Source: Saprospiraceae bacterium (GTDB taxonomy: Bacteria; Bacteroidota; Bacteroidia; Chitinophagales; Saprospiraceae). Taken from it: a DNA stretch of 62,351 bases. The stretch is from positions 1 through 62,351 of the forward strand of contig JALHLK010000026.1 in assembly GCA_022844565.1 (NCBI GenBank), in the 5' to 3' direction. Under the pieces are notes generated by a model. It saw only the letters and a list, made by a program, of their open reading frames with translations, made no database searches and was not told the origin of the DNA. The stretch's first letter is position 1; each line of letters opens with the position of its first letter. Positions 1-62,351 of this stretch are shown piece by piece. A program made the translations under genes and the position numbers.

Positions 1-119
1 TGCTTCACAAATCCACCTAAAGAAATCGCCGTACACGTAAGTACATACGGTGGTGTGAGAGGACGACAAAGGTTATACTTTTTCTTACTGAAATCTATTA
101 CCTTTGTCTCCTACTTAAT
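1..119 (+). ncRNA. 3' end of a group II intron (domains V and VI), partial
   Basis: The first 119 bases fold like the end of a bacterial group II intron. Domain V is visible at about 25-53: GCCGTA (28-33) pairs with TACGGT (46-51), closed by a GTAA tetraloop (37-40), and the CGC just before it fits the catalytic triad seen in class C introns. The conserved stretch GGTGGTGTGAGAGG follows. Domain VI is a stem of GACAAAGGT (65-73) with ACCTTTGTC (100-108), extended by AGGA/TCCT, with an unpaired A at 113. The end CTACTTAAT resembles the common CTACTCGAT terminus, with the A the same distance from the splice site. The intron body and any reverse-transcriptase gene would lie before the window. Confidence 0.6.
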
Positions 120-221
120 GGCTCTTCGACTGGCTTCAAAAAGACTTCATTTGTATTCATTCAAAGCCTTATAACCATTCAGATAACTTGATTTATTTTA
201 TCCAAGTCAGTTACCTTATTG

Positions 222-404
222 GAAATTCCGGCCCATATCAATGATTAAATGTTTCAACCCTTCTTTATCTACAAGCCTAAGGGGCAGGGGACAGGCTTGA
301 GACTTTCATTGAGTTATGATCTTGTCAAGGCGCGTGGCGAGGAGTTGAAAGTGGAGATAGCTGAAACAGAAGGTAGCGTATTGTTTATTATACTCCCTTG
401 TTGA
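222..404 (+). pseudogene. Decayed C-terminus of a sensor histidine kinase (HATPase G-box end)
   Basis: Frame 222-404 reads EIPAHIND, a stop (TAA 246-248), then MFQPFFIYKPKGQGTGL, RLSLSYDLVKARG, EELKVEIAETEGS and ends LFIILPC-stop. This matches, position by position, the end of Bacteroidota histidine-kinase ATPase domains (GIP..I...[30 protein letters not shown]). One stop codon, a G to R change in the GLGL box, and loss of the reading frame before 222 show that it is dead. No start codon or upstream kinase sequence is visible. The group II intron end lies about 100 bases before it. The rest of the stretch up to the next gene holds only a promoter-like box. Confidence 0.75.
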
Positions 405-565
405 TTATGAATGTATGTGAAGTAAATGAATGTGCGGGATTATTGCATTTTAAAACCCACATATTTAATGTTTAAACATCTAACATTTTTTAAATCCTAT
501 TTATATTGACTTATAATAAGCCGGCAACATTTTAACAGTTTTCCACTTTTGATAAAAGTTAGCAC

Positions 566-573
566 TAAATTTG
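566..573 (+). promoter_or_regulatory. Bacteroidota -7 box (TAAATTTG)
   Basis: TAAATTTG fits the TAnnTTTG consensus of the primary Bacteroidota sigma factor and lies 29 bases before the start of the next gene. No clear -33 TTG at the right distance was seen. Confidence 0.4.
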
Positions 574-602
574 TTATAACGTAATCAAAGGTTAACTTAA
601 TA

Positions 603-3600
603 ATGATTAGTTTATTAAATAAGTCATCGCTGTTTATTATTATTGGAATATTTATAATTAAAAACTTTGCAACGAGTCAGCGAACATTTTTTCATGAAAG
701 TGCTCCGCCGGATTCTTCTTACGCAATTCAATTTATTGCATTAAAGGATTCAAAACGAACTTTTCCCGCTTTGCAATCGTTGGGAAAAGTGTTTATTGAA
801 TATATTTCCGCCCGAAATTTGTATAGATATAATGTAGGATATTATGATAATCTTACTCAGGCAGAAAAAGTACTAACGACGCTCCGCTCAAAGGGTTTTA
901 AAGATGCCTTCGTCAGAAAAAACCTGTTCATCTCGTCACTTCCTTCCGAATTGAAGGTTAATGTGAATGAAAGCATTAAAAAGGTTACACCTAAGCCTAA
1001 AACTAAAAATCCTGATGCTACTCAAATTGTAAGTACCGCCTATGTCCTGCTAGTCGACTCCATTCCAAAATTATTGGCATCGCCATCCAACATTAAAGAT
1101 GTACGGGTAAATATGCTATATACAGGTAAGAGCTTCGGAGTATTGGGCAATACAAGATTCCAAAGTGAACATGAGATGGCTACAGAGTATGCTGTGGAGA
1201 ATGAATTAGAATTTAAATTGGTGAGTCATGCTTGCTGGCGTGCTAAAGGGCTAACGGTATTTCTCCCTTCTGACGACCCGGAAGGTGGTGAGCTTGACTT
1301 AATATTGAAGGAAAGAAAAAAATGGGAAGACTTGGGTCCAATAGAAGCACAGGAAACTCATAACGTCCTCTTGTTTCAGGATCCTGACCGAACTGATATT
1401 GACATATTAAAGATCATCCTCAATAACAAAAAACTAACCATTAAATATCCTGAAATTAAAAAAGTACCAATAAAACTTTACCGCACGCAGATTAATGGCA
1501 AAATGGAATGTCTTATTGTAGAAGAAGCCAATGCTTCATGGCCTTTGGATAGAGCTCACTGGACTATTGGAGAAATTAACAGAGTCGATTATGGAAAGAC
1601 CGGGAGGCTTTTTGAATTACCTGTCAATCAAGGTGGATTTGGAAATCGTGCGTTGTTATTAAAAGAGCTGACTGCTGAAATTTCTAAAAGTGGGGCCCAC
1701 ATTTTGAAAATTGATATGGGTCATCGTAATGCAGATTTTGAATTGCCCAACAGCCATAGATATCGGGTGGATTTAAAAGGACTCGATAGTCTGGGATACT
1801 CCATTCTGATGCCTTATGAATTTGAATTTCTGCTGGGAGTTGATTCTTTAAGTGCTCTATTTAAGGAACATCCTTCATTGACATTAATGGCAACAAATGT
1901 TACTTCCCCAAAAAATCCTGGCTTATTCACACCATACAAATTGATTGAAATTGATAGTGTTCGTATCGGATTTCTAGCTGTGGTCGATCCAACTTTAGAG
2001 ACTAATCTTTCGGGTAAAATACTAAAAGAGCTCAAATTTGAAGAATATATCAGTGCCACGCAGAAGACAGTGGATAAACTCCAAAAATTAAAACCTGATA
2101 TTATCATCGCATTATCCAATATGAAAAATAGTGATAATACCCTATTATCTGAAAATGTCAAAGGAATCCATCTTATTTCTGGCAATTTTACAGATCATGC
2201 CATCAATTGGACAACGTCAAAAGAAATAACCTTAAATCAGAATGAAAAACAGGGTGACGGTGCACCATATGATATCAGTTCAATCCGAGATTTTGGAGTT
2301 GAAATTGGACGGATTGAGTTGAATTTTAATCATCATGGTCCTAAAATAGGGTATAAACTCAAATCAATTTCGCAAAAGAGCTATAAAGTCTCTGACCGGC
2401 TTGGTGCTGATGACAAGCTTATGAAAGATATCACAAAAGGAGCTTTAAAATCATTGGGAGGAAAGGGAGAATTGCTTTTTCCCGCTTTTATAGATTTAAT
2501 AGAGCAAAATCCTGAGCTTGAAAATTTTGATGCGATTACACAAAATGGGAGAATTTCAAAACCCCTTTGGGAAAAATTTATTGCCAGAATGTTGACAAAT
2601 GGAGCTCCGGCTGAAGTGGCTATCATCAGAAAAATACCTACTTTTTTACCTTTGATTGGAAAACTTCATGAAAGAGAAGTCAGGTCCTGGCTTTGGTTTG
2701 AAGATGAAATTGTATTGATGGATATGAAAGGAAGCGATATAAAAAGATTACTCAACGCCGACAACAATAAAACGCTGACCACAAGCGGTATTGAGTCCAT
2801 TCCTATTCCAGGGGGTGCATTTTATAAGATCATGGGACGACCAGTTTTAGATGACGTCTATTACAAAGTCGCAACGACAAATGTGATCAGTAATGGAGTG
2901 CTCAAAGAATATTTCAGATGGAGTATAAGGCACTCATCCAAATTTGAAATTCAAAAGAATGGAGAATTAAAAGATTCTAAAAATGGTTCAGTTCTACCAG
3001 TTAGAGATTATGTCCTCAATGAATTACGACGTATCAGATCATATGGAAAAGGAAAAGCACATCATAAAAGAGTTGCAGAACTGTTAGAACCCAAATTACC
3101 TTATCAGAAATTATTTTCATTTAATTTTGTCAGACCCACACTTTGGACTTCGTTAAACAGAACATACAAAGGTGATGGTTACGAAGCGATACCTGAAAGC
3201 CGCATAATATCAGGCAATTCTTTTGTAATTGGTGCTGAAGGTGGATTCATGGCAGTGTTGGATCTGGAAAAATCTGAGCTAAATTTTGGAATGAGACTTG
3301 CTTTTGCGGAACAAAGCCTGGATCTTGGCAATGGCAACACCCAGAAGACAGAAAACGCAGATGATATCAATCTGAATATAACATACCGGTTTAAAGGTCG
3401 TAAAAGAGAATCATTCCGTCCATATACACGAATAGAGTATGATTCAGAATTTACTCCCACCATAAATAGAAATACAGGACTTGAAAACGGAAGACAAAAA
3501 ATACTTAGAAACGTCATCGGACTTTCTAAAGGTAGCACTCCAAGATGGCCAATAATGGAATTAGGTCTAACGGCAGAAAATGATTTCAGCAACAGCAATT

Positions 3601-3920
3601 ATCAATATGGGTTTCAGGGAAGAAACTTAAACAGGTTTCCTCTGGATAAAGGTTGGAATGTAATATATTCATTGACCAATAATTTTAATTACTACCTGCC
3701 AAATAAAAATGACAGCGCAAGAGATTTGTCATTCAAGTATAACATGGTACATGAATTATTGATACCATTATTTGGAGATATTTCCCTATCCATGGCGGCG
3801 GATTTATTTTTCTTCAAAGGAAAAACGGAATTCAACAGCGAACCCGGTATGAGCATGCTCATGAAAGTTGGAGTGAGTTACAACCGATTGTGGAAACCTA
3901 AATTTCAATCACTCTTTTAA
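603..3920 (+). CDS. Exported SPOR / catalytically degenerate 5'-nucleotidase-like / outer-membrane barrel protein
   Basis: The 1105-residue protein starts with a hydrophobic signal segment (about 8-25). A SPOR-like peptidoglycan-binding fold follows (about 35-110). The middle (about 165-560) has the layout of a UshA-type 5'-nucleotidase metallophosphatase, but the metal-binding motifs are lost: the usual GNHE position reads MPYEFE (near 400), the SHxG position reads LSNM (near 502), and the final GHxH position reads GNFTDH. A nucleotidase C-terminal-like part follows (about 560-800), and the last 270 residues look like outer-membrane beta strands ending in Phe. By inference it is a non-enzymatic envelope protein that binds the wall through SPOR and sits in the outer membrane. 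It precedes the caspase genes on the same strand with a 135-base gap. Confidence 0.65.
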   Translation: MISLLNKSSLFIIIGIFIIKNFATSQRTFFHESAPPDSSYAIQFIALKDSKRTFPALQSLGKVFIEYISARNLYRYNVGYYDNLTQAEKVLTTLRSKGFKDAFVRKNLFISSLPSELKVNVNESIKKVTPKPKTKNPDATQIVSTAYVLLVDSIPKLLASPSNIKDVRVNMLYTGKSFGVLGNTRFQSEHEMATEYAVENELEFKLVSHACWRAKGLTVFLPSDDPEGGELDLILKERKKWEDLGPIEAQETHNVLLFQDPDRTDIDILKIILNNKKLTIKYPEIKKVPIKLYRTQINGKMECLIVEEANASWPLDRAHWTIGEINRVDYGKTGRLFELPVNQGGFGNRALLLKELTAEISKSGAHILKIDMGHRNADFELPNSHRYRVDLKGLDSLGYSILMPYEFEFLLGVDSLSALFKEHPSLTLMATNVTSPKNPGLFTPYKLIEIDSVRIGFLAVVDPTLETNLSGKILKELKFEEYISATQKTVDKLQKLKPDIIIALSNMKNSDNTLLSENVKGIHLISGNFTDHAINWTTSKEITLNQNEKQGDGAPYDISSIRDFGVEIGRIELNFNHHGPKIGYKLKSISQKSYKVSDRLGADDKLMKDITKGALKSLGGKGELLFPAFIDLIEQNPELENFDAITQNGRISKPLWEKFIARMLTNGAPAEVAIIRKIPTFLPLIGKLHEREVRSWLWFEDEIVLMDMKGSDIKRLLNADNNKTLTTSGIESIPIPGGAFYKIMGRPVLDDVYYKVATTNVISNGVLKEYFRWSIRHSSKFEIQKNGELKDSKNGSVLPVRDYVLNELRRIRSYGKGKAHHKRVAELLEPKLPYQKLFSFNFVRPTLWTSLNRTYKGDGYEAIPESRIISGNSFVIGAEGGFMAVLDLEKSELNFGMRLAFAEQSLDLGNGNTQKTENADDINLNITYRFKGRKRESFRPYTRIEYDSEFTPTINRNTGLENGRQKILRNVIGLSKGSTPRWPIMELGLTAENDFSNSNYQYGFQGRNLNRFPLDKGWNVIYSLTNNFNYYLPNKNDSARDLSFKYNMVHELLIPLFGDISLSMAADLFFFKGKTEFNSEPGMSMLMKVGVSYNRLWKPKFQSLF

Positions 3921-4055
3921 TGTTTGTGTGGAAAATCATAAAATATACTAATTGAAGTAAAAGATTAATATTTACAATTAATATTCCCACAAATTGAAAA
4001 TGTAGTATATTAGATCATTTTTTGGAACTTCCATTTAGTTTAAAAAATTAATACC

Positions 4056-7000
4056 ATGATCCAGAAATCTTCTGTCGCGTATCATAGATTATTAAGTTTA
4101 GGTCACTCATTTAAAGCTATGCTTATCATTGGTATGCTTTTTAATTTTGGAGTAGTCGCGTTTAGCCAAGCTCGAAAACCCAAAACCTACGCCTTAGTGA
4201 TTGGCATATCTAAATACAAAGATGAAGCAATTACCTCACTCAATTATGCTGATAAAGATGCGCAAGCATTTGTAGATTATTGTACTTCATCACAAGGTCT
4301 AGGCATTGCAAAGGAAAATACGAGAGTACTTACCAATGAAAGTGCTTCGTATTGGAATATCATAGACGGCCTCGATTGGCTCAAATCAGTGGCAAAGAAA
4401 GATGATCAGATTTTTATTTACTTTTCGGGGCATGGCGATATGGAGAGCAAAGAGTTGAAGTTTGGTTATCTACTCGCACATGACTCGAGGCCTATGAATT
4501 ATCTTGGTAGATCGCTCTCACTCGATTTGCTCAATAAAACAGCACACACGCTATCAATTGACAAAAAGTCTAAAGTATTTTTAATAACAGATGCGTGTCA
4601 CTCGGGTAAATTAGCAGGTGTTGATTTTAATGGAAGCAATTTGGTAGCGATCGACCTTATGCGATTAGTGAGTAAAAATGAAGTGCGCATTACCTCTTGT
4701 AGCGAAGATGAGCTGTCATACGAAGATCAAGCATGGGGTAATGGGAGAGGTGCTTTTTCTTATTTTCTATTGAAAGGTATGGCCGGTGGAGCAGATGGAG
4801 TAGGAGGCATAAAAGATGGTACTATTACTATTGGGGAAATTAAATCATTCCTAAATGGCAAAGTACCTGATAATGTACAAACTGTCAAAAGGGCTAATCA
4901 AAATCCAGTTGTAATGGGCAATGAAGCTACCATTTTGAATACATTTAAGACCTCTGCCCTCAACCAAAATTTTGCTCCAACTGCACTCCAAAGCAATGAA
5001 CTTAGTACCAATACCGGTGCGAGAAGTGTTTCAGCAAAATCCATCAATGCTCTAGAACAGGATATCATAAAAAACGTTTCTACTAAGGCCAAAGATAAGG
5101 GTATCGATTTTAAGTCCTTATCTTCGAAACCTGTTTCAGTTATTGTAGCTGTTCTCTTAGATTCGTTACTCAAAGAAAAGAAATATGATATAAAGGAACT
5201 AAAGTCAGAAGAGGCACAACAAATGGTCGCAAAAACCCTTTACGGTATAGTACAGCACATGATAGATCTATATCTAGACGGTGATGCAGCAGAGCTAGAA
5301 AAAAGGCGATATTACTCCCAAGTAGAAAAACCATATGACCAATATCCCTACATATTAGAGATTGCTATCAAACTCCTACCGAAAGACCATTTGCTAATTT
5401 CCCCTTTAAAAATGCAAAAGGAATATATTACTGGACTTGCTTTTCGACTTAAAGTCCCTTTTACTAAAGAATATTTGGTTTTGATTGACATTGCTTTGAT
5501 TCATCAGCAAAAAGCATTGGCTATGGACTCAAACGCTGCTTATATCCATAATGAAATTGGAATATTGTATGTATATAAAAATAAGTATGACTTAGTGGAG
5601 TATCATTTAAATAAAGCAATGATCATCTCACCATCGTGGTCACTGCCTTATACTAATCTTGCCAATTTGTATTTTTTAAAAAAAGATAACATCAAGGCCA
5701 AAAAATATGTAGATTTAGCGCTAAATAAACAGAAGAATCTCCAGAGTCCGTATCTTTTAAATGGAAGTTTATATGAGGAAGATAATAATTTTCTTTTTGC
5801 TGAAGAGCAGTATCAACAAGCTATTAAACTAAACAACAGATATTATTACCCGTTTGAAAAACTAGGGGAACTTTATCTTAATACGCAAGATTATATCGAA
5901 TCTAACAAATATTTTTATGAGGCTGATCAAAGAAAGTTAGGTCTGTTGATGGAGGAGCCATTTCCCCATTTTAAAAGCATTCCAAGACGTCGAAACTTGA
6001 AAACATGTGAGATTGATTCATCATTGGTTAGTGTTGGTGATGTTATGGCACATTTTGTGGTTGGCAAAGCTTATTTTGATAAGAATAATTACGAGCAGGC
6101 TCAAAAATGGTTTGATAAAGTAGCAACATATGATGTTGCACACCCATTAGTATACCATTATTTAGGTCAGACGGCTTATTATTTTAAGTCTTATGACAAA
6201 GCAGAATTTTATTTTAAAAGATCCATAGATCTTTATTTATCAGATACATTATTCAGCAAGCATTTATACGATACTGCCCTAAAGTCTAATTATTATCAGC
6301 AATTGAAAGATAGTTGTCTTTATGTTAACTATGAAAAATCGCGTTTTCTATTATATGATTCCAAACTATATCTCGCCAAAACTTATGAAAAATGGAATAA
6401 TTATACCAGTGCCATCGATCAGTATAATGAATGCATCAGCTTGGAACCTACCTATAGAGTAACTTATTATATGCTTTGGAATCTCTTTAAAAACAAAAAT
6501 GATCTATTATCAGCGGAAAACACCATTCAGAGATTTGGGAAATATCATTCTGATTTGTTGGATGATGCATTAGCTGACTTCTATTCATGGGCCCTTTATA
6601 CGCATAAGGAAGACTTACAAAAAACGCAATATTATGCTTACAAATATGGCCATCTTATGCATAACTACATGACGAAGTCACCAGAAAGAGACTGGGGAGA
6701 ATCTTTAGCGATCACTACAGATAATGTGGAAAGAGATTTTCCAAATGACTTTGACTCCTTAATTATAGTTGCTCCTAAAGATGAAAAAGAAAGGCTAATA
6801 GAAGAAGCCGTATTTATAAAACCAAGAGAAATAGAAAAACCGTTATCTACAGGTGTGGCCATGTTTAAAAGATTGACTTCTATTTTAGCAGATAAAACTA
6901 TAAATGCTGATGCATATGGAAAAATGGGTGATTTTTACTTCCGTGCCAAATCTGACTACAAAGCATTGGAAAATTATGAAAAATCGCTCAAAATAAAAGA

Positions 7001-7538
7001 CGACGATATCGGAATACGCAACAAAGTCATAGTATTTGCTGATAGTAGCTATTTATTTCATAAAGCCTTTGACCAATTAACTCAACTCAACGAATCACAC
7101 CATTTGAACTATGAGGGTACAATTTTATTAGCAAAATACTACATGAAGGCAGGTGACAGTATTAAATCATCTGGTCTCTATGCTAAAATAAGCAACACAC
7201 ATCCTTTCTTAAAAGAAATGATAAGAAAAGATGTCATAAAGCAGTCTCTTAGATTCAAAGGATATCAAAAAACTATAGATTTGATAAGTCATTATTTAAA
7301 ATCTGACGCTACTGATATGACCATCGAATATATGCTTGCTAGGTGCTTTGCAGGATTGAAAAAACCTGAAGTAGCATTAAAACATATTCAAAAGGCTATT
7401 GATCAAGGATTTGATTTGGCTTATGTCTATAAAAACGATCCTATTTTTGATACGTATCGGACACTCAATGATGATTGGGATAAAATTGAAGAGCTCATGG
7501 ACTCATTAATTTTGAAATTAAATGACGATAATGATTGA
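4056..7538 (+). CDS. Exported caspase-like (peptidase C14) protein with long TPR region, paralogue 1
   Basis: The 1160-residue protein has a hydrophobic export segment (about 21-37) before a caspase/metacaspase-like domain (about 42-275). Both catalytic residues are present: His126 in YFSGHGD and Cys181 in ITDACHSG. From about 370 to the end there are many tetratricopeptide-like helical repeats, e.g. the AIxLNNRYYYPFEKLGELYL type. The family cleaves proteins after specific residues; the substrate here is unknown, and TPRs usually bind partner proteins. It is clearly homologous along its full length to the protein at 9805-13200. An export signal would place it in the periplasm or outside, unlike most cytoplasmic caspase-type defence effectors. 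A signal anchor instead of a cleaved peptide is also possible. Confidence 0.8.
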   Translation: MIQKSSVAYHRLLSLGHSFKAMLIIGMLFNFGVVAFSQARKPKTYALVIGISKYKDEAITSLNYADKDAQAFVDYCTSSQGLGIAKENTRVLTNESASYWNIIDGLDWLKSVAKKDDQIFIYFSGHGDMESKELKFGYLLAHDSRPMNYLGRSLSLDLLNKTAHTLSIDKKSKVFLITDACHSGKLAGVDFNGSNLVAIDLMRLVSKNEVRITSCSEDELSYEDQAWGNGRGAFSYFLLKGMAGGADGVGGIKDGTITIGEIKSFLNGKVPDNVQTVKRANQNPVVMGNEATILNTFKTSALNQNFAPTALQSNELSTNTGARSVSAKSINALEQDIIKNVSTKAKDKGIDFKSLSSKPVSVIVAVLLDSLLKEKKYDIKELKSEEAQQMVAKTLYGIVQHMIDLYLDGDAAELEKRRYYSQVEKPYDQYPYILEIAIKLLPKDHLLISPLKMQKEYITGLAFRLKVPFTKEYLVLIDIALIHQQKALAMDSNAAYIHNEIGILYVYKNKYDLVEYHLNKAMIISPSWSLPYTNLANLYFLKKDNIKAKKYVDLALNKQKNLQSPYLLNGSLYEEDNNFLFAEEQYQQAIKLNNRYYYPFEKLGELYLNTQDYIESNKYFYEADQRKLGLLMEEPFPHFKSIPRRRNLKTCEIDSSLVSVGDVMAHFVVGKAYFDKNNYEQAQKWFDKVATYDVAHPLVYHYLGQTAYYFKSYDKAEFYFKRSIDLYLSDTLFSKHLYDTALKSNYYQQLKDSCLYVNYEKSRFLLYDSKLYLAKTYEKWNNYTSAIDQYNECISLEPTYRVTYYMLWNLFKNKNDLLSAENTIQRFGKYHSDLLDDALADFYSWALYTHKEDLQKTQYYAYKYGHLMHNYMTKSPERDWGESLAITTDNVERDFPNDFDSLIIVAPKDEKERLIEEAVFIKPREIEKPLSTGVAMFKRLTSILADKTINADAYGKMGDFYFRAKSDYKALENYEKSLKIKDDDIGIRNKVIVFADSSYLFHKAFDQLTQLNESHHLNYEGTILLAKYYMKAGDSIKSSGLYAKISNTHPFLKEMIRKDVIKQSLRFKGYQKTIDLISHYLKSDATDMTIEYMLARCFAGLKKPEVALKHIQKAIDQGFDLAYVYKNDPIFDTYRTLNDDWDKIEELMDSLILKLNDDND

Positions 7539-7612
7539 TTTTTTATCTAAAAACATAACATAAAGAATAATTAAAAAGCATTTTGTATTATTACATGATT
7601 TATGAAAAAGAT

Positions 7613-7759
7613 ATTAATTCTACTTTGTTAACTTCAATAATCTTTAAGTTACCGCGACCTTCAGGTCGTGGAAAACAAAAACTAATAAGAACGTTGCCAT
7701 TTTTAACTTTAATTGAATTTAGAGGCATTCTGTTTTCAACTTAACAAAGTAGAATTAAT
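7613..7759. mobile_element. MITE-like element, copy A (19-bp perfect terminal inverted repeats)
   Basis: The ends ATTAATTCTACTTTGTTAA (7613-7631) and TTAACAAAGTAGAATTAAT (7741-7759) are perfect 19-bp inverted repeats. The 147-bp inside has no coding capacity. A longer relative lies at 29726-29923, sharing GTTACCGCGA, GTGGAAAACAAAAA and CCATTTTTAACTTTAA blocks. The right end touches the stop codon (7759-7761) of the caspase gene on the minus strand. It fills most of the 220-bp gap between the two convergent caspase genes. Confidence 0.65.
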
Positions 7760-9348
7760 TATTTAACCTTATACATTACTATGGATGGTGCTAAAAACTC
7801 TTCTGCCTCTTCATATGGAATTTCTTCTTCATCTCTAAAAGCGCTAACAAAGGTCAAATGAATTTCATCTGGAAACTCTTCATCAAAATCAATCAGATAA
7901 TCCAAAACTAAAGAAGAGCCATCATAATCATACGTTAAGGTGATAAAATTATATTCATATTCATCTATTTCCTGCTTTCTAACTTCCCAAGTGCCTCGGT
8001 CATCATCCTCTTCTTCGGGATATTCATCTGTAAATCCATCAGTGGTGAATGTGGTCAATACTTCATCTTCTAAATCATCCCACAACCACTCGCCAAGGAA
8101 TAAAGTACTAAAATCTTTAATCGCAATGGATGAAAAGTTATCTTCATTTATATCAGCATCCTTTACAAACATCTCACAATTACCTACTTCATCAATAGCA
8201 AGAAAATAATCCCCGGCTTCCAATTCAAAATAATAATCACGACCCTCATACTCATATCCAACCTGCACTTGATTTTGATTGATGATTATATTTGTTCCCG
8301 CATCTAGGACCATCTCCTTTGTATTCGATTCAAGCCATTGCCCAGAAGTATTATTGTTGTCCAAAAATATAGGTAAGTCATAAGAAGTAAAATTATAAAT
8401 ATTTATTTTGAGGGTTGGGATTGGGGTATTTGGCGGAACAGGATTCTTACTTAACGTTTTGGGTTTGGGCATAGAATAGGCTTTGGCAGTTTGATTTTTA
8501 ATCCCATCCCTAGCAAGCTTGGCTTTGGTATCGGCGTCCATTCTCATAAACATCTGCGAAGTCTTATCCTTTGCATCATTAAAAATATCTGTCCAACTGT
8601 TGATAGGCTTTTTTATAAGACCCTCCTTGATAAGATGGTATGTAAAAAATCCACCGTGAATTCCATCAGAATAAGCTAACTCTCCTTCTGTTGCAGCATT
8701 TAAATGCATAGTGCCTTCATATCCCAAAAATAAATCTTTGTAGATCGGGTCGAATTCACCTGCTTCTATTTTCTGACCACTTCTGTTTATACTTCTAGAT
8801 ACAGCAATTTCATCAACAGCGTTTGAACAACAATCAGAAATAAGCATTTTTAATCTTGCATTTTTTGATCCAATAATGGATGCAACTTTATCTCTACCTA
8901 AGTTTTTTTCATCTGCGGTTAACATGAAAGTTTTTCCGTTTTCCATTAAACCATGACCCGAAAAATAATAAAGTATAATATCATCCTTACCTGTTTTTAT
9001 ATCGTTTAGAGCATTAACTATATTGGCCATGGTAGCATTAGTACCTTGTATCACCGTTTTTTCTACTTTTGCAATATTTCGTTTTTCCAGTATCTCCAGC
9101 ATTTGTGATACGGTCCCTAGGTCTACCCTCAGACTTTGAGCTATTTTATTATTATCTGGTGAGATATAGTGATCACAAATAACGATTATTGCCCTTATAT
9201 TTACTGTACTCGAAGGCCTTTCTATCTTTTTGAGGTCTATAAAAGACTCAAAGACTGGGGGACTTACATAACATATGGCATTTGTGGATGGGTCTGCATA
9301 AATACGATTTATGCAAAAAATAAATATAGTAAAAATTAAACATCTCAT
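7759..9348 (-). CDS. Exported caspase-like (peptidase C14) protein with acidic C-terminal domain
   Basis: This 529-residue protein has an N-terminal signal peptide (about 1-18, ending near YADP). A caspase-like fold (about 48-280) carries His132 in YYFSGHGL and Cys174 in the motif SDCCSNA, where the family usually has DACHSG. After a proline-rich linker (PKTLSKNPVPPNTPIP) come two beta-rich parts, about 300-390 and 395-529. The latter is rich in Asp and Glu and contains FLGEWLWDD, reminiscent of lipocalin-like domains. It is not a close paralogue of the two TPR caspases beside it and lies on the opposite strand between them. Its stop codon abuts a MITE-like element. The function is inferred only from the protease domain. 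Confidence 0.75.
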   Translation of the reverse strand: MRCLIFTIFIFCINRIYADPSTNAICYVSPPVFESFIDLKKIERPSSTVNIRAIIVICDHYISPDNNKIAQSLRVDLGTVSQMLEILEKRNIAKVEKTVIQGTNATMANIVNALNDIKTGKDDIILYYFSGHGLMENGKTFMLTADEKNLGRDKVASIIGSKNARLKMLISDCCSNAVDEIAVSRSINRSGQKIEAGEFDPIYKDLFLGYEGTMHLNAATEGELAYSDGIHGGFFTYHLIKEGLIKKPINSWTDIFNDAKDKTSQMFMRMDADTKAKLARDGIKNQTAKAYSMPKPKTLSKNPVPPNTPIPTLKINIYNFTSYDLPIFLDNNNTSGQWLESNTKEMVLDAGTNIIINQNQVQVGYEYEGRDYYFELEAGDYFLAIDEVGNCEMFVKDADINEDNFSSIAIKDFSTLFLGEWLWDDLEDEVLTTFTTDGFTDEYPEEEDDDRGTWEVRKQEIDEYEYNFITLTYDYDGSSLVLDYLIDFDEEFPDEIHLTFVSAFRDEEEIPYEEAEEFLAPSIVMYKVK

Positions 9349-9402
9349 TTTTTAAAATTTTTGACTTAATATCTAACTACAAAAAATATATCAAATAAAT
9401 AA

Positions 9403-9410
9403 CAAAATTA
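9403..9410 (-). promoter_or_regulatory. -7 box for the minus-strand caspase gene
   Basis: On the minus strand this reads TAATTTTG, matching TAnnTTTG, about 55 bases before the start codon. No -33 element was identified. Confidence 0.3.
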
Positions 9411-9555
9411 AACAACTTAATTTGATTTTTTTAATGTTAGTAGAATTTAATATCAAATTAATACTCTTAAGCAAGTATAAGTTATCTTATTAAGTGAATG
9501 GTTTGGCCTTATTTTATATTTCAATTTTTATAAAAAAGGAATCATATTGCTGTAA

Positions 9556-9663
9556 ATAAAATTAACTATTGGTAAACCCCTTCCGTTATTAAAATATCGC
9601 CGATTTGAAGAGTGTCCAAAAGTTATAGAATTGATTAAACAGCACTTAGAAAATGGCTGGTAA
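9556..9663 (+). pseudogene. Possible gene fragment (KYRRFEECPKVIELIKQHLENGW end)
   Basis: In the 456-bp gap between two caspase genes an open stretch of 35 codons ends with PKVIELIKQHLENGW-stop. It looks more protein-like than the surrounding AT-rich DNA, but no start codon with context is visible and I do not recognise the family. It may be the C-terminal remnant of a lost gene, or chance. The rest of the gap shows only AT-rich sequence. Confidence 0.25.
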
Positions 9664-9804
9664 ATAGAAAATTTAAATGGCTTAGGTTAAGAAATATTAT
9701 TGTAAGGATATAGTGTTAAAGTTTGAAGAGTAAGTATAAAACATTGTAGCTTTAGCTTTTTAATAGATAATCAAACCCAGTGTAATCTGCAAAACTTAGG
9801 AGAA

Positions 9805-12800
9805 ATGAACTCTTTTACAGTATTAAAATTAGCTCATTTATTTTCTAATCGAAAATATTGGTTTTTAAATTTCGTAAAGGAAGGAAGATTTCAAATTGTT
9901 CTTTTGTTATTGATGGTTTTTTGTATTGACGCTGTTAGCCAATTTCGAAAACCTAAAACCTACGCCCTAGTTGTTGGGGTTTCAGAATATAAGGATGAAA
10001 ATATTTCTTCTCTAAATTTCGCACATTTGGATGCGGAAGTTTTTGCTAATTTTTGTTTGTCACCAGTAGGCTTAAATATACCTGCGGCTCAAGTTAAGGT
10101 TTATACCAACGATAAGGCCTCTCATTGGAATATTATGAATGGGCTCAATTGGATAAAAAGCGAAGCTAAAAAAGATGATATTGTATATATTTATTTTACA
10201 GGTCATGGCAGTATTGAATCCACAAAATTAAGAGATGTATTTTTACTACCTTATGATACAAAACCATCACATTTAATCATTTATGCTATTCCCCTTATCG
10301 TCTTGAATCAGTTGGTAGAAACATTATCTGTAGATAAGGAAGCAAAAGTTTTTGTGATTACCGACGCCTGTCATTCGGGTCAATTGTCGGATTCTTTATT
10401 TAATGTCAATAATCATATTACCAGTGAATTATCCAGATTAAGAACCAAAAATGAAGTGAGAATCACCTCTTGTAAAGAAAATGAATTGTCGTATGAAGAT
10501 ACCGCTTGGGGTAATGGACGAGGAGCATTCTCTTATTATCTTGCTCAAGGAATGTCAGGGGCTGCAGATGGAGCGGCACTCGAAAAGAAAGATGGTAATA
10601 TCTCAGTGGCAGAAATCAGAAGCTACCTCTCAGAAAATGTCCCCGATCAAGTCGCTAAGGTGAAATCAGCAAATCAAAACCCTATGGTGCTAGGCAAGGA
10701 TAATATTGTGTTTAATTCAATAAAGTTTAAGCCAACCAATCAACTACAACGCTCTTTATCCAATACGTTGCCGATTACTGCTTTTTCTACATCGAACACT
10801 AATTTAACCTTGGATAGTAAAAATGAAAATTTAGAAAACGATATTCGTGCAGCAATAAATAAAAAATCATTTAGTTTTAGAATCCAATCTTCTGAACCAC
10901 CTAAAACGGTGGTAGCTGAATTGCTAAGTAGCTTGTATGAAGAGAATAAGTATGCCCCTAAGGTATTAAAATCAATGGAGACTGATGAATTAGTAGCAAA
11001 AGTCCTTTACGAAAAAGTTAAACACATTATTGATTTATATCTTAAAGGTGATTTGGCAGAATTAGAAAAAAGAAGATATTATTCCGAAATTGAAAAACCG
11101 TATGAGGAGTACCCGTACATGCTCCAACTTGCAATAAATTTGTTGCCTTCAGATCATTACCTTGTTCCTTATTTAAAGTTGCAAAAGGAGTATTTGAGCG
11201 GCCTAAACTACAGACTTAAAACACCTTTTGTGAAAGATTTAAAACCACTCATCGAGGCTTCTATCATCCACCAACAAAAAGCACTGGCCATAGATTCAAA
11301 TGCAGCACATGTTCATAACGAACTTGGAATACTATATGCATACAAAAAAGAGCATTACAACGCTCACTACCATTTTGACAAAGCGCTAAGTATATCGCCA
11401 CTTTGGGCTTTGCCTTATGCTAATTTAGCTGATTTATACTTTACTGAAAAGGACTTTTTAAAGAGTCGCTATTATTTGAATTTAGCTAATGAAAAGCAAA
11501 ATTCCTTACCTACAAATTCCATCATTGAAGGTAATCTATATAAGCAAGAAGATAATTTGCTTTTTGCAGAGGAACATTATCATACAGCAGTAAGACTAAA
11601 TGAAAGAGATTTTCTTCCTTTTGAAAATTTAGGAAAAGTATACCTTGATCTTCAAGATTATGAAAAAGCTGAGCAATATTTTTTTGATGCTGAGCAAAGA
11701 AAAATGAATTTAGTTAATGAGGATAATGTAGCTTACAATGTCCAGTCTGGTCGTAAAATAGATGGGAGGGGTGGGGTAATTAAGAATTTCTCTGAGGACA
11801 CTTTACATTTAAAAATGCCTTTAATCGATAGTCTTTATTATGATGGAATTGATTTTTTCACCAACAATGACTATCAAGCTGCTAAGGAAAATTTTGAAAA
11901 GGTTATTAATTTAGATGTTAATTATAAAGGTGTTTATCATTATTTGGGTCATATTTATTATTATTTTAAATCGTATGATTTAGCTGAATACTATTTTAAA
12001 AGCGCCTTAGACTTCAACGAAACAGATACCTTATTAGCAAATAGATATCCCGCTACTATTTTTAGTACGTATTATCTCAATCTTTACATCGGAAGAACCT
12101 ATCAAAAGTTGGGAAATTTTAATGATGCCATTGAATTTTACAATAAAAGTATTGATTTGTCACCTCAAGAAGAGGTAGCTTATGGCATGCTGTTAGACTT
12201 GTATAAAAGTCGAAGCGAGTTGATTGAGGCCGAAAATACCATAAGAAGATTAGCAGCCATTCAGCCACAATATTTGGATAATGCACTCGCTCAATTTTAC
12301 CAATGGGTATTAGATACATACGTAAGCGATTTACAAAAAACGGAACACTATTCCTATAAATTTGCATTACTTTTATATCCTCATGCATTAAAAGCTCCAT
12401 ATAAAAGTAATACTGAATACTATACGGGTTATGCGGTAATGAGTAACGATGGTCGTCTGTTAGATGAAGTTAATTGGGAAGAACCTGGAACAATAAAAAA
12501 TATTACCAGTACATGTTTTCACATGTTGGAAAAAGTTGCATCCATATCACGAGATACAACACTATTAGCTGATGTCTATTCAAAAATGGGATATTTGAAT
12601 CTTAATCTAAGTAATGTAAATGAAGCTATTGAAAATTTTCAAAAAATGTTACTTTTGAAGGAGGATGATAGTGGTATTAGAACTAATCTTTTGAATCTAC
12701 TTAATACAAGAAATCAGTTTAGTAAGAGTTTTGCAAACCTTCAATTTCTAGAGAATAGTAACGTTTTAACGCTTGAAAATCTCCAATTATTAGCAAATTA

Positions 12801-13200
12801 TTACATGAGATATGGCAACAAAGAGAAAGCTCAAACATTATTGAGTAAATATGCAGATGCACACCCTTCACTTAAGTCAGCGTCAGCCATAGATTTTATC
12901 ATTGTATCTATGCGTTTTCACGATGATGCTAATGCTGTTGATTTATTACAACAACATATTTCAAAGGTTGGTCCGTCTCGTAACTTAGAATACATGCTCG
13001 CTAGGGCATATGCTAAACTAAATAAAGGCCAAGAAGCCCTTTTACACCTTCAAAATGCTTTAAATTTGGGTTTTGACTATGGCTTTGTTTATAAGTATGA
13101 CCTTGCTTTTGCGTCATTTCGAACTGCTGATGATCAATGGTTGGCTATCAATAGTAAAATGGAAGGTTATGTCGCTGAAAAAAAGGCACAAGTGAGGTAG
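9805..13200 (+). CDS. Exported caspase-like (peptidase C14) protein with long TPR region, paralogue 2
   Basis: This 1131-residue protein is the full-length paralogue of the one at 4056-7538. A basic N-terminus and hydrophobic segment (about 30-44) precede the FRKPKTYAL block that begins the caspase domain in both copies. His134 lies in YFTGHGS and Cys189 in ITDACHSG, so the catalytic dyad is intact. The region after about 350 carries TPR-like repeats. Blocks such as AELEKRRYYS, IEKPYEEYPYML and HQQKALAIDSNAA are nearly identical in both copies, while other parts differ freely. The pair arose by duplication and now flanks the unrelated minus-strand caspase gene. Substrates and activation signals are unknown. 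Confidence 0.8.
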   Translation: MNSFTVLKLAHLFSNRKYWFLNFVKEGRFQIVLLLLMVFCIDAVSQFRKPKTYALVVGVSEYKDENISSLNFAHLDAEVFANFCLSPVGLNIPAAQVKVYTNDKASHWNIMNGLNWIKSEAKKDDIVYIYFTGHGSIESTKLRDVFLLPYDTKPSHLIIYAIPLIVLNQLVETLSVDKEAKVFVITDACHSGQLSDSLFNVNNHITSELSRLRTKNEVRITSCKENELSYEDTAWGNGRGAFSYYLAQGMSGAADGAALEKKDGNISVAEIRSYLSENVPDQVAKVKSANQNPMVLGKDNIVFNSIKFKPTNQLQRSLSNTLPITAFSTSNTNLTLDSKNENLENDIRAAINKKSFSFRIQSSEPPKTVVAELLSSLYEENKYAPKVLKSMETDELVAKVLYEKVKHIIDLYLKGDLAELEKRRYYSEIEKPYEEYPYMLQLAINLLPSDHYLVPYLKLQKEYLSGLNYRLKTPFVKDLKPLIEASIIHQQKALAIDSNAAHVHNELGILYAYKKEHYNAHYHFDKALSISPLWALPYANLADLYFTEKDFLKSRYYLNLANEKQNSLPTNSIIEGNLYKQEDNLLFAEEHYHTAVRLNERDFLPFENLGKVYLDLQDYEKAEQYFFDAEQRKMNLVNEDNVAYNVQSGRKIDGRGGVIKNFSEDTLHLKMPLIDSLYYDGIDFFTNNDYQAAKENFEKVINLDVNYKGVYHYLGHIYYYFKSYDLAEYYFKSALDFNETDTLLANRYPATIFSTYYLNLYIGRTYQKLGNFNDAIEFYNKSIDLSPQEEVAYGMLLDLYKSRSELIEAENTIRRLAAIQPQYLDNALAQFYQWVLDTYVSDLQKTEHYSYKFALLLYPHALKAPYKSNTEYYTGYAVMSNDGRLLDEVNWEEPGTIKNITSTCFHMLEKVASISRDTTLLADVYSKMGYLNLNLSNVNEAIENFQKMLLLKEDDSGIRTNLLNLLNTRNQFSKSFANLQFLENSNVLTLENLQLLANYYMRYGNKEKAQTLLSKYADAHPSLKSASAIDFIIVSMRFHDDANAVDLLQQHISKVGPSRNLEYMLARAYAKLNKGQEALLHLQNALNLGFDYGFVYKYDLAFASFRTADDQWLAINSKMEGYVAEKKAQVR

Positions 13201-13360
13201 TGTTTTCAAGAAATGGAATCAATATCAATTTGTATGTAATATTAGTAAACACAATAAATTAGTATCTAGAAATAAACTATTAATAACTAACCTTTGTTAC
13301 TAATTATTTAAACAGTATATTGCACGATATTCTTGAAAAATATAAGTAACCATAGGGGAA

Positions 13361-13750
13361 ATGAAGTTTCTAGTAGTAGATGATGAACATGATGTTGAAA
13401 CGCTATTCCGTCAAAAACTGAGGAAAGAGATCAATACGGGGCTAGTTGATTTGGTATTTGCCTTTTCTGCTCAAGAAGCATTGGATATTGTCAAAAGTAA
13501 AAATCCTCCTGATGTAGTTTATATTTTTTCGGACATCAATATGCCAGGAATGACAGGTATCCAGCTTTTAGAAAAAGTAAAAATTGAATATCCAAATATA
13601 CAAGTTAGCGTCATATCTGCTTATGGTGACAGTGATAGTCAGAATTCAGCAATAAAATCTGGGGCAAAACTATTTTTCTCAAAACCAATTAATTTTGAGC
13701 TTGTAAAAGAGGAAATTAACAAGGTTATGTTGGAATTTGAGCACCAATAG
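13361..13750 (+). CDS. Single-domain response regulator (CheY-like receiver)
   Basis: The 129-residue protein is a bare receiver domain: acidic pocket DDE (7-9), phospho-acceptor Asp58 in FSDINMPG, Ser87 in VISAYGD and Lys108 in FSKPI. It has no output domain, so it would act by protein-protein contact. No kinase is encoded next to it. It follows the second TPR caspase gene after 160 bases and precedes the FG-GAP gene by about 100 bases, both on the same strand. Confidence 0.85.
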   Translation: MKFLVVDDEHDVETLFRQKLRKEINTGLVDLVFAFSAQEALDIVKSKNPPDVVYIFSDINMPGMTGIQLLEKVKIEYPNIQVSVISAYGDSDSQNSAIKSGAKLFFSKPINFELVKEEINKVMLEFEHQ

Positions 13751-13828
13751 ATCTACGACCAAAGTCTTATCAAAATACATATTTCCACCAAAACAATAAA
13801 TAAATTACAGTTTATCTAATTTTATCGA

Positions 13829-13836
13829 TATTTTTG
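13829..13836 (+). promoter_or_regulatory. -7 box (TATTTTTG) that sets the start of the next gene
   Basis: TATTTTTG matches TAnnTTTG. A TTG at 13834 that would extend the next reading frame lies inside this box, so the ATG at 13855 is the more likely start. Confidence 0.45.
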
Positions 13837-13854
13837 TTTCTGAAAATTCAGCAT

Positions 13855-16800
13855 ATGTTTTTAGATAAGTCAAATGGAAATAAATTAGTCTTTTTTTATG
13901 TTTTCATCTGTTCCGTTGCTTTGTTGCTGAATGCATGTCAGGAAAAACAAGATGCCGCTTCTCCAACTAATACTTCTTTAAAATTTGAAACGCTCAAAGC
14001 AGAACAGACTGGCATAACCTTCGAAAATAAGCTTGAAGAAGGATTAAATACCAATGTCTTAGTTTATGAATACTTTTATAATGGTGGGGGAGTAGCAGCA
14101 GCTGATTTTAACAGTGATGGGTTTCAAGATTTGTATTTCACTTCCAATATGGGTGAAAATAAGCTTTATCTTAACGAATCAACTTCGGGCTTTTCATTTA
14201 AAGACGTTTCTGCAACGTGTGGTGCACAAGGTCGTAACGGTCCTTGGAAGACAGGTGTAAGTATTGTAGATATCAATACGGATGGCAAGCCAGATATTTA
14301 CGTGTGTTATTCTGGGTCTATGCCGGATGAAAAAAGGCGAAATCAACTTTTTATTAATACCACGCCCTTAGGAAGTTATGAGGTGAGTTTTGAGGAAAAG
14401 GCTGCAGAATATGGTCTAGATAGTCCTGGTTATACTTCGATGGCCTATTTTTTTGATTATGATTTGGATGGTGATCTTGACGCCATTTTGCTCAATCACA
14501 ATCCAAAAAACTTACCCAATTTGAATGAAAATCAGACCAAAGAACTCTTTGCCACACCAGACCCTCTGAAGGGGACCAGATTATACAAAAACGAAAACGC
14601 TAAGTTTACAGATGTTACGGAACAAAGTAATATCAACGGCTCAGAGTTGAGTTATGGTCTAGGTTTGGGGATAAGTGATGTAAACCAAGATGGTTGGCCT
14701 GATTTTTATGTATCCAATGATTATAATGTACCCGATTATCTTTATATCAACAACAAAAATGGCACCTTTACCAATGTAATCAAAGAGGCAATGACCCACA
14801 CCAGCCATTTCAGCATGGGTAATGACATAGCAGACATCAACAATGATGGGCTGACCGATATATTGACTTTAGACATGTTACCCGAGGACAATACTCGTCA
14901 AAAGTTGCTCTTAGCTCCCGACAATTGGCCCAAATATGATCTCAATGTAAGAAATGGGTTTCATCATCAATTTATGAGAAATATGCTCCAAGTCAATAAT
15001 GGCAACGGCACCTTTTCTGAAATGGGACAGATGGCAGGAATATCCAATACGGATTGGAGTTGGTCTGCGCTTTTTGCAGATTATGACAATGATGGTTGGA
15101 AAGATCTTTATGTTACCAACGGCTATTTGCGAGATTTTACCAATCTAGATTTTATCAATTTCATGGATCAAAAGATCAAAGAGAAAGGTCGATTTATGCG
15201 AGAAGATGTGTTGGAATTAATCGAAAAAATGCCTGCTTCGGATGTGAAAAACTATATGTTTAAGGGGAGTGAAGTATTAAAATTTGATAACGTATCTCAA
15301 TCTTCCGGATTTACAGAAGCGTCCAATAGTAATGGTGCAGTGTATGCAGACCTTGATAATGATGGTGATCTTGATTTGATAGTCAATAATATCAATAAAC
15401 CCGCCTCGATCTTTAAAAATCAATCACCAAAAGAAAACAACAATCACCTCATGCTTGAACTAAAAGGGGATGGTAAAAATACCCTTGGCATAGGTGCTAC
15501 CGTATCCCTTTACGCGGGTGATCAGCAGTGGATGGTCGAGCAACATCTTGGTCGAGGATTCCAATCGTCTGTGAGCCCAATCCTTCATGTAGGTCTTGGA
15601 AAAACTACCGCCCTCGATAGTGTAGTGATCAAATGGCCATTGGGTGCCTCCCAAACACTTACCAATGTCAAAGTCAATCAAAGATTATACATCAATGAGA
15701 TAGAAGCAAAAAGAAAATCTACTACATCTACAATTTCAAATACACTTTTTACAAAAATTGACAATCCCATCAATTTTAAAGATGAGTCATACGGAATAAG
15801 GGATTTTGATCGTCAAGCCCTTATTTTCAAGGATTATTCAAAACACGGACCTTGTATAAAAAAAGCTGATTTGAATGGTGATGCCATAGAAGATATCATT
15901 ATGGGGGGTAGTAAAGGACAAACCGCAAAGGTATATTTTCAAAACAAAAGTGGACAATTTATACTCCAAAATAGTACAGCCTTCGAGGCAGATAAAGAAT
16001 GTCATGATACAAGTATTGAGGTATTTGATGCCAACGGTGACGGTCATCAAGATATTTACATAGGCAGCGGAGGATATCACGATTTTACCGCTGATGATCC
16101 TCGATTGGTGGATCGGTTGTATATAAACGATGGCAAAGGAAATTTTCAAAAATCAGAAATGAATTGGAAAATTCCTATATCCACAGGCATAGCGAAGGCC
16201 AATGATATCAATGGTGATGGGTTTGAAGATTTATTTATTGGGGGTAGATTGGTGCCAGGCAGTTATCCTCAATCACCTCAAAGCTTCATCCTCATCAATG
16301 ATGGCAAAGGTCAATTTTCGGATAAAACCAAGGATTACAGCTCAGAGATCAGTACTTTAGGTATGGTGTCTGATGCCGCTTGGGTTGATCTAGATGGGGA
16401 CAAAAATAAAGAATTAATTATGGTAGGGGAGTGGATGCCACTGTCGGTATATTCAATAAAGAATGGTAAAATGATCAATGCTTCAGCTGAGTTTTTTGAT
16501 GTCGACCTTTATGGATTGTGGAACAGTATCACTGTAGCTGACCTAAATAAAGATGGAAAACCTGATTTTCTTTTTGGTAATATCGGGCTCAATCACCAAT
16601 TGAAAGCAAGTCCGGAACGACCAACAGAACTTTTTTACAGCGATTTTGATAAAAATGGATCTATAGACCCTATCTTATGTACCTACATTATGAATCAATC
16701 TTATCCATTTGTCACCCGCGATGAGCTGCTGAAGCAAGTAGTACCTTTGAAGAAAAAATTTACAGATTATGCTACATTTGCAACTGCTAAGCTAGAGAAT

Positions 16801-17205
16801 ATATTTTCTAAAGACGAAATATCAAATGCCAACAAACTAAAAAGCTCCCATTTTGAAACCATGCTTTACCTCTCTACAAAAGATAAAAAGTATACTAGAA
16901 AAGTCATCCCTGATATCATCCAAGCTTCATCAGTATACGCTACCGCAGTAATAGATGTCAATAACGATGGTCATATAGATGTGGTAGCCTTTGGCAATGA
17001 TACATACTTACCCATTAAACTTGGTATGATGACAGCTAATCGTGGTCAAGTATTCCTAGGTGATGGTCAAGGAAACTTCACTTATCTGCCTCAGCATCTT
17101 TCGGGCCTGAACGCACAAGGGGATGTACGAAGCGTCGTAGTAAACGGAAATAAAGTGATCATTGGGGCGTCAGGAAGAGAACTGCAAACGTATGAAATAA
17201 GATAA
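13855..17205 (+). CDS. FG-GAP/VCBS repeat lipoprotein with ASPIC/UnbV domain
   Basis: From the ATG at 13855 the product has 1116 residues with a lipoprotein signal ending LLNAC (Cys28). It contains about thirteen FG-GAP-type calcium-binding loops of the DxNxDGxxD kind (e.g. ADFNSDGFQDLY, VDINTDGKPDIY, ADLDNDGDLDLI), which form beta-propeller blades. An ASPIC/UnbV module lies in the middle (LGIGATVSLYAGD through HVGLGKTTALDSVVIKWP), with more FG-GAP loops after it. Such proteins sit on the cell surface; their ligands are mostly unknown. It is followed after 12 bases by the haloperoxidase-like gene and then a second FG-GAP/UnbV gene, so the three probably form one transcript. Confidence 0.8.
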   Translation: MFLDKSNGNKLVFFYVFICSVALLLNACQEKQDAASPTNTSLKFETLKAEQTGITFENKLEEGLNTNVLVYEYFYNGGGVAAADFNSDGFQDLYFTSNMGENKLYLNESTSGFSFKDVSATCGAQGRNGPWKTGVSIVDINTDGKPDIYVCYSGSMPDEKRRNQLFINTTPLGSYEVSFEEKAAEYGLDSPGYTSMAYFFDYDLDGDLDAILLNHNPKNLPNLNENQTKELFATPDPLKGTRLYKNENAKFTDVTEQSNINGSELSYGLGLGISDVNQDGWPDFYVSNDYNVPDYLYINNKNGTFTNVIKEAMTHTSHFSMGNDIADINNDGLTDILTLDMLPEDNTRQKLLLAPDNWPKYDLNVRNGFHHQFMRNMLQVNNGNGTFSEMGQMAGISNTDWSWSALFADYDNDGWKDLYVTNGYLRDFTNLDFINFMDQKIKEKGRFMREDVLELIEKMPASDVKNYMFKGSEVLKFDNVSQSSGFTEASNSNGAVYADLDNDGDLDLIVNNINKPASIFKNQSPKENNNHLMLELKGDGKNTLGIGATVSLYAGDQQWMVEQHLGRGFQSSVSPILHVGLGKTTALDSVVIKWPLGASQTLTNVKVNQRLYINEIEAKRKSTTSTISNTLFTKIDNPINFKDESYGIRDFDRQALIFKDYSKHGPCIKKADLNGDAIEDIIMGGSKGQTAKVYFQNKSGQFILQNSTAFEADKECHDTSIEVFDANGDGHQDIYIGSGGYHDFTADDPRLVDRLYINDGKGNFQKSEMNWKIPISTGIAKANDINGDGFEDLFIGGRLVPGSYPQSPQSFILINDGKGQFSDKTKDYSSEISTLGMVSDAAWVDLDGDKNKELIMVGEWMPLSVYSIKNGKMINASAEFFDVDLYGLWNSITVADLNKDGKPDFLFGNIGLNHQLKASPERPTELFYSDFDKNGSIDPILCTYIMNQSYPFVTRDELLKQVVPLKKKFTDYATFATAKLENIFSKDEISNANKLKSSHFETMLYLSTKDKKYTRKVIPDIIQASSVYATAVIDVNNDGHIDVVAFGNDTYLPIKLGMMTANRGQVFLGDGQGNFTYLPQHLSGLNAQGDVRSVVVNGNKVIIGASGRELQTYEIR

Positions 17206-17217
17206 ATTAGACAATAG

Positions 17218-18552
17218 ATGAAAAAATCCTTTTTACTTTGTTGCCTTTTTACTTGCCTTCTATTAACAAGTTGCAAAGAGGAAGTTAAGCCAATATCTGA
17301 TCAGGAATTGGTAGAAAGTTGGTTGGATATGGCTTTGCATATTACAAAATTCACTCCATCCAATTCTCCAACTTTTGCTTCGAGGTGTTTTGGATATTTC
17401 GGATTGACAATGTATGAATCGGTAGTGGGTGGAATGGGAGATCACCAATCGCTATCTGGGGCTATAAATGGATTAGAAACCTTACCAACAGTATCTCAAA
17501 ACACAGATTATAGTTGGCAGTTATCCCTCAATGCAGCACAAGCGGAGATATTGCGCTCGATCTATATCCAAACTTCTGACATAAATAAACAAAAAATTGA
17601 TAGCCTCGAAAAAGCCAATGAGGCGAGAATAATTTCAAACATAAAGGATAAAAATATTGTCAACTCCTCAAAATCATTTGGCCTCAATGTTGCTAAAGCT
17701 GTATTTGATTGGTCAACAAAGGATGGTGGGCATAGAGGCTATTTGAAAAATTTTGATAAGAAAATGGTTACTAAAGAGTGCTTAGGTTGTTGGGCTCCAG
17801 CCTTATTTTCCCAATCATTTAGCCACTTTCCACTGCATCCATATTGGGGTGGAAATAGGCTTTTTGTACCAACCAATGACACCCTCCCTATTCCTTATAA
17901 GATACCTTTTGACACCTTATCTACTTCTCCATATTACCAAGAAATGATGGAGATTTACAACAAAGGCAACACATTGACCCTAGAAGAAAAACAAACCGCC
18001 ATTTGGTGGTCTGACGATCCAGACTCCACGTATACGCCTCCCGGTCACTCCGTGTTTCTGCTAAAAAACGCTTTAAGAGATCAAAAGAAAGATATTTTTG
18101 AGTCGGCAAAAATTTATGCAGCCGTCGGAATGGGTTTGGCAGATGCCTATGTAAAATGTTGGAAGTGGAAATATCATTACTTCTCTGAAAGGCCAAATGC
18201 TTACATCAATAAATACATAGATCAACGTTGGGAGTCTTTTTGGCCTGACCCTCCTTTTCCTGCTTTTCCATCGGGCCATGCTATACAAGGGAGTGTCGCT
18301 GCTCAGATTCTAACACATTTCTTTGGAGAAAGTTATGCTTTTGACGATACCATACATGAAGGGCGGTATTGGGATGATATACGTGAGGTAGAATTTGTTT
18401 CTCGAAAATTTACCACTTTCAAAGCAATGGCAGAGCAATGTGCTGAGTCTAGATTTTTAGGAGGAATCCATATGCCCCAAGACAACAAAGCCGGGATCGA
18501 ACAGGGCGAAATAATAGGTAATAATGTACTAAACTTACCATGGAAAAAATAA
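17218..18552 (+). CDS. Vanadium-dependent haloperoxidase / PAP2-superfamily lipoprotein
   Basis: The 444-residue protein has a lipoprotein signal with lipobox LLTSC (Cys19). The vanadate/phosphate site of the family is complete: Lys318 and Arg325-Pro326 (K-x6-RP), PSGH at 351-354, and Ser411-Arg412-x5-His418 followed by MPQD. These enzymes either oxidise halides with peroxide using vanadate or act as acid phosphatases; sequence alone does not decide. It overlaps the next gene by 13 bases and follows the previous FG-GAP gene by 12, which indicates translational coupling. An exported enzyme held between two calcium-binding propeller proteins suggests a surface complex; that is an inference. Confidence 0.8.
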   Translation: MKKSFLLCCLFTCLLLTSCKEEVKPISDQELVESWLDMALHITKFTPSNSPTFASRCFGYFGLTMYESVVGGMGDHQSLSGAINGLETLPTVSQNTDYSWQLSLNAAQAEILRSIYIQTSDINKQKIDSLEKANEARIISNIKDKNIVNSSKSFGLNVAKAVFDWSTKDGGHRGYLKNFDKKMVTKECLGCWAPALFSQSFSHFPLHPYWGGNRLFVPTNDTLPIPYKIPFDTLSTSPYYQEMMEIYNKGNTLTLEEKQTAIWWSDDPDSTYTPPGHSVFLLKNALRDQKKDIFESAKIYAAVGMGLADAYVKCWKWKYHYFSERPNAYINKYIDQRWESFWPDPPFPAFPSGHAIQGSVAAQILTHFFGESYAFDDTIHEGRYWDDIREVEFVSRKFTTFKAMAEQCAESRFLGGIHMPQDNKAGIEQGEIIGNNVLNLPWKK

Positions 18553-20234
18553 AACATACACTTCACTTTTTATTCGTTCTTGTGCCTTTTTTTATCTGTG
18601 CACAAATGAAATTTACAGACATAACCAAACAAGCGGGTATCAGTCATCAATACCAAGTTCATGAAGGTTTTTTTGGGGGAGGCGTTTGTGTCTTGGATGT
18701 AAATAATGATGGTTATCAAGATGTATACCTGACAAGTGGACTAGGAGAAGATCAATTACTCATCAATCAGAAGAATGGTACATTTACCAATATTTTTAAA
18801 GGGAGTGGACTCGAAATTTCTGCAGATTATATCACGTTAGGCGTAACCTCAGCGGATGTGAATCGGGATGGTTTTGTCGATCTTTATATTACCACTTCGA
18901 CTACAAAGGATTTAAAAAACAAGATTCCGAGGGCTAAAAACTTACTTTTTCTTAATCAAGGTGATGGTACTTTTAAAGATGGAACTTCAAAGTTTGGGCT
19001 AGACAAGTTTTCATCTTTTAGTACGGGCGCCTCTTTTGGTGACTTCAATGCCGACGGATATCCAGACCTATATGTGGGCAATTACTTCCAAGATTACGAG
19101 GGTCCTTTGAATGAAATTAGCGATGCCACCATCGTCAATGCCAACAATACAGCCAAAGATTACTTATTTTTAAATCAAAAAGGTAAGTCTTTCAAGAATG
19201 TATACTATGATTATGGATTGACACACCAAGGTTTTGGATTTGGTGCTAATTTTACTGATTTTGACAACGACGGAGATCTTGACTTAATGGTCATCAATGA
19301 TTTTGGGTATAAAGCCAAACCCAATTATTTACTTCGTAATGAATTTCCAGAGAAAAAATTTACCTATATCGAGAAAGAAAAAGGTATGGATCTTCGCATC
19401 AATGCCATGACCGCTGCCACAGGTGATTATGACAACAATGGCTTGTATGATTATTTTGTAACCAATATCAAATTTAACCGATTTATGGTGCAATCCAAAG
19501 CGGGTTTTGTTGATAAAGCTGTAGAATTGGGCACTTCTTTTTTTACCATCAGTTGGGGTGCCAATTTTGGGGATTATGACCATGATGGAGACTTAGATTT
19601 GTTTGTACTGAATGGTGATCTCAATCCATATACCCAACCAATGGGCTCCTACTTATTTATGAACGACACTTTAAAGTTTAAAGATATTGCCTTTGCCTCA
19701 GCTATCAATGATTATGGCATCGGTCGGGGCAGCGTCACCTTTGACTTTGATAAGGATGGTGATTTAGACATCCTTGTGGTAAACCAAAAGCCCGTTAAAC
19801 AAGGCTATCCTGTAGAATCCATGACCCATTTGTACCGCAATGATTCTACCAAAGGCAATTGGCTCCAAGTACAATTAAGAGGCAATCGTTCCGACCGACT
19901 AGGACTCGGTGCTACGGTCAAAGTTTTTGCCAACTCGATACAAATGATGCGCGAAGTAGACGGAGGTGGTTCTTCCCATTTGTCTCAAAATAGCAGTATT
20001 CAGCATTTTGGATTAGGCAATATCGATCAGGTGGACTCTATAGTAGTGCATTGGATAGGCGGTACACCTCAAAAGCTGACGAATGTCATGGTAAATCAGG
20101 TGGTCGAGGTGAGGCAGGTGGAGGAGATGAAGGTTGAGAGAGGTGGTAATATACGTTTATATTTTCTTTTATTTGGTGTGGTGATAATTGGAGGTATTTT
20201 TCTATACAAAATGACTTCAAAAAGAGCTGAATAA
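18540..20234 (+). CDS. FG-GAP/VCBS and ASPIC/UnbV protein with C-terminal membrane anchor
   Basis: The 564-residue protein has an N-terminal signal peptide (about 1-21, ending FFICAQM). About seven FG-GAP loops follow (e.g. LDVNNDGYQDVY, ADVNRDGFVDLY, GDFNADGYPDLY, FDFDKDGDLDIL). An ASPIC/UnbV module (LGLGATVKVFANS through HWIGGTPQKLTNVMV) ends near 520. Unlike the longer lipoprotein upstream, it ends in a hydrophobic helix (LYFLLFGVVIIGGIFLY) with a basic tail KMTSKRAE, so it is probably anchored from its C-terminus. Its start lies inside the end of the haloperoxidase gene. Confidence 0.8.
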   Translation: MEKIKHTLHFLFVLVPFFICAQMKFTDITKQAGISHQYQVHEGFFGGGVCVLDVNNDGYQDVYLTSGLGEDQLLINQKNGTFTNIFKGSGLEISADYITLGVTSADVNRDGFVDLYITTSTTKDLKNKIPRAKNLLFLNQGDGTFKDGTSKFGLDKFSSFSTGASFGDFNADGYPDLYVGNYFQDYEGPLNEISDATIVNANNTAKDYLFLNQKGKSFKNVYYDYGLTHQGFGFGANFTDFDNDGDLDLMVINDFGYKAKPNYLLRNEFPEKKFTYIEKEKGMDLRINAMTAATGDYDNNGLYDYFVTNIKFNRFMVQSKAGFVDKAVELGTSFFTISWGANFGDYDHDGDLDLFVLNGDLNPYTQPMGSYLFMNDTLKFKDIAFASAINDYGIGRGSVTFDFDKDGDLDILVVNQKPVKQGYPVESMTHLYRNDSTKGNWLQVQLRGNRSDRLGLGATVKVFANSIQMMREVDGGGSSHLSQNSSIQHFGLGNIDQVDSIVVHWIGGTPQKLTNVMVNQVVEVRQVEEMKVERGGNIRLYFLLFGVVIIGGIFLYKMTSKRAE

Positions 20235-20303
20235 TAAATCGAACTCATTAAAGTGGGGCCTGTGTTTTACCTCGTCCCAAATAAAGCTTTATTGGCCATA
20301 TTT

Positions 20304-20420
20304 TAAAGTGTTTTTAATTTGGTTTTCCCTTTCATGGAGTCAGTGTGTGAAACTAAAAATGTTTTTGATTTGGTTCTCCCTTTCAAGGGAGTTAGTGGGT
20401 AAAATCAAAAATGTTTTTAT
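20304..20420. repeat. Tandem repeat, about 51-52 bp, two full copies and a partial third
   Basis: Blocks beginning GTTTTT at 20310, 20361 and 20413 repeat with a 51-52 bp period. Each full copy contains ATTTGGTT and a CCCTTTC core; the second copy makes a CTCCCTT/AAGGGAG hairpin. It lies in the 286-bp gap after the FG-GAP operon and may act as its transcription end, but no T-run follows directly. Confidence 0.5.
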
Positions 20421-20476
20421 TCAATTTGTAATACGCACAAAGTTATTAATTTTAGCCCCTTTGTAGATTAATTTTC

Positions 20477-20484
20477 TATCTTTG
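20477..20484 (+). promoter_or_regulatory. -7 box (TATCTTTG) for the two-component operon
   Basis: TATCTTTG fits TAnnTTTG and lies 37 bases before the TTG start of the response-regulator gene. The GTGATA direct repeats seen upstream of the neighbouring minus-strand operons are not present here. Confidence 0.45.
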
Positions 20485-20520
20485 ATGTACAATTTTTTTA
20501 CTAAATTAAGTGATTAAAAA

Positions 20521-21222
20521 TTGAAAATTTTAATAGTAGAAGACGACGAAGTACTAGGTGGATTACTTCAAATTTTACTTGCTGAAATAAGTGATGATAT
20601 TCAGTGGGTAAACAATGGGTGGCAAGCACACGATACGATATTGAAAGACAAGTTTGACTTGATCGTCCTAGATATAATGCTTCCGGGTCTGAATGGTATG
20701 GAAATATGTAAGAAGGTAAGACAGCAAGGCGTTGTGACACCTATATTGATGCTCACTTCCAAATCTGAGGAAGAAGACAAGGTAAAAGGACTTGAAAATG
20801 GTGCTGATGACTATCTGACTAAACCTTTTGGCAATAAAGAATTGATAGCACGATGTCGGGCACTTACACGAAGGGTGGAAAAGATCAATAATGAAAATGC
20901 AAAACAAAAAGGGGAATTAACAAATGGTGACCTTGTGATCAATGAAATGGAGCGAACCTTATTGAAAAATGGTATAGAAATAGAACTTACGCCAAAAGAA
21001 TTTGATCTTTTGATGATGTTTATGTCCAATCCTGGAAGGAGTTTTTCTCGAACCGAAGTTTTGGATAGGGTTTGGGGTGAAAACTTCGAAGGTCTAGAAC
21101 ATACAGTTAATTCTACCATCAATAGACTCCGTATGAAAATAGAAAATGATATTGATAATCCTACTTATATACTAACTGTGTGGGGTGTAGGATATAAATT
21201 TAATAAAATAATTCCATCTTGA
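20521..21222 (+). CDS. OmpR/PhoB-family response regulator
   Basis: The 233-residue protein starts at a TTG. The receiver domain (1-120) has EDDE (7-10), phospho-acceptor Asp51 in VLDIMLPG, Thr79 in MLTSKS and Lys101 in LTKPFG. The winged-helix domain (about 135-232) has the family blocks LTPKEFDLLMMF, RSFSRTEVLDRVW and NSTINRLRMKIE with YGKF-type GVGYKF near the end. The family binds pairs of direct repeats with 11-bp spacing. Such repeats occur in front of the two minus-strand operons just downstream. The stop overlaps the kinase start by 4 bases. Confidence 0.92.
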   Translation: MKILIVEDDEVLGGLLQILLAEISDDIQWVNNGWQAHDTILKDKFDLIVLDIMLPGLNGMEICKKVRQQGVVTPILMLTSKSEEEDKVKGLENGADDYLTKPFGNKELIARCRALTRRVEKINNENAKQKGELTNGDLVINEMERTLLKNGIEIELTPKEFDLLMMFMSNPGRSFSRTEVLDRVWGENFEGLEHTVNSTINRLRMKIENDIDNPTYILTVWGVGYKFNKIIPS

Positions 21223-22652
21223 TAAGGCAACTATTTAAAGATAAAAGATATATTAGAATTCTATTGTTGTTTTTGAGTTCGTATATCATTATTGTGGTTT
21301 TTTTGACGTATGGTTTTTATAGATACAGTCTTAAGACACTTCAGCAGAGTGAATTAATGAAGCTAAAGGGTATAGCCAATGCTGTAAGTTTACAAATAAA
21401 AGGAGAAGACCACGAAAAGCTTTTTGCCATGTATGCTGACAAAAATGGAATATCTGGACTTGGGCAAGATAGTTGTTACGACAATATACATACCTTGCTC
21501 AAAAATCATATCGAAGCCAACATGCAAAAATCACCCTTATATACCCTTGTAAAGTCAAAAGATCAAAATAATTACGAGTTTGGTATTACTTCTGATACCA
21601 CACCTTACTTCAGGCATCCATATAAATCTTTTCCTGCACCTTTGATAGATATGTATCTTACTGGTGGAATTTTAGAGCCTTATCAGGATGAATATGGCTC
21701 ATGGCTGTCCGCTTTTAGCACGATAAAAAATAAAAAAGGTGAAATTGTAGCCCTTCTAATGGTTGATGAAAAAATAGAAAACTTTAAACAAAAGTTATGG
21801 GCTGGAATATCCAATTCAGTAATCATTATTTTTATCTTTATTTTTCTAATACTGTCTATTCTAAGTTATTATCTTTTGGATTTTCTGACAAGAGAATGGA
21901 AAGATAGAAAATTATTACAAAACACATTTGATGAAAATCAGAGAATGAGTCTAAGCTTGCAAGTTGCCAATGATAAATTGTCAGATATTGATAGCTTCAG
22001 AAAGGAAATGATAGCCAATCTTTCTCATGACCTACGTACACCTTTGGCATCTACTTTAGGATATTTGGAGTTGGTAAAGGATGACGCAAAATTAGATGAA
22101 AAGTCAAGTAGATATCTGAATATTGCCTATCACGAAGGTCAAAAATTGAAGGAAATGATTTCTTCATTGTTTGAATTATCCAAATTGGAATCGGGCTCAG
22201 TAGTTTTGCATAAGGAGCTTTTTAACATTCATGAATTGATTACGGATGTACTGTTGAAGTATAATTTTGAAATAGAAAAGAAGAGGGTAAATCTCTACCA
22301 AAACTTCGATAATACTGGTCAAGCTTTTGGTGATATAAAATACATAGAACGGTTGTTCCAAAATTTATTAGACAATGCGGTAAAAAATGTAGACGAGGAA
22401 GGATTAATTAAAATTTCAATTATAAACTTAGAATCAAGTATTCGAGTTAAAGTCTGTAACTCTGGAAATCCCATTCCCGTTGAATTGCAAAAGGACATTT
22501 TTGAGCGCTACATAAAAGGAAATGGGAGTGGTGGTACAGGACTAGGATTGGCAATCTCTAAAAAGATATGTGATCTACATAATTGTTCGATTACTCTTGA
22601 GGTGAATGATAATATTAACTCATTTTGGTTTAATCTTCCTAAAGCTACTTAA
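21219..22652 (+). CDS. Sensor histidine kinase paired with the OmpR-family regulator
   Basis: The 477-residue protein starts with TTG inside the stop of the regulator gene (TTGA overlap), so the two are co-translated. One membrane helix (about 13-33), a periplasmic sensor (about 34-195) and a second helix (about 197-221) precede the dimerisation domain with His270 in ANLSHDLRTPLAS. The ATPase domain shows N-box NLLDNAVKN and G-box GTGLGLAIS. No HAMP domain is obvious; a coiled stretch links membrane and H-box. The signal sensed is unknown. Confidence 0.92.
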   Translation: MIRQLFKDKRYIRILLLFLSSYIIIVVFLTYGFYRYSLKTLQQSELMKLKGIANAVSLQIKGEDHEKLFAMYADKNGISGLGQDSCYDNIHTLLKNHIEANMQKSPLYTLVKSKDQNNYEFGITSDTTPYFRHPYKSFPAPLIDMYLTGGILEPYQDEYGSWLSAFSTIKNKKGEIVALLMVDEKIENFKQKLWAGISNSVIIIFIFIFLILSILSYYLLDFLTREWKDRKLLQNTFDENQRMSLSLQVANDKLSDIDSFRKEMIANLSHDLRTPLASTLGYLELVKDDAKLDEKSSRYLNIAYHEGQKLKEMISSLFELSKLESGSVVLHKELFNIHELITDVLLKYNFEIEKKRVNLYQNFDNTGQAFGDIKYIERLFQNLLDNAVKNVDEEGLIKISIINLESSIRVKVCNSGNPIPVELQKDIFERYIKGNGSGGTGLGLAISKKICDLHNCSITLEVNDNINSFWFNLPKAT

Positions 22653-22668
22653 AGCATAGGTATTAATG

Positions 22669-23385
22669 CTAAACTGTTGTTGTATAATGGCTGCTAAGCA
22701 TTACAATCTTGCCTGTAAGATAATCTTTAAATTTCACACTGAGTGTATCGCTGATATGTATTTGTAAAGTTGATACTGTTTTAATTTCTTCACTAATTTT
22801 AACTCGAAAGTTTTTACTTAAATTTATACCTTCTTTACTGTGTAATTCAAAAATATTATCTGCATCTTTTGTTAAATCAAACCAATCTTGAAAGTATGTT
22901 TTTCTATCTTTTTTAGTCTGTGGGTCGTATAAAGTTGCTGATGAATATACCAAAGGAATATTACTGATATCCGTATCATTTAAACTCAAATCTTTACCAT
23001 TCCAAACGGTTTCAGTAACTATAAAATCTGTATGGTTTACTTTTAAAAGTGTAAACGGTTCATAATCCGGCATATTTAGCCTAAATAGGTAGTCTTCAAA
23101 AGTCAAATCAGACGAAAAATAATCTATGATGAGTGTTCCTCTACTTTTGGCATAGATTGTTTTTTTTTCATGTTTTTCATAAGCACCATTCAAGATCGCT
23201 AATGTTTCATTTTTGGTAGTACCAATCCACGTACCTCCAGAGATTGGATCAATTGGAGCTGTAACGATTTTATTTCCAATTTTGTGTTTAGATGGCTCTT
23301 GAGACCATGGTCTATTAATGGACTCATCGCGATTGTGGGTGATTACGATGTCCTCAAAAATTCTACAAATAGATAAAAAACACAT
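22669..23385 (-). CDS. NRDE-family (TANGO2-like) protein
   Basis: The 238-residue protein begins MCFLSI, with the Cys2 typical of the family, and has the name-giving NRDE motif (THNRDESINRP, about 17-28). Next come the GGTWIG block and LNGAY, as in TANGO2/NRDE proteins. These adopt an Ntn-hydrolase-like fold; the biochemical role in bacteria is not settled, and heme or lipid handling has been proposed for eukaryotic relatives. It is the last gene of a DM13-DinB-NRDE operon, 12 bases after the DinB gene. Confidence 0.85.
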   Translation of the reverse strand: MCFLSICRIFEDIVITHNRDESINRPWSQEPSKHKIGNKIVTAPIDPISGGTWIGTTKNETLAILNGAYEKHEKKTIYAKSRGTLIIDYFSSDLTFEDYLFRLNMPDYEPFTLLKVNHTDFIVTETVWNGKDLSLNDTDISNIPLVYSSATLYDPQTKKDRKTYFQDWFDLTKDADNIFELHSKEGINLSKNFRVKISEEIKTVSTLQIHISDTLSVKFKDYLTGKIVMLSSHYTTTV

Positions 23386-23397
23386 ACATTTTTTGTT

Positions 23398-23901
23398 TTA
23401 ATGGTGACAAGCTGCTTCCTGATGTTTGATCGTAGAATAGGCAACTCCAAAACCTTGAGGAATTGCTATATGACTAAAATTTTCTTTAATCGCAATATTA
23501 ATAATGGCAAAATGGTGAATATTATGCTCTATCAGATAGATGAGTTCTCTCTCAAAACTACTGTTGGCTGATAAAACTTCTCCATTGTACTCTATAATGT
23601 TTACTAGCACTCTATTTTCTGTTCTAGCATCGTAAAAAAGTGTATTCAAATATTCTACGAGCATTAAGGCTGTTTTAGCACACTCACTCAATGTACAGTC
23701 CCGTTTTCTCGCGTCATAGTTTACCACTCCTGAATCCAAACTATCCGATAGACAAATATAAAATTCTAGGATATGCCGCACATGCTGGCCAATACTACTT
23801 CCTCCTAATATGTCAAGTGATGCCTGATATTCATGCGGGTTTAACTGATCAATGATGCTCCTCAGTTGATCAAAAGTGTGCAAAGTTATATTTCGTAACA
23901 T
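23398..23901 (-). CDS. DinB-family four-helix-bundle protein
   Basis: The 167-residue protein fits the DinB/YfiT metal-binding helical-bundle family: histidines in SIGQHVRHILEFY (about 41-53) and in YLIEHNIHHFAIINIA (about 127-142) are placed as the three-His metal site. Members act as thiol-dependent transferases or hydrolases; no substrate can be read here. It lies between the DM13 lipoprotein and NRDE genes with 12-13 base gaps, so all three are one operon. Confidence 0.75.
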   Translation of the reverse strand: MLRNITLHTFDQLRSIIDQLNPHEYQASLDILGGSSIGQHVRHILEFYICLSDSLDSGVVNYDARKRDCTLSECAKTALMLVEYLNTLFYDARTENRVLVNIIEYNGEVLSANSSFERELIYLIEHNIHHFAIINIAIKENFSHIAIPQGFGVAYSTIKHQEAACHH

Positions 23902-23914
23902 GCTGTAAAAGGGA

Positions 23915-24331
23915 TTATTTTTTCATTAATTCAGCACTGCCAAAAAGGACAGAAAACTGTTTGCACCATATCAAAATAAAAGGCTTACTATCAAAGTTTT
24001 TGGTATTTTCTAGATCTACCGTGTAAGTACCATTTTTAACCTGATTGGATAACTCCACAAAATTTCCAGCTTTTATATCTGTTGCTGCATAAATTTTTAA
24101 GTCTGGACCTGCATCAGTTTTAAAGTTGATAAATTGCAATTTTTCTTTACCATTGATTAGTACCACTTTTACATCTCCCGAAGTATTATAGCGGGGAGAT
24201 CCCACAAATTTACCTTCGTAAAGTACTTTTTCTACCGTTCCAACTGTTTCTTCTACCTCTTCAAGCTCTTTCTGACAAGAGATAAGGGCACTAAATAAGA
24301 TCAACATCAAAGACAATTTTATCAATTTCAT
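23915..24331 (-). CDS. DM13-domain lipoprotein
   Basis: The likely start is the ATG at 24331, giving 138 residues that begin MKLIKLSLMLILFSALISC, a lipoprotein signal with Cys19; the frame extends 13 codons further, but that would spoil the signal peptide. The body (about 40-135) is a DM13 domain: VLYEGKFVG, LQFINFKTDAGPDLKIYA, NGTYTVDL and a late Cys in LIWCKQFSVLFG. DM13 domains are thought to bind redox cofactors through the conserved Cys. First gene of the operon with DinB and NRDE; its promoter carries an 11-bp direct repeat. Confidence 0.85.
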   Translation of the reverse strand: MKLIKLSLMLILFSALISCQKELEEVEETVGTVEKVLYEGKFVGSPRYNTSGDVKVVLINGKEKLQFINFKTDAGPDLKIYAATDIKAGNFVELSNQVKNGTYTVDLENTKNFDSKPFILIWCKQFSVLFGSAELMKK

Positions 24332-24392
24332 AGTTTTAATTTTAATAATATTAAATTTTTTAAAAAGCAAATTTCACTCTTGATTTATAATC

Positions 24393-24426
24393 CAAAACTA
24401 ATATAAAGCTATCACAAGATTATCAC
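24393..24426 (-). promoter_or_regulatory. Promoter plus 11-bp direct-repeat operator before the DM13 operon
   Basis: On the minus strand a -7 box TAGTTTTG (24400-24393) is preceded by two GTGAT cores whose ATCAC complements lie at 24411-24415 and 24422-24426, exactly 11 bp apart. The first begins 11 bases from the -7 box. The same arrangement with the same distances occurs at 25846-25879. This spacing is characteristic of OmpR-family regulators, and one is encoded at 20521-21222. Confidence 0.6.
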
Positions 24427-24605
24427 AATTTTAAAATCAATTTAATGATTGAATAAATATTAGTGAGTTTTATCCCATTTTTAGAATTTTCAATACTAAT
24501 TTTTGACATAATTGACCAATGGTACATAATATCCTTGAGTGAGTTGATAAATCCAGTTTTTTGATCAAATATGTGGGCAGGGTCAGCGCTAACTCCATTT
24601 AATTA

Positions 24606-25121
24606 TTATTTACTAATATTCAAATTTATCTTCAAATCATCAGAGAGCATTAGACTTCTTCCTCCTACATTGTATGTCCTTCTATTGATGGGTATTGTGG
24701 TTGAAAAAATATTTTTTGCACCAGATTTTTTAACCGCTACTTCAAATGTTATCGCTTTTGTTACGTCTTTGATCGTAAGATTTCCTACAACTTTTAATTT
24801 ACCTTCCGAAACCTTAGACAACGTGGTTGACGAAAACTTGATTTTAGGAAATTTTGCGACATCAAAATAATCTTCTTTTCGTAAGTGATTATCTCTCATA
24901 TTGTTGTCGGTATTGATGGATTTGACGTCTATTTCTCCACTAAATTTTGAAGCATTTGGATTACCTTCATCATAAGTTATTTGACTTGTATAGCTGCTGA
25001 AAAAGCCATTTACGGTGAAGCCAGCATTCTTTATGGCAAAACTTACGCTCTTATCTTGTGCTTCAATGGTAGTCATGGATAAGACCAACAAAACTGCAAA
25101 AATTAATTTTAGCATGTGCAT
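24606..25121 (-). CDS. YceI-family periplasmic protein
   Basis: The 171-residue protein has a signal peptide (about 1-21, ending IEAQD) and the YceI lipocalin-like barrel: SFAIKNAGFTVNGFF, KFSGEIDVKSINTDN, MRDNHLRKEDYFDV and FPKIKFSSTT are all family landmarks. YceI proteins bind polyisoprenoid or other lipids in the periplasm. It follows the barrel-protein gene by 12 bases and shares its promoter. The 235-bp gap after it contains the DM13 promoter. Confidence 0.9.
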   Translation of the reverse strand: MHMLKLIFAVLLVLSMTTIEAQDKSVSFAIKNAGFTVNGFFSSYTSQITYDEGNPNASKFSGEIDVKSINTDNNMRDNHLRKEDYFDVAKFPKIKFSSTTLSKVSEGKLKVVGNLTIKDVTKAITFEVAVKKSGAKNIFSTTIPINRRTYNVGGRSLMLSDDLKINLNISK

Positions 25122-25133
25122 ATAGCGTATAAT

Positions 25134-25817
25134 TTATAAAGATTTATTTATTGCTAAAAAGACGAGCCCTGCTTTGTATCTAAATCGATCATTGTCTTGG
25201 GTCAATTTTTTGGTTGTGGTATATTCTGAGAATGTGTAGTCCAGTCCTCCTCTTAATCCAAGACCATTTTTAAGTTTATAAAAAAGGAAAATTTCTGATT
25301 TTAGTTGACCGATGTCATTATTGCCTACCAACAATACGTTAAAACTTGTAGGTGAGGCATTTTGTTTAGATCGATTTAATGAAGGTGTCTCGTTTGTAGT
25401 GAAAATACCTTCTTTTTCACCACCAAATCCAAAACCCAATGCATCAATGTTAAAGCCTATTCCAAATTTTTCATTAAATTGATATTGTAAATTTATTAAA
25501 GCACTTAAACCTATCGTATTAGCTCCTGCCATGGTGAGTGTGTCTACTTTACTTGCTTCTGCTGCTAGGTCTGCTGGAGCTGTACTGTAAGCTAAGTTCG
25601 TTCCAGAAAAAGATGAAAGTCTCACTCCATAACCTATTCGAAATTTATTGGAACTTCCTAAACCGTGCGTTCGATTCCATGATAATGCAAGAGAAAGGCT
25701 GTTGCTGCCAAACCCTACCGCAGCATCAATATTTGCATTTTTTTTAGCAATTTGTGTATTTCCAATTGATAGGAATCCTAATATAAAAACCATTAAAAGA
25801 GAAAATTTTGTAGTCAT
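25134..25817 (-). CDS. Predicted outer-membrane beta-barrel protein
   Basis: The 227-residue protein has a signal peptide (about 1-21, ending GNTQ) and then alternating-pattern strands with aromatic girdles (LSLALSWNRT, FRIGYGVRLSSF, LINLQYQF, FGIGFNIDALGFGFGG, EIFLFYKLKNGLGLRGGLDY), as in small outer-membrane barrels. I do not recognise a specific family. It heads an operon with the YceI gene. Its promoter has the same operator layout as the DM13 operon. Confidence 0.7.
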   Translation of the reverse strand: MTTKFSLLMVFILGFLSIGNTQIAKKNANIDAAVGFGSNSLSLALSWNRTHGLGSSNKFRIGYGVRLSSFSGTNLAYSTAPADLAAEASKVDTLTMAGANTIGLSALINLQYQFNEKFGIGFNIDALGFGFGGEKEGIFTTNETPSLNRSKQNASPTSFNVLLVGNNDIGQLKSEIFLFYKLKNGLGLRGGLDYTFSEYTTTKKLTQDNDRFRYKAGLVFLAINKSL

Positions 25818-25845
25818 GTTTATACTTTTTAATTTGTAATTTCAC

Positions 25846-25879
25846 CAAAAGTATGATTCAATTATCACGAAATTATCAC
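25846..25879 (-). promoter_or_regulatory. Promoter plus 11-bp direct-repeat operator before the barrel-YceI operon
   Basis: On the minus strand the -7 box TACTTTTG (25853-25846) is preceded by GTGATAATTTC then GTGATAAT; the ATCAC complements lie at 25864-25868 and 25875-25879, 11 bp apart, with 11 bases between the -7 edge and the first core. The match to 24393-24426 covers box, repeat and spacing. Confidence 0.6.
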
Positions 25880-25937
25880 TATAGAACTGATGCTTACTTA
25901 TTTCCCAATCTTTACAGTTACTAAGCATTATTTTAAT

Positions 25938-25945
25938 TACTTTTG
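25938..25945 (+). promoter_or_regulatory. -7 box (TACTTTTG) for ddl
   Basis: TACTTTTG fits TAnnTTTG, 26 bases before the ddl start codon. It faces away from the barrel-YceI promoter in the same gap. Confidence 0.5.
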
Positions 25946-25971
25946 TCCTTATTATTTTTAAAACTTCAATT

Positions 25972-27060
25972 ATGAAATTAAATATCGGAGTTCTTTTGGG
26001 TGGAAAATCCACAGAACATAAAATATCATTGTTATCTGGAAAAAACGTAGTAAACGCAATCGATCGTTCAAAATATGATATTACGGTGATCTATATCGAC
26101 CCCAACGGAAGATGGTTCTACGCTGGAGATCAAGTAGCATTAAACAATGAAGACGATGCACGCCTTGTATCATTTGCGGGAAGTACTACACCAGTTATCT
26201 TTTCTCAAAATGCTGACGATCACAGCTTGATGGAATATGCTACGGCTAAGGTAATCTGTAAATTAGACGTTTTGTATCCGGTATTGCATGGTAATTTTGG
26301 TGAAGACGGTTCGGTACAAGGACTTGCAAGATTGGCCAATATTCCAATAGTGGGATGTGGGATATTAGGTTCGGCAGTGGGGATGGATAAGGATATGACT
26401 AAACGTATACTAAGAGACGAAAATATTCCTGTAGCCGCCTCGATCACAGCAAAAAAAGGAATTAATCACGACATAAGTTATCATGAAATAGCTAAAAAGT
26501 TAGGCCATGAAGTGTTCATTAAACCAGTTACCTTAGGAAGTTCCGTAGGCGTATCGTATGTAACCAATGAAGAAGAGTACATAAAAGCTATGGAATTGGC
26601 CTTTAGCCTTGACAATAAAGTATTGATAGAAAAGAAGATAATCGGTCGCGAAATAGAATGTGCGGTAAAAGGTAATATTTATCCACATGCTTCGGCAATT
26701 GGAGAAGTTATCCCCAAAGATACATGGTATTCATTCGAAAGTAAGTACATTGATCCAAATGGTGCGGTTTGCGCTATACCTGCAGATTTGACATTTGAAG
26801 AAGTAGAATATGCACAAAAAATAGCTGTTGCAACCTACAGTGCATTAGAATGCCGAGGCCTAACAAGAGTAGACATGTTTTTGACACCCCAAGGTGAAAT
26901 TTTTGTAAACGAAGTCAATACATTGCCTGGATTTACCAAAATAAGTATGTACCCTAAGTTGTGGGAAGTAAGTGGGGTGGCTTATCAAGATTTAGTGACA
27001 GAGTTGATCAATTTTGCTATTGAAGAGCATATAAGGGTTAATGAGGCGGATAAGGTGTAG
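25972..27060 (+). CDS. ddl: D-alanine--D-alanine ligase
   Basis: The 362-residue protein makes the D-Ala-D-Ala dipeptide for peptidoglycan with ATP in the cytoplasm. N-terminal GVLLGGKSTEHKISLLSG, the HGNFGEDGSVQGLARLANIPIVGCG block, GSSVGVSYV, the EKKIIGREIECAV block and the C-terminal NEVNTLPGFT metal/ATP motif are all intact. Length is normal for the long form of the family. It stands alone, between a divergent operon and a shared terminator with the FKBP gene. Confidence 0.95.
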   Translation: MKLNIGVLLGGKSTEHKISLLSGKNVVNAIDRSKYDITVIYIDPNGRWFYAGDQVALNNEDDARLVSFAGSTTPVIFSQNADDHSLMEYATAKVICKLDVLYPVLHGNFGEDGSVQGLARLANIPIVGCGILGSAVGMDKDMTKRILRDENIPVAASITAKKGINHDISYHEIAKKLGHEVFIKPVTLGSSVGVSYVTNEEEYIKAMELAFSLDNKVLIEKKIIGREIECAVKGNIYPHASAIGEVIPKDTWYSFESKYIDPNGAVCAIPADLTFEEVEYAQKIAVATYSALECRGLTRVDMFLTPQGEIFVNEVNTLPGFTKISMYPKLWEVSGVAYQDLVTELINFAIEEHIRVNEADKV

Positions 27061-27084
27061 TAAGGAATACAAAAACCTAAAAAC

Positions 27085-27120
27085 AAAAAGGGAAAGCGCT
27101 CATCACACTTTCCCTTTTTT
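27085..27120. terminator. Bidirectional rho-independent terminator between ddl and the FKBP gene
   Basis: AAAAAGGGAAAG (27085-27096) pairs with CTTTCCCTTTTT (27108-27119) around an 11-base loop. The flanking A-run and T-run make it usable in both directions, which suits the convergent genes. Confidence 0.8.
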
Positions 27121-27150
27121 TATTATTTACTGAAAGATAAGTTTTCTAAA

Positions 27151-28035
27151 TTATTTTACGTCTTCCACCTCTACATAAAATACAAGTGGAGCGTTAGGTG
27201 GAATAGATCCAGCACCTTGCTCTCCGTATCCTACTGCTGCAGGGATAAATACAGTAGCCTTATCACCTACTTTAAGATTTGCAAAAGCGATATCCCATCC
27301 TTTGATCACCATACCTTGTCCTACTTGGAAAGAGAATGGTTGGCCTCTTGAAAATGAATTGTCAAACATTGTTCCATCTTCCAATACACCATAGTACTGA
27401 GCAGTTACTGTTTTGCCATTTGCACCTTGTGTGCCTTTACCTTTTTCATTGTAAAATACTTTGATACCTTCTGGAAGATCTACCAAAGTCAATTTTTTAG
27501 CTTTATAGTCTGCTAATGTTTGCTTAATGTCTACCGCTATTTTGTCTGCTACTACTTGACCTTCAGCTGCTTTTTTGTCAAATTCTTCTTGTTTAGACAT
27601 TCTGAATTTTTCAAAAGCTTGCTCATTCATGATTTCTTTTACCGCTATTGTAAATAATAAACTCTTAGCGCCTTCTAATTCTGGATTAGGGTAAGGCATA
27701 GAGTCCGCAGGCATAATTAAGGTAATGCTATCACCTACTTTTGCATTGAGAAATACTTCATTCCAAATATTGCCTTTAGCCTCTTCAGACTTTGGATCAA
27801 ATATTTTTAAAGGTTGTACTTGCGATGGATCGGTTACATTTTGTAATTCTTTTCCAAGGTCAGTAGAGGTTTTGATCGTGTATAAAAGATAATCATTAAT
27901 CTTTGCCTGATCTCCACTTCCTGATTTGTGTATTTCATACTCATATCCACCTGAAGTCTTTTTCTTTTGACTTCCTTGACTACAGGCAAATATGCCTATG
28001 AAGCCAAATAAAACTAAAATGTGTGCTACTTTCAT
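27151..28035 (-). CDS. FKBP-type peptidyl-prolyl isomerase lipoprotein
   Basis: The 294-residue protein has a lipoprotein signal (lipobox IFAC, Cys18). The C-terminal FKBP domain (about 200-293) shows VTAQYYGVLEDGTMFDNSF, GQGMVIKGWDIAF and VFIPAAVGYGEQGAG with the final NAPLVFYVEVEDV strand. A second, more degenerate FKBP-like half precedes it (about 40-135: DYLLYTI, GDSITLIMPADSMPY), followed by a charged helix. It would assist folding in the periplasm. Next upstream is the NrnA-like gene, 25 bases away on the same strand. Confidence 0.88.
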   Translation of the reverse strand: MKVAHILVLFGFIGIFACSQGSQKKKTSGGYEYEIHKSGSGDQAKINDYLLYTIKTSTDLGKELQNVTDPSQVQPLKIFDPKSEEAKGNIWNEVFLNAKVGDSITLIMPADSMPYPNPELEGAKSLLFTIAVKEIMNEQAFEKFRMSKQEEFDKKAAEGQVVADKIAVDIKQTLADYKAKKLTLVDLPEGIKVFYNEKGKGTQGANGKTVTAQYYGVLEDGTMFDNSFSRGQPFSFQVGQGMVIKGWDIAFANLKVGDKATVFIPAAVGYGEQGAGSIPPNAPLVFYVEVEDVK

Positions 28036-28060
28036 TTATAAAAATTATTAAATTATTTAA

Positions 28061-29065
28061 TTAAACTATTTCTTTTGTAATGATAGAAGGTACTACATCC
28101 TTCCATTTTTGAATGACGTCTTCTAATTTTCCATTATAGGAGCCGCCACTTGCATTCCTGTGGCCACCACCATTAAAGAGGGTGCTTGCCAAAGTTTGTA
28201 CATTTATATCCCCTTTGCTACGTAAGGATATTTTGATGATACTTGGTTGCTCTGTGATAAATGCAGCTACTTCGATACCTTTGATCATCAACATGTAGTT
28301 TACTATTCCTTCGGTATCTCCTCTTGATATTCCAAAGTCTTTGTAATCTACTTTAGTTAAATATATCATTGCTGCACCATGTTCTAGATTGACCTCCATC
28401 CTATTGGCAAGGCAATGTCCAAGTAATCTCAAATGTTTTTCATTGAGCGCATTAAAAATACGATCTTGTAAGCTATAATCATCAACTCCTTTCTCTTTTA
28501 ACGCACTGCATACAGTATATGTATAAGATCGAGTATTATATTTGAAAGAACCTGTATCTGTAATAATACCTGTAAAGATGGAAGTGCCAATTCTCGAATC
28601 TATTTTATTAGTCCAGCCTAAATCATCAATAAACTTAAAAACCATCTCACTTGTACTGCTTGCTTCGGTATCTGATATAATGAAATCTGCAATTGGCTCA
28701 GGATCTATATGATGATCAATCATGATTTTATCTGAATCAGAACTGTGGATCATTTCTCCTACCCGATCTATTCTTTCTAAACTATTAAAATCGAGGAAAA
28801 AGATTAACTTAGACTTGGTAATGGCATTTTTTGCTGCCAATTGATCCAAATCGTAAATTATGATGTCGTTGATACCTTCTAGAAAATCAAACATGGGTGG
28901 GCACTCACTCGGGAACACAATGGTGACACTGTGCATGAGTTTTTTAAGAAAATATCCCAGTGCCAGAGAACTACCAATAGCATCACCGTCAGGATTCCTA
29001 TGCGATAGGATGACCACGTCTTTTGGTGAGGAAAGCAGTGCTTTTATCTGTTGTATTTCTGTCAT
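28061..29065 (-). CDS. DHH/DHHA1 phosphoesterase, NrnA-like (oligoribonuclease / pAp phosphatase)
   Basis: The ATG at 29065 gives 334 residues starting MTEIQQIKALL; the frame extends 15 codons further, but the family normally starts here. Metal-binding motifs are present: SHRNPDGDAIGSSLA (about 23-37), FLDFNS, the DHH in MIDHHID, and the DHHA1 end GGGHRNASGG. NrnA enzymes degrade very short RNAs and dephosphorylate pAp. Closely followed by the FKBP gene. Confidence 0.88.
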   Translation of the reverse strand: MTEIQQIKALLSSPKDVVILSHRNPDGDAIGSSLALGYFLKKLMHSVTIVFPSECPPMFDFLEGINDIIIYDLDQLAAKNAITKSKLIFFLDFNSLERIDRVGEMIHSSDSDKIMIDHHIDPEPIADFIISDTEASSTSEMVFKFIDDLGWTNKIDSRIGTSIFTGIITDTGSFKYNTRSYTYTVCSALKEKGVDDYSLQDRIFNALNEKHLRLLGHCLANRMEVNLEHGAAMIYLTKVDYKDFGISRGDTEGIVNYMLMIKGIEVAAFITEQPSIIKISLRSKGDINVQTLASTLFNGGGHRNASGGSYNGKLEDVIQKWKDVVPSIITKEIV

Positions 29066-29152
29066 CGATGTAATTAAGTGCGAAAATGATAAATAATTAG
29101 ATATTTTCAAAAATTTTATTCTGTAAATTTAAAAAAAGCTTGATTTGATTGT

Positions 29153-29160
29153 TAATTTTG
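29153..29160 (+). promoter_or_regulatory. -7 box (TAATTTTG) for ndk
   Basis: TAATTTTG matches TAnnTTTG, 40 bases before the ndk start codon. Confidence 0.45.
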
Positions 29161-29199
29161 CACTCCATTTTGATAATTTATAAAATAAAAATTTAAATC

Positions 29200-29622
29200 A
29201 TGTCAGGAAACAGAACTTTTACGATGATAAAACCAGATGCTGTAAAGGCAGGTCATATCGGTGCTATTTTAGCAGATATTGCAGCAGGAGGCTTCAAAAT
29301 CGTCGCTATGAAATACACAAAACTATCAGCTGAGAAGGCTGGAGAATTTTATGCCGTTCACAGTGCTAGACCTTTCTATGGCGAGTTAGTGGATTTTATG
29401 TCTTCAGGTCCTATCGTTGCTGCAATTCTTGAGAAGGAAAATGCAGTATCTGATTTTAGGACTTTGATAGGAGCTACAAATCCTGCTGATGCTGCTCCAG
29501 GTACCATCAGAGCTAAATTTGCAAAAAGTATCGGAGAAAATGCAGTGCATGGATCTGATTCAGACGAAAATGCTGCTATCGAATCTGCATTTCATTTTGC
29601 AGGTACAGAGATTTTTAGCTAG
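29200..29622 (+). CDS. ndk: Nucleoside diphosphate kinase
   Basis: The 140-residue protein phosphorylates nucleoside diphosphates using ATP through a phospho-His. [16 protein letters not shown] at the start and the active-site region near [15 protein letters not shown], with the catalytic His in NAVHGSD, are intact, and the length is normal. It is a single-gene unit. Confidence 0.95.
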
Positions 29623-29645
29623 AACAAGAAAGTGTATTCATATTC

Positions 29646-29683
29646 AAGATATACGGGGACTAATTGTACGCTCCGTATATCTT
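29646..29683 (+). terminator. Probable terminator after ndk
   Basis: AAGATATACGG (29646-29656) pairs with CCGTATATCTT (29673-29683). The loop is 16 bases and only a weak T-rich tail follows, so termination may be inefficient. Confidence 0.5.
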
Positions 29684-29725
29684 TGAATTTTCTAAAATTG
29701 TGTCCAATCCGTCAATTCATTTTCG

Positions 29726-29923
29726 ATTAATTCTACTTTCTTAAATTCAATAACTTTTGAGTTACCGCGATCTTCATGTGGTGGAAAACAAAAAACCACA
29801 ATTCTTTTGGCGACATTATTGAAACAAAAATGGTGACCAAAACTAATAAGAACATTACCATTTTTAACTTTAAATGAACTAATAAGGATTCTAATTTAAA
29901 CTTGACAACAAAGTAGAATCAAT
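29726..29923. mobile_element. MITE-like element, copy B (198 bp)
   Basis: The ends ATTAATTCTACTTTCTTAA (29726-29744) and the inverted ACAACAAAGTAGAATCAAT (29905-29923) are imperfect inverted repeats of the same type as copy A at 7613-7759. Internal blocks GTTACCGCGA, GTGGAAAACAAAAA and CCATTTTTAACTTTAA are shared in the same order. Copy B has about 45 extra bases in the middle (around 29796-29838), so copy A looks like a deletion derivative. No coding capacity. Confidence 0.65.
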
Positions 29924-30002
29924 TTTTAAAATTTTATTAATTTTAATTCATTGATAACCAATTAAATGAGAATTTAAAAATGTTGTGAATTTTGTATGAT
30001 TC

Positions 30003-30053
30003 TCAACATTTGAACATTTTCAACATTTGAAAATTTTCAAAATTTGAACATTG
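30003..30053. repeat. Three tandem 17-bp repeats
   Basis: Units 30003-30019, 30020-30036 and 30037-30053 are variants of TCAACATTTGAACATTT. The array ends exactly where the inverted-repeat element at 30054 begins. Confidence 0.7.
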
Positions 30054-30230
30054 AACCCAAATTCCGCATTAGATTTTATTCGAATGAATATATGACAAAA
30101 TAGTTGGCATTGCTCGGAAATTTTATCCCGCAGGTGTAGCCCAAGCTACATCGAGGACATAAAATTGAGAACGATGACAAATATGAAGTCAGATTTTCAT
30201 GCAGTTCATTTCTAATGCGGATTTTGGGTT
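30054..30230. mobile_element. Second MITE-like element (20-bp terminal inverted repeats)
   Basis: AACCCAAATTCCGCATTAGA (30054-30073) and TCTAATGCGGATTTTGGGTT (30211-30230) are inverted repeats with one mismatch, enclosing a 177-bp element without coding capacity. The inside contains a small inverted pair around TGTAGCCCAAGCTACA. It ends just before the stop of tamB. Confidence 0.6.
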
Positions 30231-30236
30231 AAAAAC

Positions 30237-33200
30237 TTAATTCTCAGCCTTCACCCTATTTTTAAGAAATTCTGTAAGGTCTGTTTTTGTTTCCAGCATA
30301 TCGCCAAACTCAGATCGATACCTCAATCCAAATCCGAATAACTGCCTCCTACCTGAGAAAGCGATTTCATCAAAATCGTATCTACCGTATAATCGGAAGT
30401 TCAGTTTCCTGTCTTCAGTAAGGGCGATATTAACAACAAAATCTGGTACAACATAATCTTGATTGATGGTAGCTTGGCTAAACTGACTCCCTCTTACATA
30501 ATTGCCGCCAAAATTAATATCTACCTTGTCGCTAAGGAATTTAAATTTCGGACCTAGTCTTACTTCTATTTCTGTTGGAAACAGAGAATTATTATCAGCA
30601 TTTTGATTTCCAAACCCAGCATTATTTCTCATGTTTAGGTTGAAATCAATTCCAGAGATGAGTCCATTATCCGTAAGTGCTTTATTTAGTATATTGGTTA
30701 CAAACATCGAAAATTGGCTTGAAACAAATTCACTAAAACTATTTAAGCCTGCCGATGCTACACTGTTTAGGCTCACGATATCAGAAAGTGTATTACTAGG
30801 CAAAAAGGAATTAAGCATCAATAATGCAAAAACCTGACCATTGAAGTCGGTTTCATTTCCTTTTAATAGACGTGTTTTAGTGGTTGCATAATTCTTTAAT
30901 TCTCCAATTAATTCTGGAAAGTCTAAATTGAAACCAATACTCGGATTAAATAATGTGTTACCCAAAATTAGAGTCACATTAACAGCCGTGGAAGGCTTAG
31001 CCCTATCTTTTAAGTCTTGTGTTACTAAAAATTCTTCATTAAGATAGGTGAAAACGCTAGTTCTCACCAAGTATTCAGCTTCTAGATTGATAGAAGCATT
31101 GATAGGGTCACCTGTCCATCGTATCAAGCCCCCTGGCTTAACTTTAAAGGGTTTTGCCATAAAATCCTTAGCCGTAAACAAATATTCACCTCTCTGAATT
31201 TCAAAACTGCCATACATTTCTAGAAGTTCAAGCCTAGGTGAAAAAATTCTAATATTGCCAATACCATTGCCTTTTATGACATCTCCTACTCTTTCATCAA
31301 ATATAAGATTTACTTGAGCTTCTGGTGTCATGTTAATATTCATCTCTATTTGAAGACCGTCGAGTTTGACTTTTTTTGCTACAGCAGTTTGACTTTCGGC
31401 ATTGTATTCGTTTCTATCTACAAAAGTTACAAAGCCCTTAGTCTCACTTATCGCATTTGCTGAAATTGGGATATTCAGTACGGTCCCGGCTGCAGTTGTA
31501 GCATTAATGATCATATTTGCTTTATAGGTAAGACCTGATATATCCACGATTACACTGCCTTTACCTATACCGTAATATATTGGGTTATCTGACTTCGTAG
31601 TATTAAGTGCTATAATCTTATTACTTTCTACCCTGACATTAAAAGCAACATCTTTAAATAATTTATGACGTAATCCTCCCGTTATTTCTGCACTATTTCT
31701 CTCACTATCAAATAGTTTTGCACCGGTTAGGTCTATATTTTTTTCTGTAATTTTGAATTTTTCATTATTAAAAGTGTATGTTTCACCTAGATAGACTACC
31801 TTGACAGACCCATTATTTGCAATACCTGAAGCATTTATCTTAAGATCTTTTATAGGACCAGAAACAGTACCATCTAGATCTAAGTCTCCTTTCATGTCTT
31901 TTACATTGTTTTTTAAGATGTATTCCAGCCATTTTAAGGGTACCTTTCTACCTTTTACAGTTGCACTGATAAATTTTGTTTTTGTATCATAATCTATTGT
32001 TGATTTTAAGGTTTGTTTTGTGGCTTGGTGGTCTATAGATAATATGGCTTTAATACTTTCATTAACAGGTTTAGATATGTCGAGATTGATGTCGCCATAA
32101 GGATCATTATTAATAGTAAAATTGTTTACAAGTAGCGTACCATAGATGTCGGGCGATTCTTCAAAAATATCATTCATTCTCATCGAAGAAATAAGTTCGC
32201 CTCCAAAACTAAAATTTTTATCTTTCAAAAATGTATTTACCGCACTAAATGCAAATTTATTGGCTTTTACCAATACACCCCTATTATTAATGTCAGAGAT
32301 CTCTAAGGTCCTATTACCATCCGAAATATTGAAGTTTTTTATTTCTATATACTCTTTACCAAAAGCGATGCTATTTTCACTACCAAATTTCCATCTTTTG
32401 TTGTACAATCTTAAGTCACTATTCAATATTTTTAATACATATCCTCTGGGGTGGGGTGATAACTCACTTTTTATTTCTATACGGCTTATAGAGTCTCGTA
32501 AATTTTTGGATGAAAAAGTAATTCCAATTTTATCACCTTGAATTTTTGAATCAATATCATAATTATAGAATTTTATGCCTTCTATTTCGCTACTATCACT
32601 ATGAAAATTGACCTCACCCGATTGATTTAATAGGTTAATAAAAGTAGAGCCATTATAAAACTTTTGTTTTTTATAACTCAACTCAGGAAAGGATCCGACA
32701 ATATTGATTTCATTTTTTTTCGTATTGACATTGCCTTTAGCTCTTAAAATAGACAATTGAATATCGTTAAAACCGAAAATTTCGTCAAAAGGTGAAATAC
32801 TGCTTACCAATACGTCGAACCTGAAATCTTGAGCCTTATTTGAATAACCTTTTTGTAGTCTCCAATCCTTAGTGTAGTATGGAAAATTAGATGCCACGAG
32901 TAGCTTAGTATCCTCGATCACATGCGTATAATCAATATTTCCTTCAAGTGCAATATTTACACCATCTGTCTTTAACACGATGCTTTTTGTATTATTTTCT
33001 AAAATTTTAGAATTTAATTCAATTTTGGAAAAGACATACGTACTATCACTTTTGGCAATGACAACATTTTCTCCAAGTATTTTTCCAACAAATGAATTTA
33101 AATCGTTACCAAATCCATCTAATTGGATGTTTCCCTTTATAACAAAAGGCACTTTAGTAATACCCAATTTGTATAAATCAATATGATTGACATTCGAATA

Positions 33201-35045
33201 AAAATTAGTTTCATAATTTTCACCCTCTTTGTTGACAAAACCATCAAAATCAAAATTAATAATTGGATCGTTGCTTTTAAGTCTTCCTTCGAATTTACCT
33301 TTATCCAGAATACCGTCCATTAAAATATTTCTAAAAGTATTTTTACCGTATTCTATCTTATTAATATCTCCATTTACAATAATAGTAGATGTATTAAAGT
33401 CGGTACCATTTGCATCTAATTCTCTAATTACAAAGGAAGTTCTCCCTAGTTCTTTTACACCTATTAGTTTTCCAAGATCAAAATCATCGGCACTGATTTT
33501 TCCTTTATATTTTTGCTGTCCCTTGTGGGCTAATGTCATGTCGATTTTTGCATTCCCCAAATCAGTTTTTAAAAATCCATTGATACTTACGTTTTTATTG
33601 TCATATCCCACTTTGCCTGAGTAGGATATGTTGTTGAGCGAAAGTATTCCTTTAGAAGGTTTAAATGATTTGATAACTTGATCTAAGCTACCTACTGTAG
33701 TTTTGAAATCAGCAATATCAAATATGATTTTTGCATTACTTTTTGTTATGTTTTCTATTGCAATATCGCCTTTATAATCCAGCTTATTCCTAACAGATAG
33801 TTTTATGTTTTTTAGGGATAGATCGTTTATAAATCCTTCTATTTTACCATCTAAGTAGATTGGGTCTTTTCCTAAATTTGCTACAATTGGATTATTCATC
33901 ACACTTGGAACAAAATATGCCAAGTCTTCAAGATTTATGTAAGAGTAATCAAATTTACCATCTATATAGGAGTCTTCCAAAAGCTTTTTAGAGTTACCCG
34001 TCAATGCGAGACTTAGGTTGTCTTGCAATAGACTTCTAGCTGTTTTTAATTCGTAATTTAATAACTTTATTGATTCCTTATCAAAAATAAATTCTTCAAT
34101 ATTTAATTTATTCAGACTCCATCGTTCATCAACGACTAGGTTGAGTGCACTTATTGACCCCGATATTACTTCATCAAAAAGGAGATTTGAAGCCTTAATG
34201 TTGATTTTTTTAACAGCATAATTATCTTTATTAAAATGTGCTAATTGTGTATTCGGTACTTGGATATTATAGTGCTCAACTGCACCTTTTAGAATAGATA
34301 AAGTATTGATCTTTAAGTATAATTTTTTTGAAATTTTATTCTTAACTTGAACTTTTGATTGATTTGTATTATCTAATGAGGCCTTATTACCAACCCGAGT
34401 TGTGAATAATTGAGGTTCTTCAATCGAAAAATCGTTTATTACAAATTTATTGTTGGTTGGCTCAAAAATGTCAAATTGTAAATTTAATTTTTTAATATGT
34501 AGCTCTTGTACATTATTACTATTAAAATTTTTTATATCCGCTTTGAAATTATTTAATGTGATATCTTTTAAATCGAAAACAAATTTTTCTTTGGTTTTGT
34601 CAGTTCCTGGTGGGCCGGAGAGTTTGTTAATGAATTTTTGTATATTACTTTCTGTCTCACCTGTGTTTACGAGCCAAAGTACAGAAGCATCATCGAGTGT
34701 TATATTTTTTACATTAAGTTTCCGATATCTTAGAGAATATAGAGAGTTTAATAAAGAAATATTTAAAGATCCTATATCAGCAAATGTTCCTGCATAATCA
34801 GCAATTTTTAAACCTTTTAATTTTAGACCCTTAGTGATACTTATCGAAACAGAATGTAAGGAAGCATCTGTGTCAGTCCTTTCTGCTATATAATTTGTAA
34901 TTTTTTTGCCAACAAAGCTTTGAACAGCGGGTACCTGAAGTAATAAATAAATAGCGGTGAATAACAACAAAATGCTTCCTATTATCCACAGCACAACTTT
35001 TGCGGTCCTTTTAAACACATTTTTATTTTGCTTTTCTTCAGACAT
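30237..35045 (-). CDS. tamB: TamB-like translocation/assembly protein (DUF490)
   Basis: The 1602-residue protein has one N-terminal membrane helix (about 14-35) followed by an extremely long, repetitive beta structure (AsmA/TamB-type taco fold) and a C-terminal TamB domain from about 1150 on (FEIQRGEYLFTAKDF, IRWTGDPINASINLEAEY, LLMLNSFLP). Such proteins span the periplasm and move phospholipids to the outer membrane or help barrel assembly. In Bacteroidota the partner barrel is often absent or elsewhere. Length is typical for the phylum. It stands alone in this window, with its own gap on each side. Confidence 0.88.
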   Translation of the reverse strand: MSEEKQNKNVFKRTAKVVLWIIGSILLLFTAIYLLLQVPAVQSFVGKKITNYIAERTDTDASLHSVSISITKGLKLKGLKIADYAGTFADIGSLNISLLNSLYSLRYRKLNVKNITLDDASVLWLVNTGETESNIQKFINKLSGPPGTDKTKEKFVFDLKDITLNNFKADIKNFNSNNVQELHIKKLNLQFDIFEPTNNKFVINDFSIEEPQLFTTRVGNKASLDNTNQSKVQVKNKISKKLYLKINTLSILKGAVEHYNIQVPNTQLAHFNKDNYAVKKINIKASNLLFDEVISGSISALNLVVDERWSLNKLNIEEFIFDKESIKLLNYELKTARSLLQDNLSLALTGNSKKLLEDSYIDGKFDYSYINLEDLAYFVPSVMNNPIVANLGKDPIYLDGKIEGFINDLSLKNIKLSVRNKLDYKGDIAIENITKSNAKIIFDIADFKTTVGSLDQVIKSFKPSKGILSLNNISYSGKVGYDNKNVSINGFLKTDLGNAKIDMTLAHKGQQKYKGKISADDFDLGKLIGVKELGRTSFVIRELDANGTDFNTSTIIVNGDINKIEYGKNTFRNILMDGILDKGKFEGRLKSNDPIINFDFDGFVNKEGENYETNFYSNVNHIDLYKLGITKVPFVIKGNIQLDGFGNDLNSFVGKILGENVVIAKSDSTYVFSKIELNSKILENNTKSIVLKTDGVNIALEGNIDYTHVIEDTKLLVASNFPYYTKDWRLQKGYSNKAQDFRFDVLVSSISPFDEIFGFNDIQLSILRAKGNVNTKKNEINIVGSFPELSYKKQKFYNGSTFINLLNQSGEVNFHSDSSEIEGIKFYNYDIDSKIQGDKIGITFSSKNLRDSISRIEIKSELSPHPRGYVLKILNSDLRLYNKRWKFGSENSIAFGKEYIEIKNFNISDGNRTLEISDINNRGVLVKANKFAFSAVNTFLKDKNFSFGGELISSMRMNDIFEESPDIYGTLLVNNFTINNDPYGDINLDISKPVNESIKAILSIDHQATKQTLKSTIDYDTKTKFISATVKGRKVPLKWLEYILKNNVKDMKGDLDLDGTVSGPIKDLKINASGIANNGSVKVVYLGETYTFNNEKFKITEKNIDLTGAKLFDSERNSAEITGGLRHKLFKDVAFNVRVESNKIIALNTTKSDNPIYYGIGKGSVIVDISGLTYKANMIINATTAAGTVLNIPISANAISETKGFVTFVDRNEYNAESQTAVAKKVKLDGLQIEMNINMTPEAQVNLIFDERVGDVIKGNGIGNIRIFSPRLELLEMYGSFEIQRGEYLFTAKDFMAKPFKVKPGGLIRWTGDPINASINLEAEYLVRTSVFTYLNEEFLVTQDLKDRAKPSTAVNVTLILGNTLFNPSIGFNLDFPELIGELKNYATTKTRLLKGNETDFNGQVFALLMLNSFLPSNTLSDIVSLNSVASAGLNSFSEFVSSQFSMFVTNILNKALTDNGLISGIDFNLNMRNNAGFGNQNADNNSLFPTEIEVRLGPKFKFLSDKVDINFGGNYVRGSQFSQATINQDYVVPDFVVNIALTEDRKLNFRLYGRYDFDEIAFSGRRQLFGFGLRYRSEFGDMLETKTDLTEFLKNRVKAEN

Positions 35046-35178
35046 ACTAGCTTTTGGCTATCTATTCATTTAAAAACGTAAAGATAATTTTTTAATAATT
35101 AAGGAATGGTTAATTTTAAAAGAGTCTTATTTGTAAAAGGTTAAATTTATTTGAAAGTGCTCAATAATTTTTACTTTT

Positions 35179-36021
35179 TTAAGAAACCGTGTGGCTAGAA
35201 TTAAGAGTGGAAACTAATTTTATACATTCTTGTGCTTCTTTTACATCGTGTACTCTTAAGATTTGTGCACCTTTTATTAAGGCAATAGTATGGAGTACTG
35301 TAGTACCATTTAAAGCTTCTTCTGATGAAATATTTAATAGTTTATAGATCATGGACTTACGAGATAAACCAACAAGAATAGGTTTTTGGAGCATGGCAAA
35401 AAGATGAAGTTGGTCAAGCATTTGATAGTTTTGGTGGATATCTTTACTAAAGCCAAAACCTGGATCAATAATTAGGTCTCCACCTCCGGTTTCCATAAAT
35501 TTTGCTATTTGCTTTGAAAGATGTTGAATGACTTCTAAAGTAACATTGTTGTAATTTGTGTTTTTTTGCATCGTTTCTGGTGTTCCGATCATATGCATTC
35601 CTATATAAGGTGTTTTGAGATTTGCTACAATAGAAAACATGTTTTGATCTATCGTACCGAATGAGATGTCATTGATAATCAAAGCACCATTGTCAAAACA
35701 TTCTTGTGCTACCTGGCTATGTACGGTATCTATAGAGAGGATGCAATTAAATTCTTTAGAAACTGTTTTACAAATCTTTGACAATAATTCAGCCTCTTCT
35801 TTTGCATTAGAAAGCTGAGCTCCTGGACGAGAAGACATAGCACCGATATCGATTATGTCAGCTCCTTCAAGTAGATGTTTTTCTGCTTTGCTTAAAATAT
35901 CTTTTATAGTTGTAGCCCTGCTGGTTTGATAAAAGGAATCCTCATTTATATTGATCACTCCCATTATTTTTGGAGTCTCAAAGCTTAAAATCCTTTCCCC
36001 GGCTCTTATTGTATATGTCAT
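35179..36021 (-). CDS. folP: Dihydropteroate synthase
   Basis: With the ATG at 36021 the product has 280 residues; the frame extends 6 codons further, but a -7 box at 36037-36044 would put that start at or before the transcription start. The enzyme joins p-aminobenzoate to the pterin pyrophosphate in folate synthesis. Motifs: IMGVININEDSF near the start, ADIIDIGAMSSRPGA, LSIDTVHSQVAQ, LIINDISFG, DPGFGFSKDIHQN and GLSRKSMI. The last is the pterin/PABA site. Confidence 0.93.
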   Translation of the reverse strand: MTYTIRAGERILSFETPKIMGVININEDSFYQTSRATTIKDILSKAEKHLLEGADIIDIGAMSSRPGAQLSNAKEEAELLSKICKTVSKEFNCILSIDTVHSQVAQECFDNGALIINDISFGTIDQNMFSIVANLKTPYIGMHMIGTPETMQKNTNYNNVTLEVIQHLSKQIAKFMETGGGDLIIDPGFGFSKDIHQNYQMLDQLHLFAMLQKPILVGLSRKSMIYKLLNISSEEALNGTTVLHTIALIKGAQILRVHDVKEAQECIKLVSTLNSSHTVS

Positions 36022-36036
36022 AATTAAAATGTCAAA

Positions 36037-36044
36037 CAAATGTA
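36037..36044 (-). promoter_or_regulatory. -7 box for folP
   Basis: On the minus strand it reads TACATTTG (TAnnTTTG). It implies transcription starting near 36030, leaving a very short leader before the ATG at 36021. Confidence 0.5.
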
Positions 36045-36093
36045 CATTTTAAAAAAGTTTTGTCGTTAGTAAGTTTCTTAATATTTTATAGAA

Positions 36094-36687
36094 ATGTACG
36101 ACATAGAAAAATTTGATCAATCATATTGGGACAAACGATATATAGAAAATGATATTCCTTGGGATATTGGTTATGCTGCTCCAGCAATAATTGATTATCT
36201 TTCAAAATTGGATTTGACGGATAAGGATATTCTTATTCCAGGTGGAGGTAATTCTTATGAAGCACTATGGTTGTTGGAAAATTCATCTGCTTTTGTTACG
36301 GTTATTGATTTAAGCCCTACTTTGATCGATGTTTTGAAGGAAAGATTTCTTACTTTTGGTTCTCGCATTAGGCTAATACAGGGAGATTTTTTTGATCATT
36401 TTGATACATATGATATGATCATTGAACAGACGTTTTTTTGTGCTATATCTCCTCATTTGAGATCAGAATATGTTCGTAAGATGTATGCTTTACTCAAGAA
36501 AGAAGGTACATTGTGTGGACTGATGTTTAATGTGACTTTTGAAAAGAAGGGACCGCCATTTGGGGGCAATGAATTGGAATACCAAGCGCTATTTGAAAAT
36601 CATTTCGAAAACATAAGAATTAATAAAACAGCTTTGTCTATCCCTCCAAGAAAAGGAAATGAAGTTTTTATTGAAATAAGCAAATAA
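36094..36687 (+). CDS. TPMT-family SAM-dependent methyltransferase
   Basis: The 197-residue protein fits the thiopurine-methyltransferase-like family common in Bacteroidota: YWDKRYIENDIPWDIG at 11-26, SAM-binding ILIPGGGNSYEALWL (about 45-60), VTVIDLSPTLID and the YDMIIEQTFFCAISP block. The natural substrate is unknown, with small thiols or halides as family precedents. It is divergent from folP. Confidence 0.85.
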   Translation: MYDIEKFDQSYWDKRYIENDIPWDIGYAAPAIIDYLSKLDLTDKDILIPGGGNSYEALWLLENSSAFVTVIDLSPTLIDVLKERFLTFGSRIRLIQGDFFDHFDTYDMIIEQTFFCAISPHLRSEYVRKMYALLKKEGTLCGLMFNVTFEKKGPPFGGNELEYQALFENHFENIRINKTALSIPPRKGNEVFIEISK

Positions 36688-36894
36688 AAATAATTGTATA
36701 TTTTATTCATTAATAACTACTAGAGATTAGCTATAAACAAGTTAAATAAATATTTAATATATTAAAAATGAGTTATTTATTAATCGAAAGTTTGGATAGT
36801 TCAATTCAAATTATTTACTTTGCACAGCTCCAAGCAACGGTTGATCCAAATTATTACTCAAATTGTCTTTTTAAGACGCTCAAAACTTAGATGT

Positions 36895-38196
36895 ATGTAC
36901 CAAAGAAAGAAAAGTTTATTTGGGAAGGACGTTTTATTGTCCAGTCTACTTGCGATAACCTTAATTTTTGTTTACAACAAAATATTCTCACTTGGAGAAG
37001 ATTTAGATACTTTTGAGACGATATCTTTTATCAAAAAAGAACCAAATATCAAATTTGGCTTTGATCTAAATGAAGTTGACTTCGAAACAAAAAAAGTCCA
37101 AAAGGGAGAGACACTTTCAAGTATTCTTAGCTCATATGGTGTAGAAGATCATAAAATAAAAGCTCTTGAAGAAAAAACTAAAAAGGTATCTTCTACATTT
37201 ACGAGATTAAAAACCAATAATAAGTTGTATGTCCTCAGAAATGATGATTGTGGTCTGCCAACCAACGTAGTATACGAGCCTAGCCCATTTGAGTATATTG
37301 TTTATGACTTGCATGATGAGATTGACTTCAAATTGAATCGAAAAGAAACTCAAGCATGTACAGAGATTTCGTCAGGAAGAATAAAGAAGTCCTTGATCCA
37401 CTCTTTAAAGGAACGTGATATAGATACTGATATAGTAAATAAGCTCGAAGATGCTTTGTCATCTACAGTTGACTTTTACCACACAGAGCAAGGTGATGAA
37501 TTCAAATTTATCTATGAAAGAAAGTATATCGACGAACGTGATATGGGTATAGGTAAGTTACTAGGAGCATATTACAAAAACGACGAAGGAGAATTTTATT
37601 CAATATACTACGACAATGGTAAAACGAAGGGATATTACGACCTTGAAGGAAGGCCTGTTAAAAATACTTTTTTGAAAGCTCCTGTGAGAAATGTAAGAAT
37701 CACTTCAGGATTTAGCATGCAAAGAATGCACCCTGTATTAAAATATGCTCGCCCTCATTTTGGTACAGACTATGGTGCGCCTTATGGTACACCGATTTTG
37801 GCTGTCGGTGATGGTGTAGTGGAGCAAGTTGGTTATAATGGTGGTAATGGTAAATTTGTAAAAATTAAGCACGATAGAACCTATCAAACCCAGTATCTCC
37901 ATATGCAGGCTTATGGAAAAGGTATTAAGAAAGGGACTAGAGTACGAAGTGGCCAGACTATTGGGTACGTAGGATCAACAGGATTATCTACGGGTCCCCA
38001 CGTCTGCTTCAGATTCTGGAAAAATGGACAACAAGTTAACCATTTAAGACTAAAATTCCCACGTGCTCAGCAAATGAATAAGAAAGATATGCCAGAATTT
38101 TTAGCAACTAAAAATAGGGTGATTGAGCTGTTCGAAGGTATTGAAACAACACCATCTAACTATGCTGCAAAAATTACAAAAAAGAAGAACGCATAA
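36895..38196 (+). CDS. M23-family peptidoglycan metallopeptidase, membrane-anchored
   Basis: The ATG at 36895 gives 433 residues beginning MYQRKKSLFGKDV; an upstream TTG frame adds 25 implausible residues. A membrane helix (about 13-30) is followed by a LysM/OapA-like stretch (VQKGETLSSILSSYG) and an M23 endopeptidase domain. Zinc and catalytic motifs: HFGTDYG (His and Asp), YLHMQAYG (His) and GPHVCFRFW. In the last the family's usual HxH is HxC, which seems to be a Bacteroidota variant with Cys as a zinc ligand. It would cut peptide cross-links during growth or division. Confidence 0.85.
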   Translation: MYQRKKSLFGKDVLLSSLLAITLIFVYNKIFSLGEDLDTFETISFIKKEPNIKFGFDLNEVDFETKKVQKGETLSSILSSYGVEDHKIKALEEKTKKVSSTFTRLKTNNKLYVLRNDDCGLPTNVVYEPSPFEYIVYDLHDEIDFKLNRKETQACTEISSGRIKKSLIHSLKERDIDTDIVNKLEDALSSTVDFYHTEQGDEFKFIYERKYIDERDMGIGKLLGAYYKNDEGEFYSIYYDNGKTKGYYDLEGRPVKNTFLKAPVRNVRITSGFSMQRMHPVLKYARPHFGTDYGAPYGTPILAVGDGVVEQVGYNGGNGKFVKIKHDRTYQTQYLHMQAYGKGIKKGTRVRSGQTIGYVGSTGLSTGPHVCFRFWKNGQQVNHLRLKFPRAQQMNKKDMPEFLATKNRVIELFEGIETTPSNYAAKITKKKNA

Positions 38197-38377
38197 TATT
38201 TAGCCGTATTACGTAGTTTCTTTAATTGGACGGAGCACTTGATACAAACCTAAAAACAATCATTGAGTGCCATAGGCACGTCCATATTGCCCCACACAAA
38301 TCGACATAGAGCCATTTTATTCATTTCATTTCTCATAAAATACACGCCTTAGGTTTAATGAATAAAGATGTGTTTTA

Positions 38378-38433
38378 AACCCAAATTTGGATTTATGAGC
38401 AAACATGTTTGTGCATAAATTCAAATTTGGGTT
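38378..38433. repeat. 56-bp near-perfect palindrome
   Basis: The left half starts AACCCAAATTTGGATTTATG and the right half ends CATAAATTCAAATTTGGGTT; only 3 of 28 positions fail to pair, around a central CAAACATGTTTG. The outer AACCCAAAT equals the tip of the element at 30054-30230. The 414-bp gap around it (38197-38610) otherwise shows only a GGACG/CGTCC pair near 38229-38285 and AT-rich sequence. Confidence 0.6.
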
Positions 38434-38610
38434 AAAGATAATGGGGAAAAAACATTCCAAACTTTTCTAAGAAGTTTACTATATGCGATTGCTTATTCAT
38501 TGCTTGATGAAATCATTTTATTCCATTTATTTGACAGTTGAATAAATATTATACGTCTTAATAAGTATTTTTGAAAATTATATATTATATTTGTATTAAA
38601 TCATAGTATA

Positions 38611-39303
38611 ATGAGGGCAATTTTATTTTTTTTAAGTGTCATTTTTGTCTCATCATGTGCAGTCTATACCCCAAATTCTTTGAATATTACAGGATTTAAT
38701 AAAAAGGGACAAGTTTCAGTAAATGCAAATGCAGGTAACACTGCAAACCTACAGGCTGCAATTGCAGTAAGTAACAATTTTGGAATTATGGCCAATCTTA
38801 TGAGAACTTCTCAAGTGGTCGATTCTGATAACATAAAGAGGGATGGGAAAGGTAATTTATTTGAAGTCGGAGTTGGCTATTTTAAAAATACAGATTCTAA
38901 AGTCCGTTTTGAAATTTTTGGCGGTGGTGGAATTGGGAATGTAGATATTACTAAAATTAATGCTTCGGTTACAAGAAATTTTTCAACAAAAGCTAGTAGA
39001 CTTTTTTTACAACCTACTATTGGTTTTTCAAGTAAAGTTTTTGAAGCTTTTATATCCACAAGACTGGCAAACGTCCGTTTTAATGACATTGAAACAACAT
39101 ATTCTACCCAAGATTTAATAGATGATAGTTTTGTAGACATATCAAATTCAAATTGGCTATTCATAGAACCAGCCTTAACATTACGGGCTGGTTTGAAAAA
39201 TATTAAACTTCAAATGCAAGTTGGTCGCTCAATTAAATTAAACACAGAAAAGCTTGGATATGATAGCGGTTTGTTAAACTTTGGGATTTACACAAAATTT
39301 TGA
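38611..39303 (+). CDS. Small outer-membrane barrel-like lipoprotein of unknown function
   Basis: The 230-residue protein has a lipoprotein signal (VIFVSSC, Cys16). Its body has beta-strand patterns (VSVNANAGNTANLQAAIAVSN, FGIMANLMR, NLFEVGVGYF, VRFEIFGGGGIGN, LRAGLKNIKLQMQVGRS) and ends NFGIYTKF with a terminal Phe, as in outer-membrane barrels. I do not recognise a family. It is a single gene between the M23 and thioredoxin genes. Confidence 0.6.
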   Translation: MRAILFFLSVIFVSSCAVYTPNSLNITGFNKKGQVSVNANAGNTANLQAAIAVSNNFGIMANLMRTSQVVDSDNIKRDGKGNLFEVGVGYFKNTDSKVRFEIFGGGGIGNVDITKINASVTRNFSTKASRLFLQPTIGFSSKVFEAFISTRLANVRFNDIETTYSTQDLIDDSFVDISNSNWLFIEPALTLRAGLKNIKLQMQVGRSIKLNTEKLGYDSGLLNFGIYTKF

Positions 39304-39443
39304 TTATCTCGTTGATAAGTTTTATTGAAAAAATGAATTGGTTAAGTAATTTTTAAACCATTATTCGAACAATATTTGCCATCAAAAATCATTTTTCTTT
39401 TATATATTTAACGATACTTTAATTAAAAATAGGAACCTAATCG

Positions 39444-39451
39444 TATATTTG
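39444..39451 (+). promoter_or_regulatory. -7 box (TATATTTG) for trxA
   Basis: TATATTTG fits TAnnTTTG, 53 bases before the thioredoxin start codon. Confidence 0.45.
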
Positions 39452-39503
39452 ATGTTTATATATGTCGAAATAATTATTTTCATAACAATTAAATTTTATT
39501 AAA

Positions 39504-39824
39504 ATGGCATTTGAATTTACAGATTCAAATTTTGAAGAAACGGCTTTAGCCCCTAATACTACAGCTGTTGTTGACTTTTGGGCAGAATGGTGTGGACCTT
39601 GTAGAATTGTTGGTCCTGTGATCGAAGAATTATCAAAAGAATATGATGGAACAGTAAAAATAGGTAAACTTGATGTAGATAGCCATCCAAATGTTACCAT
39701 GAAATATGGTGTGAGATCTATACCAACTATCATATTTCTTAAAGATGGAGAAGTAGTTTACAAGCATGTAGGTACTGCAACTAAAGTGGCATTAGATAAA
39801 TTAATTAAGGAGCACCTTAATTAA
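39504..39824 (+). CDS. trxA: Thioredoxin
   Basis: The 106-residue protein is a classic cytoplasmic thioredoxin with active site WCGPC (Trp29-Cys33), the preceding VVDFWAEW strand, the KLDVDSHP block and the cis-Pro loop RSIPTIIF. It reduces protein disulfides. It is a single-gene unit ended by a strong terminator. Confidence 0.95.
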   Translation: MAFEFTDSNFEETALAPNTTAVVDFWAEWCGPCRIVGPVIEELSKEYDGTVKIGKLDVDSHPNVTMKYGVRSIPTIIFLKDGEVVYKHVGTATKVALDKLIKEHLN

Positions 39825-39843
39825 GATATCCTTCGAAATATTT

Positions 39844-39883
39844 AAAAAGGGAAGTATTTATCACTTAAATACTTCCCTTTTTT
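39844..39883 (+). terminator. Strong rho-independent terminator after trxA
   Basis: AAAAAGGGAAGTATTTA (39844-39860) pairs perfectly over 17 bp with TAAATACTTCCCTTTTT (39866-39882) around a 5-base loop, followed by Ts. Confidence 0.85.
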
Positions 39884-39924
39884 GATTAAAATTATGTGCA
39901 TTAATTAAATTAAGTATTAAACAT

Positions 39925-40617
39925 TTGTCTAATTGCAGATTTAAATATAAAGAGATATCTTTTGATATTGGTGGAACCACGGTTATGTTGAAAGAGGTTA
40001 CTAATTTTGACGAATTATTCAATTTATTGGTCATAGAGCAAGGAAATAGCCAAATTAGTTTAGATGATTTTATCCCATATTGGACCGAATTGTGGCCCAG
40101 TGCCAAGGGATTGAGTAGCTTTTTAGCTGAAAATTTGCACATTATTAAAGATGAAAATATTTTCGAAATAGGCTGTGGGCTTGGCCTTCCTTCATTAATA
40201 TCTGCAAAACTAGGAGCGCAAAAAGTAGTTGCTACTGACCTTATTGAAGATGCATTGGATCATGTCATTTTAAATGCAAGTTTGAATGGGGTTTCTGAGT
40301 TAGTAGAAGTAAAGATTGCTGATTGGACTAAAATGGAGGTTTCAGATTGGTCTTCCTTTGAGGTGATTTTAGCTGCCGATATAATTTATGAAAAGAGATT
40401 TGTAGATGAATTTATCAATTTTATATCGAAGATCATTTCTTCTCATCAAGAAAAACTTGTTGTCATTGCTGAACCACAGCGACAAGTAGCAGCCACCATG
40501 ATCAAAGAATTAAAAATGAATAGTAAACTTAATATTCAAACGACTTCTGTAGAAGTTGAGTCAAGGGGTACAATCTTTAATATTCTGGTGCACTGTATAT
40601 TTGTAGGAGGAAAATAA
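39925..40617 (+). CDS. Predicted protein-lysine methyltransferase-like SAM enzyme (Methyltransf_16 type)
   Basis: The 230-residue frame begins at a TTG; an ATG at 39985 is possible but would remove the FDIGG strand that the family has. PYWTELWPSAKGLSSFL, the SAM loop NIFEIGCGLGLPSLISAKLG, VVATDLIEDALDHV and LAADIIYEKRFVDEF match the METTL20/ETFB-KMT-like group that methylates lysines on proteins. The target is unknown. It converges with the MOSC gene; a weak hairpin (GTAAGAAAT at 40632, ATTTCTTTAC at 40650) lies between them. Confidence 0.75.
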   Translation: MSNCRFKYKEISFDIGGTTVMLKEVTNFDELFNLLVIEQGNSQISLDDFIPYWTELWPSAKGLSSFLAENLHIIKDENIFEIGCGLGLPSLISAKLGAQKVVATDLIEDALDHVILNASLNGVSELVEVKIADWTKMEVSDWSSFEVILAADIIYEKRFVDEFINFISKIISSHQEKLVVIAEPQRQVAATMIKELKMNSKLNIQTTSVEVESRGTIFNILVHCIFVGGK

Positions 40618-40673
40618 TTTACTCAGGAACTGTAAGAAATGTATATGTTATTTCTTTACACCTCCCTACATTA

Positions 40674-41474
40674 TTATTCAATTTTTAAAATATCTCCCTT
40701 TCTCAACACACCTTCTTTTAAGCAAACTGTATTCATCCCAAAGATGATTCCATTTTCACTCATTCGATAAACGGCTAAGGTTTTAGTAGGTTCTAACATT
40801 TTTTCAGCTAAATCTTGGTCTATATTGATTACTTGGCATCGTACACAGGGCTTTATTAGTTGCATGGATACATCGCTTGTTTCGCATTTACTCCAAGTAT
40901 CTTCTTCGTGGGGTATAAACGTCTTGACCAGTATGTTAGGCCTAAATCTATTATAATGTATAGGTGTAGAACTTTTTTCATTTAAAAAATCCATACTTGC
41001 AGTTCCCAATATTAGTGCGGGATATCCATCAGCAAAACTCATCGTTGTAGAATTCTTTTCTTTCCCATATATTTTGATTCTTGCATTTCTATCCGTCAGG
41101 CTTACTAATTTACAAGGCCAATCAAGCTTGTTACTCAACCAATAGGATATACTTGTATCAACTTCATGGCAATTGACGGTGTCATTCCATACGGTCACAT
41201 CGAGACGTAAATCAGGGTTGTACAAACTTACGTCGAAACTTACATAATCTTCTCCATAATGTATATACAACTTACCATTTTCAATCTTAGTCTTAAATAG
41301 TGCAAGTTGAGGATGTGAGCGCTGACTGATAAACTTTTGGTCTTCGACGTCTACAATCATCCATCTTCTGTCATATTGAAGCCCTTCTTTTTCAAAAAGG
41401 GCCTCTTCTACTTCTATACCTTTAAGTCCTTTTACAGGATAGACATACAATTTTTCAATGGTATAATTGTTCAT
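40674..41474 (-). CDS. MOSC-domain protein (mARC/YcbX-like)
   Basis: The 266-residue protein has the MOSC N-terminal barrel (IEKLYVYPVKGLKGIEVEEA, QYDRRWMIVD, FISQRSHPQLALF) and a MOSC domain with RFRPNILV, the Cys motif KPCVRCQVINID and RKGDILKIE at the end. The family binds molybdenum cofactor through the conserved Cys and reduces N-hydroxylated compounds. It follows leuB by 6 bases and is likely the last gene of the leu transcript. Confidence 0.85.
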   Translation of the reverse strand: MNNYTIEKLYVYPVKGLKGIEVEEALFEKEGLQYDRRWMIVDVEDQKFISQRSHPQLALFKTKIENGKLYIHYGEDYVSFDVSLYNPDLRLDVTVWNDTVNCHEVDTSISYWLSNKLDWPCKLVSLTDRNARIKIYGKEKNSTTMSFADGYPALILGTASMDFLNEKSSTPIHYNRFRPNILVKTFIPHEEDTWSKCETSDVSMQLIKPCVRCQVINIDQDLAEKMLEPTKTLAVYRMSENGIIFGMNTVCLKEGVLRKGDILKIE

Positions 41475-41480
41475 AAGTCA

Positions 41481-42542
41481 TTAGTTGATTTGAGCAGCTA
41501 TCCAATCACCTACCTCACTCGTAGAGTAAGCTTTATCACTACCAGCAATATCAATAGTAACTACACCCTCTGCCAATGATTTGTCAACGATATTTCTAAT
41601 TTCTGCGGCTTCATCATTTAATTTGAAAGCATATTCAAACATCATTGCTGCCGAAAGAATTGTCCCAATTGGGTTTGCGATATTTTTGCCAGCAGCTTGA
41701 GGATAACTACCGTGGATGGGTTCAAAAACGGAAGTGTGAATACCGATAGAGGCAGAAGGCATTAATCCCATACTCCCGCTTATTACAGAAGCTTCGTCTG
41801 TCAGTATATCGCCAAACATATTTTCTGTCACCATCACGTCAAAACCTTCAGGCCATTGTATGATTCTCATTGCTGCAGCATCGACAAAAAGATATTCGAC
41901 GGTTACATCAGTATATTCTTTTTCTAATCTTTGCCCTACTTCTCTCCAAAGTCTCGAAGTTTCTAGTACATTGGCTTTGTCAACAATACACAATTTTTTT
42001 CTTCTATTTTGTGCATAAGTGAATGCCAATCGAATGATTCTCTCCACTTCTTCTGTCGTATATTCACAAACATCCCACGCTTTGGTACGGTCCTCACTTC
42101 GGCCTTTATCGCCAAAATAGATACCTCCGGTCAATTCTCTTATACACACAAAATCCGCGTTTTCGATCAGTTCTCTTCGAAGTGGAGATTTATGAAGCAA
42201 AGAAGGAAATACTAAGGTAGGTCTGATATTTGCATACAATCCTAATTTTTTTCTCATACCAAGTAAACCTTGTTCCGGTCTAACTTTAGCACTTGGATCA
42301 TTGTCAAATCTAGGGTGTCCGATAGCTCCAAATAATACTGCATCAGCTTGCATACATACTTCATGTGTTTCATCCGGATAAGGATTGCCTACAGCATCAA
42401 TAGCAGCTGCACCCGTCAGAGCATGCGTAAAGTTAATTTCATGATTATATTTCTTTCCAATAGCGTTTACTACCTTGATAGCTTGGTCGATCACCTCTGG
42501 CCCAATCCCATCTCCTGCTAATACTGCAATATTTAGTTTCAT
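41481..42542 (-). CDS. leuB: 3-isopropylmalate dehydrogenase
   Basis: The 353-residue enzyme oxidises and decarboxylates 3-isopropylmalate with NAD in leucine synthesis. [15 protein letters not shown], the substrate-binding block [26 protein letters not shown] and [16 protein letters not shown] are all present. It is preceded by leuA (25 bases). Confidence 0.95.
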
Positions 42543-42567
42543 TTATTTGTAATTTTATAAATTTAAT

Positions 42568-44118
42568 TTAGATTTTGATATTAGACGCATTTTTATCATA
42601 CAATTTGTTGAGCGCTTTTTGGGTCGCTTTTATGGCCGATACGGTTTGGTCAGAATCAAGACCTCTTGTCTTTAGTTCTACATCGTTGTATCGCCAAGTT
42701 ATAATTGTTTCACAGAGTGCATCAGTCTGTCCACCGGGTGGAATTCTTACAAGGTAATCTAATAGGGTTGGAAAGGGTAGGCTTTTCTTTGTATAAACCT
42801 TTTTTAGTACATTCATAAAAGCATCATATTGACCATCTCCTTGTGCATTCTCTTCAAATGTTTCTTTTCCAATACGCATTTGTACAGTAGCCGAAGGTTT
42901 TAAATTCTTAGCATGTGTCAATACATAGCTTGTTATCTCAACGTGGGCCACTTCATTTGGGCTATCCAAAATATCAGCTAATATATAAGGTAAATCTTCT
43001 TTTGTAACATGTTCCTTTTTATCACCAAGGGCAATAATATGTTTGGTTACTTTTTTGAGATCTTCTTCAGATAGCTGGATCCCCATTTCCTTAAGGTTGT
43101 TTTCAATATTAGCCTTTCCACTTGTCTTACCAAGTGCGTATACACGTTTTCTACCAAACCGCTCTGGCATTAATTTCGAAAAATAAAGGTTATTTTTTTT
43201 ATCTCCGTCAGCGTGAATACCAGCCGTTTGTGTAAAGACATTGTCTCCCACAATGGGCTTATTCTCTGGTATTCTATGTCCCGAGAATGTTTCGAGAAAC
43301 TTACTAATCATGTGAAGTGAATTTTCTTCAACATTGATTTGGACCTCCGGCATAAAATCTTTAATCACCGATACCGCACTTGCTAGTGGGGCATTGCCCG
43401 CACGCTCGCCAAGTCCATTGACGGTGAGATGTATGCCATGGATACCTTCTTTTATTGCTACAAATACATTGGCCGTCCCAAGGTCGTAATCATTGTGGGC
43501 ATGAAAATCAAAGTGATTATTTGGGTACCTTTGTAATGTTTCTCTTATAAAATGTGTCGTTTCTTCTGGGTTTAGTACACCCAATGTGTCAGGTAGAAGT
43601 ATTTTATCAACATGAGATTCTTGAGTTAAGAAGTCAAGGTATTGAAAAACATATTCCTTAGAACTTTTCATGCCATTACTCCAATCTTCAAGGTACACAT
43701 TAACAGCAATTCCTTCGCGGTTGGCATGTTCTATCGTCTCCTTTATGTCAGAAAAGTGTTCTTGAGGGCTTTTTTTAAGTTGATGCGTCAGATGATTTAA
43801 TGAACCTTTGGTCAGTAAATTCATCACTTTGGCACCTGATTTTTTCATCCACTCTATAGATGCCCCATTATCTACAAAGGTCAGGACTTCGATTTTATCT
43901 AAGTAACCGTGATCTTTTGCCCATGTTGTAATGTTTTTGACAGCTTGTAATTCTCCATCTGATACCCTCGCAGAAGCAACTTCTATACGATCTACTTTCA
44001 CTTCCTGGAGTAATAATTGGGCAATGGTCAACTTCTCGGCAGCTGAAAAAGATACTCCTGAGGTCTGTTCACCGTCTCTCAACGTAGTATCCATGATTTG
44101 AAGCTTTCTACTGCTCAT
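42568..44118 (-). CDS. leuA: 2-isopropylmalate synthase-like enzyme with LeuA regulatory domain
   Basis: The 516-residue protein has the DRE-TIM barrel start MDTTLRDGEQTSG (about 9-21), the metal-binding HxH in FDFHAHNDYDLG, a linker GHRIPENKPIVGDNVFTQTAGIHADG split as in the family, and the C-terminal allosteric LeuA dimer domain (about 385-510; VQMRIGKETFEENAQGDG, RIPPGG). It condenses acetyl-CoA with a 2-keto acid. Position between leuD and leuB favours 2-isopropylmalate synthase, but citramalate synthase cannot be excluded because the two families look alike. Confidence 0.8.
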   Translation of the reverse strand: MSSRKLQIMDTTLRDGEQTSGVSFSAAEKLTIAQLLLQEVKVDRIEVASARVSDGELQAVKNITTWAKDHGYLDKIEVLTFVDNGASIEWMKKSGAKVMNLLTKGSLNHLTHQLKKSPQEHFSDIKETIEHANREGIAVNVYLEDWSNGMKSSKEYVFQYLDFLTQESHVDKILLPDTLGVLNPEETTHFIRETLQRYPNNHFDFHAHNDYDLGTANVFVAIKEGIHGIHLTVNGLGERAGNAPLASAVSVIKDFMPEVQINVEENSLHMISKFLETFSGHRIPENKPIVGDNVFTQTAGIHADGDKKNNLYFSKLMPERFGRKRVYALGKTSGKANIENNLKEMGIQLSEEDLKKVTKHIIALGDKKEHVTKEDLPYILADILDSPNEVAHVEITSYVLTHAKNLKPSATVQMRIGKETFEENAQGDGQYDAFMNVLKKVYTKKSLPFPTLLDYLVRIPPGGQTDALCETIITWRYNDVELKTRGLDSDQTVSAIKATQKALNKLYDKNASNIKI

Positions 44119-44138
44119 AAAATTAAAGCTTATCGGAT

Positions 44139-44735
44139 TTAGAATGGTTGTTTTTCAGCAAAAGTTACAATTTCTGACTTTAAAGAAGCAAGAAAATCTA
44201 TATCATCGTAACCATTCATCATATTATTTTTCTTATAACTGTTGATTAAAAAAGTTTCGCTTTCTCCAGTTGCAAGAATTGTTACTTTTTGTTGATCAAT
44301 ATCAACTTCAATAATTGATTCGTGATTCTTTTCGATGGCTTGAAAAATTTTATCTAAAAATTCATCACTTACCTGAGCTGGTAAAACCCCAATATTAAAA
44401 CAATTATTTCTAAAAATATCTGCAAAAAAACTTGAAATTACACATCTGAAACCGTAGTCATAAATAGACCACACAGCGTGTTCTCTACTTGATCCACAAC
44501 CAAAGTTTTTGCCTGCAACTAGGATTTTACCGCTATATTTTGAGTTGTTTAAAACAAAACTTTCTTTTGGAGTATCATCATTATTGTATCTCCAATCTCT
44601 AAACAAAGCATCACCAAACCCTTTTCTTTCTGTAGCTTTTAAAAATCGAGCAGGAATAATTTGGTCGGTGTCTACATTTTCAATCGGTAAGGGTACTGCT
44701 GTACTTTGTAGAATTGTAAATTTATCGTATGCCAT
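44139..44735 (-). CDS. leuD: 3-isopropylmalate dehydratase small subunit
   Basis: The 198-residue subunit carries the swivelling domain of the LeuCD isomerase: NVDTDQIIPARFLK, GKNFGCGSSREHAVW and the SSFFADIFRNNCFNIGVLP block are complete. It sits 20-21 bases from each neighbour in leuCDAB. Confidence 0.95.
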   Translation of the reverse strand: MAYDKFTILQSTAVPLPIENVDTDQIIPARFLKATERKGFGDALFRDWRYNNDDTPKESFVLNNSKYSGKILVAGKNFGCGSSREHAVWSIYDYGFRCVISSFFADIFRNNCFNIGVLPAQVSDEFLDKIFQAIEKNHESIIEVDIDQQKVTILATGESETFLINSYKKNNMMNGYDDIDFLASLKSEIVTFAEKQPF

Positions 44736-44756
44736 TTTGATCTATTCTAATTATGA

Positions 44757-46160
44757 TTAATTTAATAAAGTTCTCGGGTCTGTTACTTTTCCAGTTACAG
44801 CAGCAGCAGCAGCAACCAGTGGGCTGGCAAGCATAGTACGGGCTCCAGGGCCTTGTCTTCCTTCAAAATTTCTATTTGAAGTGCTTACGGCATATTTTCC
44901 AGCAGGGATTTTGTCATCATTCATCGCTAAGCATGCAGAGCAACCAGGTTGTCTTAATTCAAAACCCGCCTCAATCAATAGATCGTAGATTCCTTCTTCT
45001 CTGATTTTTGCATCAACTTGATGAGACCCAGGTACTAACCAAACCGTAATGTCATCCGCTTTTTTTCTACCCTTTACAATACTTGCAAACTGTCTAAAAT
45101 CTTCAATTCTTCCATTCGTACAGCTACCCAAGAATACATAATCTATTTTCTTTCCGATCATTGATTCTCCGACATTAAATGCCATATATTCCAATGACTT
45201 AAGGTAAGAAGCTTGTCCATCGAGTACGTCTTCAGGATTTGGTATCGGCTTAGAGATAGGAATTCCAAGGCCAGGATTGGTACCATAGGTAATCATAGGT
45301 TCTATTTCCTCTGCAGAATACACATACTCTTTATCAAAAACAACACCTTCGTCTGTCTTTAACGTGTTCCAGTAAGCGACAAGTTTATCAAAAGCTTCCC
45401 CTTTAGGTGTATATTCTTTTCCTTTTAAATAATTGATCGTTGTATCATCAGGAGCAATCATTCCACCACGAGCACCCATTTCAATACTCATGTTGCATAT
45501 CGTCATTCTACCTTCCATGCTCATTTGCTCAAAAACGTCTCCTGCATATTCTACAAAATAACCTGTAGCACCACTGGCTGAGATTTTTGATATGATGTAA
45601 AGAATCACGTCTTTTGGTAAAACACCTTTTTTTAAGCTACCATTGACCGTAATTCTCATTTTCTTTGGTCTAGGCTGCATAATACATTGCGAAGTTAAGA
45701 CCATTTCTACCTCTGATGTTCCTATACCAAAAGCTATTGCTCCAAAGGCACCATGTGTTGATGTGTGTGAATCACCACAAACGATCGTCATACCAGGTAA
45801 GGTAATTCCATTTTCAGGCCCTACTACATGGACGATGCCATTTTTATGATGGCCTAATCCCCAATGCGAGATCCCATATTTATTGCTATTTTTTTCCAAA
45901 GCATCCAATTGATTGGCTGACAAAGGATCTGCAACGGGTAAGTGTTGATTAACGGTAGGCGTATTGTGATCTGCGGTTGCGAATGTGCGATCAGCAAAAA
46001 GTACATTAAGGCCGCGACTTTCCATACTCTGAAATGCTACCGGACTTGTCACTTCGTGAATAAAATGACGGTTGATAAATAATACATCTGGGCCGCCTTC
46101 TATACTTTTTACTACGTGAGCATCCCATACTTTTTCGAAGAGAGATTTAGCTTGTGTCAT
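44757..46160 (-). CDS. leuC: 3-isopropylmalate dehydratase large subunit
   Basis: The 467-residue aconitase-like subunit binds a [4Fe-4S] cluster through Cys residues in [13 protein letters not shown] and [11 protein letters not shown]. The substrate loops [29 protein letters not shown] and [13 protein letters not shown] are intact. It is the first gene of leuCDAB-MOSC, transcribed from the promoter in the 584-bp gap upstream. Confidence 0.95.
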
Positions 46161-46277
46161 TTATTTCTTTTTTTTATTTTTAAGAAACTAGTCAGCTCAT
46201 TGCGCTCAAATCATAAAATGAACATTTTTTGATAGAACGACTCTGGTGCTGTTTAGTTACATTTTTAAATTAGAACG

Positions 46278-46285
46278 CAAATTTA
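46278..46285 (-). promoter_or_regulatory. -7 box for the leuCDAB operon
   Basis: On the minus strand TAAATTTG fits TAnnTTTG. The implied leader is about 110 bases. No leucine-rich leader peptide was found. Confidence 0.4.
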
Positions 46286-46331
46286 CTACCTTGACATCTA
46301 TAATTCTTGATAGAACAAAAGGTTTGTATGT

Positions 46332-46362
46332 CGATTTATAAAAAATAACTACGATTTATAAA
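46332..46362. promoter_or_regulatory. Direct repeat CGATTTATAAA x2, 20 bp apart, upstream of leuC
   Basis: CGATTTATAAA occurs at 46332-46342 and again at 46352-46362, exactly two helical turns apart, about 47 bp upstream of the leuC -7 box. This is a reasonable activator or repressor site; the binding protein is unknown. The rest of the 46161-46744 gap is AT-rich with no other recognised element. Confidence 0.35.
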
Positions 46363-46750
46363 CGTTAAAAAATGTATTTTATTTATGCTAAATAATTTAT
46401 ATTCAAGTATATATGATAATTATCTTTACATATTGTAAATTAGTTGTTAATATATTTTAGTGTAAATGAGCATTAGAATTATATGTGGCTTGAGATGATT
46501 TTTTAGGTTTAATTCAGGCTTTTTTACTGAAATTTGTGTTCATATGCTGATTTGTATGCTTTTCTTTATTAAATACTGGGTTAAAGCCTATCATCATAAA
46601 ACGTAAGCTTGTTTTGTATTTTTCTATAGTCCTCTGATGAATATGAAAAATAATTATTTTCTTAAATTCAATTTTATTTAACAAGGTCCAAAAAGGTCCT
46701 TTAAATACTCTACATTTGGCTCTTAAATTGAAAAAGGTATATATTTGTTG

Positions 46751-47407
46751 ATGTTGAAAGATAACTATAAGCTAAAGGGGTTAAGAAAACAGCTCGTAAA
46801 TGATCTAAGAGCTAAAGGTATTTCAAATGAAAAAATCTTAGATGCAATATATAATGTCCCAAGGCATTATTTTTTGGAAGCAGGATTTTCTGAGTGGGCT
46901 TATAAAGATGTTCCGTTTGCAATAGGTGAAGAACAGACCATATCTCAACCCTACACGGTAGCTTTTATGACACAATTATTAGATGTGCAATCTGGTGACA
47001 AAGTTTTGGAAATTGGAACGGGGTCGGGCTATCAAGCCTGCATACTATCTTTTTTAGGGGCAAAAGTATATACGATAGAACGACAGGAGGCACTTTTCTC
47101 AAAGACAGCTTCCATTATATCGGCACTTGGTTTTGCAACAATTAAAATGATCTTAGGGGACGGATATCAAGGTATATCAGCCATAGCACCATTTGATAAA
47201 ATTATTGTGACGGCTGGAGCTCCTTCTATCCCTAAAAACTTACTTGACCAATTGAAAATAGGGGGTATTATGGTAATGCCAGTTGGTGAAGATATTCAAG
47301 AGATGATCAAAATAACCAAAGTTGATGTTAAAACATTGAAAAAGGAAAGTTTTGGTGAGTTTAGGTTCGTACCATTTTTACCTGGTGTAAATAGAAATAT
47401 GAAATAA
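46751..47407 (+). CDS. pcm: Protein-L-isoaspartate O-methyltransferase
   Basis: The ATG at 46751 gives 218 residues; two TTGs just before it are possible starts. VPRHYFLEAGFSEWAYKDVPFAIG split as in the family, EEQTISQPYTVAFM, the SAM loop VLEIGTGSGYQACIL and the IIVTAGAPSIPKNLLDQLK region identify Pcm, which methylates isoaspartyl residues to start repair of aged proteins. Two small unknown genes follow on the same strand. Confidence 0.93.
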   Translation: MLKDNYKLKGLRKQLVNDLRAKGISNEKILDAIYNVPRHYFLEAGFSEWAYKDVPFAIGEEQTISQPYTVAFMTQLLDVQSGDKVLEIGTGSGYQACILSFLGAKVYTIERQEALFSKTASIISALGFATIKMILGDGYQGISAIAPFDKIIVTAGAPSIPKNLLDQLKIGGIMVMPVGEDIQEMIKITKVDVKTLKKESFGEFRFVPFLPGVNRNMK

Positions 47408-47472
47408 TTAATTTATTTCCAGTTTCACAATTATAAAGTAGACTTTGGCACAATTTCTGTTATCTTTTATGT

Positions 47473-47808
47473 ATGGATATACAAAAGATAAATACTAGAT
47501 ACAAGTCAGAGATTGACTCATACTATAGATCAGAATATGGTGTCTCATCAAATATGATTTCATTCAAAAACCAAGTAATGGTTATTGAAGCTATCATAAC
47601 TAAACCTAGGTCAAAGTCATATAATGCTATTGCAGTTGAACTAGCTCATTTGTGGAAGCGAAGTAATAATGAGCTCAACGCTTCCTTAGCCTGCAAAGTA
47701 TTTATTGTTGATTTATTTAAAAGTCCGCAGAAGATAGGTATGACGATGAATATAAATAATTATGATGCAAAAAAAGGTGTCATATTTTATAGACAATATC
47801 TAAACTGA
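47473..47808 (+). CDS. Small protein of unknown function
   Basis: The 111-residue product starts MDIQKINTRYKSEI. It has no signal peptide or membrane helix and mixes helical and strand-like stretches; the end NYDAKKGVIFYRQYLN is not a known motif. I do not recognise a family. The base composition matches its neighbours and the start codon has a normal distance to pcm, so it is probably real. Confidence 0.5.
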   Translation: MDIQKINTRYKSEIDSYYRSEYGVSSNMISFKNQVMVIEAIITKPRSKSYNAIAVELAHLWKRSNNELNASLACKVFIVDLFKSPQKIGMTMNINNYDAKKGVIFYRQYLN

Positions 47809-47929
47809 TTTAGATCCTATTAACGTGCAAACTTAAAATTAACGTTAAAGTTGACCATCTTTTCTTGATTTCATACGTTATAGCTTATATAGTAAGAAGT
47901 ACTTGTTAAAACAGTTTTACATTTATTGT

Positions 47930-48418
47930 ATGAAAAGATTCTTGGTTTTACTTTTCTCTATTTTCTTTTTTACACTGAGTAGTCAAAGAGTACTTCAACT
48001 TGAAATGGTCAATGATCCTGAGACCATCAAGTACTATGAAGGTATGGAGTTGACTTTTAAAACCAAATATTCTGATGAATGGGTCACGCGAACTATTCAG
48101 ACCATCATGATGAAAGAGCAAGTCATCGTATTTAATGAAGGTTTTTATAAATTAGAAGAAATTACCGCTGTCGAAAATAAGCGTTTTGGCGTTCTCATCT
48201 TTTCAAGTGCAATGACTACTTTTGGTACGGCTTGGACTGGTTTTGCAGCAATTGATGAAATTGCTAGAGCAGGTAATCAGTCTTCTGCCAAGACTTGGGT
48301 AATTGGAGGTTCTGCTGCCGCAATCGGATATGCTATGAGAAAACTGTTCTACAAACATAAGAAACCTCTGACTACAAATAGATACCGTCTTCGATTGTTA
48401 GAATTGACATTATACTAG
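47930..48418 (+). CDS. Small exported or membrane protein of unknown function
   Basis: The ATG at 47930 gives 162 residues beginning MKRFLVLLFSIFFFTLSSQ, a clear signal peptide; the frame extends 9 codons upstream but would bury it. A beta-rich middle (MELTFKTKYSDEWVTRTIQ) precedes a long weakly hydrophobic segment (VLIFSSAMTTFGTAWTGFAA) and a second one (VIGGSAAAIGYAMRKLFY). It resembles Bacteroidota proteins with a short periplasmic domain and two helices, but no family is assigned. Confidence 0.6.
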   Translation: MKRFLVLLFSIFFFTLSSQRVLQLEMVNDPETIKYYEGMELTFKTKYSDEWVTRTIQTIMMKEQVIVFNEGFYKLEEITAVENKRFGVLIFSSAMTTFGTAWTGFAAIDEIARAGNQSSAKTWVIGGSAAAIGYAMRKLFYKHKKPLTTNRYRLRLLELTLY

Positions 48419-48420
48419 TT

Positions 48421-48657
48421 CAATTTGGCAATGAGTTCAATTGGCTAAAGTCGCAATTTGGCAATTATTTCAATTAACTAAAGTTGCAATTTGGCAATGA
48501 GTTCAATTGGCAATGGGTTCAATTGGCTAAAGCCGCAATTTGTCAATGAGTTTAATTGGCTGAAGCCGCAATTTGGCAATGAGTTCAATTGGCTAAAGCT
48601 GCAATTTAGCAATGAGTTCAATTGGCTAAAGGCGCCAATGAGGTCAATTAGTTTAAC
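48421..48657. repeat. 33-bp tandem repeat array, about seven copies
   Basis: Units at 48421, 48453, 48486, 48535, 48568 and 48601 plus a degraded one at 48634 repeat GCAATTTGGCAATGAGTTCA followed by ATTGGCTAAAGCC with small changes. The third unit carries a 16-bp internal duplication. Short open frames cross it on both strands (because 33 is a multiple of 3), but the 16-bp insertion breaks frame between units 1-2 and 4-6, so it is more likely non-coding. It lies between two convergent genes. Confidence 0.85.
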
Positions 48658-48701
48658 TTCAAAGGAAAGTCTGTGAAAGCTCAAAGCTAATAGCTAACAG
48701 C

Positions 48702-50846
48702 CTAATTTTTAATCCTCTTTCTCTCTCTTGGCTTAGCTGGAGCTGGTTTAGGTGCTTGTGCTGGTGCTGGTTGAGATTGTTGAGCTGCAGGATTAGTCCT
48801 TTGCATGTTTCGGGAAGTCGGTTGGGTAGGGGTAGCTTCACCGTCATATCCTTCTTTCTTCATTTCTATTGACTCCACACCTCCAATGATTTTAAACTCT
48901 GTTCGTCTGTTAAACATGTGTTCTTCATCCGAACATTTTACTCCGTTAGTACATTTATTCAGAATCACCGTCTCACCATACCCCACAGCTTTAATCCTTT
49001 GTTCCTCAACTCCTTGTCTGATCAACCACTGCTTAGCAGACTCTGATCTTCGCTGAGATAATTTTTCATTATAACCATCAGATCCCTGCGCATCAGTATG
49101 CGAAGACAACTCAATGATCATTCTAGGATATTTGGTCATTAAATCGGTAAGGTAGCTTAGGTCTGGCTCTGATTCTGGGAGAATGTCCGATTTATCAAGA
49201 TCGTAGTATATATTATTTAGTCTGATTGCTTCGTTTATTTTTACAATCTGAACGTCTAATTCAGGTGGTTTAGACCTTAAAACAATATTGTTAAAGATCA
49301 TCGAATCCGTAATAATTCCGTTTGTGTTAAATTGTATAGAGTCTGGATAGTAACCATCCTTTATAATGACGGCTTTGAATCTTCTATCCACATCCAACGG
49401 GAAGCTAAAATCATTGGAAGAGGGATTTGTTTTTGTATCAGGATATCCGCCTTGTGTTAAATCATACAATTCGACGGTGACATTGTCAAGTCTACCATTT
49501 TCATCACTTACCTCTACTCTCAAACTCACAACCATGTCTCGAATACCTACCATATACACATCATCACAACATGTTTCGCTACCTTTCATTCTTGGTTTAC
49601 CTTCTGAGGGTCTATTGGAAGTCAAGAACCCTGATCTACCATCACTATTGAATCTTAAAAACATATCATCATACGATGAATTGTACTGAAAACCCATATT
49701 TGAGGATTCTGTCCAGTTTGAACCCGTCCATTCAGAATAGAAAATATCATAACCTCCTAAACCAGCTTTACCGTCGGTGCTAAAGTATAAAGCACCATCT
49801 TTATAAAATGGAGAGATATCATCTTTTGATGTATTCACAGTTGGACCCAAATTAACAGGCGTGCCATAAGTGTCTCCATTAATTTCTGAATAATATATAT
49901 CAAAACCGCCTATCCCGCCAGGTCTATCTGAGGAGAAAAATATAACTTGTCTACCAAATAAATCACCTTCAAAGGGATGCTTATTCACAAAATCACCATT
50001 AAGTGCATCAACGGAGGTAGGAGAGCCCCAACTTGTCCCTTTAGAAACTACATAAAATATATCTGATTCATCTATGGAATTACCCAATAATTTAGCCCTT
50101 GTAAAATACATTTTTCTACCATCGCGACTAAAAGCAACTCCACCATGATGAAAACCAGCCCGATTGACTAAGTCATTCAATTTTTCTGTTTTATCAAAAT
50201 CACCCTTATCATTTTGAGTTGCACTGTATATTTTAGCATGAAAGTCACCTTCTTTACCATCTATAATGACTTCTTTTCTGCTATTAAAAGACGAGAAGTA
50301 CAATTTGCCATCAGGACCTAAAACAGGAGCTGATTCTGCGGAGCCCGAATTAACTTTACCTTTTACAAAACCGATACCCACTTCTAAATTTTGAGGATAT
50401 TTTTCATACGATTCTATGCCTAATTTAGAAATTTCTGCGGCTTTTTTCAAGCTATCGTCGATCTCAGGGTTTAAAAGTATTAAATTAAATTGTTCTAAAG
50501 CCTCTGCATACTTACCCTGAGATTTCAGCACTTCACCATAGGCTACTCGTATATCCTCATATTCTTTTTTCTTGTCTCTTTTTAGAATTCTTGAATATCC
50601 AAGCTCAGCTCTTTTAAAATCTCTAGCTCTCACATACAAATCTGCAATGGCCACTTGTAAGTTCATATCTTTACTTTCGTCATATGCTTGAGTAAACCAA
50701 TCAATCGCATTGTAATAATCACCATTTTGTGCACTCATGTCAGCGGTTGCTAATTTAGTAGCATAAGTTACCGTTTTTATTGGTTGGCCAAATAGTGGTA
50801 TTAAGGCCAAATTAAATGTAATAATTAAATAAAATATTTTCTTCAT
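48702..50846 (-). CDS. OmpA-family protein with TPR and PD40 repeats (type IX secretion/gliding-associated)
   Basis: The 714-residue protein has a signal peptide (about 1-20), TPR-like helices (about 28-140), a PD40 beta-propeller (about 165-425; LGPDGKLYFSSF, FSRDGRKMYFT, FSSDRPGGIGGFDIYYSE), a carboxypeptidase-regulatory-like Ig fold (about 440-530) and an OmpA peptidoglycan-binding domain (about 545-670; IYYDLDKSDILPE, ELSSHTDAQGSDGYN, RRTEFKI). It ends in a Pro/Ala/Gln-rich tail. This layout matches PorE-like proteins that link type IX secretion components to the wall. Its PorP-like partner is 42 bases upstream. Confidence 0.85.
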   Translation of the reverse strand: MKKIFYLIITFNLALIPLFGQPIKTVTYATKLATADMSAQNGDYYNAIDWFTQAYDESKDMNLQVAIADLYVRARDFKRAELGYSRILKRDKKKEYEDIRVAYGEVLKSQGKYAEALEQFNLILLNPEIDDSLKKAAEISKLGIESYEKYPQNLEVGIGFVKGKVNSGSAESAPVLGPDGKLYFSSFNSRKEVIIDGKEGDFHAKIYSATQNDKGDFDKTEKLNDLVNRAGFHHGGVAFSRDGRKMYFTRAKLLGNSIDESDIFYVVSKGTSWGSPTSVDALNGDFVNKHPFEGDLFGRQVIFFSSDRPGGIGGFDIYYSEINGDTYGTPVNLGPTVNTSKDDISPFYKDGALYFSTDGKAGLGGYDIFYSEWTGSNWTESSNMGFQYNSSYDDMFLRFNSDGRSGFLTSNRPSEGKPRMKGSETCCDDVYMVGIRDMVVSLRVEVSDENGRLDNVTVELYDLTQGGYPDTKTNPSSNDFSFPLDVDRRFKAVIIKDGYYPDSIQFNTNGIITDSMIFNNIVLRSKPPELDVQIVKINEAIRLNNIYYDLDKSDILPESEPDLSYLTDLMTKYPRMIIELSSHTDAQGSDGYNEKLSQRRSESAKQWLIRQGVEEQRIKAVGYGETVILNKCTNGVKCSDEEHMFNRRTEFKIIGGVESIEMKKEGYDGEATPTQPTSRNMQRTNPAAQQSQPAPAQAPKPAPAKPRERKRIKN

Positions 50847-50888
50847 TAGTATTACTTTCTAAAAATTTTAAGTGTGGGTTTGAGCTAA

Positions 50889-51938
50889 TTATAATCTAGG
50901 ACAAACTACAATAGGTTTAGTTTTTGGTTTTTTATAAATCGTTCCTATGTAAGTGACACCAAATTCTATCGCATTTTGAACATCCGAAGCTTGACTATAT
51001 CCTGTAAAAGGCAAGTCATAACTGAAACCTGCGGTAAAACCTTTAAAATCCGCTCCAGCCAGAAACTGTCCCGAAGAAGTACCTGTTCTATATCCTAGTC
51101 CTGCTTTTACGATTAATGGTTTTTCTGGATTTAATTTATATCCGGCCATAGCATTAGCTGCAACCTGAGTAGTCGGGCCCATAGATTGGACAATTAAAGT
51201 TGGTTCGAGGGTCATATTTTTATTAATCTCCGTATCGTAAGTTGCAAAGGCGGTCAATCTAAGTGGTAAATCAAATAAGCCTGAGAAAGATGCAGTACTA
51301 TTGATAAAATGAGCTGCAGAAATGCCAATTACCGTTTTATTTTTTACACCTTTGCTCGTAAAAGAAAGACCACCGACCCAATTTGAAAATGATCTTTCCA
51401 CTCTTGGTTCACCACTTTGATTATTACCAGCTAATGATTGTACTGCCTGGATATCTGGGTCAACACTACCTCTGCCTGAGATTAAAAAGCTAGTGATATC
51501 TGTACCAGTAGGAACATTCATTCTTCTATTGATGGCTGTTCGTTGTGCACCGATAGACAAATACCTTTTCTGAGTTTTATCTAAGGCTAAGTGATATGCC
51601 AATCCCATTCTAGTATGTGTATCCATAAGGTCAAACAATCCCCGAGAATCTCTATTGATAGAAAGACCTACTCCAATCCAGTCTTGTTTTCTCAACCCTC
51701 TTATTACAGGAAGATCTACACCCGCCTCTATGGTTCTAAATCCATTCACACCTGTATTTTGATACTGTTCTCTATAAATTCCAGAAGCTCGATAGGTGCC
51801 AAGAAACGAACCATTTAGTGATGGATTCAAAGCTTGAGGTGCTAATCTGAAATTTGTAAAATGTATGTCTTGACCTTGCAATGTCAGTGTTGTGAATAGC
51901 AGCGTGCAAATAAAGATAGATTGTAAATTTTTTATCAT
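50889..51938 (-). CDS. PorP/SprF-family type IX secretion membrane protein
   Basis: The 349-residue protein has a signal peptide (about 1-22) and the PorP/SprF pattern: QDIHFTNFRLAPQALNPSLNGSF split as in the family, YREQYQN, VGLSINRDSRGLFDL, RYLSIGAQ and GFTAGFSYDLPF. It forms an outer-membrane barrel, often cotranscribed with an OmpA protein as here. In Bacteroidota such pairs handle attachment or secretion of specific large surface adhesins. Confidence 0.9.
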   Translation of the reverse strand: MIKNLQSIFICTLLFTTLTLQGQDIHFTNFRLAPQALNPSLNGSFLGTYRASGIYREQYQNTGVNGFRTIEAGVDLPVIRGLRKQDWIGVGLSINRDSRGLFDLMDTHTRMGLAYHLALDKTQKRYLSIGAQRTAINRRMNVPTGTDITSFLISGRGSVDPDIQAVQSLAGNNQSGEPRVERSFSNWVGGLSFTSKGVKNKTVIGISAAHFINSTASFSGLFDLPLRLTAFATYDTEINKNMTLEPTLIVQSMGPTTQVAANAMAGYKLNPEKPLIVKAGLGYRTGTSSGQFLAGADFKGFTAGFSYDLPFTGYSQASDVQNAIEFGVTYIGTIYKKPKTKPIVVCPRL

Positions 51939-52181
51939 TTTCCTACTTATAACTTCATAAACGGTAAAAATAATAAATATGTATTAACTTGATTATTTTT
52001 AACCAGCCTTTTTGAAAAATAGGTAAAACCTAAATTTAGGCAATCCAAATCTTTATTACTTTTTACGTGAATTTAAAGGTGATTTCAGAATAAAACTGAA
52101 TTATTTTTGAAAAAATTAAATTATTTGACGTTGTTTTTTATAAATTTAATGAATTTTATAAATTAAATTAATTGATTATCA

Positions 52182-52189
52182 TATCTTTG
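52182..52189 (+). promoter_or_regulatory. -7 box (TATCTTTG) that sets the start of the next gene
   Basis: TATCTTTG fits TAnnTTTG and lies downstream of an in-frame ATT-like alternative start at 52172, so translation from the ATG at 52220 is favoured. Confidence 0.5.
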
Positions 52190-52219
52190 TGTCATTATTT
52201 AGACTTAAATATTAAAAAG

Positions 52220-52870
52220 ATGATAGAAAAAAAAATTGAAAAGAAAAATTGTAAAGTAACTTTTGTCCTTGACAAGAATGACTTCAGTGAATTTGATGAT
52301 ATTAGAGTATTAGGGGACTTCAATGGTTGGCATTATGAAAAAGGCTTGATCATGGAATTGAAGAAAGGTCAATTTAAATCTTCTATTACTGTCAAAGCAG
52401 GTATAAACTATGAATTTAGATATATCTTAAATGGTAGGCATTGGTTTAACGATCCTCAAGGTGATGGTCTTGTAGATTCTCCTTTTTATGGAATTAGCAA
52501 TACATTAATCATCATAAATGAAGCGGATGGTTCTGAGTCAAAAGTTGCTAAAACCAAAACTGTAGAAAAGACTATTCCAGCTACTGCTGAAACTGTAGCA
52601 CCTGCACCGAAAGTTGAGAAAGCACCCGCTGTTAAAAAGGCAGCCGCTGCACCAAAAGCGGAGAAAGCACCAGTTGTTAAAAAGGCAGCCACTGCACCAA
52701 AAGCGGAGAAAGCACCAGTTGTTAAAAAGGCAGCCCCTGCACCAAAAGCAGAGAAAGCACCAGTTGTTAAAAAGGCAGCACCTGCACCAAAAGTGGAGAA
52801 AGCACCAGTTGTTAAAAAGGCAGCACCTGCACCAAAAGCGGAGAAAGCTTCAACAGTTAAAAAGGCTTAA
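52220..52870 (+). CDS. Glycogen-binding (isoamylase early-set / AMPK-type CBM48) protein with Lys-Ala-Pro repeat tail
   Basis: From the ATG at 52220 the product has 216 residues. The first 95 form an early-set carbohydrate-binding domain: CKVTFVLDKNDF, VLGDFNGWHYEKG, FRYILNGRHWFNDPQGDG and SPFYGISNTLIII. Then come six 15-residue repeats of the type APAPKAEKAPVVKKA (52598-52867), a basic, histone-H1-like tail. Relatives in Bacteroidota continue into a helix-hairpin-helix domain. Here the frame stops at 52868, and that domain survives downstream only as a stop-riddled remnant (52871-53110). The role is unknown; a cytoplasmic protein binding glycogen and nucleic acid is a guess from the domains. 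Confidence 0.8.
   Translation: MIEKKIEKKNCKVTFVLDKNDFSEFDDIRVLGDFNGWHYEKGLIMELKKGQFKSSITVKAGINYEFRYILNGRHWFNDPQGDGLVDSPFYGISNTLIIINEADGSESKVAKTKTVEKTIPATAETVAPAPKVEKAPAVKKAAAAPKAEKAPVVKKAATAPKAEKAPVVKKAAPAPKAEKAPVVKKAAPAPKVEKAPVVKKAAPAPKAEKASTVKKA
52598..52867 (+). repeat. Six in-frame 45-bp coding repeats
   Basis: Six copies of a 45-bp unit encode variants of APAPKAEKAPVVKKA and end exactly at the stop codon. The high identity between neighbouring units indicates recent slippage or unequal exchange. Confidence 0.9.
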
Positions 52871-53110
52871 GATCTTAAGTAAATCGAAGGAGTTGGACCT
52901 AAAATTGTTGCGTCGTTGACAAATGGTGGTATTATAACTTTCTAAGATCTTGCGAAGGTAAAAGTTTAAAATTTAGAAGCAATTTTTAGTCCCGCTGAGT
53001 CATAATTTCCTGTAGCTAAACCAGCTGATTAGCCAGAAGAACCTAGGTTAGCAGCAGTAGACAAAATAGAAGTTTTGAAGAAATTACAAGATGGGCTTGA
53101 GTACGGTTAA
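52871..53110 (+). pseudogene. Frame-preserved helix-hairpin-helix C-terminal domain interrupted by stop codons
   Basis: Directly in frame after the stop at 52868 the DNA reads DLK, stop, IEGVGPKIVASLTNGGIITF, stop, DLAKVKV, stop, NLEAIFSPAES, stop, FPVAKPAD, stop (TAG), PEEPRLAAVDKIEVLKK then LQDGLEYG and TAA at 53108. This is the HhH domain that ends Bacteroidota L21 and early-set proteins (DDLKKIEGVGPKI ... TWPEQAxLAADGKWDELKKLQDEL). Stops lie at 52868, 52880, 52943, 52967, 53003 and 53030, yet no frameshift occurs over 80 codons. Each stop can arise by one C-to-T or G-to-A change from CAA, CAG or TGG. Confidence 0.8.
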
Positions 53111-53150
53111 AAGTTGGCATTCTGCTATATTTTATTATAGGAAAAATTAT

Positions 53151-53176
53151 AAGGGACTTCTTGGAGTCCCTTTTTT
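53151..53176 (+). terminator. Rho-independent terminator
   Basis: AAGGGACT (53151-53158) pairs with AGTCCCTT (53165-53172) around TCTTGG and runs into Ts. It lies after the dead HhH region, so the transcript still includes that region. Confidence 0.8.
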
Positions 53177-53227
53177 GTGTAAATTAAAATACTTTGGTTT
53201 TTTTATTTTATTAAACTGCTTGATTTA

Positions 53228-53258
53228 TTGGGGTTTATAGGATAATCTCTTACTTTTG
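53228..53258 (+). promoter_or_regulatory. Promoter for nhaA (-33 TTG, -7 TACTTTTG)
   Basis: TTG at 53228-53230 and TACTTTTG at 53251-53258 are separated by 20 bp, the expected spacing for the Bacteroidota primary sigma factor, 24 bases before the start codon. Confidence 0.5.
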
Positions 53259-53281
53259 TATAGTAACAATAGATAGTACAC

Positions 53282-54658
53282 ATGGCCTTTAAGTACACTT
53301 TTAAAAAAGCTATTCAGCAATCAATATCTGATAAGTATATAGCAGAACCCATGCAGCGGTTTTTATCAAATTCTTCAATGAGCGGAATCTTGTTATTTGC
53401 ATCTGCTGTTTTAGCATTAATTCTTGCTAATTCGCCCATGTCGGAGCAATATCATGACTTCTGGAAACAAAAATTCTCAATTGGCTTTGGAGAGCGGGCA
53501 TTATCAAAGACCTTACATCATTGGATAAATGATGGATTAATGGCTATTTTTTTCTTTGTAGTTGGTTTAGAATTAAAGAAGGAAATAATAGCAGGAGAAT
53601 TAAGAGAATTTAAGAAAGCTGTTGTTCCGTTAGTTGGAGCTATAGGAGGTATGGTTTTACCAGCTTCTATATATTTATTTTTTACCCACAATACAGATTA
53701 CAGTGCAGGGTGGGGTATACCGATGGCTACTGATATTGCTTTCGCACTAGGAATAGTCTATCTTCTAGGCGATCGTGTTCCGTTATCATTAAAAGTATTC
53801 TTAACTGCACTGGCTATCATAGATGATCTAGGTGCCGTGTTGGTAATTGCCATATTTTACACATCTGATCTTAATCTATTAAGTTTAGGGGTAGGTTTCA
53901 TTGTACTTTCGATAATGCTGATCGCGAATTATATTGGAATACGCAATACATTATTTTACGGAGTATTGGGGATTGGGGGATTGTGGCTTGCATTTCTTAT
54001 GTCAGGCGTACATGCGACTATAGCTGCTGTTTTAGCGGCATTTGCTATTCCTGCAAGAGTCAAAGTAAAAGAGCAAGAATATATAATAGGTATGAATGAT
54101 TTAATGAAAAAGTTTAGCAATGAAGAAGGAAATGGAATGAATATATTGACGTCTAAACAGCATTATATTATACAGGATATTAAAAAATATTCTACAAAGG
54201 CTTTGACACCTATTCAAAATTTAGAATATGTAATGCATCCTTTTGTCGCCTTCATCGTTATGCCAATTTTTGCATTGGCAAATGCCGGTGTAACCATCAA
54301 GGCAGATGTTTTGTCAAATATCAATCACCCAGTTTTTTTGGGTGTCTTTTTTGGTTTGCTTTTTGGTAAAGTGATAGGGGTTTATGGACTAGTTAGTCTG
54401 GGGTTAAAATTAAAGTGGTACACCCTTCCCGATGATATGAATAATAGGCATTTAATTGCCTGTGGTTTTTTGGCAGCTATTGGTTTCACAATGTCTTTAT
54501 TTATTATAGAATTGGCTTTTGTGGATAAGAATTTAGGGGTGATTGCTAAAATGGCTGTGTTAAGTGCCACATGTACAAGTAGTATTATTGCTTATATTTT
54601 ACTATTAAATAATTCTCCAAAATTATTGAATTCAACTGAAATTGTAGATTCTAATTAA
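53282..54658 (+). CDS. nhaA: Na+/H+ antiporter NhaA
   Basis: The 458-residue inner-membrane protein exchanges internal Na+ for H+. It has about 11-12 membrane helices and family blocks FFFVVGLELKKEI, MATDIAFALGIVYLLG and the ion-binding pair ALAIIDDLGAVLVIAIFY (two adjacent Asp). The stretch about 262-305 (KVKEQEYIIGMNDLMKKF) is the cytoplasmic loop. It stands alone; the 236-bp gap after it holds no recognised feature. Confidence 0.94.
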   Translation: MAFKYTFKKAIQQSISDKYIAEPMQRFLSNSSMSGILLFASAVLALILANSPMSEQYHDFWKQKFSIGFGERALSKTLHHWINDGLMAIFFFVVGLELKKEIIAGELREFKKAVVPLVGAIGGMVLPASIYLFFTHNTDYSAGWGIPMATDIAFALGIVYLLGDRVPLSLKVFLTALAIIDDLGAVLVIAIFYTSDLNLLSLGVGFIVLSIMLIANYIGIRNTLFYGVLGIGGLWLAFLMSGVHATIAAVLAAFAIPARVKVKEQEYIIGMNDLMKKFSNEEGNGMNILTSKQHYIIQDIKKYSTKALTPIQNLEYVMHPFVAFIVMPIFALANAGVTIKADVLSNINHPVFLGVFFGLLFGKVIGVYGLVSLGLKLKWYTLPDDMNNRHLIACGFLAAIGFTMSLFIIELAFVDKNLGVIAKMAVLSATCTSSIIAYILLLNNSPKLLNSTEIVDSN

Positions 54659-54894
54659 TATTGTTTATTATCATTCTATTTAAACAATCAGTTGAAAGAC
54701 CACACTTCGAAAATTTATTTTAAGTTGATTGTTGAAATTATATTAAATTCAATGCTTTGGTTATAAATTATTTGTAAGTTTAAATATCTATGAATTTGTG
54801 GCTTTTTGACTTTTTGAATTAGGCTCAATGAAATGATGTTTTTACAAATTTATTAATGAGAATTAGTCTAAGAAATAATGCTTTGCCCGTCTAT

Positions 54895-56301
54895 CTATTC
54901 AATTAGTTTATTGGCAACATAAATTGCAGCAATTCTATTTTTTATTACCTTTATTTTTGTTTCCATTTCTTTTATTTTAGATTGTAAAAAGGAAACTTCG
55001 CGCGAATTAACGAGGAAAATAGAACTTTCGCCCAAATCAAAAAGTCTATTTTCTGATTGTAACATGATATTATAGTTGATCACATTTTTTGATATTAATG
55101 CCAACTGATTTAGGAGGTTATCGGTATTGTTGGTGTATGATTGAAATTTATTATTTATTTCCAATCTTTTTGTGCTAAGATTAAATTGATTTTCATAGAT
55201 TTTGGCATTAGTAAAAGCCACTTTACCCCGCTCTTTTCTTAAAAACAAAGGCATATAGAATGAAGCTCCAAGTTTAAAATCATTTGGATTATAACCAATA
55301 GGTAAATAGTTTGAACTTGCATTAATCAATGGGTTATAGTTGACACGCACATCTGGTTTTAGATTTTCTCGATTAAGTCGATTTTCGAGTTGCAATTCAT
55401 TGATTTTTAAAATTCCTAAGTTGATATCTGGATGTCTATCGATCCAATTGTCATCTATTCTTAAAGTATTTAACTGTTCCTTGAAACTTTCTTGGTTGAT
55501 GATTTCAGGCAAGGCAAGGGGATCCAGTTCTAGAGGTGTCTGTCCATCGATCCATAGAAAGTTGTTGAGATCAATTCTAGCATTAATTAAGTTTTGTTGT
55601 GCTTCTATCAACTCTTGTTCTCTGATTGTTTTCAAAATGAAAATTTCTAGTGTATCGATCGATGGCTTATCACCCAATTCGAAGAGCGATTTCGTACTAT
55701 TGAATCTTACATTAGCAAATTGTAATCCCTCTTTTGCAATTTCAGTTAAGGCAAATGCTTGCTGCCAATTCAAATAAGCATTTGCAGCATCATAATATAG
55801 ATCATTGAGCATTATTTGTTGGATAGCTTGTGTCGACTCTGTAAAAATCTTAGCTCTTTTAAGTTCAAATCTTCTTTCATCCAAAACCAAACCCCTAGCA
55901 AGCGGAAAACTTATACCCATGGTAAAGAGCCCGTTATTTGGTAAAGCGTCTGAGCTATTTACAAATTCACCACTGGTTCTATCATAATAACTTTTTAATT
56001 CAATACCATACCATGTTGGAATAGAAATACCTGTACTTAGTAAGTTGAAGTACGTCTTGTCTTCAAACCTTTTTCTGTCCAAATTAAAACCTACTTTGGG
56101 GTCAAAACCACCTTTGGCCATTAACAAATTCGCTTTGCTATAATCATTTTGAAGTTTTGATGATAAGGATAAAGGATGATGGTCAAGTACAATGTCAATA
56201 TATTGCTCAAAGGTAACTACGCTTTGTGCTGTAATATGACCATAGGTAAAGGAGAACCAAAAAAGAAAAAATACGAAAAAACGGTGTAGAAAATGACTCA
56301 T
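54895..56301 (-). CDS. TolC-family outer-membrane efflux protein
   Basis: The 468-residue protein has a signal peptide (about 1-25, ending HITAQS) and the long alpha-helical repeats of TolC proteins (about 60-460): SLSSKLQNDYSKANLLMAKGGF, coiled EIAKEGLQFANVRFNSTKSLFELGD and the second-half equivalent NRLFDLGESSIFLVNSRE split at the family's typical site. It would form the outer channel of the export system; its start is 2 bases after the HlyD gene. Confidence 0.88.
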   Translation of the reverse strand: MSHFLHRFFVFFLFWFSFTYGHITAQSVVTFEQYIDIVLDHHPLSLSSKLQNDYSKANLLMAKGGFDPKVGFNLDRKRFEDKTYFNLLSTGISIPTWYGIELKSYYDRTSGEFVNSSDALPNNGLFTMGISFPLARGLVLDERRFELKRAKIFTESTQAIQQIMLNDLYYDAANAYLNWQQAFALTEIAKEGLQFANVRFNSTKSLFELGDKPSIDTLEIFILKTIREQELIEAQQNLINARIDLNNFLWIDGQTPLELDPLALPEIINQESFKEQLNTLRIDDNWIDRHPDINLGILKINELQLENRLNRENLKPDVRVNYNPLINASSNYLPIGYNPNDFKLGASFYMPLFLRKERGKVAFTNAKIYENQFNLSTKRLEINNKFQSYTNNTDNLLNQLALISKNVINYNIMLQSENRLFDLGESSIFLVNSREVSFLQSKIKEMETKIKVIKNRIAAIYVANKLIE

Positions 56302-56303
56302 AG

Positions 56304-57680
56304 CTACTTCAATTTTTTTGCTGGTATTTTTTGTTTTAACTTATCACCGTTTTCATAATCCGGTTTATAAAAATCGGCTGGGAAACCATTCAATTGTCGC
56401 CATAATTCGTAGCCCACAGTTACATTTTTGAGTAGAGAGATGGTATTCGCCCCACCGCCTACTTTTACTTCAGTTGGCCAAGGCTTCTCTTGATTTTCTT
56501 CACTTATTAAAACCCTATATTTGCCATTTGGACTTATAAAATTGTCTATAGCATATACTTTTCCATTGAAAGTACCAAACGAACTATTAGGCCAACCACT
56601 AAACACGATTGCTGGCCATCCATCAAATTGTATCATCACTTTTTGCCCTTTTGTCAACAGAGGTAAATCCATTGGTTCAACATAAGTCTCAACTGCCAAG
56701 GTATACTGCAATGGCATAATACTTACTATCTGATCACCGTTTTTGACGATTTCACCGATTCCTGATTGAATAGCTTGAGTAACGTACCCATTAATAGGTG
56801 ATTTTATGACATAGTTGTTTATTCGTTCGTTGTAACTATTGACTTGAGATTTGAGTTTACCAATTGTGGCATCTGTATCATATTTTGAGGAAAGCGCACT
56901 TTGCATTTCACTTCGAGATTTGGCAATTTTATCTCTAAAGTCATTATCTATTCCTTGAATTTCGGCTTTTAAGTTATCAAGTTCATTACGACCTGTTGCA
57001 ATTTTATTTTGCATGTCTACGAGCTTTGCTTGATTTTCTTGAAACTTAGCGCGTTTTGATTCTAAATCTATCAAAGGTTTTAACCCTTCCTTAAAAAGTT
57101 GGTCAGCCCTTTTTAGTTGAGCTTCGGCAATCTGTAAGTTTAAATTTGTCGCTACTAGCTCAATACTGTCAGATTGAATTTTTAGCTTAGTCTGCTTGAC
57201 TTTTATGTTATTTTGGTTTAACTTAACTTCTCTATTTTTTATTAATGCATTATATTGTTCTATTAAGTTATTTGCTTTTTCGGAATATGCTTTAGAAGAC
57301 TCTACTTTTGCGAAAATTTGAGAATTCGTATTTTCTATCAGAGCAGGGTCCAAATATTCTTCTTTAACCTCACTTATTATGACAATGGTATCTCCTACCT
57401 CGACTAATTCTCCTTCTGACACAAACCAAGACTCAATTCTCCCTCCTATCATGGTTTGTACTGTTTGAGGTCTATCATATGGATTGAGCGTTGTTACAAA
57501 ACCTTTGGATCTAATGAATTGTGTCCAAGGTAGAAATAAACAAGAAATCATGATAACAATTACAAACCAAATAATTCTAACAAGTGATTTTGAAACACTT
57601 TTCTTGTTGACCATATTAAATGACGCTAATTTAGTTAGGTCAATATAATCATTAATTCTATTTTCACTGATATTCAACAT
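56304..57680 (-). CDS. HlyD-family membrane fusion protein
   Basis: The 458-residue protein has one N-terminal membrane helix (about 30-50; IIWFVIVIMISCLFLPW), a biotinyl-like first lobe (IGGRIESWFVSEGELVEVGDTIVII), a long coiled-coil hairpin (about 120-290), and the second lobe with INGYVTQAIQSGIGEIVKNGD and barrel strands. It connects the inner-membrane ABC protein to TolC. Its gene starts 12 bases after the ABC gene. Confidence 0.88.
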   Translation of the reverse strand: MLNISENRINDYIDLTKLASFNMVNKKSVSKSLVRIIWFVIVIMISCLFLPWTQFIRSKGFVTTLNPYDRPQTVQTMIGGRIESWFVSEGELVEVGDTIVIISEVKEEYLDPALIENTNSQIFAKVESSKAYSEKANNLIEQYNALIKNREVKLNQNNIKVKQTKLKIQSDSIELVATNLNLQIAEAQLKRADQLFKEGLKPLIDLESKRAKFQENQAKLVDMQNKIATGRNELDNLKAEIQGIDNDFRDKIAKSRSEMQSALSSKYDTDATIGKLKSQVNSYNERINNYVIKSPINGYVTQAIQSGIGEIVKNGDQIVSIMPLQYTLAVETYVEPMDLPLLTKGQKVMIQFDGWPAIVFSGWPNSSFGTFNGKVYAIDNFISPNGKYRVLISEENQEKPWPTEVKVGGGANTISLLKNVTVGYELWRQLNGFPADFYKPDYENGDKLKQKIPAKKLK

Positions 57681-57692
57681 AATCGTACAATT

Positions 57693-59381
57693 CTAGGGTT
57701 TTATAATTTTACCATTTTCCATCGTGTAGGATGTATCTAGATATTTTTTCCAAGTTTGATCTGAGTCTGCTACAATAAGTGTCCATCTATTGGATTTTAA
57801 TGTGAGTGCCTCCATGATAGAAAGTTTATCGGAAGAATCTAAATGATCCAATGGGCTATCCAAAATAATTAACTTTGGATCACCAACAATAGCCCTTGCT
57901 ATACATATTTTATTAGCTATACTTAGCGCAATTTTTTTCCCTTCAGGATCAAGTTTTGTATCTAGACCCATAGGAAGTGATCCTACATATTCTTTAAGTT
58001 TTACCTTGTCCAAGGCGGACATTACTTCTACAACCCCCAAACCAGGTTTGCCTAGGGACACATTTTCAAATATTGTACCTGAAAAAATCTCAAAATTTGA
58101 AAGGACATAACCAGTATTTTTTCTTAATTGGAACACATCAATTGAAAATGGAGAAACTCCATTAAAAAAGATGCTCCCTTCATCTGGTTCGATCAATCCA
58201 GAGATAATACTCAACAATGTTGTTTTTCCACTTCCATTTTCGCCAAAAATGCCAATTTTTGCACCTGCTGGTATGGTTAAATTAATGTTCTTAAGTGCTT
58301 TCTTATTAGAATCATTAAAAGCGTAAGACAATCCATCTATTTGAATATCTATGCTATCATTGATGCCCTGACCATATTTTGATGTTTTTATTTTATCCAA
58401 TGGTAAGTCTGTGATATATCCTATTTTTTCAATAGCGGTTATAAGGTCATAGATAGAATCAAGAGCTGAAATGATTTTTTCAATAGAGGCTATAATTAAG
58501 AGTATGATAATTTCTGCGGCAACAAATTGGCCAATGTTCATTTCTTGTCTAAAAACCAAGACACCACCAATGATTAGAAACCCAGCAGAAATTAAGATCT
58601 TAAAAAACATTAACCAAAAAAATTGATTAGCTAGAATTTTGAAGTGACTTTCTCGCGCATTTATGTAGTTTACAACTTTATTATCTGTATTTTCTAGGTT
58701 AATATTGTTGTCAGGATTGAGTTTGAATGATACTTTTGTTCGAGCTACTTCTTCAAGCCAATAGGCAACTTCATATTTATACTTTGACTCTTGAAGGCTG
58801 GTTTTCAAACCCATCGGCACTATGTATCTAATCAAAAAGAAAACCAATATAATTAATAGCAATGCAAAAAATACAAAAAATGAATGATACATACTGAGCA
58901 CCAGTAGTCCTAACATGATTTGAAAAGCACCTAAAGAAAAGTCAATAAGCATTTTTGGTAGACTTTTTTGAATAGTAATTGTATCAAAAAATCTGTTAGC
59001 AAGCTCAGGGGCATAGTAATTATAAAGCGACTGGTAGTTTATTTTAGGAAACCTGTATGCAAACTCAAAAGCAGATCTTGTAAATATTTTTTGTGATATG
59101 TTTTCAACAATCCTCAACTGCATATATTGAAAGAAACCCATTAAAGCAAGACCTAAAAGTACAATTCCTACCACAATAATCCAAGAATTTGAAATTTCAC
59201 CTCCTTGGATTAGATTAATAATGGCCTGTAAACCAAGCGGTAAGGACAAGTTTACCAGACCATTAAACAATGCGTATATATACACCTGTGTAATGTCTTT
59301 TTTGTCAAGTTTTAATAATCGTCTAAACCTTTGTACGGCAGTTAATCTGCTACTTTCCTTCATGGTCGTTTTATTAGTCAT
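57693..59381 (-). CDS. Type I secretion-like ABC transporter with degenerate ATPase motifs
   Basis: The 562-residue half transporter has about five to six membrane helices (about 30-310) and a nucleotide-binding domain (about 345-560). Walker A is intact (GENGSGKT, 380-387). The Q-loop Gln is Ser428, the LSGGQ signature reads ALSIANK (485-491), the catalytic Glu after Walker B is Ser509 (LIILDSP), and the switch His is Asp539 (VADSD). No peptidase C39 domain is present. Similar degenerate exporters occur with HlyD and TolC genes in other Bacteroidota, from general knowledge. It heads the ABC-HlyD-TolC operon, divergent from the giant surface-protein gene. Confidence 0.85.
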   Translation of the reverse strand: MTNKTTMKESSRLTAVQRFRRLLKLDKKDITQVYIYALFNGLVNLSLPLGLQAIINLIQGGEISNSWIIVVGIVLLGLALMGFFQYMQLRIVENISQKIFTRSAFEFAYRFPKINYQSLYNYYAPELANRFFDTITIQKSLPKMLIDFSLGAFQIMLGLLVLSMYHSFFVFFALLLIILVFFLIRYIVPMGLKTSLQESKYKYEVAYWLEEVARTKVSFKLNPDNNINLENTDNKVVNYINARESHFKILANQFFWLMFFKILISAGFLIIGGVLVFRQEMNIGQFVAAEIIILLIIASIEKIISALDSIYDLITAIEKIGYITDLPLDKIKTSKYGQGINDSIDIQIDGLSYAFNDSNKKALKNINLTIPAGAKIGIFGENGSGKTTLLSIISGLIEPDEGSIFFNGVSPFSIDVFQLRKNTGYVLSNFEIFSGTIFENVSLGKPGLGVVEVMSALDKVKLKEYVGSLPMGLDTKLDPEGKKIALSIANKICIARAIVGDPKLIILDSPLDHLDSSDKLSIMEALTLKSNRWTLIVADSDQTWKKYLDTSYTMENGKIIKP

Positions 59382-59544
59382 TATCCAACGGTAAAAGGTA
59401 AGTATAGTTTTTAATAATTTTTAAATATTTGTTAAAAAAGTTTGGACTTTTGTTAAAATGGTTATAGTTTGAAATAGGTTAATTATTAATGTATGTAAAT
59501 AATTAATATATGAATATTTAATATTAACTTATGATTGTGAGTTG

Positions 59545-59552
59545 TAACTTTA
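59545..59552 (+). promoter_or_regulatory. Possible -7 box (TAACTTTA) for the giant surface-protein gene
   Basis: TAACTTTA differs from TAnnTTTG at the last base and lies 22 bases before the ATG. The shared 193-bp gap with the divergent ABC operon is very AT-rich. Confidence 0.3.
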
Positions 59553-59574
59553 CGGTACCTAACTAGAATGGAAT

Positions 59575-62351
59575 ATGAACAAAATATCTACAAAAGGCAA
59601 AAGTCCGTCTACTATTTTTATTGCATTAGTGGCAATATGCCTTGTCTTTAGTTTAACCATAACATCTAAAAAGTATTTTTTTAACAATGATTATCACAAC
59701 TTGTCTGCGGGTAATTTAAATCAGAATTGGACAAATGCAGGCTTAATATCTACTGATGATGATTGGTCTGGGGTGCCAAGTATAATTGGTTATGGTGGTG
59801 CAATTGGTACTACTACAGCCACAGGAAGAGATCCACAGACTATTTTAGAACCATTCTCAGATTTTCAGGTTGATGCCAATCATACCAGTTTGGCAACTGC
59901 GACAGGAGGTGTCTTTGAATTTAATATTACCAATCCCACTATTGCTATACAACCATCTAGTGGCTCTGATGCACCAAATATTGTCTTACATTTAAATACT
60001 ACTGGAGTTGAAAATGCCAAAATTTCTTATAATTTAAGAGACATAGACAATACTGATGATAATGCAATTCAACCTATTGCATTGCAGTATAGAATTGGAG
60101 AGCTTGGTAATTTTATAAATATTCCTTCTGGCTTTGTAGCTGATGCATCAGCAGGTCCCTTTGATACGCTAAATACTTTTGTAGAAGTTTTGCTTCCATA
60201 TGAGTGTGGAAATCAACCACAACTCCAACTGAGAATTATTTCGTGGAACGCGGTTGGAAGTGATGAATTTATTGGAATTGATAATATCAATGTTTCTAAG
60301 ATTGAAGTATTAGATTGTAGCTTAGATACGGTTACCGTAGTATCAGGTATTGGAAACATAATTATTGACAGTTTTTTAGCTGATTATGGGTTGACTCCCA
60401 ATCAAACATTGCTGGTTAATGGAATACCTGCCACTGGACCTCTGGTCAATGTTGCTTGTGTAAACGGGGAGTTTTCAGCTGAAGTAGCTTTAATTGAACA
60501 AACTGGTATCTCAATTGATACATTGGCTAAATGCACTAAATTACTTTATGCATCTGATATAGGAGAAGTACAAGAAGCAGCTGTTTTAAATGAAATAAAT
60601 ATTTCTCTAAATGAAAATTGTGAAGGTTATATCGCTCCGCAGACTGTTTTAGCTAATGTTTCAAGCTGTGTAGGGGATATTTTGATTGAATTAGATTATC
60701 CTCTAGGTTCTACTGTTTTTGTTCCAGCAAATAAGTTAGACGGTTCCCATGTAGGGCAAAAAATAAAATATACACTAACCTTAGGTAATGGACTAAAGGC
60801 TTGGGGATACCTAAATGTTGAAGAAAAGTTAGGACCAACCATTGTTATTCCATCTGATGTGACCACATTCTGCTCAGAAGCTACTGATCCAGCTGTTCTA
60901 GTGATGGCTACAGCTACAGATTGCAGTGGTGATGTTCAAATTTCATTTAGAGATTCAGTAGAAAAATTTGATTGCGCTTCAGATACTGGACAAGTGATAG
61001 AAATTATTTATAGAACATGGACCGCTGTCGACATACATGGGAATATTGCTTCTGATGTTCAGAAAATAACAGTGAGAGCATTGCCCCGATCTGCACTAAG
61101 ATTCCCAAATCCATATGTAGAATTGACTTGTTCTGAAGGTACATCCATTACTGAAATATCTTCCGCCAAAGGTTTCAGGAGTGGTAGACCCTATTACCGA
61201 AGTCCAAGAACAAATGGTGATAGAATATTACCACTGACAGGTGAATTATGTGATTATGTTGGTACTTTTGAAGATAGCCCTCCGATTTATACTTGTAAAG
61301 AAAATTGTCTTGCCAGTTATAAATTTATTAGAACATGGACAGTGATGAATTGGTGCACTGGTGATGTATCAAAGGGCCAACAGCTTATTGCGGTACTTGA
61401 TACTATCGCTCCTGAAATAGATGTACCCAGTCCAGCTGCCGAATACAGTGTAAACGAATGGGGCTGCGATGTAGACATTACGATGCCAACAGCTACTGTA
61501 CGAGATGCCTGCGATGTAGACGCAACAGTAGTAAGCATCCAAGGTCCAGTGGGCGTATCTGTGGTGAAGAGAGACAACACATGGGTAGCATTAAATGTAC
61601 CGAGTGGCACACATTCCTTCACATATTATGCAAGTGACTGTTGTGGTAATGAAAATACAGCTACGATCACATTAACGGTGGTAGACCGAGTAGCTCCAGT
61701 GGCGACAGCGAAGGAGTTCATAACGGTGAGCTTGGTGCGAAGTGGAGCAGATAATGTACTAGGTGTAGCTAAACTATTTGTAGATCAAGTAGACAACGGA
61801 AGTTATGATAACTGTACAAAAGTATACAGAGAGATCAGAAGAGAAGACAATGCACCAGCATGTCTGAATGCGGGAGATTTATGGGATCATGACAACAATC
61901 CGACTACACCTCGCATCCCATCATGGAACAATAACAGAACCTACAATAATGACGGACATCTACAAGATAATCCAAGTGACACAGATGATGGTCAATTTGT
62001 TAAATTCTGTTGTGAAGACATCGGAAAAGAAGTAAAAGTATGGTTGCGTGTATGGGATGATGCGAATGGCTCAGGGATCTTTGGTGACACGATAGAAGGA
62101 ATAGGAGATAATTACAATGAGACGTGGACTATGGTAAAGGTAGAAGACAAGATCGTACCATCAATCGAATGTGTACCGTATGTAGAGACCAGCTGTGATA
62201 GAGATACAGGCATTGTGACGGAATACAACTTCCAGAATGGTAGAACAGGAAGTCAAATTGTATGGGTTAATACAAGAGGAAGAGTACCATCATCATTGGT
62301 GCCAAAAGCAGAAGGTGTTTGTAATGATTATGAATTTGAGTTTTATGATAT
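59575..62351 (+). CDS. Giant Cys-rich HYR-like surface protein, N-terminal part (runs off the window)
   Basis: An open frame begins at the ATG 59575 and continues for over 925 codons to the window edge without a stop. It starts with a signal or anchor helix (STIFIALVAICLVFSLTI, about 13-30). A beta-sandwich of about 240 residues follows (GNLNQNWTNAG, NITNPTIAIQPSSGSDAP, LQLRIISWNAVGSDEF). After that come Cys-containing Ig/HYR-like modules: LDTIAPEIDVP, YYASDCCGNENTATITL, VVDRVAPVATAKEF, KVWLRVWDDANG and VKVEDKIVPSIEC. Such proteins in Saprospiraceae are thousands of residues long and usually carry type IX sorting signals at the end, which is not visible here. From about 61400 codon choice shifts to a more GC- and GTA/ACA-rich style. 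Confidence 0.8.
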   Translation, partial: MNKISTKGKSPSTIFIALVAICLVFSLTITSKKYFFNNDYHNLSAGNLNQNWTNAGLISTDDDWSGVPSIIGYGGAIGTTTATGRDPQTILEPFSDFQVDANHTSLATATGGVFEFNITNPTIAIQPSSGSDAPNIVLHLNTTGVENAKISYNLRDIDNTDDNAIQPIALQYRIGELGNFINIPSGFVADASAGPFDTLNTFVEVLLPYECGNQPQLQLRIISWNAVGSDEFIGIDNINVSKIEVLDCSLDTVTVVSGIGNIIIDSFLADYGLTPNQTLLVNGIPATGPLVNVACVNGEFSAEVALIEQTGISIDTLAKCTKLLYASDIGEVQEAAVLNEINISLNENCEGYIAPQTVLANVSSCVGDILIELDYPLGSTVFVPANKLDGSHVGQKIKYTLTLGNGLKAWGYLNVEEKLGPTIVIPSDVTTFCSEATDPAVLVMATATDCSGDVQISFRDSVEKFDCASDTGQVIEIIYRTWTAVDIHGNIASDVQKITVRALPRSALRFPNPYVELTCSEGTSITEISSAKGFRSGRPYYRSPRTNGDRILPLTGELCDYVGTFEDSPPIYTCKENCLASYKFIRTWTVMNWCTGDVSKGQQLIAVLDTIAPEIDVPSPAAEYSVNEWGCDVDITMPTATVRDACDVDATVVSIQGPVGVSVVKRDNTWVALNVPSGTHSFTYYASDCCGNENTATITLTVVDRVAPVATAKEFITVSLVRSGADNVLGVAKLFVDQVDNGSYDNCTKVYREIRREDNAPACLNAGDLWDHDNNPTTPRIPSWNNNRTYNNDGHLQDNPSDTDDGQFVKFCCEDIGKEVKVWLRVWDDANGSGIFGDTIEGIGDNYNETWTMVKVEDKIVPSIECVPYVETSCDRDTGIVTEYNFQNGRTGSQIVWVNTRGRVPSSLVPKAEGVCNDYEFEFYD

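Follow-up and report, generated by a model that had tools for sequence, protein, structure and literature searches.

A probable in-frame, stop-interrupted relic of a helix-hairpin-helix-type tail behind a CBM48-like gene of a Saprospiraceae bacterium

A gene encoding a CBM48-like protein, located in a 62,351-nucleotide stretch of a Saprospiraceae bacterium genome (referred to here as the window), is followed in its own frame by the remains of a helix-hairpin-helix-type (HhH) tail that is still intact in most comparable relatives but is broken by six stop codons in this copy. Very probably, this stretch is the decayed 3' end of the gene, a still young remnant of a C-terminal domain that could be dispensed with.

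Organization of the gene and its presumed former 3' end

The features of the region are as follows (all on the + strand):

52220..52540, +, CBM48/AMPK-CBM-type early-set carbohydrate-binding-like domain, intact (ORF, relatives, weak Pfam match)
52541..52867, +, Lys/Pro/Ala-rich linker (sequence, repeat search)
52868..52870, +, stop 1 (TAA), the present protein end and the stop of the called ORF
52868..53107, +, relic of a helix-hairpin-helix-type tail, continuing the frame of the gene and free of indels (profile match, 80 codons)
53108..53110, +, presumed old terminal stop (TAA) of the full-length gene (tail end position agreeing with that of intact relatives to a few codons)
53151..53172, +, intrinsic-terminator-like stem-loop with a T-run behind it

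The mechanical ORF of the CBM48-like gene begins at TTG 52172; the ATG at 52220 was taken as the probable start because it is aligned with the Met of relatives. Core residues of the domain are common to the window gene and four relatives, the nearest relative (locus L003) displays 49% identity across query residues 1-103 of the window gene, and Pfam AMPK1_CBM matched the window protein weakly (17.6 bits, below the cut-off of 26.8). The linker contains a 45-bp unit repeated six times (52597-52866, 0% indels), the end of which lies directly before stop 1. The present product, consisting of the CBM48-like domain and the linker, has about 216 residues (gene 52220-52870). The genome is a draft of 5.59 Mb in 102 contigs.

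Within the relic, in-frame TAA codons are found at 52868, 52880, 52943, 52967, and 53003 and a TAG at 53030, and TGA is absent. An earlier note on this DNA had described 79 more codons behind the gene; the same-frame stretch was recovered, its length being counted here as 80 codons, and the terminator that the note placed after the old end was found as the terminator-like stem at 53151-53172. An internal start for the tail was rejected (the longest stop-free run inside it is 25 codons), as was an RNA element (a single Rfam match, E 0.95, under the gathering score).

Homology of the tail

Intact tails (48) were gathered in related genomes by searching the loci for the motif [IV]EG[IVL]GPK, meaning that the conservation of the columns of this motif is partly by construction. 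The profile built from them matched the relic, with its stops masked as X, over positions 2-78 without a single gap (58.7 bits, i-E 4e-18 among 22 sources), in agreement with the earlier proposal of an HhH-type tail in the frame of the gene, interrupted by five TAA and one TAG and carrying no frameshift. When the whole window was used as the target, the relic scored 54.4 bits with the same profile. Sequence comparison thus confirms a homology between the relic and the intact tails that is beyond chance. Support separate from the motif-chosen profile was provided by Pfam HHH_5, which matched the relic just below its cut-off of 27 (24.9 bits, E 2.9e-5) and two intact relatives just above it; the "HhH" label of the tail is based on these profile and HHH_5 matches.

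Loss of conserved residues

Scored with a family matrix, from which the close relatives of each intact tail were left out when that tail was evaluated, the relic reached 69 vs 102-191 in the intact tails. Its N-terminal half (57.6) lies low within the intact range, with 2 of the 48 intact tails below it, and its C-terminal half (11.2) falls below all 48 (38.5-107). Twenty-two columns were considered conserved (kept in at least 43 of the 48 tails); the relic has lost seven of these, one to a stop (L41F, G45E, T55D, W56 to stop, Q59E, A60P, and G66D), while intact tails keep 19-22 and lose three at most. In addition, 19 residues of the relic occur at their column in none of the 48 tails; the corresponding number for an intact tail, judged against members that share less than 65% identity with it, is 0-13. 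The stops did not avoid conserved columns, as the mean information of the six stop columns was 2.95 vs 2.97 for all columns. The changes at conserved columns suggest that constraint on the relic was relaxed. The death of the domain, put forward in the earlier note, is supported by the six stops, the seven lost columns and the score of the C-terminal half; the idea that only transitions were involved is not, since none of the codons used by the 48 intact relatives at the TAA columns lies a single transition away from TAA.

Tailed and tail-less relatives

A first scan of genome contigs yielded no relative and a second one at least 80 loci, with identities up to 45%. In the loci examined, which are the best matches fetched and not an even sample, 137 non-redundant CBM48 matches were counted; in 37 of them the domain is followed by 60 codons or more and no contig end cuts the gene; 30 of these 37 have an intact tail, six (L008, L042, L044, L045, L056, and L064) have neither tail nor relic, and the window gene carries the sole relic. 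A six-frame profile search of the six tail-less loci found no tail. Two tailed loci (L039 and L041) and three tail-less ones (L042, L044, and L045) have a common downstream neighbour (71-73% identity, 320-331 aa). Based on the coexistence of tailed and tail-less loci and on this common neighbour, gain or loss of the tail is recurrent, and a tail-less CBM48-linker protein is a normal form. In solo CBM48 genes, several matches spanning one to three stops at the domain end proved not to be tails.

Proteins of the same bacterial family with the CBM48-linker-HhH arrangement (e.g., L004, L039, L041, and L043) show the same order of parts as the window gene, and the relic aligns with their tails without gaps; in contrast to the relic, these tails are open and preserve W56, G45, and Q59. 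Two loci of this bacterial family, L041 and L050, have exact stretches in common with a Bacteroidia MAG and an uncultured Lewinella MAG, which makes a Saprospiraceae-like bacterium a likely source of the window. The tail itself is very common in the family: a search across 398 genomes gave matches at E 1e-10 in 288 of them, and it occurs also in open frames of 700-800 codons (L180-L208). Among the matches listed, only the window copy carries several stops and one other carries a single TGA. In the literature, no paper was found on helix-hairpin-helix domains together with CBM48 in Bacteroidetes, or together with ribosomal protein L21 in Bacteroid- groups.

Six genomes of the genus were available for close orthologs. 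The 3' end of the nearest gene (L003, genome G005) is unreadable because the gene runs off its contig within the linker repeat, and a tail search across the genus gave, for that genome, only two HhH copies in another frame on contig C196; the tail of L003 is absent, unassembled or beyond reach. In the flanks available, the window gene has no neighbour gene in common with the CBM48 genes of the other genus members or with those of L039, L041, and L042.

Stop columns and decoding capacity

At the six stop columns, the relatives have predominantly D (42/48), K (30/48), A (25/48), a variable residue, R (39/48), and W (48/48), respectively, and Gln occurs there in 0, 0, 3, 1, 0, and 0 of the 48 tails. 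The view that all stops derive from Gln or Trp codons by single transitions would need an ancestral Gln where relatives are without it, and the Trp column, TGG in 48 of 48 relatives, is the only one that fits. A single residue shared by the stop columns in relatives, expected under a reassigned codon, was not found. Over the five TAA columns, Gln sums to -8.9 bits vs about +4.7 (spread 6) for average sense residues of the same tail, and with Gln in place of the stops the tail score drops from 69 to 55. Of the remaining residues, Ser, Asn, and Arg score near zero at these columns and Cys is highest (10.8), presumably because it is rare in the background. The Gln reading does not give the plausible protein formerly suggested, as residues invariant in the 48 tails are missing from it.

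A tRNA family search of the draft genome gave 35 matches, 33 of them above the cut-off; in a first look, 150 of 431 candidates were scored. ARAGORN called tRNAs at 32 of these 33 (one was partial and uncalled); none has a UUA or CUA anticodon, in a draft genome from which tRNA genes may be missing. A single Gln tRNA turned up, with the anticodon UUG. The search for suppressor tRNAs recommended in the earlier note was thus negative for the ARAGORN-called set, which includes no tRNA able to read UAA and UAG. Pattern searches for suppressor anticodons gave 522 and 206 matches vs 534 and 184 for the reversed pattern, counts so near the control that the patterns carry no signal, and three of the listed matches proved to be ordinary tRNAs (Arg, Leu, and Glu). 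In 1.26 of the 5.59 Mb, 730 ORFs of at least 200 codons end in TAA (436), TAG (177) or TGA (117), i.e., 613 in TAA or TAG; as ORFs end in stops by definition, these counts show only that long frames with TAA/TAG as stops are plentiful. Within that limit, they and the lack of any equally coding-like stretch among the other in-frame downstream stretches (259 in all) tend to speak against a genome-wide use of TAA and TAG as sense codons.

Codon structure and neutral decay

The 73 sense codons of the relic have a coding log-odds of 0.32 per codon vs 0.34 in undecayed re-encoded tails, and in a control that took in open-ended ORFs the relic had the highest coding score of 259 in-frame downstream stretches, of which it is one, the runner-up scoring 0.16. 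The erosion toward non-coding codon usage that is expected of old relics, and not required of young ones, was not observed. A second stop-laden, coding-like stretch on the minus strand (61317-61622) was discarded: the coding appearance of this ORF and of the sequence downstream of it, with its TAA/TAG stops, is merely the shadow of a long gene on the opposite (+) strand (59575-62349).

Neutral decay was simulated starting from family-like tails. Among 4622 simulated tails with a final score close to that of the relic, 224 carried at least six stops. A GC1-GC3 of at least 0.31 (observed, 0.33) was not reached by any of these 224, although GC1-GC3 alone is a weak measure, since even without decay only about 3% of tails are as high as observed. 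Six stops arose with a chance of 0.014-0.030 at 40 substitutions and 0.046-0.118 at 60 (0.008-0.028 and 0.06-0.115, respectively, in smaller runs), and at 40 substitutions the observed coding score was reached in 1.8-16.5% of runs. Six stops, the observed coding score and GC1-GC3 occurred jointly in 0 or 1 of 3000 runs per setting. The chance of finding no indel over 40 substitutions was 0.30-0.02 for assumed values of 0.03-0.10 indels per substitution. All these chances are to be read with selection in mind, since the case was noticed for its many stops and lack of frameshift. Simple neutral decay fits only moderately. The earlier suspicion of more stops than such slight damage elsewhere would lead one to expect finds some substance in the coding score and in the simulations, but the excess over neutral decay is suggestive and not established. 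If missense changes partly arose earlier, while the tail was still translated, the retained codon structure would be accounted for and the number of stops would be even harder to explain. In our judgement, the stop excess, the coding structure and the lack of indels can be put down to chance plus the selection of the case.

Alternative explanations

Retention of the coding structure in the sense codons, the absence of indels and the exclusive use of TAA/TAG, never TGA, would suit a translated tail in which a suppressor tRNA or local readthrough has the six codons read as an amino acid (Gln), so that a full-length protein is made. The ribosome would then need to get past two stops at a spacing of four codons, with a residue that scores poorly and is rare at the five TAA columns and with no matching anticodon among the tRNAs found; moreover, the invariant G45 and Q59 and other residues are lost regardless of how the stops are read, and among the matches listed the other tails carry one stop at most (the single TGA). 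Readthrough or reassignment, contemplated in the earlier note, is accordingly very unlikely. It is also very unlikely that the tail remains under codon-level selection as a domain drifted from the family and is occasionally translated through all six stops.

Improbable as well, if less extremely so, is that the tail died recently in a burst making stops faster than missense changes, e.g., by targeted C-to-T/G-to-A changes at Gln and Trp codons. The stop excess over the neutral simulations, the invariant TGG at the TAG column and the in-frame codons left in the relic (one CAA, no CAG or TGG) speak for such a process; on the other hand, the five TAA columns offer no codon one transition from TAA in any of the 48 relatives, Q59E, A60P and others are not stop-making transitions, and the tail shows no plain depletion of + strand C (0.138, vs 0.109 for the CBM part and 0.239 for the repetitive linker). 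Sequencing or assembly errors tend toward indels, and although the genome is a draft of many contigs, it is very unlikely that errors created six substitution-type stops in 240 bases alongside family-breaking missense changes, with the CBM48-linker frame and that of the next gene both open.

The young-relic reading implies that the ancestor probably had the CBM48-type domain, linker and HhH-type tail seen in 30 of the 37 comparable genes. The tail would have become dispensable in the window lineage, a stop may have been fixed at the end of the repetitive linker, and the untranslated remainder would then have gained more stops and missense changes, although this order of events is itself conjectural. 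The gene today would encode the CBM48-linker protein of about 216 residues, which is probably functional in this short form, and a long product is probably not made.

Genomic surroundings and relation to known systems

Upstream of the CBM48-like gene, a minus-strand gene pair (48702-51938) encodes one product with an OmpA-like C-terminus; we take the pair to consist of this protein and a PorP/SprF-like membrane protein. Pairs of this type are common in Bacteroidota. At 54895-62349, a minus-strand cluster adjoins a + strand gene that has 925 codons or more and continues beyond the window. The minus-strand genes look like, and presumably encode, a TolC-type outer membrane protein, an HlyD-type adaptor and an ABC exporter, and the region is reminiscent of a type I secretion unit accompanied by a large surface or secreted protein.

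In a Salmonella study, 131 cases with a premature stop are reported in the passage on about 346 pseudogenes (PMC2916853). As in the premature-stop pseudogenes of that passage, the window gene has a premature stop, has lost conserved residues behind it and is intact before it. The relic differs from the usual cases of this kind by its many stops, the absence of indels in 240 bases and its fresh codon structure. Stop codon reassignment, in the excerpt of PMC13092985 that of UGA to Trp, shares with the window the in-frame stops inside a recognisable domain; however, the codon reassigned in that excerpt is UGA, while the window stretch contains UAA/UAG only, and no matching tRNA was found. Most likely, the relic is of an ordinary kind and belongs to a known class, that of pseudogenised 3' ends.

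The case serves mainly as a caution: the opening of a frame once its stops are translated as Gln does not amount to evidence of recoding if these stops occupy conserved non-Gln columns. Should close relatives bear out the stop excess, a process generating stops at a higher rate than missense changes, or else readthrough, would be indicated. As a relic, the stretch would capture the shedding of a modular C-terminal domain; in the accessory protein family concerned, tail-less forms are recurrent.
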